The notes under the pieces: generated by a model
Seen by the model: the letters and a program-made list of their open reading frames with translations, nothing else
Told to the model about the DNA's origin: nothing
The model's database searches: none
Part shown: one piece after another, positions 1-55,272 of the stretch
Layout: every line of letters starts with the position of its first letter
How positions within the stretch are numbered: position 1 is the first letter of the stretch
Position numbers and translations under genes: made by a program
DNA from: Eubacteriales bacterium
GTDB lineage: Bacteria > Bacillota > Clostridia > Saccharofermentanales > UBA5734
DNA: 55,272 bases
Direction: 5' to 3'
Assembly (NCBI GenBank): GCA_028685755.1
Contig: JAQUDJ010000008.1
Span: forward strand, 29,655 to 84,926

Positions 1-66
1 CAGACTGTCGATACTCAATTTACTTTTATATGGTCACTTGGGTATTTGGCCATTCAGGAGGCGCAC

Positions 67-1002
67 ATGCCAATCAAAATTCCGAATAATTTGCCAGCTG
101 CCGAAATACTCGATCAAGAGAGTATATTCGTCATGCGCGATGACCGAGCTTATAGCCAAGATATCCGTCCATTAAAAATCCTCATCCTCAACTTGATGCC
201 AACCAAAATTGTCACCGAGACGCAGTTATTGCGCCTTTTAAGTAATTCGTCCCTACAAGTCGATGTCGACTTCCTCTATACCGCTTCCTATAATCCCAAA
301 AACACCTCGACAGACCATTTGATCAAATTCTATGAAACGTTTGACCAAGTTCGGGAGCGCCATTATGACGGCATGATCATCACCGGCGCGCCTGTTGAAC
401 AAATGCCTTTTGAAGAAGTTGCCTACTGGCCAGAATTGTGCGAAATCATGGAGTGGAGCAAGTCGCACGTCTATTCGACACTCCACATTTGCTGGGGCGC
501 CCAAGCTGGTCTTTATTATCACTTTGGCGTTCCCAAATATGATCTCCCAGCAAAAATGTTTGGGATCTTTGCCCACAGTAGGAGCTGGACACGTCCAGTC
601 AAATTATTCCGCGGCCTCGACGATATTTTCTATGTGCCCCACTCGCGCCACACCGAAATCCGCCGCAGCGATATCGAAAAGGTCAGTGACTTGCGCATCC
701 TTTCTGAATCAGAAGAGTCAGGGGTCTATGCCGTCTCGGATATGAGTGGTCGCCAGATTTTCCTCACCGGCCATGTTGAATATGACCCGATGACCTTAAA
801 ATCCGAATACGAGCGCGATGTCAGCAAGGGACTGCCGATCGAGGTTCCACGCAATTATTTCCAAAACGATGACCCAACCAGGCCGCCAATCATGCGCTGG
901 CGCAGTTCCGCGTATCTGCTTTTTGCCAACTGGTTGAATTATTATGTCTACCAAGTCACCCCGTTTGATCTCAATGCCATTCATGAAGAAAAGGCAACCT
1001 AA
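67..1002 (+). CDS. metA: Homoserine O-acyltransferase (MetA family)
   Basis: MetA-type N-terminus [15 protein letters not shown], catalytic [15 protein letters not shown] region; start moved from ORF start 46 to ATG 67. Confidence 0.95.
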
Positions 1003-1134
1003 TTTGCTGAGCTGAAATCTCACGTAACTTCAGTTACTGCCGGAAATTTGAGCATGCACTACTATCAGTTCATCAAAGCACCCGCCGGATGCTTGTTGGT
1101 CAGAGAAGACCTGCCCGGCGTACAGGAGGATTCA

Positions 1135-1452
1135 ATGACCGTTACCGTACAAGCTAATAATTTTGAAGATGTCGTGATGAAGAGTGACAAACCAGTTCTG
1201 CTCGATTTTTGGGCTGTCTGGTGTGGCCCGTGCCGTATGGTCGCTCCGACTGTCGACAAGCTATCTCAAGAGTTCGAAGGCCGCGCCGTTATTGGTAAAG
1301 TCAACGTCGACGAACAGACCGAACTCGCTGAGAAGTTTCGCGTCATGAGCATCCCAACGCTATACATTCTCAAGAATGGCCAGGTCGTCGAACGTATGAT
1401 CGGCGCTCGCCCCTATGCCGAACTAGCAGCCGCGCTTGAGAAGCACATGTAA
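1135..1452 (+). CDS. trxA: Thioredoxin
   Basis: LLDFWAVWCGPCRMVAP active site; ATG 1135 preceded by SD aggagga; longer ORF start at 1048 unlikely. Confidence 0.95.
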   Translation: MTVTVQANNFEDVVMKSDKPVLLDFWAVWCGPCRMVAPTVDKLSQEFEGRAVIGKVNVDEQTELAEKFRVMSIPTLYILKNGQVVERMIGARPYAELAAALEKHM

Positions 1453-1517
1453 ATTCAAGATGTCCCTGCCGTCTTAACACCTCTCGCAAGGACGGCATCC
1501 CCCCATTTAATGATTAA

Positions 1518-1548
1518 AGCCAGTTGGATTGACTCCGACTGGTTTTTT
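1518..1548 (+). terminator. Rho-independent terminator after trxA
   Basis: CCAGTTGGA-ttgac-TCCGACTGG stem followed by TTTTTT. Confidence 0.75.
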
Positions 1549-1665
1549 CGAGTGGACTTTTGAAATCTTTTAAAACAGAGACTAGAAGACGAGTCCAAGA
1601 AGCCGTAGACTAGACATAATCATAAGTCACTTAATCGGGTCTGGTGATCCTGAAAGGTTTCAACC

Positions 1666-3246
1666 ATGTTGACATTTCACCGGTCGCATCAGCAACAGCT
1701 CGATCAGCTCTGGACCGCGACAACTGGCTTACCGTTACTCCTCTTAATGGAGCAGGCCGCTGCTGCAGTCAGCCGATTATGCCTCGATCAAATACCAAGC
1801 GACCGCCGGGCTCTGACCTCGGTTCTCGTTTTAGCAGGAAAGGGGCAAAACGGTGGTGATGCCTATGCTTGCGCACGCCAACTCGCAGCCGAGGGTGTTG
1901 CGGTCACCTGTCTTTCCGTTTTTCCGATCCAAGGACTACCGCTGGAAGCTAATCTGAATTTAAAGGCTTGGCTCAATTTAGATTATGTGATTGAGACTGA
2001 TTTTCAGATGATCGCCACACGCGGTCGCCCGGATTTTGTGATTGATGGGATCTTTGGCACGGGATTTCAAGCAACCCGCACCTTGCCTGCAGATATTATG
2101 ACCATGACTGCACAGGTCAAAGCATGGCGCACCGCAGGGACTCAAGTTATTGCCATTGATATTCCGAGCGGAGTTGATGCAGACACTGGCCGAATGGCAG
2201 AAGGCAGCATCGAGGCAGATTGGACAGTCACAATGGTGCGACCCAAGACTGGCATCTGTGCGACGCCTGGCCGTTTTGCGGCTGGTGTTCAAATCATCGA
2301 TCATTTGGGTATTTCAGACCACTTTATTGAGAAAACTTTCAGAGATCAGCACTTGGTCGAATGGATCGATGTGGCGATGATCCGCCATTTAAAACCTGCA
2401 CGCCATCCGAATAGTCACAAAGGTAGTTTTGGTCGAGTTTTAATCTTAGGCGGCTCACCTGGCTTGCCTGGTGCTGTTAGTCTTGCTGCCCAAGCGGCGA
2501 GTCGCTCTGGTGCAGGGCTAGTTTATTTAGGCACAGGTGAAAGTGTTGCGCCGCAAGCTTTAGCTGCGGTCAGCGAGGCCCTGTTGACTGCTTTGCCGGA
2601 GCAAGATCCAAGTCGCCTAATCCCGCTTTTAGATCAACTGATTGAGGGCAAGCAAGTCGTCGCGATCGGACCAGGCGCCGGACAAGCCACCTGGCTAGAA
2701 CATGCGCTTGTGCAAACTATTCAGCACAGTCCAGCTTTGATCATTGACGCTGATGGCTTAAATGCCGTGTCACGCCAGCCAGAAGTATACCAAGAATTAC
2801 TCAAAAGCCGTCAGGCCAAGGGTTTGCAACGCGCCATTTTGACCCCGCATCCAGGTGAATTTGCGCGCCTCGCACCGGATTTGGATTGGCATGATCGCCA
2901 GACGGCAGCAGCAGAATTGGCCAGACGATTCGATGTGGTCATTTTACTCAAGGGTGCGTCGACTGTTATTGCCGAGCCGGATGGCCGCTTGTGGATCAAC
3001 CCGACGGGCAACTCGGGTTTGGCAAAAGGCGGGAGCGGCGATGTACTCAGTGGATTAATCGCAGGTCTCATAGCTCAGGGCTTAGATGCTTTTGCCGCCG
3101 CTGCTGCGGGCGCGTATCTCCATGGCTTGGCTGCGGATCTAGCTGCAGATCAGACAACAGGTGGTACCGGTGTTCGCGCCTTGTTGCCGAGCGATGTCTT
3201 AAAAGTAATCGGTCGTTCCTTCCGTGAAGTCGGGTGGGATGATTGA
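1666..3246 (+). CDS. nnr: Bifunctional NAD(P)H-hydrate epimerase / ADP-dependent NAD(P)H-hydrate dehydratase
   Basis: YjeF_N-like N-terminal half (GKGQNGGDAYACARQL) plus carbohydrate-kinase-like C-terminal half (TPHPGEFARL, GSGDVLSGLIAGLIAQG). Confidence 0.93.
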   Translation: MLTFHRSHQQQLDQLWTATTGLPLLLLMEQAAAAVSRLCLDQIPSDRRALTSVLVLAGKGQNGGDAYACARQLAAEGVAVTCLSVFPIQGLPLEANLNLKAWLNLDYVIETDFQMIATRGRPDFVIDGIFGTGFQATRTLPADIMTMTAQVKAWRTAGTQVIAIDIPSGVDADTGRMAEGSIEADWTVTMVRPKTGICATPGRFAAGVQIIDHLGISDHFIEKTFRDQHLVEWIDVAMIRHLKPARHPNSHKGSFGRVLILGGSPGLPGAVSLAAQAASRSGAGLVYLGTGESVAPQALAAVSEALLTALPEQDPSRLIPLLDQLIEGKQVVAIGPGAGQATWLEHALVQTIQHSPALIIDADGLNAVSRQPEVYQELLKSRQAKGLQRAILTPHPGEFARLAPDLDWHDRQTAAAELARRFDVVILLKGASTVIAEPDGRLWINPTGNSGLAKGGSGDVLSGLIAGLIAQGLDAFAAAAAGAYLHGLAADLAADQTTGGTGVRALLPSDVLKVIGRSFREVGWDD

Positions 3247-3266
3247 AGGTGGAGGACAATAAAGCC

Positions 3267-4457
3267 ATGACACCTGATTATCTGCCGAACCGGAGTTGGG
3301 CTGAAGTCAACCTTGATGCAATTGCCCACAATGTCAGTCTGATCCGCGGTCATGTCCGCCGCAGCGCTGAGATTATGGGCGTTGTCAAAGCTGACAGCTA
3401 TGGCCATGGGGTCGAACAGGTTGTCCCGGTCTTACTCAAATCGGGGGTCAACCGATTAGCGGTCTCGATGCTCGATGAGGCCATCCAATTGCGGACGCGC
3501 GGCATTGAAGTGCCAATTTTAATCATGGGCTATACAGATCCTCGCCGCTCTGCGGAGGTCATCGCCCATCGCCTGACCCAGACGGTTTACAGCCTCGATC
3601 TCGCACAGGCTTTATCTCTAGCAGCAGTCACGCTTGGGCAGGATGCTCGCATCCATATCAAAGTTGATACCGGCATGGGTCGTGTCGGCTTTATGGCTGG
3701 TTATGAGGCAATCAAAGCCATCACCGAAATCTCTCATTTACCACGAATTATCATCGAAGGCCTTTACACCCATTTTGCAACTGCTGACGAGCAAGATGAC
3801 CAATACACGTGGCAGCAATTTGAGCAATTCATGGGGATCAGTCGCGAACTCGACCGAATCGGTCTGACCATTCCATTAAAGCATGTCTGCAACAGTGCAG
3901 CCACGATGCGCTTTCCTGCAATGCACTTAGACCTTGTCCGCCCTGGTTTGATTCTTTACGGGATGATCCCGCAAGGCTGTCCTGACGCCTGGCCTGATCT
4001 CAAACCGGCCATGACGCTCAAATCCAACCTCGTCTTAACTAAAACCGTCCCTGCCCAAACGAGCATTAGTTATGGCCGTTTGTTTACGACCGCGCGCACG
4101 AGTTTAATCGGGACGGTGCCGATCGGTTATGCAGATGGTTATTCGCGCCGGCTAACGGGTCGTGCAAGTCTGCTGATTCACGGCCAACGGGCTCCTGTTG
4201 TCGGCCGGATCTGCATGGATACCTGCATGGCTGACCTCACGGACCTCACAATGCCCCATTCGATTCAGACGGGGGATGAAGTTGTTCTATTTGGAACGCA
4301 ACGATTTGCAGATCAAGCGGCAGCCATTCCAGTCGATGAAATGGCCGACTGGATGGACACGATCAACTATGAAGTCACTTGTTTGATTGGCAAACGGGTT
4401 CCGCGTGTTTATATCCGCGACGGCGTGCCAGAACACATCAGCAACTATTTAATCTAA
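3267..4457 (+). CDS. alr: Alanine racemase
   Basis: PLP motif VVKADSYGHG; RICMDTCMADLT; likely ATG 3267 with upstream SD (ORF track starts at TTG 3243). Confidence 0.94.
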   Translation: MTPDYLPNRSWAEVNLDAIAHNVSLIRGHVRRSAEIMGVVKADSYGHGVEQVVPVLLKSGVNRLAVSMLDEAIQLRTRGIEVPILIMGYTDPRRSAEVIAHRLTQTVYSLDLAQALSLAAVTLGQDARIHIKVDTGMGRVGFMAGYEAIKAITEISHLPRIIIEGLYTHFATADEQDDQYTWQQFEQFMGISRELDRIGLTIPLKHVCNSAATMRFPAMHLDLVRPGLILYGMIPQGCPDAWPDLKPAMTLKSNLVLTKTVPAQTSISYGRLFTTARTSLIGTVPIGYADGYSRRLTGRASLLIHGQRAPVVGRICMDTCMADLTDLTMPHSIQTGDEVVLFGTQRFADQAAAIPVDEMADWMDTINYEVTCLIGKRVPRVYIRDGVPEHISNYLI

Positions 4458-4502
4458 TCAAAACTAGTTCCATAACTGATTACCTCGGTTGGTCCTCAGG
4501 GC

Positions 4503-4531
4503 TTGAACAAGGGATCAGCGTGTGCTAAGAT
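4503..4531 (+). promoter_or_regulatory. Sigma70-type promoter for FMN riboswitch/ribU
   Basis: TTGAAC - 17 bp - TAAGAT immediately upstream of the riboswitch. Confidence 0.6.
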
Positions 4532-4542
4532 TACCCCAACAA

Positions 4543-4681
4543 GCAGTTTTCCGGGGCAGGGTGAAATTCCCTACCGGCGGTGATGCAGCTACGAGCTGAT
4601 AAGCCCGCGACCCTCCGAGAGGAGGCTGACCAGTTGAGATACTGGGCCGACAGTAAAGTCTGGATGAGAGGAAAAACTGGC
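4543..4681 (+). promoter_or_regulatory. FMN riboswitch (RFN element)
   Basis: Conserved segments GGGGCAGGGTGAAATTCCCTACCGGCGGTGATG, AGCCCGCGA, GGGCCGACAGTAAAGTCTGGATGAGAGG; P1 CAGTTTTCC/GGAAAAACTGG. Confidence 0.97.
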
Positions 4682-4713
4682 AAGTCTCTCCTTTTTATGT
4701 GGAGAACGCCGGA

Positions 4714-4750
4714 TGCCCCCATTGCGCAAGCGTGGGGGATTTTTGTTTTT
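4714..4750 (+). terminator. Riboswitch-linked intrinsic terminator
   Basis: CCCCCA...TGGGGG hairpin followed by ATTTTTGTTTTT, between the RFN element and ribU. Confidence 0.8.
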
Positions 4751-4855
4751 CGGACCATCCTAACTTGCAACGTGAAGTCGCCTTTCACCGGACAAATGCT
4801 TGGAAAATTACCAAATGAATAAGTTGAAAAGCAGAAAGAAAAGGAAGGTCTTCAC

Positions 4856-5479
4856 ATGACAGAGCTAAACACACCCAAACACCCTCACAACAAAGCACGC
4901 ATGACATCCCGCTGGGTCGCAAAAACGGGCGTCCTAGCAGCCGTTGCGATCGTTCTGATGTACATCGAATTTATGATTCCGCTTATGCCGTCATTCCTAA
5001 AGCTCGACTTGAGCGAAGTGGCAGTTTTATTAGCAGCCTTTACCCTTGGACCGGCGACCGCGATTTTGATTGAACTCATCAAAAATATTGCGCATTTGCC
5101 AGCTTCACAATCGCTTTATGTCGGCGAATTGGCCAATTTTATCATTGGATCGCTGTTTGTTGGCACCGCCGGCTTGATTTACAAACAAAATAAAACCCGA
5201 AAAGGTGCGATGATCGCCCTCGCGCTGGGAACAGTGGCGATGACGGTCGGTGCGAGTGTGATCAACTACTTTTTTATGCTCCCCTTTTACATCAAAGTCA
5301 TGGAATTCCCTATCGAAGCGATCATTGGCATGACTCAAGCTGTCGGCAACACGCTCGTGACGAGCCTAAAAACCTTGATCCTTTATGTGTTCGTCCCATT
5401 TAACCTCTTTAAAGGTCTTGTCGTGTCACTCATTGTCGGGTTACTCTATAAACGTCTAAGTCCATTGCTTCATCGCTGA
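4856..5479 (+). CDS. ribU: Riboflavin ECF transporter S component
   Basis: Multi-TM ~200 aa protein (YIEFMIPLMPSFLKLDLSEVAVLLAAFTLGP) downstream of FMN riboswitch. Confidence 0.92.
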   Translation: MTELNTPKHPHNKARMTSRWVAKTGVLAAVAIVLMYIEFMIPLMPSFLKLDLSEVAVLLAAFTLGPATAILIELIKNIAHLPASQSLYVGELANFIIGSLFVGTAGLIYKQNKTRKGAMIALALGTVAMTVGASVINYFFMLPFYIKVMEFPIEAIIGMTQAVGNTLVTSLKTLILYVFVPFNLFKGLVVSLIVGLLYKRLSPLLHR

Positions 5480-5510
5480 TTGGACTAGCTTATCTAGGAG
5501 GTAGCTGATC

Positions 5511-5981
5511 ATGTATTGCAGTTCATGTGGACAGGAATTAGGCACAAGCGATTTATTTTGCCCTAAATGCGGTGCTCAAAATCCAGCTATAACAGAGGCT
5601 AAAACAGCAGCTGCAACGGCAACGCCAGAATCTGCTCAACAGGTATCAGGACCTGCCTATACACGGGCCGATTATGATCCAACAAAGCCCAAGGCATACC
5701 CTCAGACGCCTGCGACTCAATCTGCTGAAAAGCCTGGTGTCACAGCTTCGATCGTCATGGCTGTACTCAATATTGTCCTAATCGGTTTTGGGGTCAGCAC
5801 AATTCTTGGTGTGATCGCTTTGATTTACACACTTATGGCGATCAGTGCGACAGACGCGAGATCCTTTAGGACCAAAATGGCGGCTGCCCGGGCGCTTAAC
5901 TTATTTGGGCTGGGAATGGTTGTTTTGCAAATCGTGATTATCGGTGCTGTGGTTTTAGCAACAATCAATCTATTTGGTTAA
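5511..5981 (+). CDS. Zinc-ribbon (CxxC..CxxC) membrane protein
   Basis: N-terminal MYCSSCGQELGTSDLFCPKCGAQNP and C-terminal two hydrophobic segments. Confidence 0.8.
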   Translation: MYCSSCGQELGTSDLFCPKCGAQNPAITEAKTAAATATPESAQQVSGPAYTRADYDPTKPKAYPQTPATQSAEKPGVTASIVMAVLNIVLIGFGVSTILGVIALIYTLMAISATDARSFRTKMAAARALNLFGLGMVVLQIVIIGAVVLATINLFG

Positions 5982-5986
5982 TTGAC

Positions 5987-6466
5987 TTAAGTCGAAATAG
6001 TCTTTTCAAACAAGCCGCGAGCATAGCCGCGGCTTGTTTCTGTTTCGACCAATTTAAAGCCGCGTGCTTCATAAAAACTAACTAAGGGTTCATTTGTCAT
6101 AGCTGTGTGCAGTGACACCCGCTTAAAACCTTGTTGGATGAGCCAGTTTTCGGCAACTTGATAAATTAATTTTCCGACACCTGTTTGTTGCAAGTGCGGA
6201 TGAACCGCGAATCGACTGAAATAGGCGCGATCTGCATCAAGGCGCACAAGGCGTACGGTTCCGATTAAGGTGCCGCGGTGTTCCGCAACGAGCACATAGT
6301 GATCACGAATAAAGCGCTGCAAATCCACTTGTGTTTCGCGCATGGCATCAAGCGGGGCGGTAATCCCTGATTTTGCGGCATAGACTTGCATCGCCCATTG
6401 GATGAGCGTTAGCAAATCAGCGCTATCAGCAGGCGTTGCTTGGCGGATGCGTATTTCAGCGTGCAT
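5987..6466 (-). CDS. GNAT family N-acetyltransferase
   Basis: RFAVHPHLQQTGVGKLIYQVAENW acetyl-CoA binding motif. Confidence 0.88.
   Translation of the reverse strand: MHAEIRIRQATPADSADLLTLIQWAMQVYAAKSGITAPLDAMRETQVDLQRFIRDHYVLVAEHRGTLIGTVRLVRLDADRAYFSRFAVHPHLQQTGVGKLIYQVAENWLIQQGFKRVSLHTAMTNEPLVSFYEARGFKLVETETSRGYARGLFEKTIST
6008..6039 (+). terminator. Probable terminator hairpin overlapping the 3' end of the convergent GNAT gene
   Basis: 12-bp perfect inverted repeat AAACAAGCCGCG/CGCGGCTTGTTT with 8-nt loop, 27 bp after stop of the 5511-5981 gene. Confidence 0.6.
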
Positions 6467-6496
6467 TCAGTTCGGTACCTGCGCTCTCAAACGAAA

Positions 6497-7441
6497 TCAA
6501 CCCTGATAATCAGGCGCAAGCAAGCGCACGAGTACTGCCTTCTGGGCATGGAGGCGATTTTCAGCCTCGTCAAATATCACCGACTGCGGACCGTCAATGA
6601 TTTCAGCGGTCACTTCATAGCCCCGATAAGCTGGCAGACAATGGAGGAAAATGGCATCCGGTTTGGCCAGAGTCATCCGTTGTGCGTTGACCTGATAATC
6701 ACCAAAAAGTGCGACTTTTACAGCCTTTTCGGCTTCTTGTCCCATGCTCACCCACGTGTCGGTGACAACAACATCTGCGTCCTGCATCGCGATAAGCGGG
6801 TCGGTTGTGATGAGTACCTTTGAACCACTGAGGACGGCTGCTGCTTCGGCTTCGCGGATACTCTCAGGATCACAGGTATAGCCAGGTGGGGTCGCCACTG
6901 CGATATCCATCCCGACTTTGGCAGCGCCGTGTAAAAGCGAATTAGCCATGTTGTTGCCATCACCGAGATAAGCCATTTTTAATCCCTGCAACTGCCCCTT
7001 ATGTTCACGAATCGTCTGTAGATCGGCTAGAACCTGGCATGGATGCAGGAGATCGGTCAGACCATTGATAATTGGAATCGTGCCAAAACGCGCCAGATCG
7101 ATGACATCTTGATGCGCAAACGTCCGAATCATAATCCCATCAATAAATCTCGACATCACTTTAGCGGTGTCTTCAATCGATTCGCCACGGCCAAGCTGGA
7201 TATCATTGCTTGACAAAAATAGTGCATGACCTCCGAGCTGGACCATACCAACTTCAAACGACACCCGCGTTCTAGTCGAAGATTTGGCAAAAATCATGCC
7301 TAATGTCTTGCCTGCGAGAATCGGATGCGAACGTTTCGCTTTCGTGTCCGCCTTTAGCCGATCAGCTAAATCAAGCAAATCAAGAATTTGTTCTGGGGTA
7401 AGATCATTTAAACTCAACAAATGTTTCATAGTATGGCTCAT
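6497..7441 (-). CDS. argF: Ornithine carbamoyltransferase
   Basis: SSTRTRVSFEVGM, HPCQVLADLQT, FLHCLPAYRG motifs. Confidence 0.95.
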   Translation of the reverse strand: MSHTMKHLLSLNDLTPEQILDLLDLADRLKADTKAKRSHPILAGKTLGMIFAKSSTRTRVSFEVGMVQLGGHALFLSSNDIQLGRGESIEDTAKVMSRFIDGIMIRTFAHQDVIDLARFGTIPIINGLTDLLHPCQVLADLQTIREHKGQLQGLKMAYLGDGNNMANSLLHGAAKVGMDIAVATPPGYTCDPESIREAEAAAVLSGSKVLITTDPLIAMQDADVVVTDTWVSMGQEAEKAVKVALFGDYQVNAQRMTLAKPDAIFLHCLPAYRGYEVTAEIIDGPQSVIFDEAENRLHAQKAVLVRLLAPDYQG

Positions 7442-8658
7442 TGGGCAGTAGCCTCCTGCAAAATTGCCGTTAAGGTCGTGGCAAACGCATCGATGTGATC
7501 GCGTTCGATAATCAAGGGGGGGAGCAACCGCAACGTATGTGTACCGACAATGCCAATCAAATAGCCCTGTTCGAGACAGCGGTGTTTAACGTCAGCTGCA
7601 ATCGGTAGCGTCAGTTCAACCCCGAGCATCAAACCTGCGCCACGGATCTGTTTGATGAGGCCGGTTTGTTCAGCAATAGCGGTGAGGACTTCGCGGAAAT
7701 AATCGCCTAGCCCAGCTGCCTTCTGTACGAGATGACCTTGTTCAAGGGTATCGAGCACCGCAAGCGATGCGGCACATGCTAGCGGATTGCCACCAAACGT
7801 GCTGCCATGATCCCCCGGTGTGAAACCGGTCGCGGTTTCTTGGTCAGCGATTGCGACACCAATCGGTACCCCGCCAGCGAGCCCTTTGGCAAGTGTCACG
7901 ATATGGGGCTTGATGCCATAAAGTTGGCTCGCAAGGAATTTACCAGTCCGGCCGACACCGGTTTGAATCTCATCAATAATTAGGCGGGCTCCGGTCCTAA
8001 AACAAGCCGCAACTGCAGCGTCGACATATGCTAAAGTTGCCGGGTGGACGCCACTTTCACCTTGGATTAATTCGAGCATGACCGCACACGTCTGGTCGTC
8101 AACTGCCGCTTCAAGCGCGGCGACATCGTTGTAAGGGACATAGACAAAACCTTCAGGTAGTGGGGCGAACGGCGCACTATACTTGGTCTGACCTGTAGCC
8201 GTTGCGGTCGCTAGGGTTCGGCCGTGAAAAGACTGAAGCGCAGTGACAATCTTCGCGCGTGGTTGACCTTTTTTGAAAAAATAACCGCGGGCGAGTTTGA
8301 TCGCGGTCTCGTTTGCTTCGGCACCGCTATTGTTAAAAAAGACGCGACCCTCACCAAAGAGATCCCCTAACCGCTGGGCTAGCCGAGCTTGGGGCTCATT
8401 ATAGAAATAATTTGAGCAATGGATGACTTTGCCGGCTTGCAACGCAATAGCTTGTGTCAATGCTGGATGGGCATGCCCGAGGACATTGACAGCAATGCCA
8501 CCGATCATATCGAAATAGCGTTTGCCAGCCGTGTCAAATAGGTATACGCCTTGGCCGTAATCGACACACAAGGGAGTCCGATGCCCAAAAGCTTGCAGGT
8601 AATAGGCGTCGTCAGTAGCAATAATCGACTGGAGTTTGGGATCATTTATTTCATTCAT
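7438..8658 (-). CDS. argD: Acetylornithine aminotransferase
   Basis: Class III aminotransferase; LIIDEIQTGVGRTGK and TLAKGLAGGVPIG motifs; arg operon context. Confidence 0.94.
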   Translation of the reverse strand: MNEINDPKLQSIIATDDAYYLQAFGHRTPLCVDYGQGVYLFDTAGKRYFDMIGGIAVNVLGHAHPALTQAIALQAGKVIHCSNYFYNEPQARLAQRLGDLFGEGRVFFNNSGAEANETAIKLARGYFFKKGQPRAKIVTALQSFHGRTLATATATGQTKYSAPFAPLPEGFVYVPYNDVAALEAAVDDQTCAVMLELIQGESGVHPATLAYVDAAVAACFRTGARLIIDEIQTGVGRTGKFLASQLYGIKPHIVTLAKGLAGGVPIGVAIADQETATGFTPGDHGSTFGGNPLACAASLAVLDTLEQGHLVQKAAGLGDYFREVLTAIAEQTGLIKQIRGAGLMLGVELTLPIAADVKHRCLEQGYLIGIVGTHTLRLLPPLIIERDHIDAFATTLTAILQEATAQ

Positions 8659-8668
8659 CTTATTATCC

Positions 8669-9586
8669 TCAGATCTTTTCGCCAGAGTAATATGGCTTGC
8701 GTTCTTGGGTGATCATCGTCCCGATTCCTTTGTTGGTGAATATTTCCAATAACAGACAATGAGGGATGCGACCGTCAATAATATGCGCCCGGCCAACCCC
8801 GCGGCGGACAGTATCAAGACAACCCGTGACTTTCGGGATCATGCCACCACTGATTACACCACGCTCGATCAGTTCTAAAATTTCAGATTCGTTTAGGACC
8901 GGAATGACCTGCTTGTCGCCTGCCTCATTTTCCGCCATGACACCTTCGATATCGGTCAGCATCATCAGCTTTTCGGCTTGCAGGGCTGCAGCTATTTCGC
9001 CAGCCACCGTATCGGCGTTGATATTATAGGTCTGACCATCCGAACCGACACCGATCGGCGCGACGACCGGAATATATTCATCTGAGGCAAGCATTTCGAG
9101 AACCTTGGTATTGATGCGCTTGATTTTGCCAACAAAACCAATATCGAGCGGCTCGCCATTTTCATCTTCTGTAATTTTCTCGCATTCAATCAGCCCGCCA
9201 TCTATGCCACTGATCCCAATAGCTTTGGCGCCTAATTGGCCAAGGCGCGAGACAATTTCTTTGTTGGTTTTGCCGATCAGGACCATTTGGGCGACCGACA
9301 TGGTGTCAGCGTCCGTGACCCGCAACCCTTTGCGAAATTCCGACTGAATGTCGAGCCTTTTGAGCATGTCATTTATATCGGGGCCACCGCCATGGACAAG
9401 GACAGGGTTGATCCCGATATATTTGAGGAGGGTAACATCTTCCATGACATCGGTTTTGAGGTCATCATTGATCATCGCATTGCCGCCATATTTGATGACG
9501 ACGGTTTTGCCAGCCAAACGTTGGATATAAGGCAAGGCTTCAATCAGGATTTCTGCTTTATTGATAATGGATTGAATATCTTTCAT
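8669..9586 (-). CDS. argB: Acetylglutamate kinase
   Basis: [36 protein letters not shown] motifs. Confidence 0.95.
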
Positions 9587-9612
9587 TAAGGTGCTCCTTC
9601 ATGTTGGATTTG

Positions 9613-9652
9613 ATCAGGTGCCTGGTGTGTTTATCAGGTGCCTGGTTTGTTT
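9613..9652. repeat. 20-bp direct tandem repeat (x2) containing CAGGTGCCTGG
   Basis: ATCAGGTGCCTGGTGTGTTT followed by ATCAGGTGCCTGGTTTGTTT in the argB/argC intergenic. Confidence 0.85.
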
Positions 9653-9656
9653 ATAA

Positions 9657-10715
9657 TCAGATGGAACCGCCTGCAGTTGTTAGCCCTTCGTTTTCCGGCA
9701 AACCAACCATCAAGTTGATTGCTTGTATGGCTTGGGCAGCGGCACCTTTGCCAAGGTTGTCGATGGCGCTGATGATCTTGACCTTGCCGGTGCGGATATC
9801 TGCTGTTACCGCAATATCACAAAAATTGGTATAGGCAACCTGGCGGGTGTCCGGATAATGTCCGGCTGGCAGAACACGGACGAAATAGTCGTGTTCGTAT
9901 GCTCTTGCGACTAATTCATGGAGACTTGCAGCCTCAACCGAGGGCACGAGGTCGGCATAGATTGTCGCCAACATCCCGCGTTTCATCGGCGCGAGGTGCG
10001 GGGTGAATGTAATCGCCAGCGGCTCATGTTGACCAGCGAGAAATCCGGCTTCCTGCTCGATTTCACTGGTGTGGCGATGGCCGATCACCCCATATGCTTT
10101 GTAGCTTTCATCTGTTTCACAGTAAGCAAAACTAAGGTCAGCTTTACGTCCTGCACCACTGACGCCAGATGTTGCGTCGATGATAATCCCGTCAGTCTTA
10201 ATGACCCCGGCATTGAGCAAGGGTTTTAAAGCGAGTAATGAACAAGTCGGATAGCATCCGGGATTGGCAACCAGTCGCGCAGTGGCGATCCGATCACGAT
10301 AGAACTCTGGCAAACCGTAGACCGCTTCAGCCAAAAGCTCGGGGTGAGGGTGGGTGAGCTTGTAAGCTTTTTCATAGACTAAAACATCGCGGTAACGGAA
10401 ATCTCCACTATGATCGACAACCCTAACCCCACGCGATAAAAGCTCAGGAACGACAGTCGCAGATACCCCGTGCGGTAAAGCAGTGATCACAATATCACAA
10501 GCATCGGCAATCGCATCGAGATCCATGTCACGCAAAACGAGATCACAGATTTTAGTAAAAGCAGGGTAGACCTCTGAAAAACGCTTGCCAATATAGCTCT
10601 GGGAAACGAGCGTAGTTAGCTCAAGGCGTCGGTGCCCAGATAGCAGGCGGACGAGTTCCATCCCGACATACCCTGTAGCGCCGATAATCCCGATGCGGTT
10701 TTTCTGATTTGTCAT
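9657..10715 (-). CDS. argC: N-acetyl-gamma-glutamyl-phosphate reductase
   Basis: GIIGATGYVGMELVRLL, VANPGCYPTCSLLAL active site. Confidence 0.95.
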   Translation of the reverse strand: MTNQKNRIGIIGATGYVGMELVRLLSGHRRLELTTLVSQSYIGKRFSEVYPAFTKICDLVLRDMDLDAIADACDIVITALPHGVSATVVPELLSRGVRVVDHSGDFRYRDVLVYEKAYKLTHPHPELLAEAVYGLPEFYRDRIATARLVANPGCYPTCSLLALKPLLNAGVIKTDGIIIDATSGVSGAGRKADLSFAYCETDESYKAYGVIGHRHTSEIEQEAGFLAGQHEPLAITFTPHLAPMKRGMLATIYADLVPSVEAASLHELVARAYEHDYFVRVLPAGHYPDTRQVAYTNFCDIAVTADIRTGKVKIISAIDNLGKGAAAQAIQAINLMVGLPENEGLTTAGGSI

Positions 10716-10764
10716 ACTAATCGATCTCCTTTAACAATGTCCGCTCATCTATGATAATACTCGT

Positions 10765-10810
10765 TGCATAATTTCTGCATAAATAACGATAAAAATGCAT
10801 AATAATGCAT
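10765..10810 (-). promoter_or_regulatory. Candidate ARG boxes (ArgR operators) upstream of argC
   Basis: Four TGCAT half-site copies at 10765, 10776, 10796, 10806; palindrome TGCATAATAATGCA at 10796-10809. Confidence 0.6.
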
Positions 10811-11185
10811 AAACTGTCAAAAATCAAGGTCGTTAAGGTTAAATGACACATCGTTGCACAAAGAAAAGCTTTTGTTTTAGTGCTAATGGCCGAAATATCC
10901 GTTTCTTCCCTCATTATAGCGTCCTAACAGCCTAGTCCGTAAGTCAATCTGATTAAAAGTAGTGAGTAAAAACTGGGCAAATGGCAACGGTACTGACAAT
11001 TTCAATAAACCTTTAGCATGCATCTTGTTGTGTATGCCGAAATCATCTTGCCTATGTCCAAAATAAACCGTTTAGTTTTGGTGATTTTCGCAACTAGGAA
11101 CGTTACCGAACGGGTGATATAGTCGTTTTATAAGATTCTTGACCCCGCACATCACATGTCTAACCAATATATGGAGGAATTTTTC

Positions 11186-12298
11186 ATGGCTAGTGTTGTA
11201 CTTAAAAATGTTTATAAACGTTACGAAGGTAATGTCGTTGCAGTCAGTGATTTTAATATCGATATCGCTGACAAAGAATTCATCATCCTCGTTGGCCCTT
11301 CAGGTTGTGGTAAATCCACCACCCTGCGTATGATTGCAGGTCTCGAAGAAATCAGCGACGGCGAATGCTGGATTGGCGACAAGCTCGTCAACGATGTTCA
11401 GCCAAAAGACCGTGATATCGCGATGGTTTTCCAAAATTACGCACTATACCCTCACATGTCGGTTTATGACAACATGGCATTCGGCCTTAAATTGCGCAAA
11501 TTCCCAAAAGACGAGATCAAACGTCGTGTTTCTGAAGCGGCCAAGATTCTCGACATCACCCATTTGCTCGAACGTAAACCGAAAGCCCTCTCGGGTGGTC
11601 AACGCCAACGTGTTGCCCTCGGCCGCGCCATCGTCCGTGACCCCAAAGTATTTCTCATGGATGAACCGCTATCTAACCTCGACGCCAAACTCCGCGTTCA
11701 AATGCGCGTTGAAATTTCCAAACTACATCAGCGCCTGAACACGACCTTCATTTATGTTACGCATGACCAAACAGAAGCGATGACCATGGGTACTCGCATC
11801 GTCGTCATGAAGGATGGCTTTATCCAGCAGGTTAATAGCCCGACCGAGCTATACATGCACCCGGTCAACACCTTCGTCGCCGGCTTCATTGGCATGCCAC
11901 CGATGAATTTCATCCCCGCCAAACTCGCCGTTGCCAATGGCCTCGTAAACTTATCTTTCTACGGTTTCACCATTACGCTCCCAGAAAAATATTCTAGCGA
12001 AAGCATCAAATCCTACGATGGCAAAGAAGTCATTCTCGGCGTCCGGTCAGAAGCAATTACTGACGAAGCTTCCGTTGTGGCAGCCAATAGTGCTTGCACC
12101 TTTAAAGCACACGTTGATGTCGTTGAAATGCTCGGCGCTGAAACCTACCTTTACGTCACTTTAGGCGACATGAGCATCACCTGTCGCGTCGATCCGACCG
12201 AGAAACATTCACACGTTGGCGACAACGCTACCTTCGCGATTGACGGCAAGCGCATCCACCTCTTTGATAAAGAAACCCAGAGTACCATCTCGAACTGA
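11186..12298 (+). CDS. Sugar ABC transporter ATP-binding protein (UgpC/MsmX/MalK type)
   Basis: GPSGCGKSTTLRMIAGLEEISDG, ALSGGQRQRVALGRAIVRDPKVFLMDEPLSNLDAKLR; C-terminal TOBE-like region; ATG 11186 after ggagg. Confidence 0.93.
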   Translation: MASVVLKNVYKRYEGNVVAVSDFNIDIADKEFIILVGPSGCGKSTTLRMIAGLEEISDGECWIGDKLVNDVQPKDRDIAMVFQNYALYPHMSVYDNMAFGLKLRKFPKDEIKRRVSEAAKILDITHLLERKPKALSGGQRQRVALGRAIVRDPKVFLMDEPLSNLDAKLRVQMRVEISKLHQRLNTTFIYVTHDQTEAMTMGTRIVVMKDGFIQQVNSPTELYMHPVNTFVAGFIGMPPMNFIPAKLAVANGLVNLSFYGFTITLPEKYSSESIKSYDGKEVILGVRSEAITDEASVVAANSACTFKAHVDVVEMLGAETYLYVTLGDMSITCRVDPTEKHSHVGDNATFAIDGKRIHLFDKETQSTISN

Positions 12299-12345
12299 TC
12301 GCGATAACAGGGTCGGATGATCCAACGTATTACCCCACTATTCAG

Positions 12346-12374
12346 GGAGCTGCCTTCACGGCGGCTCCTTTTTT
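12346..12374 (+). terminator. Rho-independent terminator
   Basis: GGAGCTGCC-ttca-CGGCGGCTCC followed by TTTTTT. Confidence 0.85.
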
Positions 12375-12531
12375 AGGCTAAAAAGCTATTTGTTTAAACA
12401 GTTGTCATCTTTTTGAAACATGGATTTGTAAAAATTCGTTATATGATAGAATAAGGCATAAGAGTGGGGCGGTTTGTTAACAAATCATGTCAAGCTTGCC
12501 CAACAGCCTGCAGTAAAGAGGGGTTTTTTGG

Positions 12532-13641
12532 ATGGAAGAGTTGAAGAAATGCATGCGTGAAGCAGCATCGATCCTCGACAAAGTTGCTGGTGTCCTGAAC
12601 GCGGACGCGGTGATCCTGGCCAGTACCGATGAGCAGCTTGAAGGACGCGAAGACCAAAATGCGCGAGCTGTGTTCTTATCAGACGAACCGATCGTAATTT
12701 CCGCTGGCAAAATCTACCAAAAGCTCAATGTCGGTGACAAAAACTCACTGACGGCTTTTATTGAAGGCACTGACAGTGTAGCCCGCAATTATTTAGAATT
12801 GCTGACACGTTGGATCCTCTCTGAGCTTAAAGAACCCAATACCGACGTTGAACAGGAAGCCTTCCTGAAGAACGTTTTGCTCGAAAATGAACTGCCTGGC
12901 GATGTGCCTTTAAAGGCTCGCGAATATAAAATCCAATACACGATGCCTCGTATTGCATTTCTTGTCCGCATCGATCATGCCGAAGAGGTTGACTGTTTAG
13001 AGATCATGCAAAATCTCTTTCCAGACCGTCGCTCGAGTTTTGTTTTGGCGATGGATGAAGAGACTATTGTGCTACTGACCGACTTCCAAAAAGACGATAG
13101 TGATTTCATTGATCGCACTGCAGCAACAATCCTCGATACAATCAATGCAGAATCAATGGCCAAGGTCCGAATTGGTATTGGGATGGTTGCTGATACGCTC
13201 AAGGATTCCGCCAAATCCTATCGTGAAGCTTCTTTGGCACTGACCGTTGGGAATATCTTCGAAAACGAAACCTACGTGATGCGCTACGACAAACTCGGGC
13301 TCGGTCGACTGATTTACCAGCTGCCCCCGACACTTTGCCACATGTTCCTTGACGAAGTATTCCCCAAAGGTGCCTATGAGTCCCTCGATAGCGAAACCCT
13401 TTTGACAATTCAGAAATTCTTCGAAAACAACCTCAACGGCTCAGAAACGAGCCGACAGTTATTTGTCCATCGCAATACGCTCGTTTACCGTCTCGACAAA
13501 GTCCAAAAAATCACCAGCCTTGACTTGCGCAGTTTTGATGATGCCGTGCTTTTCAAGCTTGCTTCAATGGTTCGTAAATACCTCGAAAAGCAAGAAAAAG
13601 GCTCGCTGAAAAATAATGCCAGCAAATGGTGGCATAGCTGA
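12532..13641 (+). CDS. CdaR/PucR-type transcriptional regulator
   Basis: C-terminal PucR-like HTH: NNLNGSETSRQLFVHRNTLVYRLDKVQKITSLDLRSFDDAVLFKLA. Confidence 0.8.
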   Translation: MEELKKCMREAASILDKVAGVLNADAVILASTDEQLEGREDQNARAVFLSDEPIVISAGKIYQKLNVGDKNSLTAFIEGTDSVARNYLELLTRWILSELKEPNTDVEQEAFLKNVLLENELPGDVPLKAREYKIQYTMPRIAFLVRIDHAEEVDCLEIMQNLFPDRRSSFVLAMDEETIVLLTDFQKDDSDFIDRTAATILDTINAESMAKVRIGIGMVADTLKDSAKSYREASLALTVGNIFENETYVMRYDKLGLGRLIYQLPPTLCHMFLDEVFPKGAYESLDSETLLTIQKFFENNLNGSETSRQLFVHRNTLVYRLDKVQKITSLDLRSFDDAVLFKLASMVRKYLEKQEKGSLKNNASKWWHS

Positions 13642-13686
13642 TTTTTTCTTGATGGGTGACGAAATGATTATGGAGGAGGGCTCGTC

Positions 13687-14445
13687 TTGATTGAGTTCAG
13701 ACGTGTATCCAAGACTTATCAGACCGGCACCAATGCACTCCGTGATGTTTCGTTCACGATCGAAAATGGTGAATTTGTTTTTATCATTGGCCGCAGTGGC
13801 GCAGGCAAGTCGACGCTAATTAAGCTACTGACTTGTGAAGAACGTCCAAGCTCCGGACAAGTCCTGATGGACAAATTTGACGTATCCAAAATCAAACGAC
13901 GCTTTGTCCCCTTTTTGCGTCGCAATATTGGCATGGTCTTTCAGGATTTCCGCCTGATTCACACCAAATCTGTCTTTCAAAATGTAGCCTTTGCGATGGA
14001 AATCGTCGGGTCTTCGACCAAAGCGATCCGCCGTCGCGTACCCATTGTTTTATCGATCGTAGGTTTGCGCGACAAAGCGTTGGATCGGCCGCGGATGTTA
14101 TCCGGTGGCGAACAGCAGCGCGTTGCGATTGCTCGAGCCATGGTGAACAATCCGATGTTGATACTGGCCGACGAGCCGACAGGTAATCTTGACCCGACCA
14201 ATAGCGAAGCAATTATGGCATTACTCGAACAAATCAATCGCAGCGGCACAACGGTTATCATCTGCACCCATGACCGAGACCTCGTTGACCGCATGAAAAA
14301 GCGAGTTATCGAGATCGATGATGGACTCTTGGTGCGCGATGATTGCCAAGGTAGCTATGCACAGAGCAACCCTGTTTGCCAACCGTATATTAAACCTGTC
14401 GTCGGCCCCGTCGATGAACACATTCGACCGGAGGCCGTTTCATGA
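13687..14445 (+). CDS. ftsE: Cell division ATP-binding protein FtsE (TTG start)
   Basis: MIEFRRVSKTYQTG, GRSGAGKSTLIKLL, adjacent ftsX. Confidence 0.94.
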   Translation: MIEFRRVSKTYQTGTNALRDVSFTIENGEFVFIIGRSGAGKSTLIKLLTCEERPSSGQVLMDKFDVSKIKRRFVPFLRRNIGMVFQDFRLIHTKSVFQNVAFAMEIVGSSTKAIRRRVPIVLSIVGLRDKALDRPRMLSGGEQQRVAIARAMVNNPMLILADEPTGNLDPTNSEAIMALLEQINRSGTTVIICTHDRDLVDRMKKRVIEIDDGLLVRDDCQGSYAQSNPVCQPYIKPVVGPVDEHIRPEAVS

Positions 14446-15332
14446 GAGCGACATTGTTGCGCCATTCCCTTTCCGAAGGCTTGAATAATCTAGTTCGTCA
14501 TCCCTTGGTAACATTAGCTTCAATTACCACGATCGCCTTGATGCTGTTTATGCTTGCAGCTTTTTCGATATTTTCGCTCAACGCCCGACAAATGATGGCT
14601 CGTGCTGGAGAGCAACCGCCAATTGAAATTACCTTAGACATTGGCATTAGCGAGGATCAGATTGCAAGTATTACCGCCGAATTAGAATCAAATACCAATG
14701 TCCGTGATTTTCAGATTTACTCGCCTGAAGAAAACTTTGAAACATTCAAGTCCAATCTCGGCCAGGATGAATTGTTCTCTGACTTTTCCGCCGACTATAT
14801 TCCCTATACCTACGCCGTACGGCTCATCGATCCGGCAGGTAGTCAAAATTTTAAAGACCAACTCGAAGGCCTCAATGGCGTCCGCAAGGTCGCCCTCGAA
14901 ATCCGAGTTATGGAATTTTTAAGCAAAGCGATTATCTGGGTTAATTACGCGACATTAGCAGCATTTATAGCCCTTGGCGTCATTTCATTTTTCATCATTT
15001 CCAACATGGTTCGAGTGGCTGTATTTGCCCGCGGCGACGAAATCAACATCATGAAATACGTCGGCGCAACGAACTGGTATATTCGCATCCCATACATCCT
15101 AGAAGGTGCCTTTGCCGGCTTAATCGGGGGCGGGGTTGCGTGGTTAGCAGCTTACCTCACGTACATGCGGTTGTTTGACTTGTTTATGACGCGCACTTTA
15201 CCCACAGATGTTTTGGCCATGATCCCACCGATTGGCATTGCCCAGATTATTTTGATGCTCAACCTTGGACTTGGTATTGGTGTCGGAGCGATTGGCAGCG
15301 CAGTTTCTGTGCGTCGCTACATTAAGGTTTAA
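14442..15332 (+). CDS. ftsX: Cell division permease FtsX
   Basis: Four-TM FtsX organisation, EINIMKYVGATNWYIRIPYILEGAFAGLIG. Confidence 0.94.
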   Translation: MRATLLRHSLSEGLNNLVRHPLVTLASITTIALMLFMLAAFSIFSLNARQMMARAGEQPPIEITLDIGISEDQIASITAELESNTNVRDFQIYSPEENFETFKSNLGQDELFSDFSADYIPYTYAVRLIDPAGSQNFKDQLEGLNGVRKVALEIRVMEFLSKAIIWVNYATLAAFIALGVISFFIISNMVRVAVFARGDEINIMKYVGATNWYIRIPYILEGAFAGLIGGGVAWLAAYLTYMRLFDLFMTRTLPTDVLAMIPPIGIAQIILMLNLGLGIGVGAIGSAVSVRRYIKV

Positions 15333-15344
15333 GCGGGACTAACG

Positions 15345-16589
15345 ATGAAAAAAACGAACGTGCAAAATGACAATAGCAAAAAAGGGTTAACTGGACTTCG
15401 GACCACACGCCTATTGAGCTTTGCGTTAGTGATCACACTGACATTGGGAAGTTGGCTGGTCGTCCCACCGACTCAGGTTGAGGCTGCAACAACCAAGCAA
15501 GAACTCGATGCCGCGGTCGCGCAACAAGCATCGATCAGCAAAAAACTCGACCAGATCGAAAAGCAGCGAGAAGTTCTCAATAAACAAAAGAAAAATTTGA
15601 CAGGTGACCTTGCGTGGCTTAAAACGCGTTCGGCTGAACAACAAGACCTCTACGAAGAAAAATCCGCGCAGCTTCAGGCTGCATTAGAAGAACTTGACCA
15701 AGCTTATCAGGCCCTCATTGCTGCTGAAGACAAATTAGCCAACAAGCGTGAACAATATGTTCAACGTCTGCAGGCCATGTACGAGCACAAGCAACATTCA
15801 ATGCTTGAGGTTTTTCTAGAATCTGGGAGCATTCAAGGCTTTTTCACGACCATACAGATTATGTCGATTGTCGACGATACTGACGAACAAATGATTGAAG
15901 ACCTGCAATATGCGCAAGATGAAGCAACACTTGCCAAATATGCGGCAGACGCCAAAGCTGAAGAAATGGAAGGCGTTGTCACCCAAATTGAGGCAGATCT
16001 GGCCGAAATTAAAGCAAATGCGCAGACAGTGGCCACGGATCTCAAAAAAGTTGGCGACAATTTGGCCGCCCAGGAAAAAGCCGAAGACGAACTCAATAAA
16101 GAAGCCGAGCGGATCAGTGCGATGATTTATCAGCTCCAGCTCAAACTCGCTGCTGAGAATGCAGCGCGCAAGGGTGGTAGCTGGACTTGGCCAGTGCCTG
16201 GCAACACTCGGATCACATCCGCCTTTGGCTGGCGAATCCATCCTGTATATGGCTACAAAAAATTCCACTCCGGGATTGATATCGCGGCATCTCTCGGGAC
16301 AAAAGTCGTTGCCGCACGCGGTGGCACCGTTATCTTAGTCAGCGCCCCGGTCAACGGCCAAAGTTATGGCGGATGGGGTTACGGGAATTACATAGTCATT
16401 GACCATGGCGATGGCAAGGCAACACTTTACGGTCACCTCAAGCTCGTCGAAGTCTCTGTTGGTGACGGTGTCGACGCGGGCGACCGCATTGGCTTAGTCG
16501 GTAGTACTGGGACATCGACTGGCCCCCATTTACATTTCGAAGTTCGCGTCAACGGCAATACCGTCAATCCAAGTGATTACGTAGGCTGA
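15345..16589 (+). CDS. Murein hydrolase activator / M23 peptidase with coiled coil (EnvC/PcsB-like)
   Basis: Signal peptide, long coiled coil, C-terminal LytM domain (HSGIDIA, YGHL, GTGTSTGPHLHFEVR-like GSTGTSTGPHLHFEVR). Confidence 0.9.
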   Translation: MKKTNVQNDNSKKGLTGLRTTRLLSFALVITLTLGSWLVVPPTQVEAATTKQELDAAVAQQASISKKLDQIEKQREVLNKQKKNLTGDLAWLKTRSAEQQDLYEEKSAQLQAALEELDQAYQALIAAEDKLANKREQYVQRLQAMYEHKQHSMLEVFLESGSIQGFFTTIQIMSIVDDTDEQMIEDLQYAQDEATLAKYAADAKAEEMEGVVTQIEADLAEIKANAQTVATDLKKVGDNLAAQEKAEDELNKEAERISAMIYQLQLKLAAENAARKGGSWTWPVPGNTRITSAFGWRIHPVYGYKKFHSGIDIAASLGTKVVAARGGTVILVSAPVNGQSYGGWGYGNYIVIDHGDGKATLYGHLKLVEVSVGDGVDAGDRIGLVGSTGTSTGPHLHFEVRVNGNTVNPSDYVG

Positions 16590-16606
16590 TCGCAAAAGGA
16601 GCTCAC

Positions 16607-17977
16607 ATGACACAACCTGAACACGAAAATACTTCGCTGGACGAGCAGCGCTCGACCGGTTCGTCCCATCGACGCCATGGATCTACTGGCAGATATGTTT
16701 TGACGGTGCTGATCACAATGATCCTAACCTTCGCATTGACTATCAGTGGCGGGTTTGTTATCTATCTGGCGATTGGAAACCCACTTGCGGGACTTATGAC
16801 CAAACTTTCACCAAGTTTGACTTCAGGTGCTGCTGACCTAACACTCGACTTATCTGATGACGAAGCGACCCGACTGGCGATCGCCAAATTCAAGGCGATT
16901 TATTCAGACATCGACCAAAACTATTATAAGGATCTGTCCGACGCCGAAATGGTCGAAGCGATGGCTCGCGGTCTTGTCAATGAGATGGATAGCCCCTACA
17001 CCATGTATTTGGGTGTTGAACAAACCCAAGAGATTGCCGACTCCATGGCTGGAAATTATGTCGGCATTGGCGCGATTGTTGCATTCAACGCCAATGGCAT
17101 TGTTGAAATCACAGAAGTTATTCCTGAAAGTCCTGCAGAAAGCGCCGGAATTCAGGTCGGTGACTTGTTTATGGCAGTCGATGACAAATCGGTCGAAGCT
17201 GTCCAGACTGTAACTGATGTGGCTATCCTCGTGCGCGGCGTGGAGGGCACTGAAGTGGCCCTCAAAATGTACCGTCCAGCGACCCACGAAACCCTTACCT
17301 TTAACGTCATGCGCAAACGCATTGTTTCGGCGAGTATCAGCCACAAAATGCTCAATGGAACGATTGGTTATGTCCGCATGTCTGAGTTTTCAAGTGGCTT
17401 AGCCGATCAATTCCGTCTAGCTGTCGATGAATTACAAGCACAAGGGGCTGTCAATATTGTTTTTGATTTGCGCAACAATAGTGGCGGCTTAGCTACAGAA
17501 GTTATCGATATGCTCGATTACTTGCTGCCAGAGGGTGAAATCGCACGGATCGAAGGACGCAGCAAAGGTATCCCTTTTAATGAAAAATGGACTTCTGACA
17601 AGTCGCAGGGCGTGCCCCCGACGATGCGATATGCGATCCTTGTCAATGAATTTACAGCAAGTGCCTCAGAACTTTTTTCTGGTTGCCTGCGTGATTATGA
17701 TTTAGCCGAACTGATCGGCGAACAAACCTTTGGCAAAGGCTCGGGCACCTTGACATACAACCTTGATGACGGTTCATCGATCAATGTCACGAATTTTCTC
17801 TATTATCTCCCAGACGGCGATTGTATTGAAGGTGAAGGCATTACGCCGGATCAGGAGCTAAGCTTACCCGAAGCAGCCCGCTACAAATCCATCCCGCAAT
17901 TGACTGTGCAAGAAGACAACCAACTCGCTGCCGCGATAGACTATTTACTCACGCAGTCTGGCGCGGGCCAGTCCTGA
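16607..17977 (+). CDS. S41 family carboxyl-terminal processing protease
   Basis: PDZ region plus LVNEFTASASELFSGCLRDY and FGKGSGTLTYNLDDGS. Confidence 0.92.
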   Translation: MTQPEHENTSLDEQRSTGSSHRRHGSTGRYVLTVLITMILTFALTISGGFVIYLAIGNPLAGLMTKLSPSLTSGAADLTLDLSDDEATRLAIAKFKAIYSDIDQNYYKDLSDAEMVEAMARGLVNEMDSPYTMYLGVEQTQEIADSMAGNYVGIGAIVAFNANGIVEITEVIPESPAESAGIQVGDLFMAVDDKSVEAVQTVTDVAILVRGVEGTEVALKMYRPATHETLTFNVMRKRIVSASISHKMLNGTIGYVRMSEFSSGLADQFRLAVDELQAQGAVNIVFDLRNNSGGLATEVIDMLDYLLPEGEIARIEGRSKGIPFNEKWTSDKSQGVPPTMRYAILVNEFTASASELFSGCLRDYDLAELIGEQTFGKGSGTLTYNLDDGSSINVTNFLYYLPDGDCIEGEGITPDQELSLPEAARYKSIPQLTVQEDNQLAAAIDYLLTQSGAGQS

Positions 17978-17992
17978 CCCAACGGCTTCAAG

Positions 17993-18802
17993 ATGCATAC
18001 CGATAATTATCAGATGCTTGCGAGCTGTTATGACGATTTGCAACAAGATATCAATTATTCGGCTTGGGCAGATTTCATTTATACGCTCGATCTTAAACAC
18101 ACACGCCGCACCGGCTTGGGTGATGGCCGTGAGGGTCATCCACTGTTGCTTGACCTAGGCTGTGGCACAGGGTCCTTTTGCCTACAAATTGAAAAAAAAG
18201 GCTATGACGTCATCGGGATCGATCGTTCCGCTGCGATGCTCAATCAAGCTCGAGAAAAAGCCCTCGCAGCCAACAGCGCAGCGCTATTTTTACTCCAAGA
18301 CATTAGCCGCTTCGAATTATTTGGTACGGTCGATCTGGCTGTTTGCTTACTGGATACGTTAAATCATCTCTCACGTCCAGCGGACGTGTCTCGCGTCTTC
18401 AAATTGCTGGCCAACTACCTGAATCCAGGCAGCTTGTTTATCGTTGATGTGGGCACGAAGCGCCATTTTGAAAAGACCCTCGGCAATCAGATTTTTTATC
18501 AGGACAGCGGGGATTTAACGCTCTATTGGGTGAACACCTATCGCCCCAAAAGCCAGCTCTCGCACTCATCCCTGACCTGGTTTCATCGCAAGCCAAGGCT
18601 CGAACAGTCAACCGATGACCTGTGGGAACGCTATGATGAAGAAGTCATCGAACGATATTACGACCACCAGTTCTTGCTCGGTGCCGCGCACTTTGCTGGA
18701 CTCGATTATGTTGGTCGGACAGCTGAACTAATCGACAAAGCCCCCTCGGCAAATGCCGAACGCCACTTTTACATCTTTCGCCGGAGGACCATCGAATCGT
18801 GA
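17993..18802 (+). CDS. Class I SAM-dependent methyltransferase
   Basis: LLDLGCGTGSFCLQIEKKGYDVIGIDRSAAML motif. Confidence 0.88.
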   Translation: MHTDNYQMLASCYDDLQQDINYSAWADFIYTLDLKHTRRTGLGDGREGHPLLLDLGCGTGSFCLQIEKKGYDVIGIDRSAAMLNQAREKALAANSAALFLLQDISRFELFGTVDLAVCLLDTLNHLSRPADVSRVFKLLANYLNPGSLFIVDVGTKRHFEKTLGNQIFYQDSGDLTLYWVNTYRPKSQLSHSSLTWFHRKPRLEQSTDDLWERYDEEVIERYYDHQFLLGAAHFAGLDYVGRTAELIDKAPSANAERHFYIFRRRTIES

Positions 18803-19719
18803 CCGTAACAGAATCAGCCTATCCAGACACCCATAACTCAGATGACGTGGTGATCGGGGCCCTTGCCTTAGGTGGCCAAGTCCGCGCCTATGCCAGCCGC
18901 ACCACCCAACTTTGCGCCCATGCACAGACGATCCATCAGCTTTCGCCGATGGCTGCAGTAGCCTTAGGCCGCCTGATGACTGGGGTGCTGCTCATGGCTG
19001 ACCAAGGCCTAAAAAGCGAACCAGATACAATTACAGCAATCATACACGGTGATGGACCATTACAAGGCATGACAGTCGTTGGCACAGGTCACCAAACCGT
19101 ACGCGGCTATTGCTACCAACCGGTCGTTGAAACAATCAACAAGCGACCGGGTAAACTTGACATAGCAGCAGCCGTTGGCCAAGGGACCCTGACGATCATC
19201 AAGGACTTAAATCTCAAAGAACCCTACATGGGCAAAGTCGAACTGATTTCCGGGGAAATTGCTGAAGATCTGACCTATTATTTAGCCTCATCTGAGCAAA
19301 CACCCACTGCGGTCAGCCTCGGTGTTTTAGTTGAAGCAAGCGGCGTGACCCAGGCTGGTGGTTTCATGGTCCAATTATTGCCTGATGCCAAGCCAGAAAC
19401 GGTTGACTATCTCGAACAACGATTAGCTGGTTTCCCAGAAGTGACGCATCTGATGCAAGAAGGGTTTTCACCCTCGCAAATCTTAGACCTATTGCTCGGC
19501 GATCCGCACATTCAGTTTTACAATCCGAAACCACTGACCTATGCGTGCACGTGTAGTCGCGAACGGATGGAAAAGAACCTCATTGCACTTGGCACACACG
19601 AGCTGACCGAATTAGCAAATGACCCCAAAGGCATCAATTTAGAGTGTCATTTCTGCAACACGCATTACGCCTTTGCGCAAGGTGATGTTCAAAAATTACT
19701 GACAGAATTGGCCACGTGA
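18799..19719 (+). CDS. hslO: Redox-regulated chaperone Hsp33
   Basis: C-terminal zinc centre CTCSRE...CHFCNTHY (CxC + CxxC). Confidence 0.95.
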   Translation: MTVTESAYPDTHNSDDVVIGALALGGQVRAYASRTTQLCAHAQTIHQLSPMAAVALGRLMTGVLLMADQGLKSEPDTITAIIHGDGPLQGMTVVGTGHQTVRGYCYQPVVETINKRPGKLDIAAAVGQGTLTIIKDLNLKEPYMGKVELISGEIAEDLTYYLASSEQTPTAVSLGVLVEASGVTQAGGFMVQLLPDAKPETVDYLEQRLAGFPEVTHLMQEGFSPSQILDLLLGDPHIQFYNPKPLTYACTCSRERMEKNLIALGTHELTELANDPKGINLECHFCNTHYAFAQGDVQKLLTELAT

Positions 19720-19761
19720 TCGCATTTAAATCAGAACGTTAAAAACAATTCAGCAAAACAC

Positions 19762-19790
19762 TTGCATAATTTGCATTCATGTAATAATAT
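19762..19790 (+). promoter_or_regulatory. Sigma70-type promoter of the S10 operon
   Basis: TTGCAT - 17 bp - TAATAT, about 300 nt upstream of rpsJ. Confidence 0.75.
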
Positions 19791-19796
19791 GTTCCA

Positions 19797-20094
19797 TGCG
19801 CGACTTTGTCGGGGGTTTATCATGCCCGGCAAGATCAGCAGACGATGATCCTGGAGATTGCCGTATCCGGCCGCTGCGGCCGCAAGACGGGTAACTTCAG
19901 AGAAGTCAGTCCGATTCATCAGAAATTGGGCGGCAGGTTATCTGCAAAAGCACGCAGCGTATGCCTTTCCGGCATGTGCCCAGCGCTTGAACCTCACCCG
20001 TGAGGTCATGAAGTCTGGGTTTTATGTTGGAAGAAAAAGGAACGCCCGGCAGAGTTGATGACTGAGCAGCAGCAAACAAGGAGGACCCTAGACA
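19797..20094 (+). promoter_or_regulatory. Long structured 5' leader of the S10 operon
   Basis: Hairpins CGGCC-gctgc-GGCCG (19868-19882), GCAG-gttat-CTGC (19933-19945), GCGTATGCC-tttcc-GGCATGTGC (19957-19979), ACCTCA-cccg-TGAGGT (19991-20006). Confidence 0.6.
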
Positions 20095-20406
20095 ATGGCC
20101 GTTAATCAGAAGATCCGCATCCGTCTCAAAGCCTTCGACCACCAGATCCTCGACGAGAGTGCCGAACGCATCGTTGATACCGCAAAACGCAGTGGCGCAA
20201 GCGTATCTGGTCCGATTCCACTACCGACCGAAAAAGAGATCATCACCATTCTCCGTTCCCCACACAAACACAAAGATGCCCGCGAGCAGTTCGAGATCCG
20301 GACGCACAAGCGTCTGATCGACATCCTCGCACCCAATGCCAAGACCGTCGAAGCTTTAATGAAGCTCGAAATGCCGGCTGGCGTCAATATTGAGATCAAG
20401 CTTTAA
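20095..20406 (+). CDS. rpsJ: Ribosomal protein S10
   Basis: [41 protein letters not shown]. Confidence 0.98.
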
Positions 20407-20417
20407 GGCTTGTCATA

Positions 20418-20480
20418 AGCGGTAATACGGAACCAAGCCGTATGACCGCTCTGGTCATGTTCCGGAGTTTTTGCCGGAAC
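20418..20480 (+). promoter_or_regulatory. Two strong intercistronic hairpins between rpsJ and rplC
   Basis: AGCGGTaATACGG-aaccaag-CCGTATgACCGCT (20418-20450) and GTTCCGG-agtttttg-CCGGAAC (20459-20480). Confidence 0.65.
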
Positions 20481-20505
20481 CAATAACCGAGGAGGTAGAA
20501 GTTTA

Positions 20506-21129
20506 ATGGAAAAGTACATGCTTGGCAAAAAAGCTGGTATGACCCAGCTGTTCGATGAGAACGGCATTGCGATCCCAGTCACAGTAGTTGACTGCGGCCC
20601 GCTCGTGGTTGTCCAGAACAAGTCGGTCGCGACCGATGGCTACAAAGCCGTCAAAGTCGGTTACGGTGCCGTCAAGAATGCGAATCGCCCTCACAAAGGT
20701 CAATTCGCCAAAGCGGGTGTTGAGTCGAAGAAGCTTCTTCGTGAATTCAAAACCGAAGCCGAATACACCTTAGGCCAGGAAATCCGCGTATCAGACATGT
20801 TCAATGTCGGCGATGCGGTTGACGTCAGTGGCGTCTCCAAAGGTAAAGGTTTCCAAGGCACAATCAAACGTTATGGCCAAAAAGGTGGTCCAGGCTCCCA
20901 CGGTTCGATGTATCATCGTCGTGTTGGTTCAATGGGCTCGAACACTGACCCTGCCCGTGTTTTCAAAGGCAAGAAATTGCCGGGTCACATGGGTGCTGAG
21001 AACGTAACCGTACAGAACCTCGATGTCGTGATGGTTGACGGTGAACGCAACATCATCGTCATTAAAGGCGCTGTTCCAGGACCGAAGGGCGGCCTTGTTG
21101 AAATCAAGTCGTCTGTCAAGTCTAAGTAA
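20506..21129 (+). CDS. rplC: Ribosomal protein L3
   Basis: [28 protein letters not shown]. Confidence 0.98.
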
Positions 21130-21154
21130 GACGGCGTAAAGGAGGAGCAAAACA

Positions 21155-21778
21155 ATGGCAAAAGTTGACGTATACAACATGGATGGCGTCAAAACCGGCA
21201 GTATTGAACTGTCCGACGCCATCTTCGGCATCGAGCCGAATCAGGACGTCCTGCATCGCGCCGTTCTGAACCAACTGGCTAACAAACGCCAGGGCAACCA
21301 TTCAACCAAAACCCGTAGCGAAGTCGCCGGTGGCGGCAAAAAACCGTACAAACAAAAAGGTACCGGTCGTGCGCGTCAGGGTTCATCTCGTTCCGCTCAA
21401 CATGTCGGTGGTGGTATCATTTTTGGGCCAAAACCGCGTGATTACAGCTACACCTTGCCGAAAAAAGTTCGTCGCCTCGCGATGAAATCGGCATTGTCCT
21501 CTAAAGTAGCTGCAGGCAGCATCATTGTCCTCGACAAACTGGAAATGCCGGAAATCAAAACCAAGCGCATGACCGAAGTCCTGGCCAAAATCGGCGTCAC
21601 AAAATCCGCACTGGTCGTCACAGCGACCCGTAACGAAAACGTCGAAAAATCACTGCGCAACATCGTTGGTGTCAAGACCGCTTTGGTCAACACGATCAAT
21701 GTTTTCGACATCCTGAAGTTTGACAAATTTGTCGTGACTCAGGAAGCCGTTCTCAAAGTTCAGGAGGTGTATGTCTAA
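21155..21778 (+). CDS. rplD: Ribosomal protein L4
   Basis: GGGKKPYKQKGTGRARQGSSRSAQHVGGGIIFGPKPRDY. Confidence 0.98.
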   Translation: MAKVDVYNMDGVKTGSIELSDAIFGIEPNQDVLHRAVLNQLANKRQGNHSTKTRSEVAGGGKKPYKQKGTGRARQGSSRSAQHVGGGIIFGPKPRDYSYTLPKKVRRLAMKSALSSKVAAGSIIVLDKLEMPEIKTKRMTEVLAKIGVTKSALVVTATRNENVEKSLRNIVGVKTALVNTINVFDILKFDKFVVTQEAVLKVQEVYV

Positions 21779-22131
21779 TGAGCGCTGCACACGACATCAT
21801 CAAACGCCCGATCATCACTGAAAAGAGCACCGCTGATGCCGCCATCGGCAAATATACCTTCGAAGTGGCAACCCACGCGACCAAAACCCAGGTCCGTCAA
21901 GCCGTCGAACAGCTCTTCTCAGTCAAAGTAGTCAAGGTCAATACGACCAACTACGACGGCAAGATCAAACGCCAAGGTGTTCATATCGGTCCTCGCAACG
22001 ACTGGAAAAAGGCTGTTGTCACGATCGACACCGAACCTAAAGCTGGATCTTACCTGCAGAAAGGTGGCAAAACCGCCACTGCTCCGCGCAAGTTCAAAAA
22101 TACAATCGAGGAATTCGGGTTCGGCCAGTAA
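21778..22131 (+). CDS. rplW: Ribosomal protein L23
   Basis: IIKRPIITEKST; YTFEVATHATKTQVRQAVEQLFSVKVVKVNT. Confidence 0.98.
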   Translation: MSAAHDIIKRPIITEKSTADAAIGKYTFEVATHATKTQVRQAVEQLFSVKVVKVNTTNYDGKIKRQGVHIGPRNDWKKAVVTIDTEPKAGSYLQKGGKTATAPRKFKNTIEEFGFGQ

Positions 22132-22164
22132 TGCCGGAAGCCCTGGAAGAAGGAGTGAACCCAC

Positions 22165-22998
22165 ATGGCAGTCAAAAGCTATAATCCGACTTCTCCCGCC
22201 AGAAGGCAGATGACCACGGCTGATTTCTCAGAAATCACCGCCAAAGCGCCTGAAAAAAATCTTCTGGCTTCAAGAAGCAAAACCGGCGGCCGCAATTCCT
22301 ATGGCCGCATCACCGTTCGTCATCATGGCGGCGGTAACCGCAGAAAACTGCGTCTGATCGACTGGAAGCGCAATAAACTCGGCATGAAAGCCGAAGTTAT
22401 CGCGATCGAGTACGATCCGAACCGCACCGCCAACCTTGCCCTGATCCAATACCTTGATGGCGCCAAAGCTTATATCTTGGCCCCTGAAGGTCTGAAAATC
22501 GGCGCACACGTTGAAAGTGGCCCGCAGTCTGACATCGTCGCCGGCAACACCTTGCCGATCGAAGCGATTCCAGTTGGTACCATCCTTCACTGCATTGAGC
22601 TCAAACCCGGCAAAGGCGCCCAAATGGTCCGCACTGCTGGTGCAGGTGCTCAGCTGATGGCCAAAGACCACACCTACGCGCAAGTTCGCTTGCCCTCAGG
22701 TGAAGTCCGCATGGTATCGATTCTCTGCAAAGCAACCGTCGGTTCCGTTGGCAACAGCGAACACGAAAACATCAACATCGGTAAAGCTGGCCGCAAACGT
22801 CACATGGGCGTCCGCCCGACCGTCCGCGGTGTCGTCATGAACCCCTGCGATCATCCGCACGGTGGTGGTGAAGGCAAGTCGCCGATCGGCCGTCCAGGCC
22901 CAGTCACCCCTTGGGGTGTCCCGACCTTGGGCAAGAAGACCCGTGACCGCAAGAAAGCGTCTGATAAGTACATTGTCAAACGCCGTAATGCGAAATAA
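22165..22998 (+). CDS. rplB: Ribosomal protein L2
   Basis: [48 protein letters not shown]. Confidence 0.98.
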
Positions 22999-23017
22999 GC
23001 GACAGGAGGCTTAAGAG

Positions 23018-23299
23018 ATGAGTCGGTCTACCAAAAAAGGCTATTTCGTTGCCGAATCGCTGATGAAAAAAATCGAAGCGATGAACGAAAAAAGTGAAAA
23101 GAAAGTCATCAAGACCTGGTCTCGTTCCTCGACTATCTTCCCGGACATGGTCGGTCACACGATCGCAGTCTATGATGGTCGCAAACATGTACCGGTCTAC
23201 TGTACAGAAGAAATGGTCGGCCATAAGCTGGGCGAGTTCGCTCCCACCCGGACCTACAGAGGCCACGCCGGATCCGAGAAATCCTCGGGTTCCCGCTAA
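23018..23299 (+). CDS. rpsS: Ribosomal protein S19
   Basis: [40 protein letters not shown]. Confidence 0.98.
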
Positions 23300-23326
23300 G
23301 CGGCCGAGATAAGGGAGGAAAGCAAA

Positions 23327-23803
23327 GTGGAAAAAAAGGTTATGAGCAAGGAATACTTGCTGGAAAACCGTGACCAAATCTTAGCCGCTTACAACAAGAC
23401 GGACCGTAAATTCCAAAAGTCAGCCCTGCTGACCAAAAAGGAAAAGAAAGTCCTCGGTATCGGCAAAGACGAAGGCCGCGCGATCGCCAAGAACATTCGC
23501 GTTACCCCGCGTAAAGTCAACATCGTAGTCGACCTCATCAAGGGCAAGTCCCTCGACGATGCGTATGCGATCTTGCGTTACACGCCGAAGGCCGCATCCC
23601 CGGTCCTCGAAAAACTCGTCAAATCTGCCGAAGCTAACGCCGTCAACAACAACAGCCTGTCCCGCGACGCGCTCTACGTGGCTGACTGCTATGCCAACCA
23701 GGGTCCTGTGCTCAAACGCATCATCCCCAAGGCCAGAGGCAGCGCGGCACGTATTCACAAGAGAAGCAGTCATATCACTGTGGTTCTCAAGGAAAGAATT
23801 TAA
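23327..23803 (+). CDS. rplV: Ribosomal protein L22 with about 45-aa N-terminal extension (GTG start)
   Basis: Core RAIAKNIRVTPRKVNIVVDLIKGK; preceded by MEKKVMSKEYLLENRDQILAAYNKTDRKFQKSALLTKKEKKVLGIGKDEG; SD ggagg before GTG. Confidence 0.95.
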   Translation: MEKKVMSKEYLLENRDQILAAYNKTDRKFQKSALLTKKEKKVLGIGKDEGRAIAKNIRVTPRKVNIVVDLIKGKSLDDAYAILRYTPKAASPVLEKLVKSAEANAVNNNSLSRDALYVADCYANQGPVLKRIIPKARGSAARIHKRSSHITVVLKERI

Positions 23804-23815
23804 GGAGGACAGCGA

Positions 23816-24487
23816 ATGGGCCAGAAAGTTAATCCGCACGGCTTACGCGTTGGCGTCATCAAAGATTGGGATACCCGTTGGTACGCCAATAAAAAAGACT
23901 TCAGCAAATTTCTCGTCGAGGATAAAAAAATCCGCGATTTCGTGAAAACCGAATGCTTTAAAGCAGGTGTTTCTCACATCGAAATCGAACGTAAAGGCGA
24001 AGAAAAGACGCTCGTCGCCATTTGGGCCGGTAAACCTGGGATCATCATTGGACGTCAGGGCGCTGGCATCGAAGATCTCAAAAAGAAGCTCACTACTATG
24101 TTTAAGCGTCAGTTCTTCATCAACATCAACGAAATCAAATCCGTTGATACTGAAGCTCAACTGGTCGCTGAAAACATTGCTAAGCAACTGGAAGAACGTG
24201 TTTCTTTCCGTCGTGCCATGAAGCAGGCCATGGGCCGTGCCATGAAAGGCGGAGCTAAAGGAATCAAAACCATGGTAGCTGGTCGTCTCGGCGGTGCAGA
24301 AATTGCCCGTAGCGAACATTACCATGAAGGCACAATCCCGCTGCAGACCATCCGCGCAAACATCGAATACGGATTTGCGGAAGCAAAAACCACCTATGGC
24401 CGTATCGGTGTCAAAGTTTGGATCTACAAGGGCGCCATCTACAAGGCTCCTAAGAAAGCTAAAGTTATGGAAGGAGGCGAAGCCTGA
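23816..24487 (+). CDS. rpsC: Ribosomal protein S3
   Basis: [30 protein letters not shown]. Confidence 0.98.
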
Positions 24488-24921
24488 TGCTGCTCCCAAA
24501 ACGTGTTAAACGCAGAAAACAGCACCGTGGCCGCATGACTGGCAAAGCCACCCGCGGCAACTTCCTCGCCTATGGCGATTACGGGATCCAAGCCACTGAA
24601 CCGGTCTGGATCACCAGCAACCAAATCGAAGCCGCGCGTATCGCGATCAACCGCTTCATCAAACGTGGTGGTCAAGTCTGGATCAAAATATTCCCAGACA
24701 AACCAGTGACTTCCAAACCGGCAGAAACCCGAATGGGTTCCGGTAAAGGCTCACCAGAATATTGGGTAGCCGTTGTCAAGCCAGGCCGTGTGCTCTTTGA
24801 GATCGCCGGTGTCAGTGAAGAAGTTGCCCGTGAAGCGATGCGTCTGGCCGCGCACAAACTGCCTTGCCAGACCAAGTTCATCGCCCGTGAAAAGGAAGGT
24901 GACTTAAATGAAGCCCAGTGA
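24487..24921 (+). CDS. rplP: Ribosomal protein L16
   Basis: [25 protein letters not shown]. Confidence 0.98.
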
Positions 24922-25111
24922 TGTAAGAGATAAATCCTTTGACGAATTGAACAAAGAGCTCTCAGCGCTCAAAGAAGAATTGTTCAAACTTCGTTTTGCC
25001 CACGCCACCAACCAGCTCGAAAACCCCTTAAAGCTCAAGAGCGTCAAGCGGGACATCGCGCGAGTTATGACCATCCTGCGCGAGCGTGAGCTCCAAGGCA
25101 TCAAGAAGTAA
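24908..25111 (+). CDS. rpmC: Ribosomal protein L29
   Basis: [40 protein letters not shown]. Confidence 0.97.
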
Positions 25112-25124
25112 GGGGGAAACCAGC

Positions 25125-25382
25125 ATGAGTGAACGTAGCCTCAGAAAAACCCGAGTTGGTACGGTTGCCAGTGACAAAATGGACAAGACTATTGTCGTAG
25201 CAGTCATTGAACATGTTCGTCACCCGCTCTACAAAAAGATCGTTAAACGTACCTACAAACTCAAAGCCCATGACGAAAATAACGAATGTAAAGTCGGAGA
25301 CAAGGTTAAAGTGATGGAAACCCGTCCGCTAAGTCGCGAAAAGCGCTGGCGTTTGGTCGAAATCATCGAGAAAGCCAAGTAA
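25125..25382 (+). CDS. rpsQ: Ribosomal protein S17
   Basis: [30 protein letters not shown] 25125 after aggggg SD (ORF track start 25086 too early). Confidence 0.97.
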
Positions 25383-25413
25383 TCCTTGACCGGTAACTGG
25401 AAGGAGGAAGACA

Positions 25414-25782
25414 ATGATCCAGGTTCAATCTCGACTCAAATCCGCCGACAACACCGGTGCTAAGGAACTGATGTGCATCAAAGTTCTCGGAGGATCATGG
25501 CGCAAATTCGCTAATATCGGCGACGTCATCGTCTGTTCAGTCAAAGAAGCAACACCCGGTGGTGTTGTCAAAAAAGGTGAAGTTGTCAAAGCAGTCATCG
25601 TCCGCTCCAAGCGTGGCGTTCGCCGCAATGACGGTTCCTACATTAAGTTTGACGAAAATGCAGCCGTAATCATCAAAGAAGATAAGAATCCACGCGGTAC
25701 CCGCATCTTTGGGCCAATCGCCAGAGAACTCCGCGACAGAGACTACATGAAAATTTTGTCTCTGGCACCGGAAGTTCTGTAA
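25414..25782 (+). CDS. rplN: Ribosomal protein L14
   Basis: [27 protein letters not shown]. Confidence 0.98.
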
Positions 25783-25797
25783 GGAGGCACTCGTAGC

Positions 25798-26136
25798 ATG
25801 AAAGTACATGTCAAGAAAGACGATAATGTTTACGTGCTCTCGGGCAAAGATGCTGGCAAAACCGGCAAAGTCCTGAAAGTTTTCCCGGTCACAGGCCGGG
25901 TCATCGTTGAGGGCGTCAGCATGTCCGTAAAGCATGAAAAACCGCGTGGCCGTTACCAACAAGGCGGCATTATTCATCAAGAATCACCGGTTTCCAGCTC
26001 CAATGTCATGGTTGTCTGCAGCAAATGCAAGCGTCCGAGCAAACTCGGTCACAAGCTGATGGCTAATGGTGAAAAGATTCGTGTCTGCAAAGCCTGCGGC
26101 GCTGAAATCGACACCGTTGCCGTCGCTAAGAAGTGA
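25798..26136 (+). CDS. rplX: Ribosomal protein L24
   Basis: KOW motif VYVLSGKDAGKTGKVLKVFP; C-terminal CSKC..CKAC. Confidence 0.97.
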   Translation: MKVHVKKDDNVYVLSGKDAGKTGKVLKVFPVTGRVIVEGVSMSVKHEKPRGRYQQGGIIHQESPVSSSNVMVVCSKCKRPSKLGHKLMANGEKIRVCKACGAEIDTVAVAKK

Positions 26137-26159
26137 TCGGTTCAGGGAGGAATGAATAA

Positions 26160-26699
26160 ATGACCAGACTTAAAGACAAATACCTAAAAGAAGTAGTACC
26201 TGCAATGCAGACCGCCTTCAAATACAGCTCATTAATGCAAGTGCCTAAGCTCGAAAAAATCGTGCTGAACATGGGCGTTGGTGAAGTCAAAGACAACCCG
26301 AAAGCAATCGAAAATGCTGCACGTGACATGAGCCTGATCGCTGGTCAAAAGCCAGTTATCACCAAGGCGAAAAAGTCCGTTTCAGCCTTTAAATTGCGTG
26401 AAGGCATGAATATCGGCTGCAAAGTGACCCTGCGTGGCGCTAAGATGTACGAATTCATGGACAAGCTCGTCAGCGTGGCACTGCCCCGCGTACGTGACTT
26501 CCGCGGAATCAACCCCAACTCCTTTGACGGCCGTGGCAACTATGCCTTCGGTGCTAAGGAACAGTTGATCTTCCCAGAAATCGACTATGACAAAATTGAT
26601 AAAATCCGCGGAATGGACATTATCATTGTCACAACGGCTAACACCGATGAAGAAGCGCGCGAAATGCTCAAGCTTCTCGGCATGCCGTTTGCCAAGTAA
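26160..26699 (+). CDS. rplE: Ribosomal protein L5
   Basis: [45 protein letters not shown]. Confidence 0.98.
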
Positions 26700-26718
26700 G
26701 CGGGGAGGAATTTAGTAA

Positions 26719-26904
26719 ATGGCTAAGAAGTCAATGATCCTGAAACAGCAGGCTGAGCAAAAGTTCTCGACGCGCAGCCACAACCGCTGCAAACTCTGCG
26801 GCCGCCCCCATGCCTATATCCGCAAATACGGCGTATGCCGTTTGTGCTTCCGTGAACTGGCTTACAAAGGTCAGATCCCGGGTGTGCGTAAAGCCAGCTG
26901 GTAA
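26719..26904 (+). CDS. rpsN: Ribosomal protein S14, zinc-binding type Z
   Basis: 61 aa with [38 protein letters not shown]. Confidence 0.97.
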
Positions 26905-26931
26905 CGCTTTAGTCAGGAAGGAGGAACACAC

Positions 26932-27327
26932 ATGCAGATTACCGATTCAATCGCCGATATGCTCACCCGCATCCGTAACGCCGGTACAGCCGGACATGCG
27001 ACTTGTGAAATCCCGGCGTCCAATGTCAAAAAAGCCATCGCCAAGATTCTCCTCGACGAAGGCTATATCAGCAAAGTCGATGTGATTGCCGACGACAAAC
27101 AAGGCAAGATCAAGGTTACCTTGAAGTATGCACAAAAGAAACCGGTTATTTCCGGAATCAAGCGCATTTCCAAACCTGGTCTGCGCGTCTATGCTGACAA
27201 CGAAAACCTGCCGAAAGTACTCGGCGGTCTCGGCGTCGCAATCATTTCTACATCCAATGGCATCATGACTGACAAATCAGCCCGTTCGGCTGGTGTCGGT
27301 GGCGAAGTTCTCGCCTATGTCTGGTAA
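26932..27327 (+). CDS. rpsH: Ribosomal protein S8
   Basis: [42 protein letters not shown]. Confidence 0.98.
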
Positions 27328-27434
27328 TTAACCAACTCTGAAAAGGACCGTGTCTCGTCTTGATATTTTGGGTGTAAGCCCGTCATGTTATTGAGGCAGC
27401 GATCCACAATCTTAAGAGAAAGAGGAACTACACT

Positions 27435-27986
27435 ATGTCTCGTATTGGCAGAATGCCGATTGCGATCCCGGCCAATGTTGACGTTAAGATCGACAAGAAT
27501 GTCGTCACCGTCAAAGCCGGCGCAACTGTACTGACCCAGGTTATCCATCCCGACATGACCGTCGCGATCGAAAACCAAACCATCATCGTCACCCGTCCGA
27601 CTGATGAAAAAGATCACCGTGCATTGCATGGACTGACACGCTCCTTGGTCAATAATATGATCGTTGGCGTGTCCCAAGGCTTTGCAAAGAATCTCGACAT
27701 CAATGGCGTCGGTTTCAAAGCTCAAAAACAGGGCAAGAAACTCGTCCTCAACGTCGGCTACTCACACACCATCGAACTTGAAGAACCGGCTGGCATCACC
27801 ATTGATGTCCCGGCTCCAAACAAAATCATCGTCAAGGGTGCTGACAAGCAACTCGTCGGTGAAATTGCCGCCAAGATCCGTGGATACCGCACACCAGACG
27901 CATACAAGGGCAAAGGCATCAAGTATGACTTTGAAGTTCTGCGTCTGAAAGAAGGTAAGACCGGCGCCAAGGGCAAAGGCAAATAA
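27435..27986 (+). CDS. rplF: Ribosomal protein L6
   Basis: MSRIGRMPIAIPANVDVKI; KIRGYRTPDAYKGKGIKY. Confidence 0.98.
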   Translation: MSRIGRMPIAIPANVDVKIDKNVVTVKAGATVLTQVIHPDMTVAIENQTIIVTRPTDEKDHRALHGLTRSLVNNMIVGVSQGFAKNLDINGVGFKAQKQGKKLVLNVGYSHTIELEEPAGITIDVPAPNKIIVKGADKQLVGEIAAKIRGYRTPDAYKGKGIKYDFEVLRLKEGKTGAKGKGK

Positions 27987-28002
27987 GAAAGGGTGAGATG
28001 AC

Positions 28003-28371
28003 ATGATTATCAAAACGCGCAGAAATGAAATTCGCAAGCGTAAACACGACCGTGTCCGCAGCAAGATCTCCGGTACGCCAGAGCGTCCGAGACTGTGTGT
28101 CTTCCGCAGCCTTTCGCAGGTCTATGCTCAGGTGATCGATGATACAACCGGTCGCACCCTCGTCAGCGCTTCATCGCTCGACAAGGAAATCAAAGACAAA
28201 CTCGCTTTCGCTGGTAACATCGAAGGCTCAAAAGCAGTCGGCACGCTGGTTGCCCAGCGGGCTTTGGCCAATGGCATCGAAACGGTCGTTTTCGACCGCG
28301 GTGGCTATATCTACCACGGACGCATTGCGGCTTTGGCAGAAGCGGCGCGTGAAGCCGGACTGAAGTTCTAA
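28003..28371 (+). CDS. rplR: Ribosomal protein L18
   Basis: [48 protein letters not shown]. Confidence 0.98.
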
Positions 28372-28387
28372 GCAGGAGGGGAAAGTC

Positions 28388-28882
28388 ATGCGCATTGATG
28401 CAAGCAAATTGGACCTGAAAGAAAAAGTCATCCATATCGGCCGCGTCTCCAAAACCGTAAAAGGCGGCCGTAACTTCCGCTTCGCCGCACTCGTCATCGT
28501 TGGTGACGAAAACGGCCACGTCGGCAAAGGACTCGGCAAGGCTGCTGAAATTCCAGACGCGATTCGCAAAGGAATTGAAGATGCTAAGAAGAACCTGATC
28601 GAAGTTCCGCTGCGTGATTCAACTATCCCGCACGAAATGATCGGCGTCTTCGGCGCAGGCAAAGTACTTCTGAAACCCGCCGTCGGCGGTACCGGTGTTA
28701 TTGCTGGTGGCCCCGTCCGTGCAGTTCTAGAACTTGCCGGTATCAAAGATATCCGCACCAAATCACTCGGCAGCAACAACCCGAACAACATGGTCAATGC
28801 GACCATTGCGGGTCTGTCTGAGCTAAAATCGCCGGAACAAGTTGCGCGTCTGCGTGGCAAGTCCGTCGAAGAAATTTTATAA
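28388..28882 (+). CDS. rpsE: Ribosomal protein S5
   Basis: [45 protein letters not shown]. Confidence 0.98.
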
Positions 28883-28895
28883 GGAGGGCGAGACC

Positions 28896-29075
28896 GTGGC
28901 AAAAATCAAGATCACGCTCACCAAAAGCACTAACAATGCAACGCACAAACACAAAGCGACCATCAAGGCTTTGGGACTGCGCAAAATCGGTCAGGCCGTC
29001 GAACTGGAACATAATCCAGCTATCGAAGGCATGCTCCGCTTTGTCGCCTACCTGGTCAAAGTCGAAGAAGCTTGA
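28896..29075 (+). CDS. rpmD: Ribosomal protein L30 (GTG start)
   Basis: MAKIKITLTKSTNNATHKHKATIKALGLRKIGQAVELEHNPAIEGML; GTG 28896 after aaggaggg. Confidence 0.96.
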   Translation: MAKIKITLTKSTNNATHKHKATIKALGLRKIGQAVELEHNPAIEGMLRFVAYLVKVEEA

Positions 29076-29090
29076 GGAAGGTATAACGCT

Positions 29091-29540
29091 ATGAAAATTA
29101 ACGAACTCAAAGCGACTCCGGGCGATCGCCAGACTGCATTCCGTAAAGGCCGCGGTGTTGGCACCGGTAACGGTAAGACTTCCGGCCGTGGTCACAAAGG
29201 TCAAAATTCTCGTGCCGGCGGCGGTGTCCGTCCTGGTTTCGAAGGCGGCCAGATGCCACTTTATCGTCGTCTGCCAAAACGCGGTTTTAACAACAAGCGT
29301 TTTGCTGCATCCTATATCGAAATCAATGTCTCTGACCTGAACAAGCTTGACAACGGTGCCGTTGTTGATGCTGCCGCTCTTGCAGCTGCTGGCATCATCA
29401 CACTCCCGAAAGTCAATGATGGCGTCAAAATCCTCGGTAACGGTGAACTAACCAAAAAGCTCACCATCAAAGTTGCTGGATTTACTGCCAGTGCCAAAGC
29501 AAAGATCGAAAAAGCTGGGGGCAGCGTCGAGGAGGTCTAA
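29091..29540 (+). CDS. rplO: Ribosomal protein L15
   Basis: [47 protein letters not shown]. Confidence 0.98.
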
Positions 29541-29543
29541 GAC

Positions 29544-30836
29544 ATGGGTACCATGATCGAAACCCTTAAAAATGCCTTTAAGATCCCGGACCTGCGTAAA
29601 AAGTTGCTTTTCACGATTGGTATGCTAATCGTTTATCGCATCGGTATCCGCGTCCCGGTCCCTGGCATCAACCAGGAAGCCTTCACAACACTGGTCGAAC
29701 GATTCGGCCAATTGGGCTCCTTCCTGGATATTATTTCCGGTGGTGCTTTCAAACAAGTTTCAATCTTCGCGATGGGCATCACGCCGTACGTCAATTCGTC
29801 AATCATCATGCAGCTCCTGACAGTTGCGATCCCCGCACTCGAACGTCTGCAAAAAGAAGGCGACGAAGGCCGCAAAAAAATCCAACAGATGGTCCGTTAT
29901 TTGACGGTCGGTCTGGCTATGGTACAAGCCATTGCTTATTGGTATGCGACCCGTACAGCTTCCGCATCGAGCCTGCCATATTGGCTGAACGCCATTCTGG
30001 TTGTTGTCAGCTTCACTGCAGGTACCGCATTTATCATGTGGATCGGTGAACAAATCAATGACAAAGGTATCGGCAACGGTATTTCCTTGATTATCTTTGC
30101 GGGTATCGTGACCGGTGGTCCTGGTGCTATAAAAATGCTTTACGGTTATTTCCAGAACTGGTCGGTAACCTCCAACATTTTTGTCTCGACACTTGGCACA
30201 CTCGCCGTCGTTGCACTGTTCATTGTCGTTATTGCCCTTGTTGTCTTTGTCCAGAGTGCGGAACGCCGTATACCGGTCCAATATGCTAAAAAAGTTGTTG
30301 GTCGTAAAATGTACGGTGGTCAAAGCACTTACCTGCCGATCAAAGTCAATCAAGCTGGTGTTATTCCGGTCATCTTCGCGATTTCGATCGTGTCGTTGCC
30401 CTCCACGTTGGTATCGCTTTTTGGCGGTACCGGTCCGGTTGCCGAATGGTTCATGAATTTTGCCGGCAACCCCTTCTACTATGTCTCTTACGGCATCCTG
30501 ATCCTTGGCTTTACCTTTTTCTACTCGATGGTGCAGTTCAATCCAATTGAAATTGCAAACAACTTGCAGAAGAACGGTGGGTTCATTCCGGGCATCCGTC
30601 CCGGCCGTCCAACCTCGGATTATGTTGCCAAAACTGCCCGCCGTCTCAATTGGATTGATGGTCTTTTCCTGATCGTCATCGTTCTGTTCCCGACCTTGCT
30701 CAGCGCGGTCACTCAGGCACAGGGCATCTGGTTTGGCGGAACTGCTGTTCTGATCATCGTTGGTGTTGCCATCGATTTGGTCAATCAGCTGGAATCCCAA
30801 ATGGTCATGCGCCATTACAAAGGATTCCTCGACTAA
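29544..30836 (+). CDS. secY: Preprotein translocase subunit SecY
   Basis: FKIPDLRKKLLFTIGMLIVYRIGIRVPVPGIN; multi-TM. Confidence 0.98.
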   Translation: MGTMIETLKNAFKIPDLRKKLLFTIGMLIVYRIGIRVPVPGINQEAFTTLVERFGQLGSFLDIISGGAFKQVSIFAMGITPYVNSSIIMQLLTVAIPALERLQKEGDEGRKKIQQMVRYLTVGLAMVQAIAYWYATRTASASSLPYWLNAILVVVSFTAGTAFIMWIGEQINDKGIGNGISLIIFAGIVTGGPGAIKMLYGYFQNWSVTSNIFVSTLGTLAVVALFIVVIALVVFVQSAERRIPVQYAKKVVGRKMYGGQSTYLPIKVNQAGVIPVIFAISIVSLPSTLVSLFGGTGPVAEWFMNFAGNPFYYVSYGILILGFTFFYSMVQFNPIEIANNLQKNGGFIPGIRPGRPTSDYVAKTARRLNWIDGLFLIVIVLFPTLLSAVTQAQGIWFGGTAVLIIVGVAIDLVNQLESQMVMRHYKGFLD

Positions 30837-30862
30837 AAGTGTTTGTTTTTTGCACTGCGAAA

Positions 30863-30889
30863 GGGTGCCCGAATGGCCTTCGGGCACCC
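30863..30889 (+). terminator. Strong hairpin between secY and adk (partial terminator or processing site)
   Basis: GGGTGCCCGAA-tggcc-TTCGGGCACCC, 11-bp stem, weak downstream T tract. Confidence 0.55.
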
Positions 30890-30917
30890 TTGTTGCAGGT
30901 CATGGAGGACGATCATC

Positions 30918-31568
30918 ATGAGACTCATTCTATTAGGCGCCCCTGGCTCTGGCAAAGGTACGATGGCTGCAGATCTGGTCAAGGAATACCAGATCCCGCA
31001 CATATCAACCGGAGACATTTTCCGCCTGAATATTAAGAACAAAACGCCGCTCGGACTCGAAGCGGACACCTATATTCAGCAAGGCGCCCTAGTTCCTGAC
31101 AGCGTCACGATTGCGATGGTCGCGGATCGTCTCGCTCAGCCAGATTGCAAAACCGGATTTCTCCTTGATGGATTTCCACGTACAGTCGAGCAAGCAGAAG
31201 CGTTGAAAGTTATGCTCAGTGCATGCAAGTGTAAAATGGATGCAGTTGTCGAACTTGAACTGTCAGATGAAGAAATCATCGGCCGTTTGACAACCCGTCG
31301 AGTCTGCTCGTCTTGTGGTAAAACTTATAATCTTGATTCAAACCGTCCGTTACAGGATGGTATCTGTGATGCCTGTGGTGGCGCCTTGTATCAGCGTGAT
31401 GACGACAAACCCGATACGATTCGTCAACGTCTAGCCAATTATAATCGCCAGACGATGCCTTTATCGGATTACTATAAGAATCAGAATTTACTCGTTCGTA
31501 TCAATAACGAAGGCGAAGTAGGTTCTTCATTGCCGGCCGTTCTTGCGGCTCTAAGAAGTCGAGCTTAA
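30918..31568 (+). CDS. adk: Adenylate kinase (zinc-type lid)
   Basis: MRLILLGAPGSGKGTMAADLVKEYQIPHISTGDIFR; CSSC..CDAC lid; start at ATG 30918. Confidence 0.97.
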   Translation: MRLILLGAPGSGKGTMAADLVKEYQIPHISTGDIFRLNIKNKTPLGLEADTYIQQGALVPDSVTIAMVADRLAQPDCKTGFLLDGFPRTVEQAEALKVMLSACKCKMDAVVELELSDEEIIGRLTTRRVCSSCGKTYNLDSNRPLQDGICDACGGALYQRDDDKPDTIRQRLANYNRQTMPLSDYYKNQNLLVRINNEGEVGSSLPAVLAALRSRA

Positions 31569-31571
31569 TTG

Positions 31572-32327
31572 ATGCTAAAACTTAAAACGCCTGAAGAAAT
31601 TGCGCGGATTCGCAATGCCGGTAGGATTGTTGCGACAGTTCTTGATCAGGTCGGCCAAATGGTTCGACCGGGCATTTCAACATTAGCATTAGATGCTGCA
31701 GCTGAAGCGATTATTCGTCAAGCTGGGGCTACGCCCTCCTTTAAAGGCTATGGTGACCCGCCATTTCCGGCTTCGATTTGCGCCTCGATTGATGACGAAG
31801 TCGTTCATGGCATACCTAATGCCAACCGTGTTTTACGCGAAGGTCAGATCATTTCGATTGATGTCGGCGCCTATTTGGAAGGTTTCCACGCTGATGCAGC
31901 GCGAACCTTTCCAGTAGGTACCATTACGCAGGCCAAAGCAGACCTCATTCGTGTCACTGAAGAATCGTTTTGGGCTGGTTTTGCGCAAGCCGTTGTTGGC
32001 AATCGGATTGGCGACATTTCAGCAGCCGTTCAAGCAAAAGCTGAAGCTCACGCTTATGGCGTTGTCCAAGAACTCACCGGCCATGGTGTCGGACGCCATT
32101 TGCATGAAGACCCCGATCTGCCCAATTTCGGACATGCTGGCCGCGGACTTCGCCTTGAAGCAGGACTCGTTTTGGCCATGGAACCGATGGTCAATCAGGG
32201 CACTCGCCAAGTCGCAATCAAAGAAGATGGCTGGACAATTGTGACAAAAGACCACAAACCTTCGGCACATTATGAAAACACGTTTGCAATTACTGCCGAT
32301 GGACCCATAATCTTAACAGCCTTATGA
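31572..32327 (+). CDS. map: Methionine aminopeptidase, type I
   Basis: LKTPEEIARIRNAGRIV; GHGVGRHLHEDPDLPNFG; AMEPMV. Confidence 0.97.
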   Translation: MLKLKTPEEIARIRNAGRIVATVLDQVGQMVRPGISTLALDAAAEAIIRQAGATPSFKGYGDPPFPASICASIDDEVVHGIPNANRVLREGQIISIDVGAYLEGFHADAARTFPVGTITQAKADLIRVTEESFWAGFAQAVVGNRIGDISAAVQAKAEAHAYGVVQELTGHGVGRHLHEDPDLPNFGHAGRGLRLEAGLVLAMEPMVNQGTRQVAIKEDGWTIVTKDHKPSAHYENTFAITADGPIILTAL

Positions 32328-32656
32328 ACCACACGGTTTTTTCGGCATTACTCAATCAAGGACTGCGACCGGGCCAAATCGTCCTATCAAAAGCAGGGCA
32401 CGATCAGAATCGCGTTTATTTAATCCTTGAGGTCGATGCAAACTTTGCCGTCTGTGTTGATGGTGAATATCGACCGATAGATAAGCCAAAACGTAAACGC
32501 GTCAGCCACCTGAGACCCTTAGGTGAACTCCCGGATGACTGGCAAATACCACTCAAATCCTTGCACGATCATGGCCAACAAAATGCTCTGATCCGCAAAT
32601 TGATCAAAAGCCATCCCGGTTGGTCTCAACCATCAGCCGATGTCGCAGACACCTAA
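32324..32656 (+). CDS. KOW-domain RNA-binding protein
   Basis: [50 protein letters not shown] between map and infA. Confidence 0.82.
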
Positions 32657-32702
32657 GATAACCAGTCGCGAGACGGGTATAGCGCCGCTACAGGAGGAAC
32701 CT

Positions 32703-32921
32703 ATGTCTAAAGAAGACAATATTGAAGTCGAAGGAATTGTTGTTGACGTGCTCCCAAACGCCGTTTTCAAAGTCAAACTTGAAAATGGCCACGAAGTCAC
32801 TGCCCATATTTCGGGCAAGCTTCGCCAGCATTACATCAAAATTCTCACCGGCGACCGAGTGACCGTCGAACTCTCTCCATATGACGTCTCACGCGGCCGA
32901 ATTACTTGGCGTGCTAAATAA
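32703..32921 (+). CDS. infA: Translation initiation factor IF-1
   Basis: [75 protein letters not shown] 32703. Confidence 0.98.
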
Positions 32922-32960
32922 TTATTTTTTCAAAAATATGCAAATAGCCGCTCAAGCCGC

Positions 32961-32988
32961 TTGATTTATCATGCATATCTGTTAAACT
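32961..32988 (+). promoter_or_regulatory. Candidate internal promoter upstream of rpmJ
   Basis: TTGATT - 16 bp - TAAACT in the 139-nt infA/rpmJ gap. Confidence 0.45.
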
Positions 32989-33060
32989 ATCTTAGCATGC
33001 GCCCGAATGACGTCTGTTCAAGTTGCGTCATCGTGAGTACTGATCCAGGAGGAAACCCCA

Positions 33061-33173
33061 TGAAAGTTAGACCATCAGTCAAACCCATGTGCGAAAAGTG
33101 CAAGGTCATCAAACGCAAAGGCCGCGTTATGGTTATCTGCGAAGATCCTAAGCACAAACAGAAACAGGGCTGA
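33061..33173 (+). CDS. rpmJ: Ribosomal protein L36 (zinc-binding form)
   Basis: [40 protein letters not shown] 33061 after aggagg. Confidence 0.97.
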
Positions 33174-33197
33174 TTTCCCATTCTTTGAGGAATCAGC
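33169..33197 (+). terminator. Hairpin overlapping the rpmJ stop codon (attenuator-like)
   Basis: GCTGATT-tcc...-AATCAGC followed by TTTGAGTTT. Confidence 0.45.
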
Positions 33198-33325
33198 TTT
33201 GAGTTTGCTCCCGACACGTGTTAAGGGATGCGGCTGCCGGACTCCTAACCCGAGTATACCGGTCATCCTGATCGTGTTTTACCAGATAGAGATTTGAGAG
33301 CCTTTCATTTTACGGAGGTAAGAAA

Positions 33326-33694
33326 ATGGCACGTATTGCCGGAGTCGATCTGCCGAACGAAAAGCGCGTAGAAATTGCGCTATGTTACATCTTTGGCGTT
33401 GGCAGAACGCTTTCGAACAAAATTCTTGAAACTTGCGGCATCAATCCTGATACCCGCGTCAAGAACTTGACCGAAACCGAAATTTCCAAAATCAGAGACA
33501 CACTCGAAAACGGTTACACCGTTGAGGGTGATCTACGGCGCGAAATCGCCATGAATATCAAACGCCTCACTGAAATCGGCTGCTATCGTGGCCGCCGTCA
33601 CAGAATGGGTTTGCCAGTTCGTGGTCAGCGCACCAAGACCAATGCCCGTACCCGCAAAGGGCCTAGACGTACCATGGCTGGTAAGAAGAAGTAA
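33326..33694 (+). CDS. rpsM: Ribosomal protein S13
   Basis: [50 protein letters not shown]. Confidence 0.98.
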
Positions 33695-33706
33695 GGAGGC
33701 ATAATC

Positions 33707-34111
33707 ATGGCAAAAGCGTCAACTAAAAAAGCGGCCGTCCGGCCGAAAAAAAGAGAACGCAAGAATATTGACCGTGGCGCTGCCCATATTCATTCTTCGT
33801 TCAATAACACAATCGTCACCATCACTGACACGAATGGCAACGCCATTTCATGGGCCAGTGCCGGTGGTATGGGCATGAAGGGTTCCCGTAAGGGCACACC
33901 GTTTGCCGCCCAAATGGCCGCGGAAGCAGCCGCTAAAACCGCTGTCGATCACGGCATGCGTACAGTCGAAGTTTTCGTCAAAGGACCGGGCGGTGGCCGT
34001 GAAGCCGCAATCCGTTCATTGGCTGTAGCTGGTCTTGACGTAACCATGATCAAAGATGTTACCCCGATCCCGCACAATGGTTGCAGACCGCCCAAAAGAA
34101 GAAGAGTCTGA
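33707..34111 (+). CDS. rpsK: Ribosomal protein S11
   Basis: [44 protein letters not shown]. Confidence 0.98.
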
Positions 34112-34128
34112 TCCCGGAGGAATAGAGA

Positions 34129-34743
34129 ATGGCTAGATATACAGAAGCAGCCTGCCGGCTCTGCCGCCGCGAAGGCGAGAAGCTTTTCCTTAAAGGGCAG
34201 CGTTGCTACACAGGCAAATGCGCAATCGCTCGTCGGAGCTTTGCCCCAGGTCAACATGGCCAGGGCCGCAAGAAAATTTCCGAATACGGATCCCAGCTGC
34301 GTGAAAAGCAGAAAACCAAACGTTTCTACGGTGTCCTCGAAGGACAATTCCGCAAGACCTTTGATTCTGCCAGCCGCATGAAGGGCAAATCCGGTGAAAA
34401 CCTGCTGCAGCTCCTTGAACTGCGCATGGACAATGTTGTGTACCGTATGGGCTTTGCAGCCTCACGTGCTGAAGCACGTCAGCTGGTTACCCATGGTCAC
34501 TTCGTCCTGAACGGTAAAAAAGCAGACATCCCATCGATGACCCTCAAAGCCGGTGACACTGTCGCTGTCTGCGAATCATCCCGCAAGTCCACGAAATTCC
34601 AGGATCTCGCGACTCGTCCGATTCCGGCTTGGCTGACATTCAGCTCAGAGTCCTTAACCGGCACGATCGTCCAGGTTCCGGCCCGCGCTGATGTCGACAT
34701 TGATGTCCGCGAGACGCTCATCGTCGAGCTCTACTCCAAGTAA
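34129..34743 (+). CDS. rpsD: Ribosomal protein S4 (Cys-containing N-terminus)
   Basis: [44 protein letters not shown]. Confidence 0.98.
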
Positions 34744-34800
34744 TCAAGGTTATTCATAACCTGACACTTTGAGTTGTGAGCCCAAACCAGGAGGAATTAA

Positions 34801-35754
34801 ATGATTGAGATCAAAAAGCCAGTGATCGAATGCCTGGAACGTAACAATGACGGTTCCTATGGTAAATTCGTGATCGAACCGCTCGAACGCGGCTATGGCA
34901 TCACGCTCGGTAACTCCTTGCGTCGTGTCCTCTTGTCTTCGTTACCGGGCGCTGCAGTCACGGCGATTCGCGTGGAAGGTGTCTTTCATGAATTTTCGAC
35001 GGTCAAGGGTGTTGTTGAGGACATGACCGAAATCATCCTCAACGTCAAAGGCATTCGTGCCAACCTTCATGTTGACGGTCCTAAAACGGTCTACATCAGC
35101 ACTGAAGAAGGCCGCACAGGCGTCGTCACCGCTGGTGATATCGTCCGTGATGACGAAGTCGAAATCATGAATCCAGATCATCCGATCGCAACCCTCAATG
35201 GGGATGGTCGCATGTTCATGGAACTGACCCTAAACAAAGGTCGTGGATACAATACCGCTGACCGCAACAAGTGGGTTAGCCAACCGATCGGTGTTATTCC
35301 GATCGATTCGATCTTTACCCCAGTCAAGAAAGTCAACTACTCCATTGAGAACACGCGTGTCGGTCAGTTTACTGACTTTGACAAGCTGACCATTGAAGTA
35401 TGGACTGATGCGACCATCGATGTCACCGATGCGCTTTCCAATGGTGCGTCCATCTTAACCGAACACCTGAATCAGTTTGTTGCTTTAAGCAACAGCAACG
35501 TCGGCGTGTCCATCGGTTCTGGCGGCGTTGGCGGTCCCGTCAACCCGACAAACGACACCGTCATCGAAGACCTTGATTTCTCAGTTCGCACCTACAACTG
35601 CCTGAAGCGCGCTGGCATCAACTCGGTCAATGACCTTGTTGCCAAGAGTGAAGAAGACATGATGAAGGTCAGAAACCTCGGCAAGAAATCGCTTGAGGAA
35701 GTAATCCAGAAACTCGAAGAAATGGGACTGTCTCTCGCCGCTCAGGACGAGTAA
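34801..35754 (+). CDS. rpoA: RNA polymerase alpha subunit
   Basis: [32 protein letters not shown]; alpha-[25 protein letters not shown]. Confidence 0.98.
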
Positions 35755-35786
35755 CAGACCGTTGCGATCATTAGGAGGGTATTAAA

Positions 35787-36311
35787 ATGCCTGCACAAAG
35801 AAAACTCGGACGCGCCAGCGATATGCGTCTGTCAATCCTCCGGGGGATGGTTACAACACTGATCCTCACAGGTAAGATTGAAACCACCGAAGCGCGCGCT
35901 AAGGAAGTCAAACGGATCGCCGAAAAGCTGATCACATTGGCTGTTAAAGAGAAAGACAACTTCACCACAACTGAAGTGACGATCTCCACAGCTAAACTTG
36001 ACGCCAAAGGCCGCAAGGTTCTCAAATCTGCGACTTCCAAAAACGGCAACAAATATGACGTTGTTGATCGTGAAACCAAAAAGGAAATGGTCCAGGTTGA
36101 TAATGCCACACGTCTAGCCGTTCGCCGCCAGCTGATGCTGTGGTTGAATAAGAGCCATGACGCCAAAGGCAATACCGTCAATCCGGTCAATTACCTCTTT
36201 GACACGGTTGCACCGAAATATGCTGGTCGTAACGGTGGTTATGCCCGCATCATCAAACTTGGTGCCCGTCGCGGTGACGCCTCGGAAATGGCGATACTCG
36301 AGCTGGTCTAA
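35787..36311 (+). CDS. rplQ: Ribosomal protein L17 (extended form, 174 aa)
   Basis: [45 protein letters not shown]. Confidence 0.97.
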
Positions 36312-36357
36312 TAGCTGAGCCGCCTGCTCCCGCAGCCTCAAATGTACAGTAGATATT

Positions 36358-36390
36358 AAACGGGAACAGGACCAACCTGTTCCCGTTTTT
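36358..36390 (+). terminator. Rho-independent terminator after rplQ
   Basis: AAACGGGAACAGG-accaa-CCTGTTCCCGTTTTT. Confidence 0.9.
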
Positions 36391-36423
36391 ATCATTTTTA
36401 TCTGCAGACAGGAAATTGAACTC

Positions 36424-38223
36424 ATGGATCAAGTTAACGGCGTTTTTGCTGCCGTCGATCATGTAAGTTTTCATTATATACAGCACGGCCAAGAACCGCT
36501 CCGTGCGCTAAATCATGTCAGCCTTGATATTCAACAAGGTAGTCACGTGGCTATTTTAGGTCGTAATGGTTCTGGCAAATCTACTTTAGCGCGTCTGATC
36601 AATGCCTTAGAATTACCTTCTGAAGGACACATTGTCGTCGCTGGCTATGATACCCAAGATCACTTGAATATTTGGGAAGTACGCCGTCGATGTGGAATGG
36701 TTTTTCAAAATCCTGACAATCAAATCGTTGGAACAACGGTAGAAGAAGACGTCGCTTTTGGCCCCGAAAATCTCGGTGTACCACAGCCGCAAATCCGCAT
36801 TGCCGTCGATCAAGCATTAGCAAAAGTCAACTTGTCGCACGTTGCCGAGCGACCGCCGCATTTACTCTCAGGTGGGCAGAAGCAAAAGTTAGCTATTGCC
36901 GGGATTCTCGCGATGCAACCATCGTGTCTGATCCTTGATGAGGCGACCTCGATGCTCGATCCAGTCACACGAACTGATTTTATGGCGCTCGTTGCCGAAT
37001 TAATCAAAGAACATGGATTGACCGTCATCAATATTACCCATCATATGGAAGAAGCCTTACTCGCTGACCGTGTCGTCGTAATGAACGACGGCCATATTGT
37101 GCTCAGCGGTACCCCGGCTGACGTTTTTGATCGTGTTGAACTTGTCAAAAGCCAGGGCCTTGATGTTCCGGTTCACGGTGAAATACTTCATCGCCTAGCC
37201 CAATTGACGGGTCAAAAGCTGCTGCCATTAGAAACGGCGAGTTGGGCATCTGCACAAGCGGGTGTTATTCGCATCTTAAAAACATTAACCAAGAAGCAGC
37301 AAGTTCAAGACATGCATGAAACGTTCGATAAAGGTGATGATCAACCTTCGCAAACAACCCAAAATCACGAGATTATCATCCGTGTCGAAAACCTATCCTT
37401 TACGTATTCTGCCGGTACAACCTTGGAATCCGCCGCACTCAAAGACGTTACTTTTGATGTCAGACGTGGCGAATTGCTTGGCATTATCGGCCACAGCGGT
37501 TCCGGAAAATCAACTTTGATTCAACATCTAAATGGTTTATTGCGCGCCCAAAAAGGTACTGTTGCCGTATTAGACCTTGATGCAACCGATAACCACGCCA
37601 TTCGCAAAATACGCCAACGAGTTGGCTTGTTATTTCAATACCCAGAACATCAGCTTTTTGAAGAAACGATTTACCAAGATATCGCTTTTGGCCCGAAACG
37701 ACTTGGTCTTGAGCCTGCTGAAATTAATAAACGTGTCCTTTGGGCTGCTTCCATTGTCGGCCTCAAATCCGATGAACTTGAACGTTCGCCCTTTGAATTA
37801 TCAGGGGGACAGCGTCGCCGCGCCGCGATCGCTGGCGTCATTGCGATGCGCCCAGATGTGTTGATACTTGATGAACCGGCTGCTGGACTTGATCCTGCGG
37901 GTCGCGAAGAGATTTTAGGTTACACCGCTAAATTGCGGGATGAAGGCTCGACGGTAATCCTTGTATCGCACAGCATGGAGGATATTGCCCGTCTATCTGA
38001 CCGTGTCTTAGCGCTACGTGATGGACGCGTTGTGCTATTTGGCACACCGGCAGAGGTCTTTTCGCATCCCGAGATTCTCGCAGCAGCTGATTTGGCCGTG
38101 CCAAAATCTGCAGCCTTTCTACGTGACCTCAAGGCAATCTACCCGTCACTTTCAGATCATTGCTACACAACTGAATCCGCTGCATTAGAACTGCTGCGAG
38201 CTGGAAGTGAGGCATGCCAATGA
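36424..38223 (+). CDS. Fused energy-coupling factor ATPase EcfA1-EcfA2 (two ABC domains in one polypeptide)
   Basis: Two complete ABC cassettes: GRNGSGKSTLARLINALE / LSGGQKQKLAIAGILAMQPSCLILDEATSMLDP and GHSGSGKSTLIQHLNGLL / LSGGQRRRAAIAGVIAMRPDVLILDEPAAGLDP. Confidence 0.93.
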   Translation: MDQVNGVFAAVDHVSFHYIQHGQEPLRALNHVSLDIQQGSHVAILGRNGSGKSTLARLINALELPSEGHIVVAGYDTQDHLNIWEVRRRCGMVFQNPDNQIVGTTVEEDVAFGPENLGVPQPQIRIAVDQALAKVNLSHVAERPPHLLSGGQKQKLAIAGILAMQPSCLILDEATSMLDPVTRTDFMALVAELIKEHGLTVINITHHMEEALLADRVVVMNDGHIVLSGTPADVFDRVELVKSQGLDVPVHGEILHRLAQLTGQKLLPLETASWASAQAGVIRILKTLTKKQQVQDMHETFDKGDDQPSQTTQNHEIIIRVENLSFTYSAGTTLESAALKDVTFDVRRGELLGIIGHSGSGKSTLIQHLNGLLRAQKGTVAVLDLDATDNHAIRKIRQRVGLLFQYPEHQLFEETIYQDIAFGPKRLGLEPAEINKRVLWAASIVGLKSDELERSPFELSGGQRRRAAIAGVIAMRPDVLILDEPAAGLDPAGREEILGYTAKLRDEGSTVILVSHSMEDIARLSDRVLALRDGRVVLFGTPAEVFSHPEILAAADLAVPKSAAFLRDLKAIYPSLSDHCYTTESAALELLRAGSEACQ

Positions 38224-39023
38224 TGAGTAATATTTCCTTAGGTAGATATTATCCGACGCGTTCGATTTTGCACGCGCTTGATCCACGTACAAAAGTACTG
38301 GCCTCGATATTAATGATGGCGCTCATATTTATTGCTTCGGATCCGTTGCCAATGGCCGTTATCGGTGTGTTGACCCTTTTTTTAGTTGCCTTATCCCGTG
38401 TGCCTTTCAAGCAAGTACTAATCAGCTTGCGCCCGATGCTGTTTATTCTTTTGTTCGCTGCCGTCTTGAATATGTTGACAGTGTCCGGCAATGTCCTATG
38501 GCAACTAGGTCCTATCCGGATAACCGACCAAGGTCTGTTCACCGCACTCCGCATGGCTTCCCGTCTCGTATTGTTAATTCTCAATACAACTCTTTTGTTG
38601 ACACTCACAACAACACCCATTCATGTCTCGGATGCTCTAGAGAATCTGCTTTCGCCCTTTAAACGTTTGGGCTTTCCAGCTCATGAAATGGCCATGATGA
38701 TGTCTATTGCGCTGCGATTTGTTCCGACCTTGTTGGAAGAAACTGACAAAATCATGAAAGCCCAGTCATCGCGTGGGGCGGACTATGACACGGGGGGCCT
38801 GATCTCACGAGCACGTGGTTTGGTATCCGTCCTTATTCCGTTATTTGTCAGTGCATTCAAACGGGCAGAAGATCTCGCTACCGCCATGGAAGCCCGCTGC
38901 TATCGCGGTGGCGATTCGCGTACGCGATTGCGCATTATGCGCTATCAACTTGCTGATGGCCTGTTTGCGACACTATCCATCGCTGTTGCAACAGGATTGC
39001 TGATTTGGCAATTTGCTAATTAG
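38214..39023 (+). CDS. ecfT: Energy-coupling factor transmembrane protein EcfT
   Basis: LGRYYPTRSILHALDPRTKVLASILMM; AQSSRGADYDTGG and AMEARCYRGG coupling motifs. Confidence 0.94.
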   Translation: MPMMSNISLGRYYPTRSILHALDPRTKVLASILMMALIFIASDPLPMAVIGVLTLFLVALSRVPFKQVLISLRPMLFILLFAAVLNMLTVSGNVLWQLGPIRITDQGLFTALRMASRLVLLILNTTLLLTLTTTPIHVSDALENLLSPFKRLGFPAHEMAMMMSIALRFVPTLLEETDKIMKAQSSRGADYDTGGLISRARGLVSVLIPLFVSAFKRAEDLATAMEARCYRGGDSRTRLRIMRYQLADGLFATLSIAVATGLLIWQFAN

Positions 39024-39100
39024 TCAAAACAGACAGTTTGCCGGTTATCACGACACTCGATATAATTAAACTGCACTGCAATACGTGGAGGAAAAAAATA

Positions 39101-40084
39101 ATGAAACATTACATCGGTATTGATCTCGGTGGCACCAATATCAAAGTCGGCCTTGTTAACGAACTTGGCGAAATTCTGTTGAAAAAAAGCGTTAAAACGC
39201 GGGCAGAGCGCTCAGGTGAAGCGATTGTCGCTGATATGGCGAATCTTTCACTCGACGTCATTCGCGAAGCTGGTCTCCGTGAGTCTGACGTTGTTTCTAT
39301 CGGCATCGGTTCACCGGGTGTTCCAAACAACAAAACAGGTGAACTCGTTATCGCTTATAATTTGCCTTTTCACCATATGCCAATGCGCCTAGAAATGCAC
39401 AAAGTGACCAGCTTGCCGGTCTACATCGACAACGATGCGAATGTTGCAGCGTTGGCCGAGAGTGCCTTTGGCGGAGCCCGCGACAGCTATTGTAGTGTCG
39501 CCGTCACGTTGGGAACTGGCGTAGGTGGCGGGGTGGTCATTAATAATCGTATCTATAGCGGTTTTAACAATTCCGGCTGTGAAATCGGCCACATTGTCAT
39601 CGCTGCTGGTGGTGAACAGTGCACCTGCGGCCGCAAAGGCTGTTTTGAAGCTTATGCCTCAGCGACCGCTTTGATTCGCGACACTGAACGGGCTGCGTTG
39701 GCTAATCCAGACTCAATCCTCAGCACAATGGTCGCTGCAAATGGTGGTCAAGCGAGCGGTCGCACGTCCTTCGAAGCAAAGCGCCGTGGCGATGCTGCTG
39801 CTGCCGGTGTTGTTGATAAATATATTGATATGCTGGCTGAGGGGCTTGCTAATGTTATCAACGGCTACATGCCAGAAGTTATTGTCATCGGCGGCGGCGT
39901 GTGCAATGAAGGTGATGATTTAATGGTCCCTTTGATCGAAAAAACATATTCTAAAGCTAAATCGTTCCTTGTTGAAGGTGTTGAGCGGCCGCAGATCAGA
40001 GTCGCCCAAATGGGCAATGACGCTGGGATTGTAGGGGCTGCGATGATGGGTCGGGCTAGTTTTGAAGACGGCTTGGCCGGATAA
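39101..40084 (+). CDS. ROK family sugar kinase (glucokinase-like)
   Basis: MKHYIGIDLGGTNIKVGLV; CTCGRKGCFEAYAS zinc motif; ATG 39101 after ggagg. Confidence 0.92.
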   Translation: MKHYIGIDLGGTNIKVGLVNELGEILLKKSVKTRAERSGEAIVADMANLSLDVIREAGLRESDVVSIGIGSPGVPNNKTGELVIAYNLPFHHMPMRLEMHKVTSLPVYIDNDANVAALAESAFGGARDSYCSVAVTLGTGVGGGVVINNRIYSGFNNSGCEIGHIVIAAGGEQCTCGRKGCFEAYASATALIRDTERAALANPDSILSTMVAANGGQASGRTSFEAKRRGDAAAAGVVDKYIDMLAEGLANVINGYMPEVIVIGGGVCNEGDDLMVPLIEKTYSKAKSFLVEGVERPQIRVAQMGNDAGIVGAAMMGRASFEDGLAG

Positions 40085-40094
40085 CCTTGTTTAA

Positions 40095-40865
40095 ATGGAG
40101 ATAAGACGACTTGCACTCTTGATTGAATATGACGGCGCAGCTTTTCACGGCTTTCAAGAACAGGGTAATATTCGCACGGTACAAAAGGTGCTTACGGATG
40201 CCCTGACCGAGTTGACTGGGGAGTCAGATCTTGAAGTCTATTCGAGTAGCCGCACCGATCAGGGTGTGCATGCGCGTGGCCTTGTTTGTCATGTGGATAC
40301 CGCCTGCCCCGTGCCCGTCGAACGTTTGCCAATGGCTTTGAACAGCCATTTGCCCGATGACCTTGCCCTGATCAAAGCAGTTGAATGCCAGCCCGACTTC
40401 CATGCTAGACACGATGCGACTGGCAAAATCTATACCTACCGCTATTATCTTGCCAGTGCCCGACCGGTCGTCTGGCGAAACCTTGCCGCCCATGTCTTTG
40501 GTGGACTCGATATTGCTGCGATGCGCCGCGCGATCCCTTATTTAACGGGTACGCACGATTTTCATGCCTTTATGGACAGTAATAATAATCCGCGCCGCTC
40601 AACAATTAGGACGTTAGAGCAGCTCGAATTGCAAATTGACGGTCAAATGTTGACCTTGGTTGTTCGCGGCAATGGTTTTCTTTATCATATGGTGCGAATT
40701 TTGGCCGGTACATTATTATACGTCGGTCAGGGGCGACTTCAGCCAGAAGACTTGCCGGGAATCCTCATAGCCCGCGACCGCCGCAAAGCTGGAAAAACAA
40801 TGCCACCGCAAGGATTGTGCCTAGAACAGGTTTTTTATCCGACAAATCTCTTTAACGGAGGCTGA
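40095..40865 (+). CDS. truA: tRNA pseudouridine synthase A
   Basis: SSRTDQGVHARGLVCHVDT; FLYHMVRILAGTLLYVGQG. Confidence 0.96.
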   Translation: MEIRRLALLIEYDGAAFHGFQEQGNIRTVQKVLTDALTELTGESDLEVYSSSRTDQGVHARGLVCHVDTACPVPVERLPMALNSHLPDDLALIKAVECQPDFHARHDATGKIYTYRYYLASARPVVWRNLAAHVFGGLDIAAMRRAIPYLTGTHDFHAFMDSNNNPRRSTIRTLEQLELQIDGQMLTLVVRGNGFLYHMVRILAGTLLYVGQGRLQPEDLPGILIARDRRKAGKTMPPQGLCLEQVFYPTNLFNGG

Positions 40866-40867
40866 AC

Positions 40868-42319
40868 ATGTCGCAAATGCGTTGGACCGATCGGACAAAT
40901 ATGACATTATTGACTGATTTTTATGAGTTAACGATGTCCAAAGGCTATTTTGACCATGCAATGGTTGAAACGATCGCCTATTTCGACTTGTTCTTCCGAC
41001 AAGTCCCACAAGATGGCGGGTATGCAATTATGGCCGGCGTCGAACAAATGATCGACTATTTACAATCGCTCAAATTTTCAGAAGAAGATCTTGAATACCT
41101 TACAAATCAACACAATTTTGACCAGGCTTTCATCGATTACTTGCGACAATTTGCTTTCACGTGCGATGTGTGGGCGATTCCGGAGGGCACCCCCATTTTC
41201 CCGAATGAACCGATCGTCAAAGTCCGCGGTCCGATCATCCAAGCACAATTAATTGAAACGATGCTTTTAGTTACCATCAATCATCAAAGCCTCATTGCCA
41301 CCAAAACCGCCCGGATCGTCCGTGCCGCTAAAGGGCGCCCTGTCCTCGAATTTGGATCGCGACGGGCGCAAGGCTATGATGCTGCGGTGCTCGGAGCCCG
41401 GGCGGCTTATATTGCCGGGGTTGCCGGAACCTCTTGTACCTTGTGTGGGGAACACTTTAATATTCCGACTTTAGGGACGATGGCACATAGTTGGGTACAA
41501 GCCTTTGCCGACGAATTGACTGCTTTTAATGCATATGCCCGTTCTTTTCCACATGACACGGTTTTACTCGTAGACACTTATAACGTCTTAAAATCAGGTT
41601 TACCCAATGCCATTCGCACTGCCCACGAAGTCCTTGAACCTGCCGGCCATCGCTTAAAGGGCATTCGAATTGATAGTGGAGACTTGGCCTATCTGACAGT
41701 CAAAGCCCGCGAAATGCTTGATAGTGAAGGCCTGACAGACTGCAAAATAACTGTTAGCAATGCGCTGGATGAATACATCATTCGCGATCTAATCCAACAG
41801 GGTGCCGCAGTAGATTCGTTTGGTGTCGGCGAACGCCTGATTACGTCGCGTGCTGAACCTGTTTTTGGTGGCGTTTATAAATTAGCTGCGATCGAAGAAA
41901 ACGGACAAGTCATGCCCCGGATGAAATTTTCCGAGAATGCGACTAAAATCACGAACCCAAGCGATAAAGCTGTTTGGCGTTTTTATGATCGGACGAGTGG
42001 CAAAGCGATTGCGGATGTGATCACCTTGGCAGATGAGGTCATTGATGACAATCAACCCTATGAAATATTCGATCCGCTGCATACCTGGAAGCGTAAGACT
42101 TTGAATAATTTCACAGCCAGATCCTTACTCGAGCCCGTGTTTGTTAGGGGTCAACTTGTCTATCCACATAAAACGATTGAAGCAATCAGAAACGACTGTG
42201 CACGCGAATTAGAGCGACTTTGGGAGTCCCTCAAGCGTTTCGAAAATCCACAGAGTTATTACGTGGATCTCTCGCACAAGTTGTGGGAAACTCGCAATGA
42301 ATTACTGATTCAATTTTAA
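40868..42319 (+). CDS. pncB: Nicotinate phosphoribosyltransferase
   Basis: MTLLTDFYELTMSKGYFDH; EFGSRRAQGYDAAVLGARAAYIAGVAGTS; GIRIDSGDL. Confidence 0.94.
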   Translation: MSQMRWTDRTNMTLLTDFYELTMSKGYFDHAMVETIAYFDLFFRQVPQDGGYAIMAGVEQMIDYLQSLKFSEEDLEYLTNQHNFDQAFIDYLRQFAFTCDVWAIPEGTPIFPNEPIVKVRGPIIQAQLIETMLLVTINHQSLIATKTARIVRAAKGRPVLEFGSRRAQGYDAAVLGARAAYIAGVAGTSCTLCGEHFNIPTLGTMAHSWVQAFADELTAFNAYARSFPHDTVLLVDTYNVLKSGLPNAIRTAHEVLEPAGHRLKGIRIDSGDLAYLTVKAREMLDSEGLTDCKITVSNALDEYIIRDLIQQGAAVDSFGVGERLITSRAEPVFGGVYKLAAIEENGQVMPRMKFSENATKITNPSDKAVWRFYDRTSGKAIADVITLADEVIDDNQPYEIFDPLHTWKRKTLNNFTARSLLEPVFVRGQLVYPHKTIEAIRNDCARELERLWESLKRFENPQSYYVDLSHKLWETRNELLIQF

Positions 42320-42513
42320 TTAGGTATAAGTGACTGGTATCAGGCGTTGCCCGGATCAGACCGTAACACCTGACTTAAACGAAAAGGCAATTAGTGTGAT
42401 AAAATAAATCCCGATCAAATGGTGGGCGTAGGCTGATATAACATGAAGCACCGATGACCCGCCTAGAATTCATGAATCCAAGCTGCAAGCTGCAAACTGA
42501 AAGGAACAATTAC

Positions 42514-43005
42514 ATGGCAATTTTCGCAAACATTATCCTAGCAAACGACAAAAAAATTCGCGTCAAACTCGACCCGGTCAATGCACCGATCACTGTTGAG
42601 AATTTCACCAAGTTAGCCGAGGCTGGCTTTTACAATGGCTTGATTTTCCACCGCGTGATTAGCGGCTTTATGATTCAGGGTGGCTGCCCACAAGGTGTCG
42701 GTACCGGTGGTCCAGGTTACCAGATTAAGGGTGAATTCCAAAGCAACGGCGTCGCCAATAACCTTCGTCATGCCCGTGGCGTGCTTTCCATGGCTCGCTC
42801 CCAGCATCCCGATTCAGCCGGTTCACAGTTCTTCATCATGCATGCAGCTGCACCGCATCTTGACGGACAATATGCCGCTTTTGGCGAAGTTGTTGAAGGT
42901 CTTGACGTCGTTGATGAAATCGCAGCAGTCAAAACCGAGCGCGGTGATCGTCCACAAATTGAACAAAAAATGGCTCAAATTTTGATCGAACGAGACGACC
43001 AATAA
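42514..43005 (+). CDS. Peptidyl-prolyl cis-trans isomerase (cyclophilin type)
   Basis: FHRVISGFMIQGGCPQGVGTGGPGYQIKGEF; ATG 42514 after aaagg. Confidence 0.94.
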   Translation: MAIFANIILANDKKIRVKLDPVNAPITVENFTKLAEAGFYNGLIFHRVISGFMIQGGCPQGVGTGGPGYQIKGEFQSNGVANNLRHARGVLSMARSQHPDSAGSQFFIMHAAAPHLDGQYAAFGEVVEGLDVVDEIAAVKTERGDRPQIEQKMAQILIERDDQ

Positions 43006-43238
43006 GACAGAATGCACCAAAAATATCCAGTTTCATTGTCACAATGGCGACATTTAGGGAATAAGTCCGTAAAAGCTTGCTTAATGTGACAGGCCTGTGA
43101 TATTATTGCGCAAGGTCATAGTCTAGTCCATCCCGAGGAACCAGTCACCTGCTTTGAATTATTCGGACAGGTCATTCTGCGCCAATCTTCACAGAGGACG
43201 ATAGAAAATGTCCGTATTATTTAAAGGAGGCATACACC

Positions 43239-43415
43239 ATGCCGGATAAAACACTCAATTGCAAAGACTGTGGAGTAGAATTCATCTTCAGCGAAGGCGA
43301 ACAAGCTTTCTACGCTGAAAAGGGTTTCACCAATGAACCCCTCCGCTGCCCGGATTGCCGTCGCGCTCGCAAACAACAGCGCAACAACGAACGTTACAAC
43401 AACAACAGCTGGTAA
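43239..43415 (+). CDS. 58-aa zinc-ribbon protein (not in supplied ORF track)
   Basis: MPDKTLNCKDCGVEFIFSEGEQAFYAEKGFTNEPLRCPDCRRARKQQRNNERYNNNSW; SD aaaggagg; CxxC..CxxC; followed by terminator. Confidence 0.88.
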   Translation: MPDKTLNCKDCGVEFIFSEGEQAFYAEKGFTNEPLRCPDCRRARKQQRNNERYNNNSW

Positions 43416-43443
43416 TCCGCTGAACCGTTAAGCAACGTGAACA

Positions 43444-43476
43444 AAACCGCTCTGGCATGCCAGAGCGGTTTTTTTA
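43444..43476 (+). terminator. Rho-independent terminator
   Basis: AACCGCTCTGG-CATG-CCAGAGCGGTTTTTTT. Confidence 0.92.
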
Positions 43477-43518
43477 TTGGGAGGTCACACGGCTCGAAAT
43501 GGCCGGGGACCTCCCAAT
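43476..43518. repeat. Intergenic inverted repeat
   Basis: ATTGGGAGGTC ... GACCTCCCAAT, 11-bp perfect arms with 21-nt spacer. Confidence 0.7.
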
Positions 43519-43633
43519 TGTATGCACATACGTGGCACGTGTCAGACACCAAATGTCTGTCAAGTGGAATTTTAGGTAAACTTTGTGGAAATACCTGCAA
43601 AGAAAACGCATAAAGGATTTGGTAAGCTAAATT

Positions 43634-44557
43634 ATGATCAATACAAAGTGGATCCGAAGATTTAGTTTAGTTTTGAGTGTTGCTTTGGCAACATCAATCT
43701 TCATGGGGTGTACGCAACAGACCAATCTAAGGTATGCACTTTGCATCAGTCATCTGTCGAACAATTTCACCAATACCTTAGCGCGGGCAATCCGTGATCG
43801 AGCAGATGAATTGGGAATTGACTTAGTTGTGCTAGATGCTCAACAAAGTGTCGCACGTCAAGCGAACCAGATTGAGACGCTTGTGAACGATGGAATTGCC
43901 GGAATTATCATCGAACCGGCTGCAACTAAAGGTCTAGATGATGCGCTTGATCTTTGTGAGCAACAAGGTATACCCGTTGTGCTAGTTACCCAGCGGATTG
44001 CTAATGAAGCGACAATAGACTGCTTTGTTGGACCTGATTCCCGTGAGGGTGGCCGTTTACAAATGGCATACTGCTTAGAACAGCTTAACAATCAAGGTGA
44101 GATTGTGATTCTCCACGGCCCAGTTGGTGCTTCAGCTCAACAATTGCGCTATCTTGGCTACCATGATGTTTTACTTGGAAAGCCCGATGTGCAAATTGTG
44201 GCTGAACTCAATGCTGACTGGAGTGAATCCAAAGCCCAAGAAATTGTGGCAAATTGGTTAGCCGCCGGCAAACGATTCGATGCCGTGGTTGCGCAGAATG
44301 ATGAAATGGCCCTGGGAGCCCTTGCTGCGCTTGAAGCGATAGACCTTGCGGATCAAGTTGTCATCGTTGGCGTGGATGCTTCACCGGAAGCGATTAGTGC
44401 TGTCTACGCCGGCAAAATGTCCGCCACGATTTCGCAACAAACTGACCTACAGGGAACCCAAGCTTTAGATGCCTGCATTGCCCTTGCAAATCATCAAACC
44501 ATCCAAAAAGAAATATTTATCGATCAGCTTATCGTGTCAGAAGACAGTATCCATTGA
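43634..44557 (+). CDS. Sugar-binding lipoprotein (RbsB/periplasmic binding protein family)
   Basis: Lipobox-like SIFMGC; GIAGIIIEPAATKGLDDALDLCEQQGIPVVLV. Confidence 0.85.
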   Translation: MINTKWIRRFSLVLSVALATSIFMGCTQQTNLRYALCISHLSNNFTNTLARAIRDRADELGIDLVVLDAQQSVARQANQIETLVNDGIAGIIIEPAATKGLDDALDLCEQQGIPVVLVTQRIANEATIDCFVGPDSREGGRLQMAYCLEQLNNQGEIVILHGPVGASAQQLRYLGYHDVLLGKPDVQIVAELNADWSESKAQEIVANWLAAGKRFDAVVAQNDEMALGALAALEAIDLADQVVIVGVDASPEAISAVYAGKMSATISQQTDLQGTQALDACIALANHQTIQKEIFIDQLIVSEDSIH

Positions 44558-44580
44558 AGTCAAACGAGGAGGACGATTGT

Positions 44581-45048
44581 ATGCCGATCATCAAATATCG
44601 CGTCACACTGTCCCAATCAGATCGCCACAAACTAGAAGACCTTCTGAGCACTGGACGGTTGAATCGACGAACGAAGATGCATGCTGAAGTGCTTTTAATG
44701 GCGGATGAAAATTCTGCCAGTCATAAAATGAGTGAACAAGCGATCGCTAATAAGCTTGAAATCAACTCCCAGACCGTTCATACCATCCGCCGGCGATATG
44801 CGCAGCACGGACTTGAGGCCGCAATCAGTCGCAAACCTCGTCAGCCAACTGCGAATCGGACTCGAATAACACCGGAAGTTCGCAAGCAGATCATCGCATT
44901 GAGCCAGACAATACCACCAGCTGGCAAATCGCGCTGGACCCTGCGGCTGTTGGCACATCATGTGCGCGAGCAGCAAATCATCGACCGGATTTCACATGAG
45001 ACCATCGGCCAGGTCTTAAAAAGTGCGAGTCAACAAGGTATAATTTAG
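44581..45048 (+). CDS. Truncated IS630-type transposase N-terminal HTH protein lacking DDE domain
   Basis: YRVTLSQSDRHKLEDLLSTGR...SEQAIANKLEINSQTVHTIRRRYAQHGLEAAISRKPR...RWTLRLLAHHV...ISHETIGQVLKS then stop; ATG 44581 with SD gaggagga. Confidence 0.75.
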   Translation: MPIIKYRVTLSQSDRHKLEDLLSTGRLNRRTKMHAEVLLMADENSASHKMSEQAIANKLEINSQTVHTIRRRYAQHGLEAAISRKPRQPTANRTRITPEVRKQIIALSQTIPPAGKSRWTLRLLAHHVREQQIIDRISHETIGQVLKSASQQGII

Positions 45049-45072
45049 TCAAAAACGCGACAGGGGGACCGC

Positions 45073-46806
45073 ATGCATAGAAGCATCAAGTACCGCCTGT
45101 TTCGCTCGTTCGCGATACTCGTAGTTATTCCGACACTCATCGTCATCTTGACAATCAATTACTTCTATTTTTTAAATACACGTTTAACCATTACCAATCA
45201 GGGTAATGCCGTTGCCGCAGAAATCGAAACGAGCTTACTTGATCAATTTGCGCGCTATGAATCACTTTTAGACTTCATTGAGCATGACGCCATGGTGGTA
45301 GGATTCGCAGAAGATCAGGGTACAACACTTACGCATACTGAAAATGAAGGCGATCTGATACGATTGCTACAAGGCTATGCCAATAGCATTGAAGGGATTG
45401 ATAGCATAACGATCCTCTACACCAATCAATATCTTGTCAATTCAGCCTATCAATTTAATGAACTCAATGCGCTCAACTCACCTGCGATTTCAATCGATTC
45501 CGAATGGTATCAGACGTGTGCAATCAATCCAGAAAAAATGCAAATATTCAATTATCAGAGCGGTCAGAATCCAATGCTTTCTGAAAAGCCGCATTACACA
45601 AGCAGCTTGTCGTTTTGCAAAATGCTCAGAGACACCCATGGTCATCCGGTAGCTGTTGCAAACATCACCGTTCGCGGTGATTTTCTCGGTAAATTCCTAA
45701 CATCGGTTTATAGCCAACAAGGCGGCCAATCCTATCTCGTCACCACAGACCAGCTATTGGTCAATTCGCCACTCCATCTCAGTCAAATTACATCTCTAAA
45801 CAACCCACAATATCATGTGACTCGCCGGGCGATCCAAGGTCTACCACTGACAATTATTAATGTTTTGCCCTTAAGACCGTATAACAGCTCGCAGCTCACA
45901 TTTATTTTACTTGGGATTTTTTCGACTTTTGCATTTATGGTGCTCTATTTTGTACACGCACGATATACAAGCAAACAATTTTTACAACCAATCGACGATT
46001 TGCGTAAGTTGATGCAAGAAGCTCAAAAAGGCAATTTGAAGGTGTCTTTCGACCCCCATACCCACGATGAATTTGAAGAGTTGGCGATGAGCTTCAATCT
46101 CATGGTCTCAGAAATACGTGATCTCATCAGTCAGGTATATGTCGAGCAATCGAACAAACGCAAGGCAGAAATTGCCGCCCTCCGTGCACATATTAAGCCC
46201 CATTTTTTATATAACACACTCGATACCATTCACTGGATGGCGCGTCGCCGCGAAAATGATAAGATTGTCGAAGCGGTCGATGCCTTGTCAGACCTGTTTC
46301 GGGTCGGTTTTTCAAGTGACCATGAGCTTGGCACAGTTCGCAAAGAATTTACACATATCGAAAGTTACCTCAAAATTCAGAAGCTTCGTTATGAGGACAT
46401 TCTTGATTATGAGCTAATCATCGATCCATTGGCCACGGACTTGCCCCTGCAAATGACGATCTTACAACCGATTGTTGAAAATGCGCTTTATCATGGCATC
46501 AAGGAAAGTGGACGCAAAGGCAAAATTACGATTTCAGCTTATGTGGCAAACAAGGAATTGAACTTATGTGTTCATGACAATGGACAAGGCATGTCCCAAG
46601 AGATGCTTGAGACAATTCGCCTGCGACTCGTGTCGCCATCTGAAGAAAGTCCCAATCATGGGATTGGTCTCATGAATGTCCAAATGCGCCTAAATTTAAG
46701 CTACGGAGGTTCCTATGGCTTGTCAATTGAAAGTCGATTGAGTGAAGGTACGACCGTCTGTATTCATCATCCGATTCTCAATCAGACAACACCAGGAGTG
46801 ACATGA
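45073..46806 (+). CDS. Sensor histidine kinase (YesM/LytS-like, HAMP + His_kinase)
   Basis: ALRAHIKPHFLYNTLDTIHWMARR; N-box PIVENALYHGIKES; two TM segments. Confidence 0.9.
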   Translation: MHRSIKYRLFRSFAILVVIPTLIVILTINYFYFLNTRLTITNQGNAVAAEIETSLLDQFARYESLLDFIEHDAMVVGFAEDQGTTLTHTENEGDLIRLLQGYANSIEGIDSITILYTNQYLVNSAYQFNELNALNSPAISIDSEWYQTCAINPEKMQIFNYQSGQNPMLSEKPHYTSSLSFCKMLRDTHGHPVAVANITVRGDFLGKFLTSVYSQQGGQSYLVTTDQLLVNSPLHLSQITSLNNPQYHVTRRAIQGLPLTIINVLPLRPYNSSQLTFILLGIFSTFAFMVLYFVHARYTSKQFLQPIDDLRKLMQEAQKGNLKVSFDPHTHDEFEELAMSFNLMVSEIRDLISQVYVEQSNKRKAEIAALRAHIKPHFLYNTLDTIHWMARRRENDKIVEAVDALSDLFRVGFSSDHELGTVRKEFTHIESYLKIQKLRYEDILDYELIIDPLATDLPLQMTILQPIVENALYHGIKESGRKGKITISAYVANKELNLCVHDNGQGMSQEMLETIRLRLVSPSEESPNHGIGLMNVQMRLNLSYGGSYGLSIESRLSEGTTVCIHHPILNQTTPGVT

Positions 46807-48020
46807 TGAAATTTAAAGTATTGATTGCTGATGACGAGCGGGTAATCCGCGAAGGTATGGCTGCCCTAATCGATTGGGACAAATTGGGATTTGAGGTATG
46901 CTGTAAGGCCACAAACGGAATAGAAGCCTTGGCGATGATTGAAGAACACCGCCCAAATCTTCTATTGGTCGACATCCAAATGCCTCTATTAAATGGATTG
47001 CAGTTGATTGAAAAAGCACGTGAAGCTCAACCTGATTTGCTGTTTATCATTATCTCAGGGCACGATGAATTTGACTTTGCGCGCAAAGCAATCAATCTCG
47101 GTGTCCGCGACTATTTGCTCAAACCGGTCAAAGAGACTTTGCTATATGACTCAATCAATAAGATTCGCAATGAGCTTCTATTAAAAGCTCGGCAGCAGTC
47201 GCAATATAATTTCGCCATGTCGCAATTACAAAAGAATATGACAGTGTTGCGGGATCAATTCTTGCAACAATTAATCATAGGTCAGTTTGTGCAGGAAGAA
47301 GTTGATGAAATGCTCGCTTTCCACGAATTGCAGCATGGGTTTACGCATTTTTGCCTATTGCGGATCGACCGAACCACGTCCGGATTTTCGATGACAGGTG
47401 AATGGGACCGCCATTTGTTGCGCTTTGCGATGCAAAACATCTTTGAAGAAAAACTGAGCGAATGCGGCAACATGATTTGTACCGCTGATAATCAGAGTAA
47501 TTTATTTGCCTTGCTACGCATTGACCGACAGGATCAATGGCAGAACCTTAGCACGGTTTTGATGAAAGTCTTTCGCGAGACGTTGGGGATTGAAATTCGC
47601 TTGGACAAAGCTTGCTTTGGTGAAGACTGGACGTTGATCACCGACTATTATCAGGAATGGGTCAATGAGCAAATTAGACCATTGAACAGACTGACCGAGC
47701 GAGCAGTTGCCTACCTAGAACTACATTTCGGCGATCCGGAACTCTCATTTCGGCGGCTATGTGAAGCACTATTTGTTAGTTCGAGCTATTTAAGTAAAAT
47801 CTTCAAGCAAGACACGGGCGAAACGTTTGTTGACTATCTCACGAAGATTCGGATTCAAAAAGCCTTGCAATTGCTGGCTAACCCAGCGTTAAGAATGTAC
47901 GAGGTTGCTAATATGACTGGCTACAAATCGCAGCACTATTTTTCAGCTGCTTTCAAACGGATCTTAGGGGTTACGCCGTCTGAATATCGTGCCCGCAGTA
48001 GTAAGTCTGTGCTAGACTAA
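46803..48020 (+). CDS. AraC-type response regulator (YesN-like)
   Basis: Receiver MKFKVLIADDERVIREGM...LLVDIQMP; C-terminal AraC HTH MTGYKSQHYFSAAFKRILGVTPSEYR. Confidence 0.92.
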   Translation: MMKFKVLIADDERVIREGMAALIDWDKLGFEVCCKATNGIEALAMIEEHRPNLLLVDIQMPLLNGLQLIEKAREAQPDLLFIIISGHDEFDFARKAINLGVRDYLLKPVKETLLYDSINKIRNELLLKARQQSQYNFAMSQLQKNMTVLRDQFLQQLIIGQFVQEEVDEMLAFHELQHGFTHFCLLRIDRTTSGFSMTGEWDRHLLRFAMQNIFEEKLSECGNMICTADNQSNLFALLRIDRQDQWQNLSTVLMKVFRETLGIEIRLDKACFGEDWTLITDYYQEWVNEQIRPLNRLTERAVAYLELHFGDPELSFRRLCEALFVSSSYLSKIFKQDTGETFVDYLTKIRIQKALQLLANPALRMYEVANMTGYKSQHYFSAAFKRILGVTPSEYRARSSKSVLD

Positions 48021-48080
48021 ATCCGACATGCAGACTTGCTGGGGGAACACATTGATTTTACTGTGTATAGACTAATCGGA

Positions 48081-48827
48081 GTGAACGTGAGCCATCTTAA
48101 AATAGAAATCGATCAACTTCATTTTGCCTATCCGAATGGTCGCCAAATTTTGACAGATTTGTCACTTGTAATCGAACAAGGCGAATCAGTTGGAATAATT
48201 GGAGCTAATGGTGCAGGCAAATCGACCTTGCTACAATTACTCGTTGGGTTGCTGTTGCCGCAATCAGGGCGGATCATGGTCGGGCATACTCCACTAACCC
48301 CAAAAACGTTGCCCTGGATCAGGGAACGGATCGGTCTAGTCTTTCAAGACCCAGATGATCAATTGTTTTTACCGACAATCGGTGAAGACGTCGCCTTTGG
48401 CCCACGAAATCGTGGCCTCGATGAAGCCACCGTCAGTCAACTCGTTGAACACGCGCTAGCGAGCGTGAACCTCGCTGGTCTCCAAGATCGCCCACCTTAT
48501 CAATTATCCGGAGGCGAAAAAAAAGCTGCCTCTTTGGCAACCATTTTGGCGATGGAACCTGATGTCCTCGCACTCGATGAACCAACGGCGTCGCTTGACC
48601 CACGTGCCCGCCGCGAGGTGATTGAACTCCTCAAACAATTTAAGCACACGCGACTTGTCACAAGTCATGATCTTGATATGATCCTCGACGTCTGCGATCG
48701 GACTATCGTCTTGCAAGCTGGACGCATTATCGCCGATGGTCCTAGTAACAGTATCCTGACCGACGAGAAACTCTTGCAAGCTGCAGGCTTAGAACTGCCG
48801 CTTCGCTTACAGCCGCGGCCTTTTTGA
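48081..48827 (+). CDS. Orphan ECF-type/CbiO-like ABC ATPase
   Basis: IDQLHFAYPNGRQILTDLSLVI; GANGAGKSTLLQLLVGLL; VFQDPDDQLFLPTIGEDVAFGPRNRGL; probable GTG start 48081/48087. Confidence 0.85.
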   Translation: MNVSHLKIEIDQLHFAYPNGRQILTDLSLVIEQGESVGIIGANGAGKSTLLQLLVGLLLPQSGRIMVGHTPLTPKTLPWIRERIGLVFQDPDDQLFLPTIGEDVAFGPRNRGLDEATVSQLVEHALASVNLAGLQDRPPYQLSGGEKKAASLATILAMEPDVLALDEPTASLDPRARREVIELLKQFKHTRLVTSHDLDMILDVCDRTIVLQAGRIIADGPSNSILTDEKLLQAAGLELPLRLQPRPF

Positions 48828-48842
48828 CAGAAGTTCAAAAGC

Positions 48843-48881
48843 GGTGCCTGGCACTGAACTGACATTGAGCTGCCAGGCACC
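48843..48881. repeat. Inverted repeat of GGTGCCTGGCA between convergent genes
   Basis: GGTGCCTGGCA ... TGCCAGGCACC, 11-bp perfect arms, 17-nt loop. Confidence 0.85.
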
Positions 48882-48888
48882 GTCGCGA

Positions 48889-49956
48889 TTACGGGTTATA
48901 GGTTGCGTGGTCGCCGCGTGAGAGATCGATGTCGAAGCCAACACTGCGGATGCGGTTTTCGATGCAGACGCGGCATTCGGCGGCTTCGTCGCCTGTGCAG
49001 ATTTTTCCATCGTAGAGGCTGTAGTCTTTGCGATTAGTCGTGGGTGTGAGATTTGGCATAACGACGTTTGCGCCTGCTTTGAGGCCTTTCTCACGACCTT
49101 TGTGATCAAGTGAACCGAGTGCGGTGGTCGCTGGGATCAAGGCTTGCGGCAGGGTCAGCCTAGTTAAAGCGACCATGACGAGCGTATCTTCAACAGTGCC
49201 GGGTTTTTCGTGGGCGAAAGGTGTGTTACTCGCTGGCATGAACGGGCCAATCCCGACCATGTGCGGCTGCAATTCGCGCAGGAAAATCAAGTCGTTTGCT
49301 AAATGTGTGGATGTCTGCCCAGGTGGCCCAACCATGAAACCGGCGCCTGTTTGGAAGCCGATTTCCTTAAGATCATAGAGGCATCGTTTGCGATTGATGA
49401 GATCGAGCTCGGCGGGGTGGAGCATAGCATAGTGTTCCGGGGTTGCGGACTCATGGCGCAATAGATAGCGATTTGCCCCGGCATCGAAAAAGCGCTGATA
49501 ACTCGCTTTGTCTTTTTCACCGAGGGATAGCGTGATTGCACAGTCTGGATAGGTTGTGCGAATCGCAGTGATAATTTCAATCATTTTATCGTCGGTATAG
49601 AACGGATCTTCGCCACTTTGCAGGACAAAGGTTCGATAACCGAGCTCATAGCCAGTTTGACAGCTCGCCAAAATATCACCGTCGGACAGTCGATAGCGAT
49701 TGACTGCCGTATTCCCAGCGCGAATCCCGCAATAATAGCAATCGTTTGCACAGAAATTGGAAAATTCGATGAGGCCACGGAAGAAGACCCGGCGCCCGTA
49801 GACTTGATCGCGCAGTGCGGAGGCCTGGTCACATAACCAGTCCCGCAAATCGCTATCCACCCGTGCCGTGTCAATTAACCAGGTGTATGTTTCTGCATCT
49901 AATAGGGCACCTGCTTGTAGTGCCAAAATGTGTGACTTGAAAGATTCATTGATCAT
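48889..49956 (-). CDS. hydE: [FeFe]-hydrogenase H-cluster radical SAM maturase HydE
   Basis: FRGLIEFSNFCANDCYYCGIRAGN; 4-bp overlap with hydG stop supports start at 49956. Confidence 0.9.
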   Translation of the reverse strand: MINESFKSHILALQAGALLDAETYTWLIDTARVDSDLRDWLCDQASALRDQVYGRRVFFRGLIEFSNFCANDCYYCGIRAGNTAVNRYRLSDGDILASCQTGYELGYRTFVLQSGEDPFYTDDKMIEIITAIRTTYPDCAITLSLGEKDKASYQRFFDAGANRYLLRHESATPEHYAMLHPAELDLINRKRCLYDLKEIGFQTGAGFMVGPPGQTSTHLANDLIFLRELQPHMVGIGPFMPASNTPFAHEKPGTVEDTLVMVALTRLTLPQALIPATTALGSLDHKGREKGLKAGANVVMPNLTPTTNRKDYSLYDGKICTGDEAAECRVCIENRIRSVGFDIDLSRGDHATYNP

Positions 49957-51365
49957 AAGTATTTGTCTCGTTGACCTGCCTTGATCGACGCGATGTTTTT
50001 GCGTGTCATTTCCTGAATATCCGGGCGTGCAATTTTGTCCATTTCTGCATCGATCAAGGCAAAACCTTGTTGACACAGGGCGTAATCGCCGTAATCAAGC
50101 AGGTATTCTGCTAAGGTCGTCAAAGCATTGGGTTGGCAGACATTTTTAATCTGGCCGCTTTTGGCTAATTGCATAAATCGATCACCCGTGCGTTGCATCC
50201 GGTAGCAAGCTGTGCAATAACTTGGGATTAAACCTTCGCTGAGCATCCAGCTGATGACCTCGCCAGTCGTTCGTTCATCACTGCGTGCAAATTGAGCGAC
50301 GGCTGTTTCCTTTTTGAGTTTATTGACGGCATAACCACCGACCCCAACAGCTGAATCTGCACTCATTTGGGTGATGCCGCAATCAATCAAATCCTTCCGC
50401 ATGTTAGCGGACTCACGTGTCGAAATGATAATCCCGGTATAGGGCACCGCGATGCGGATAATGGCAACTAATTTGCGGAATGTTTCATCGTCAGGCGCAT
50501 GCGGATATTTCTGGGTTTCATTACCTTTGGCCGGTCGAATGCGCGGCACAGAGATCGTATGGAAACCGGCACCGTACGTTTTTTCGAGGTGTTCATTGTG
50601 GAGCATCAGGGCGAGCGTTTCAAAAAGCGGGTCACCGAGGCCAAAGAGAGCACCTCCGCCGACGTCGTCGATTCCCGCCTGATTGGCGCGATCAAATGCT
50701 GTCGTGTGCCAAGCATAATCGCTTTTGGGCCCTGATGGATGATACCATGCGTAAACTTCAGGGTCGTATGTTTCTTGGAAAAGAATATAAGTGCCGATCC
50801 CAGCATCTTTTAATTGCTTATAATTGTCGACCGTTGTAGCCGCGATGTTGACATTGATCCGACGAATTTCGCCATTGTCGACTTTCGTCGCATAGACAGT
50901 CTTAATACAGTCAAGGATATAATTGAGATCGCATTTTTCATCGTCTTCACCAGCTTCTAGCGCGATACGCTTGTGACCGAGTTTGATAATTCCTTCGGCT
51001 TCTAAGCGAACTTCGTCTTGGCTCAGTTGACGGCGGTTGAACTCGTTGCTGCATTGATAACCGCAATAGCGACATTCGTTAACACAATGGTCGCTGACAT
51101 AAAGCGGCGCGAAAATAACGATGCGCTGCCCGTATATGGTCTCTTTGATTTTGCGAGCGATATGAAAGAGGCGATCAATGTGCTCCTGCTTTTCAAGTTT
51201 GAGCAAGACCGCGACCTCATGCGGTGTCAGTCCTTGAAAGGAATCTGCTTTTTCAAAAATGCGTTCAATCTCTTGTTCACTGGCATTCGCAGATTCTGCT
51301 AAGGTTTTGCGGATAAATTCGGGATCAATGAAACTGACCATGCGATTGGATGTGCTTTCCTTCAT
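49953..51365 (-). CDS. hydG: [FeFe]-hydrogenase H-cluster radical SAM maturase HydG
   Basis: LYVSDHCVNECRYCGYQCSN; C-terminal CTACYRMQRTGDRFM motif. Confidence 0.93.
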   Translation of the reverse strand: MKESTSNRMVSFIDPEFIRKTLAESANASEQEIERIFEKADSFQGLTPHEVAVLLKLEKQEHIDRLFHIARKIKETIYGQRIVIFAPLYVSDHCVNECRYCGYQCSNEFNRRQLSQDEVRLEAEGIIKLGHKRIALEAGEDDEKCDLNYILDCIKTVYATKVDNGEIRRINVNIAATTVDNYKQLKDAGIGTYILFQETYDPEVYAWYHPSGPKSDYAWHTTAFDRANQAGIDDVGGGALFGLGDPLFETLALMLHNEHLEKTYGAGFHTISVPRIRPAKGNETQKYPHAPDDETFRKLVAIIRIAVPYTGIIISTRESANMRKDLIDCGITQMSADSAVGVGGYAVNKLKKETAVAQFARSDERTTGEVISWMLSEGLIPSYCTACYRMQRTGDRFMQLAKSGQIKNVCQPNALTTLAEYLLDYGDYALCQQGFALIDAEMDKIARPDIQEMTRKNIASIKAGQRDKYL

Positions 51366-51381
51366 GAATGAAGACCTCGCT

Positions 51382-51633
51382 TCAAATTGATTTACGGGAA
51401 ATTGCAGCTTTGACCTGAACGCCGGGGATTGACCCCAATTGACCCGTTAGGCTGTTGATTTGATCGATTGGCCCCACCAAGGTGAGACTAATCACGGCCA
51501 TTTGATGTTCATCGAAGGGGATACCCATTCGACCCCGCACGATTTCATGAAACTGTGAAACAATTTCGTTAAAGGCGTGCTGATTGTTGGCCGGTTCTTC
51601 AAGGATGGCACTGATCACGGCAATTCGATTCAC
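51382..51633 (-). CDS. TM1266-family iron-only hydrogenase system putative regulator
   Basis: 83-aa ACT-like protein MNRIAVISAILEEPANNQHAFNEIVSQFHEIVRGRMGIPF upstream of hydG. Confidence 0.85.
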   Translation of the reverse strand: MNRIAVISAILEEPANNQHAFNEIVSQFHEIVRGRMGIPFDEHQMAVISLTLVGPIDQINSLTGQLGSIPGVQVKAAISRKSI

Positions 51634-51684
51634 GATTCGACCTCCTGATGGAAAAATGCTTTGATTAAAGACTTGTTAGCCCAA

Positions 51685-51730
51685 TAAAAAAGCCCTTTTT
51701 GCTCTTGTTGGAACGCCAAAGCAAAAAGGG
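51685..51730 (-). terminator. Intrinsic terminator in TM1266-hydG-hydE leader
   Basis: Minus strand CCCTTTTTGCT - 16 nt - AGCAAAAAGGG C TTTTTT, 11-bp perfect stem. Confidence 0.88.
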
Positions 51731-51884
51731 ACCCGTTGCCCTATTCTGAATGTGCGTCTCCTTTTGCATCAGCGCCCGGCAAGGACCCTTCTGACATCAG
51801 GTTTCGGTTTGTGAATCAGTTCGCCGGGATGGTGTGTAACCAAGCCGAAAAACCAAAAGGTGTGCGCTCGAAAGCGTGAACCTG
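51731..51884 (-). ncRNA. Candidate structured cis-regulatory leader RNA upstream of TM1266-hydG-hydE
   Basis: UUCG-capped hairpin, GGUU(uu)UCGG/CCGAAACC stem, CCCGGC(51828-51823)/GCCGGG(51780-51775) pseudoknot potential, upstream of the terminator. Confidence 0.6.
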
Positions 51885-51889
51885 CAGTA

Positions 51890-51919
51890 ATCATACGATC
51901 TTAAACGTTTCCGGGTCAA
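51890..51919 (-). promoter_or_regulatory. Sigma70-type promoter for hyd leader
   Basis: Minus strand TTGACC - 18 bp - TATGAT. Confidence 0.65.
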
Positions 51920-51972
51920 TAGCTGTGGCTACGAAAAGTCGTACATTGAGCAGCTCGTGATACAATAATGTC

Positions 51973-52992
51973 ATGAAAAATACAATTCTTGATGCGTTAG
52001 CTGACAATTACTTTAGCTCAGGAGTCGGTCATGCTGGATTTGTATCCGGGGCCGATTTATCTGTTGCGCTGGGGGTTACGCGTGCCGCCATATCAAAAAC
52101 GGTTGGCCAATTGGTCGCGGCAGGCTACCCGATTGAAAGTCAGAAACATTATGGCTATCGCTTGACACATTTGCCAGAGCAATTGAGTGCACCAATAATC
52201 CGATATGCGTTGATTGCTGCGGGATCCTTACAGTTTGCTGATTCTGTCACCTGTTTAGTTACAGTGGACTCAACAAACCTAGCTGCTCGCCGCGGCGCCG
52301 AGCAAGGCGCCGCTGATTTTTCGCTCTTTGTTGCCGAGGAACAGTCAGCCGGGCGCGGCAGACGTGGCCGGAATTGGCGATCGGCGTCCGGGGAGGGGTT
52401 ATGGTTTTCACTGTTGCTGCGCCCAACATTGCTCCCGGAAAAATTGGCCACCATAACCTTATTCGCCGGTTATTGCGTGGCAGAGGCCTTGCGTGAACAG
52501 ACTGGCCTCGATATCCAGCTCAAATGGCCGAATGATCTCGTTGTGATGCCAAGCGGGCGAAAGCTCGGTGGCATTTTGACCGAGACGATTCTTGAAGAAA
52601 ATCTTGTTTCGGCAGTGATCATCGGCATCGGGATAAATGTGAAGACGACTGAATTCCCCGCTGATTTGCAGGCGATTGCGACCTCGCTAGCGATTGAAAA
52701 GGTCGATTCTGTCAGTCCACGCGTGTTGCTACTTTCTGGTATGCTCGCCAATTTAGAAAACCGTTGGCCGGCTTTTGTTACTGGTCAAAGTGACTGGCTA
52801 GAGGCGTATCGTAAAATATGTGCGACGTTGAATCGGCCAGTTGTGATCGCGGATGCATTGGGTCGAGAAATCACTGGGCAAGCGATCTCAATTGCGCCGG
52901 AGGGCGACCTGATCGTTGAACGAACAGATGGAACTAATCAAGCAATTACCGCCGGAGAAGTCTCGGTTCGCGGGCTTTTAGGGTATGTTTGA
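51973..52992 (+). CDS. birA: Bifunctional biotin ligase/biotin operon repressor BirA
   Basis: N-terminal HTH LSVALGVTRAAISKTVGQL; ligase motif EEQSAGRGRRGRNW; LKWPNDLVV. Confidence 0.95.
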   Translation: MKNTILDALADNYFSSGVGHAGFVSGADLSVALGVTRAAISKTVGQLVAAGYPIESQKHYGYRLTHLPEQLSAPIIRYALIAAGSLQFADSVTCLVTVDSTNLAARRGAEQGAADFSLFVAEEQSAGRGRRGRNWRSASGEGLWFSLLLRPTLLPEKLATITLFAGYCVAEALREQTGLDIQLKWPNDLVVMPSGRKLGGILTETILEENLVSAVIIGIGINVKTTEFPADLQAIATSLAIEKVDSVSPRVLLLSGMLANLENRWPAFVTGQSDWLEAYRKICATLNRPVVIADALGREITGQAISIAPEGDLIVERTDGTNQAITAGEVSVRGLLGYV

Positions 52993-53017
52993 GTCGGATT
53001 TGTGACCGCTTTTGCAG

Positions 53018-53103
53018 GTGGATTTCTGGCTATAGTTGGCTACAGCAAGTGGATTTCTGGATATAGTTGGCTACAGCAAGTGGATTTCTGGATATAGTCA
53101 ACT
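53018..53103. repeat. 31-bp tandem direct repeat, about 2.7 copies
   Basis: GTGGATTTCTGG[C/A]TATAGTTGGCTACAGCAA starting at 53018, 53049 and 53080. Confidence 0.92.
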
Positions 53104-53123
53104 TATTTAAATATGCAGTTGAC
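53097..53123 (+). promoter_or_regulatory. Candidate BirA operator overlapping bioY promoter -35
   Basis: GTCAAC - 15 nt - GTTGAC (extended aGTCAAC..GTTGACAA); promoter TTGACA (53119-53124) - 18 bp - GATAAT (53143-53148). Confidence 0.75.
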
Positions 53124-53196
53124 AAACTTTCGCTACCTTTGCGATAATCACCTAAATAAGATTATGCGGGTCAACACCGATTCGCGAGGTGATGCA

Positions 53197-53760
53197 ATGA
53201 AAATTTCTGTACGTGATATGACCCTTATTTCGCTTTTTACAGTGCTTTCGATAGTAGGGGCGAAGATTTCACTGCCTGTTCTAGCAATCCCGTTTACGTT
53301 TCAATTTATCATCAGCTTGCTGACCGGTATTGTGTTGGGTGGTCACCGCGCCTTATTAGCACAGGGGCTCTATCTCTTCATGGGCTTGATCGGCCTACCA
53401 GTCTTTGCTAAAGGCGGCGGAATTGCCTATATTTTTGAGCCGTCTTTTGGCTATTTGATCGGAATGGCGCTTGGAGCCGGTTTGGTTGGCTTTATAGCTG
53501 ACAAACTTGACCCTCAACGCGCTGGTCTGAAGCGTTGGCAGCTCCTTCCCGTGAATTTTCTCGCGCTCGCGATTGTATATAGTCTGGGCGTCACTTATCT
53601 CTTTGTGATCAAAAATTTCTATACCGGATCTAGCTTGACCCTTGTCAAAGCGTTTCAATTTGGCATGATCCCCTTTTTGCTCAATGATAGTATTTATTGC
53701 GTCATCGCTGCGATGATCGGACCTCGTTTGCGAAACGTTCGGTCCACCTGGCCGCGGTAA
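53197..53760 (+). CDS. bioY: Biotin ECF transporter S component BioY
   Basis: ISVRDMTLISLFTVLSIVGAKISLPVLAIPFTFQFIISLLTGIVLGG; ATG 53197 after gaggtga. Confidence 0.94.
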   Translation: MKISVRDMTLISLFTVLSIVGAKISLPVLAIPFTFQFIISLLTGIVLGGHRALLAQGLYLFMGLIGLPVFAKGGGIAYIFEPSFGYLIGMALGAGLVGFIADKLDPQRAGLKRWQLLPVNFLALAIVYSLGVTYLFVIKNFYTGSSLTLVKAFQFGMIPFLLNDSIYCVIAAMIGPRLRNVRSTWPR

Positions 53761-54045
53761 ACGAGGACTGACATGCCGCGCGCTTAAGCGGTGCCTTGAA
53801 GTACGCGACACCTAATTTCCCCATCAACGCTTCTTGCAATATCTGGGAAAAGTTCAAATCAGCTTACTCGACTTTGACAGTTAACCAGCCCGGCAACGTG
53901 CAATTTTTGCGAACCGAGCGATTGTCGAGCAACATGCAATAAGCCTTAAAATCAACGTCACACAACTAATTCCCCGATCGATCGTTCGGAGGATTACCAC
54001 ATGAAGCGAATTTAAATCATTTTAGTGGTTGTATTAAATCATGCT

Positions 54046-55068
54046 TCAATCACCCGGCGTAAAATCATTGGCCGGTGATTGGTTCCAATTGATTTGATTG
54101 CCATCCGTTTGGCAGACTAAGGTCCCCTGCAAATCGGTGCGGAATAATTCTGACTCGGTTTTTTGGATGCGCTTTAAGGCATATTCACCGGGATGGCCAT
54201 ATGAATTGTCTGCCCCGCAGGAAATCACAATGTGGGCGGGACTTGTGGCTGATAGAAAATCAGGAGAATTGCTGCCATTGCTTCCGTGGTGACTCGCTAA
54301 TAAAATATCGACATCGAGATTTTGTCCCAACATATCCTGTTCGGTATCGGATGAAGTGTCGCCCATGATCAAATAACTTGCTTGACCATAATCCAGGCGG
54401 ATGGCTAACGAGTTGTCATTTTCCTCATCATAATAATAGTCACGCGGTCCAACAAACGTCACTTCAAGATCGGCTAAATCAGCAAATGCGATGCGATCTC
54501 CTTGCGCAGGTGTGAACTCCGGACATTTTTCAGCAGAAACGGCTGTTTTAAATGAGGTGAAGACCTTCGTGTCAGCGCGATAATTGGCATCATAGACTGA
54601 CAATACAGGAAATGCATTGAGAACACCGACCAAACCGTAAATATGGTCGGAATCGTAATGTGTTGCAATAATCGCATCGACAGTCACAACGCCCATTTTT
54701 TTGAGGTAAGCAACGACAAATGATGACGCATCGCGCGGACCACCATCAATGATCAAGGCATGTTCGCCCACTTGAAATACAGTCGCATGGCCTTGACCGA
54801 CGTCGAGAAAATGAACCACTACTGTTTCGTTGTGGCTTGGTGTACTTGGCGTCGTCGGAGTCACCGTGACCGCCGCTGTCGTGCTCTGCGTCGTCGTCGG
54901 TGCTGCCAGGGTCGCTAATGTCGTCGCTTCAGTTGTGTCAGCTGTCGGTTGACCGCGAAACAGGGCAGAAAGCAAAACGATAAGAATCAGGCCGTAAACA
55001 ATTCGCAGATTATTTCGGGAAAGCTTTCGTAGGCGATGTGCGTTTATCATATTTTCATTGTATCGCAC
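54046..55068 (-). CDS. Membrane-anchored MBL-fold hydrolase (ComEC C-terminal-domain-like)
   Basis: HFLDVGQGHATVFQVGEHALIIDGG; ATHYDSDHIYGL; LASHHGSNGSNS; N-terminal TM and Thr-rich linker. Confidence 0.88.
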   Translation of the reverse strand: MRYNENMINAHRLRKLSRNNLRIVYGLILIVLLSALFRGQPTADTTEATTLATLAAPTTTQSTTAAVTVTPTTPSTPSHNETVVVHFLDVGQGHATVFQVGEHALIIDGGPRDASSFVVAYLKKMGVVTVDAIIATHYDSDHIYGLVGVLNAFPVLSVYDANYRADTKVFTSFKTAVSAEKCPEFTPAQGDRIAFADLADLEVTFVGPRDYYYDEENDNSLAIRLDYGQASYLIMGDTSSDTEQDMLGQNLDVDILLASHHGSNGSNSPDFLSATSPAHIVISCGADNSYGHPGEYALKRIQKTESELFRTDLQGTLVCQTDGNQINWNQSPANDFTPGD

Positions 55069-55071
55069 TCA

Positions 55072-55138
55072 GGCGCTTGACTGGAAATCATGTGTTGGCT
55101 AACCCCAACCGAGAGTTCGAATCCCACTCTCTCCGCCA
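55072..55138 (+). pseudogene. 3' fragment of a tRNA-Ser (anticodon GGA) gene
   Basis: GGCGCTTGACTGGAAATCATGTG...variable arm TTGG/CCAA...TTCGAATCCCACTCTCTCCGCCA; acceptor 5' strand and D arm absent; T stem GAGAG/CCCAC mispaired. Confidence 0.7.
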
Positions 55139-55142
55139 CGAC

Positions 55143-55201
55143 AAATGAAATTACCCCCGAAAGTTGTACTGCAGAGTATAATTTTCGGGGGTAATTCATT
55201 T
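55143..55201 (+). promoter_or_regulatory. Inverted repeat enclosing a -10-like TATAAT just upstream of transposase start
   Basis: AAATGA(A)ATTACCCCCGAAA ... TTTCGGGGGTAATTCATTT, spacer contains TATAAT 55177-55182. Confidence 0.7.
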
Positions 55202-55272
55202 ATGAAAAAGACCAGAGAAATCAAACTTAAAATTGTTCGGGAGCATCTTGAAGAAGGCCGTACGATTGCCGA
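55202..55272 (+). mobile_element. 5' end of IS3-family-type transposase OrfA (runs off window)
   Basis: MKKTREIKLKIVREHLEEGRTIA; HTH-type transposase N-terminus. Confidence 0.65.

Follow-up and report, generated by a model that had tools for sequence, protein, structure and literature searches.

Gene order and the 155-residue protein

The locus lies in a 55,272-nucleotide stretch of DNA, referred to here as the window, from genome G000, and was compared with the other four genomes of the genus (G001-G004), which comprises uncultured bacteria of the Clostridia type; all genomes compared are draft assemblies. Four co-directional genes follow one another on the + strand. The first (43634-44557) encodes a sugar-type binding protein (SBP) of 307 residues, an RbsB-like lipoprotein that matches Peripla_BP_4 with an E-value of 5.2e-60 and scores 163 bits against the RbsB model, under that model's cut-off of 337. 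The second (44581-45048) encodes a protein of 155 residues, starts with ATG and has a GAGGAGG ribosome site in front. The third (45073-46806) encodes a sensor histidine kinase of 577 residues with HAMP, His_kinase and HATPase domains, and the fourth (46803-48020) a response regulator of 405 residues with a receiver domain (Response_reg) and an AraC-type HTH, both as assigned with Pfam. The gap between the SBP stop (44557) and the 155-residue ORF is 23 nucleotides and that between the ORF and the kinase start (45073) is 24; ribosome site, spacing and orientation are all as described in the original prediction. Judged by their families, the adjacent SBP, kinase and AraC-type regulator genes make up the gene set of a three-component sugar-sensing system. 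On the 5' side, an intrinsic terminator-like hairpin (43443-43472, + strand), consisting of a 13-pair stem and then a T run, sets the operon apart from an upstream conserved zinc-ribbon ORF.

The genes on either side of the operon were also noted. Just 5' of the terminator, the zinc-ribbon-like ORF (43239-43415, +) encodes 58 residues with two CxxC pairs and is kept in all five genomes of the genus. At the other end, an ORF for a CbiO-like ABC ATPase (48036-48827, +) begins 15 nucleotides past the response regulator gene in G000; it is absent in G002, G003 and G004, and there the regulator gene stands tail-to-tail with hydE.

The 155-residue protein contains the two-HTH N-terminal region of an IS630 transposase, as had been proposed from the letters of the sequence. 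Pfam reports HTH_32 (1.4e-17) and HTH_29 (8.4e-8), and the NCBIfam model transpos_IS630 (NF033545) gives 53.5 bits (E 2.4e-14) over model positions 11-107 of 299 only, a score below the whole-family cut-off of 100 bits. Because the match is confined to these positions, the protein corresponds to the N-terminal half of an IS630 transposase, without the DDE part. This half is called OrfA below. The five operon OrfA proteins of the genus have a pI of 10.9-11.7. Both predicted recognition regions are well conserved, and residues 61-73 are invariant in five of five genomes; 5.7% of shuffles also produced an invariant run of 13 residues. The AF2 model (mean pLDDT 82, pTM 0.54) consists of eight helices folded as two HTH units, the placement of which relative to each other is uncertain. 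Its best PDB match in Foldseek is the Pax-6 paired domain on DNA (6pax), with a probability of 1.00, a TM-score of 0.33-0.38 and a weak E-value of 0.014; TnsB DNA-binding domains come next, and CENP-B and SETMAR stand lower in the list. Searching the PDB with the OrfA sequence returned nothing above noise. The match of the model to Pax-6 is consistent with a two-HTH DNA-binding protein and is no proof of a paired domain.

Descent from a two-ORF IS630 element

Beyond the genus, nearly all strong relatives of OrfA belong to two-ORF IS630 elements, in which OrfA is followed by a second ORF with the DDE domain. This second ORF matches DDE_3 (3e-27 in G727, 5e-17 in G010) and also the C-terminal half of the IS630 model. 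In these elements, OrfA is a separate product of equal length, linked to the DDE-bearing OrfB via a TTTTAAAAAAAC slip site (A7). The best relative, that of G727, is 52% identical in amino acids and is likewise 155 residues long; it ends 14 residues past LLKK/LKK, and its OrfB starts in another frame after TTTTAAAAAAACGAAC. Since 155 residues is a native length for OrfA, the ORF in the window ends at an ordinary OrfA stop. Thus, the absence of a DDE domain claimed by the original prediction stands, but its description of the protein as truncated where the catalytic domain would start does not.

None of the five operon copies is followed by OrfB: the next gene begins about 25-30 nucleotides on (24 in the window). 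Their slip run reads TTAAAAAG/C (A5), the A7 of the relatives being gone. No frameshifted second ORF or DDE domain was found near OrfA, the kinase gene being only 24 nucleotides away, and across the G000 genome DDE_3 gave no match above cut-off. The ends of the related elements are of the CTAGTACnnTGTmAAnnnTAAA type; a scan of the window for this terminal repeat, with as many as 3 mismatches allowed, gave no match, and no inverted repeats were found flanking 44581-45048. A nearby DDE domain or second ORF, terminal repeats, or absence of the gene from close relatives had been named at the outset as evidence against co-option; the first two are lacking, and the gene is present in all close relatives. 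Retained frameshifting within OrfA was also considered and rejected: the alternative frames after TTAAAA vary from genome to genome, in sequence as well as in length, and reach no DDE coding.

In an unrooted tree, the OrfA sequences of the five operons group together as one clade (100/100 support) that is distinct from the IS OrfA sequences and sits on a long stem (1.25 changes per site). A single clade on a long stem fits one capture followed by altered constraint. As the tree is unrooted, it would also accommodate the reverse path, in which IS630 elements acquired what was originally a host regulator, the operon gene then having no transposon ancestry. The distribution of the two forms makes this very improbable. 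Elements with both OrfA and OrfB are dispersed among many families across the phylum, whereas the operon form turned up in this genus alone, no further case being found in the 188 order genomes searched, the 388 sampled from the class or the 398 sampled from the phylum; in addition, the nearest homologous SBP-kinase-regulator operons elsewhere have no OrfA gene. Together, profiles, orthologues, tree and AF2 model identify the gene at 44581-45048 as a captured IS630 OrfA that has two HTH regions but lacks a catalytic domain.

Solitary or broken relatives occur in G038 (C158), G175 and G646, and none of them adjoins an SBP or kinase gene of the kind present in the window. In G646 (L094, 4285-5203, - strand), an IS630 OrfA with 50% identity to that of the operon is followed by an IS3-type transposase-like ORF and not by the usual OrfB. 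The OrfA-like protein of G175 (L095, 3596-4093, - strand), a genome from a different family within the order, is solitary and has diverged very far: it scores 24 bits with HTH_32, below cut-off, and the 8 kb of sequence examined there contain no match to OrfB. It is possibly a second captured copy.

Purifying selection on OrfA within the genus

A search of the 58 nearest genomes located OrfA in G001-G004 with 65-69% amino-acid identity to that of G000 over residues 1-155. All five copies have the same length, start and stop and are free of frameshifts, so the ORF is not a chance one. In each genome OrfA is single copy, is preceded by a good SD and occupies a conserved position: the order truA, NAPRT, PPIase, SBP, OrfA, kinase is identical in all five. 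The regulator gene and hydE come next in G002, G003 and G004; the G001 contig stops inside the kinase gene, the remainder of which, with the regulator, lies on another contig. A contig scan with the OrfA protein alone returned one genus member only, a Eubacteriales MAG.

Selection was then estimated from dN/dS. Among G001-G004, where synonymous divergence is unsaturated (dS 0.35-0.83; 1.7-2.2 against G000), pairwise dN/dS of OrfA is 0.113-0.206 by NG86 and 0.064-0.186 by YN00, the overall range of 0.06-0.21 holding where dS is below 1.4. This is the same range as for the SBP (0.165-0.206 by NG86) and the kinase (0.100-0.166), the regulator giving 0.066-0.089. When G000 is compared with the rest, OrfA (65-69% identity) is better conserved than the SBP (49-53%) and the kinase (40-50%); response regulator orthologues in the genus are 65-68% identical. 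OrfA is thus under purifying selection at the protein level, and its low dN/dS, combined with an identity above that of the SBP and the kinase, excludes a non-functional remnant for practical purposes. The clear IS630 ancestry might have pointed to a recent or decaying insertion of no function, but this is hardly credible for a gene that has neither OrfB nor terminal repeats and whose protein was kept while synonymous sites diverged to the extent given above, data that contradict it. The checks on orthologues and on dN/dS that accompanied the original prediction therefore came out in its favour: four other genomes keep length and position, and a gene fixed in its operon in five of five genomes and under purifying selection is no fresh insertion.

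Selection might nevertheless retain OrfA for a DNA-binding task that has nothing to do with the operon, such as dominant-negative silencing of incoming IS630 elements or an architectural role. OrfA products attach to the ends of the transposon and are able to control transposition (PMC5009743), and the HTH1 helix QTVHTIR is common to the operon OrfA and the IS OrfA of G727. However, neither a second IS630 OrfA (E<=10) nor a DDE_3 domain above cut-off was found in G000, and G001-G004 have one OrfA match each, so there is nothing resident to silence. The strict position within the operon in all five genomes likewise argues against an operon-unrelated job, which we consider unlikely.

Conserved DNA elements and proposed working of the operon

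The five-genome alignment contains a conserved block near the SBP start codon. It is a direct repeat with a spacing of 21 bp (43565-43606, + strand), TGGAATTTTAGGTAAACTTTG / TGGAAATACCTGCAAAGAAAA in the window and TGGAATATTCGATAAACTTTG / TGGAATTTCG-GTAAAGACAA in the relatives of the genus. A pattern search of the five whole genomes at up to 1 mismatch found it once per genome, at the SBP promoter only, and the reversed-pattern control gave 0 matches. A 21-bp spacing suits an AraC-type regulator, and the repeat is therefore read as a candidate, and probable, binding site of the response regulator. The only other copies carry 3 mismatches and lie in G003 (L076, G003:C57:723-748) and G004 (L077, G004:C150:166-191), identical in both, near a flgB-like gene; they are possibly a second target of the regulator, or due to chance.

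For OrfA, no operator was found: transposon-end profiles built from 3, 5 and 11 terminal repeats and scanned over the loci do not single out the SBP promoter beyond its AT-richness. Within this promoter, TGTCAA[AG]TGGAAT is similar to TGTCAAC, the core of the nearest terminal repeats. A transposon-end-like operator is not claimed there, its rank being only that which an AT-rich stretch would give.

The last codons of OrfA hold TTAAAA-17-TATAAT (45016-45044, + strand), a probable internal sigma-A promoter and the joint best of 14 promoter-like sites in our scan (10/12; 9.1 expected in shuffles). Both hexamers are invariant in five of five genomes. They require a Leu TTA and an Ile ATA codon, also invariant in all five, and in the flanking genes of G001-G004 TTA makes up 0-3% of Leu codons and ATA 3-6% of Ile codons. 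That such rare codons are kept invariant indicates selection on the DNA besides that on the protein, and the simplest reading is that the site probably serves as an internal promoter for kinase and regulator. From its position, we would guess that the -35 box derives from the old slip run. These same invariant hexamers and rare codons would suit a reading in which only the DNA matters, the ORF surviving for the kinase-regulator promoter at its 3' end and the protein being incidental. Yet dN/dS is low over the whole gene and the ORF is of the same length, free of frameshifts and equipped with a good SD in all five genomes, so that amino-acid selection reaches far beyond the last 12 codons; we hold this reading to be quite improbable.

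We therefore favour, with reasonable though far from complete confidence, a role of the host-captured OrfA as a DNA-binding regulator of the SBP-kinase-regulator system. In the order of events that we propose, a two-ORF IS630 element would have entered the SBP-kinase gap of such an operon in the ancestor of the genus and would afterwards have shed its terminal repeats, the A7 run at the slip site and OrfB with its catalytic domain. OrfA itself was retained under selection and has been passed on vertically. In the present operon, the SBP would bind a sugar and signal via the kinase to the AraC-type regulator, which would bind the 21-bp direct repeat and thereby activate the SBP and OrfA genes, with transcripts reading on through the genes for kinase and regulator. 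Basal amounts of these two proteins would come from the internal promoter at the end of the OrfA gene. Being co-expressed with the SBP, OrfA would then be a second, sugar-induced DNA-binding regulator of the operon or of distant transport genes. No transporter target of the operon was identified; G000 has 19 ribose-type permease matches. More tentatively, OrfA might be a bacterial counterpart of Pax, now a second transcription factor, and the slip run might have become the -35 box of an internal promoter by which SBP expression is uncoupled from that of kinase and regulator.

In animals, transposase DNA-binding domains have repeatedly been turned into transcription factors. A vertically inherited, dated capture in a defined regulatory operon of bacteria would allow this process to be studied directly, and the locus offers a small testable system of one protein, one operon, one promoter and five species. 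Our literature searches turned up no description of a bacterial regulator domesticated from an IS630 OrfA, a negative result that does not prove that none exists. Two-ORF elements provide an easy route to transposase-derived regulators, because in them the DNA-binding half is already a separate gene product. In frameshifting IS elements, products of the OrfA type are as a rule DNA-binding proteins and are able to regulate by themselves (PMC5009743).

Comparison with known systems

The OrfA of two-ORF IS630 elements, such as that of G727, resembles the operon OrfA in its 155-residue length, in its HTH_32/HTH_29 layout and in its end near an LK(K/S) motif, and is a DNA-binding protein, as the operon OrfA is predicted to be from its sequence. 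Unlike it, the operon OrfA has no OrfB and no terminal repeats, has A5 for A7 and a new C-terminus (QQGII), and is a single-copy gene inherited vertically inside an operon. The Pax paired domain derived from a Tc1/mariner transposase (PMC8290160), and Pax factors, like OrfA, keep the two-HTH region of an IS630/Tc1/mariner-type transposase without the catalytic domain. OrfA differs from Pax in being an independent bacterial event and in standing alone, with no homeodomain; its part as an operon regulator is a proposed one, and the structural match has an E-value of only 0.014.

The layout of the operon is akin to that of CuaD-CuaS-CuaR of Ruminiclostridium cellulolyticum, where an SBP gene lies beside a two-component pair and the SBP senses sugar through the kinase (PMC10384115). 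No transposase-derived gene is described in that system, unlike in the present operon, which in turn has no adjacent transporter and whose sugar sensing is suggested by its gene families. The G797 operon (L103) shares the layout as well. It has the same order of SBP, kinase and regulator, with 22-35% identity to the proteins of the window, but its SBP gene ends at 5316 and its kinase gene starts at 5341, leaving a 24-bp gap without OrfA, and the kinase gene is followed by those for the regulator, a second SBP, an RbsA-type ATPase and a permease.
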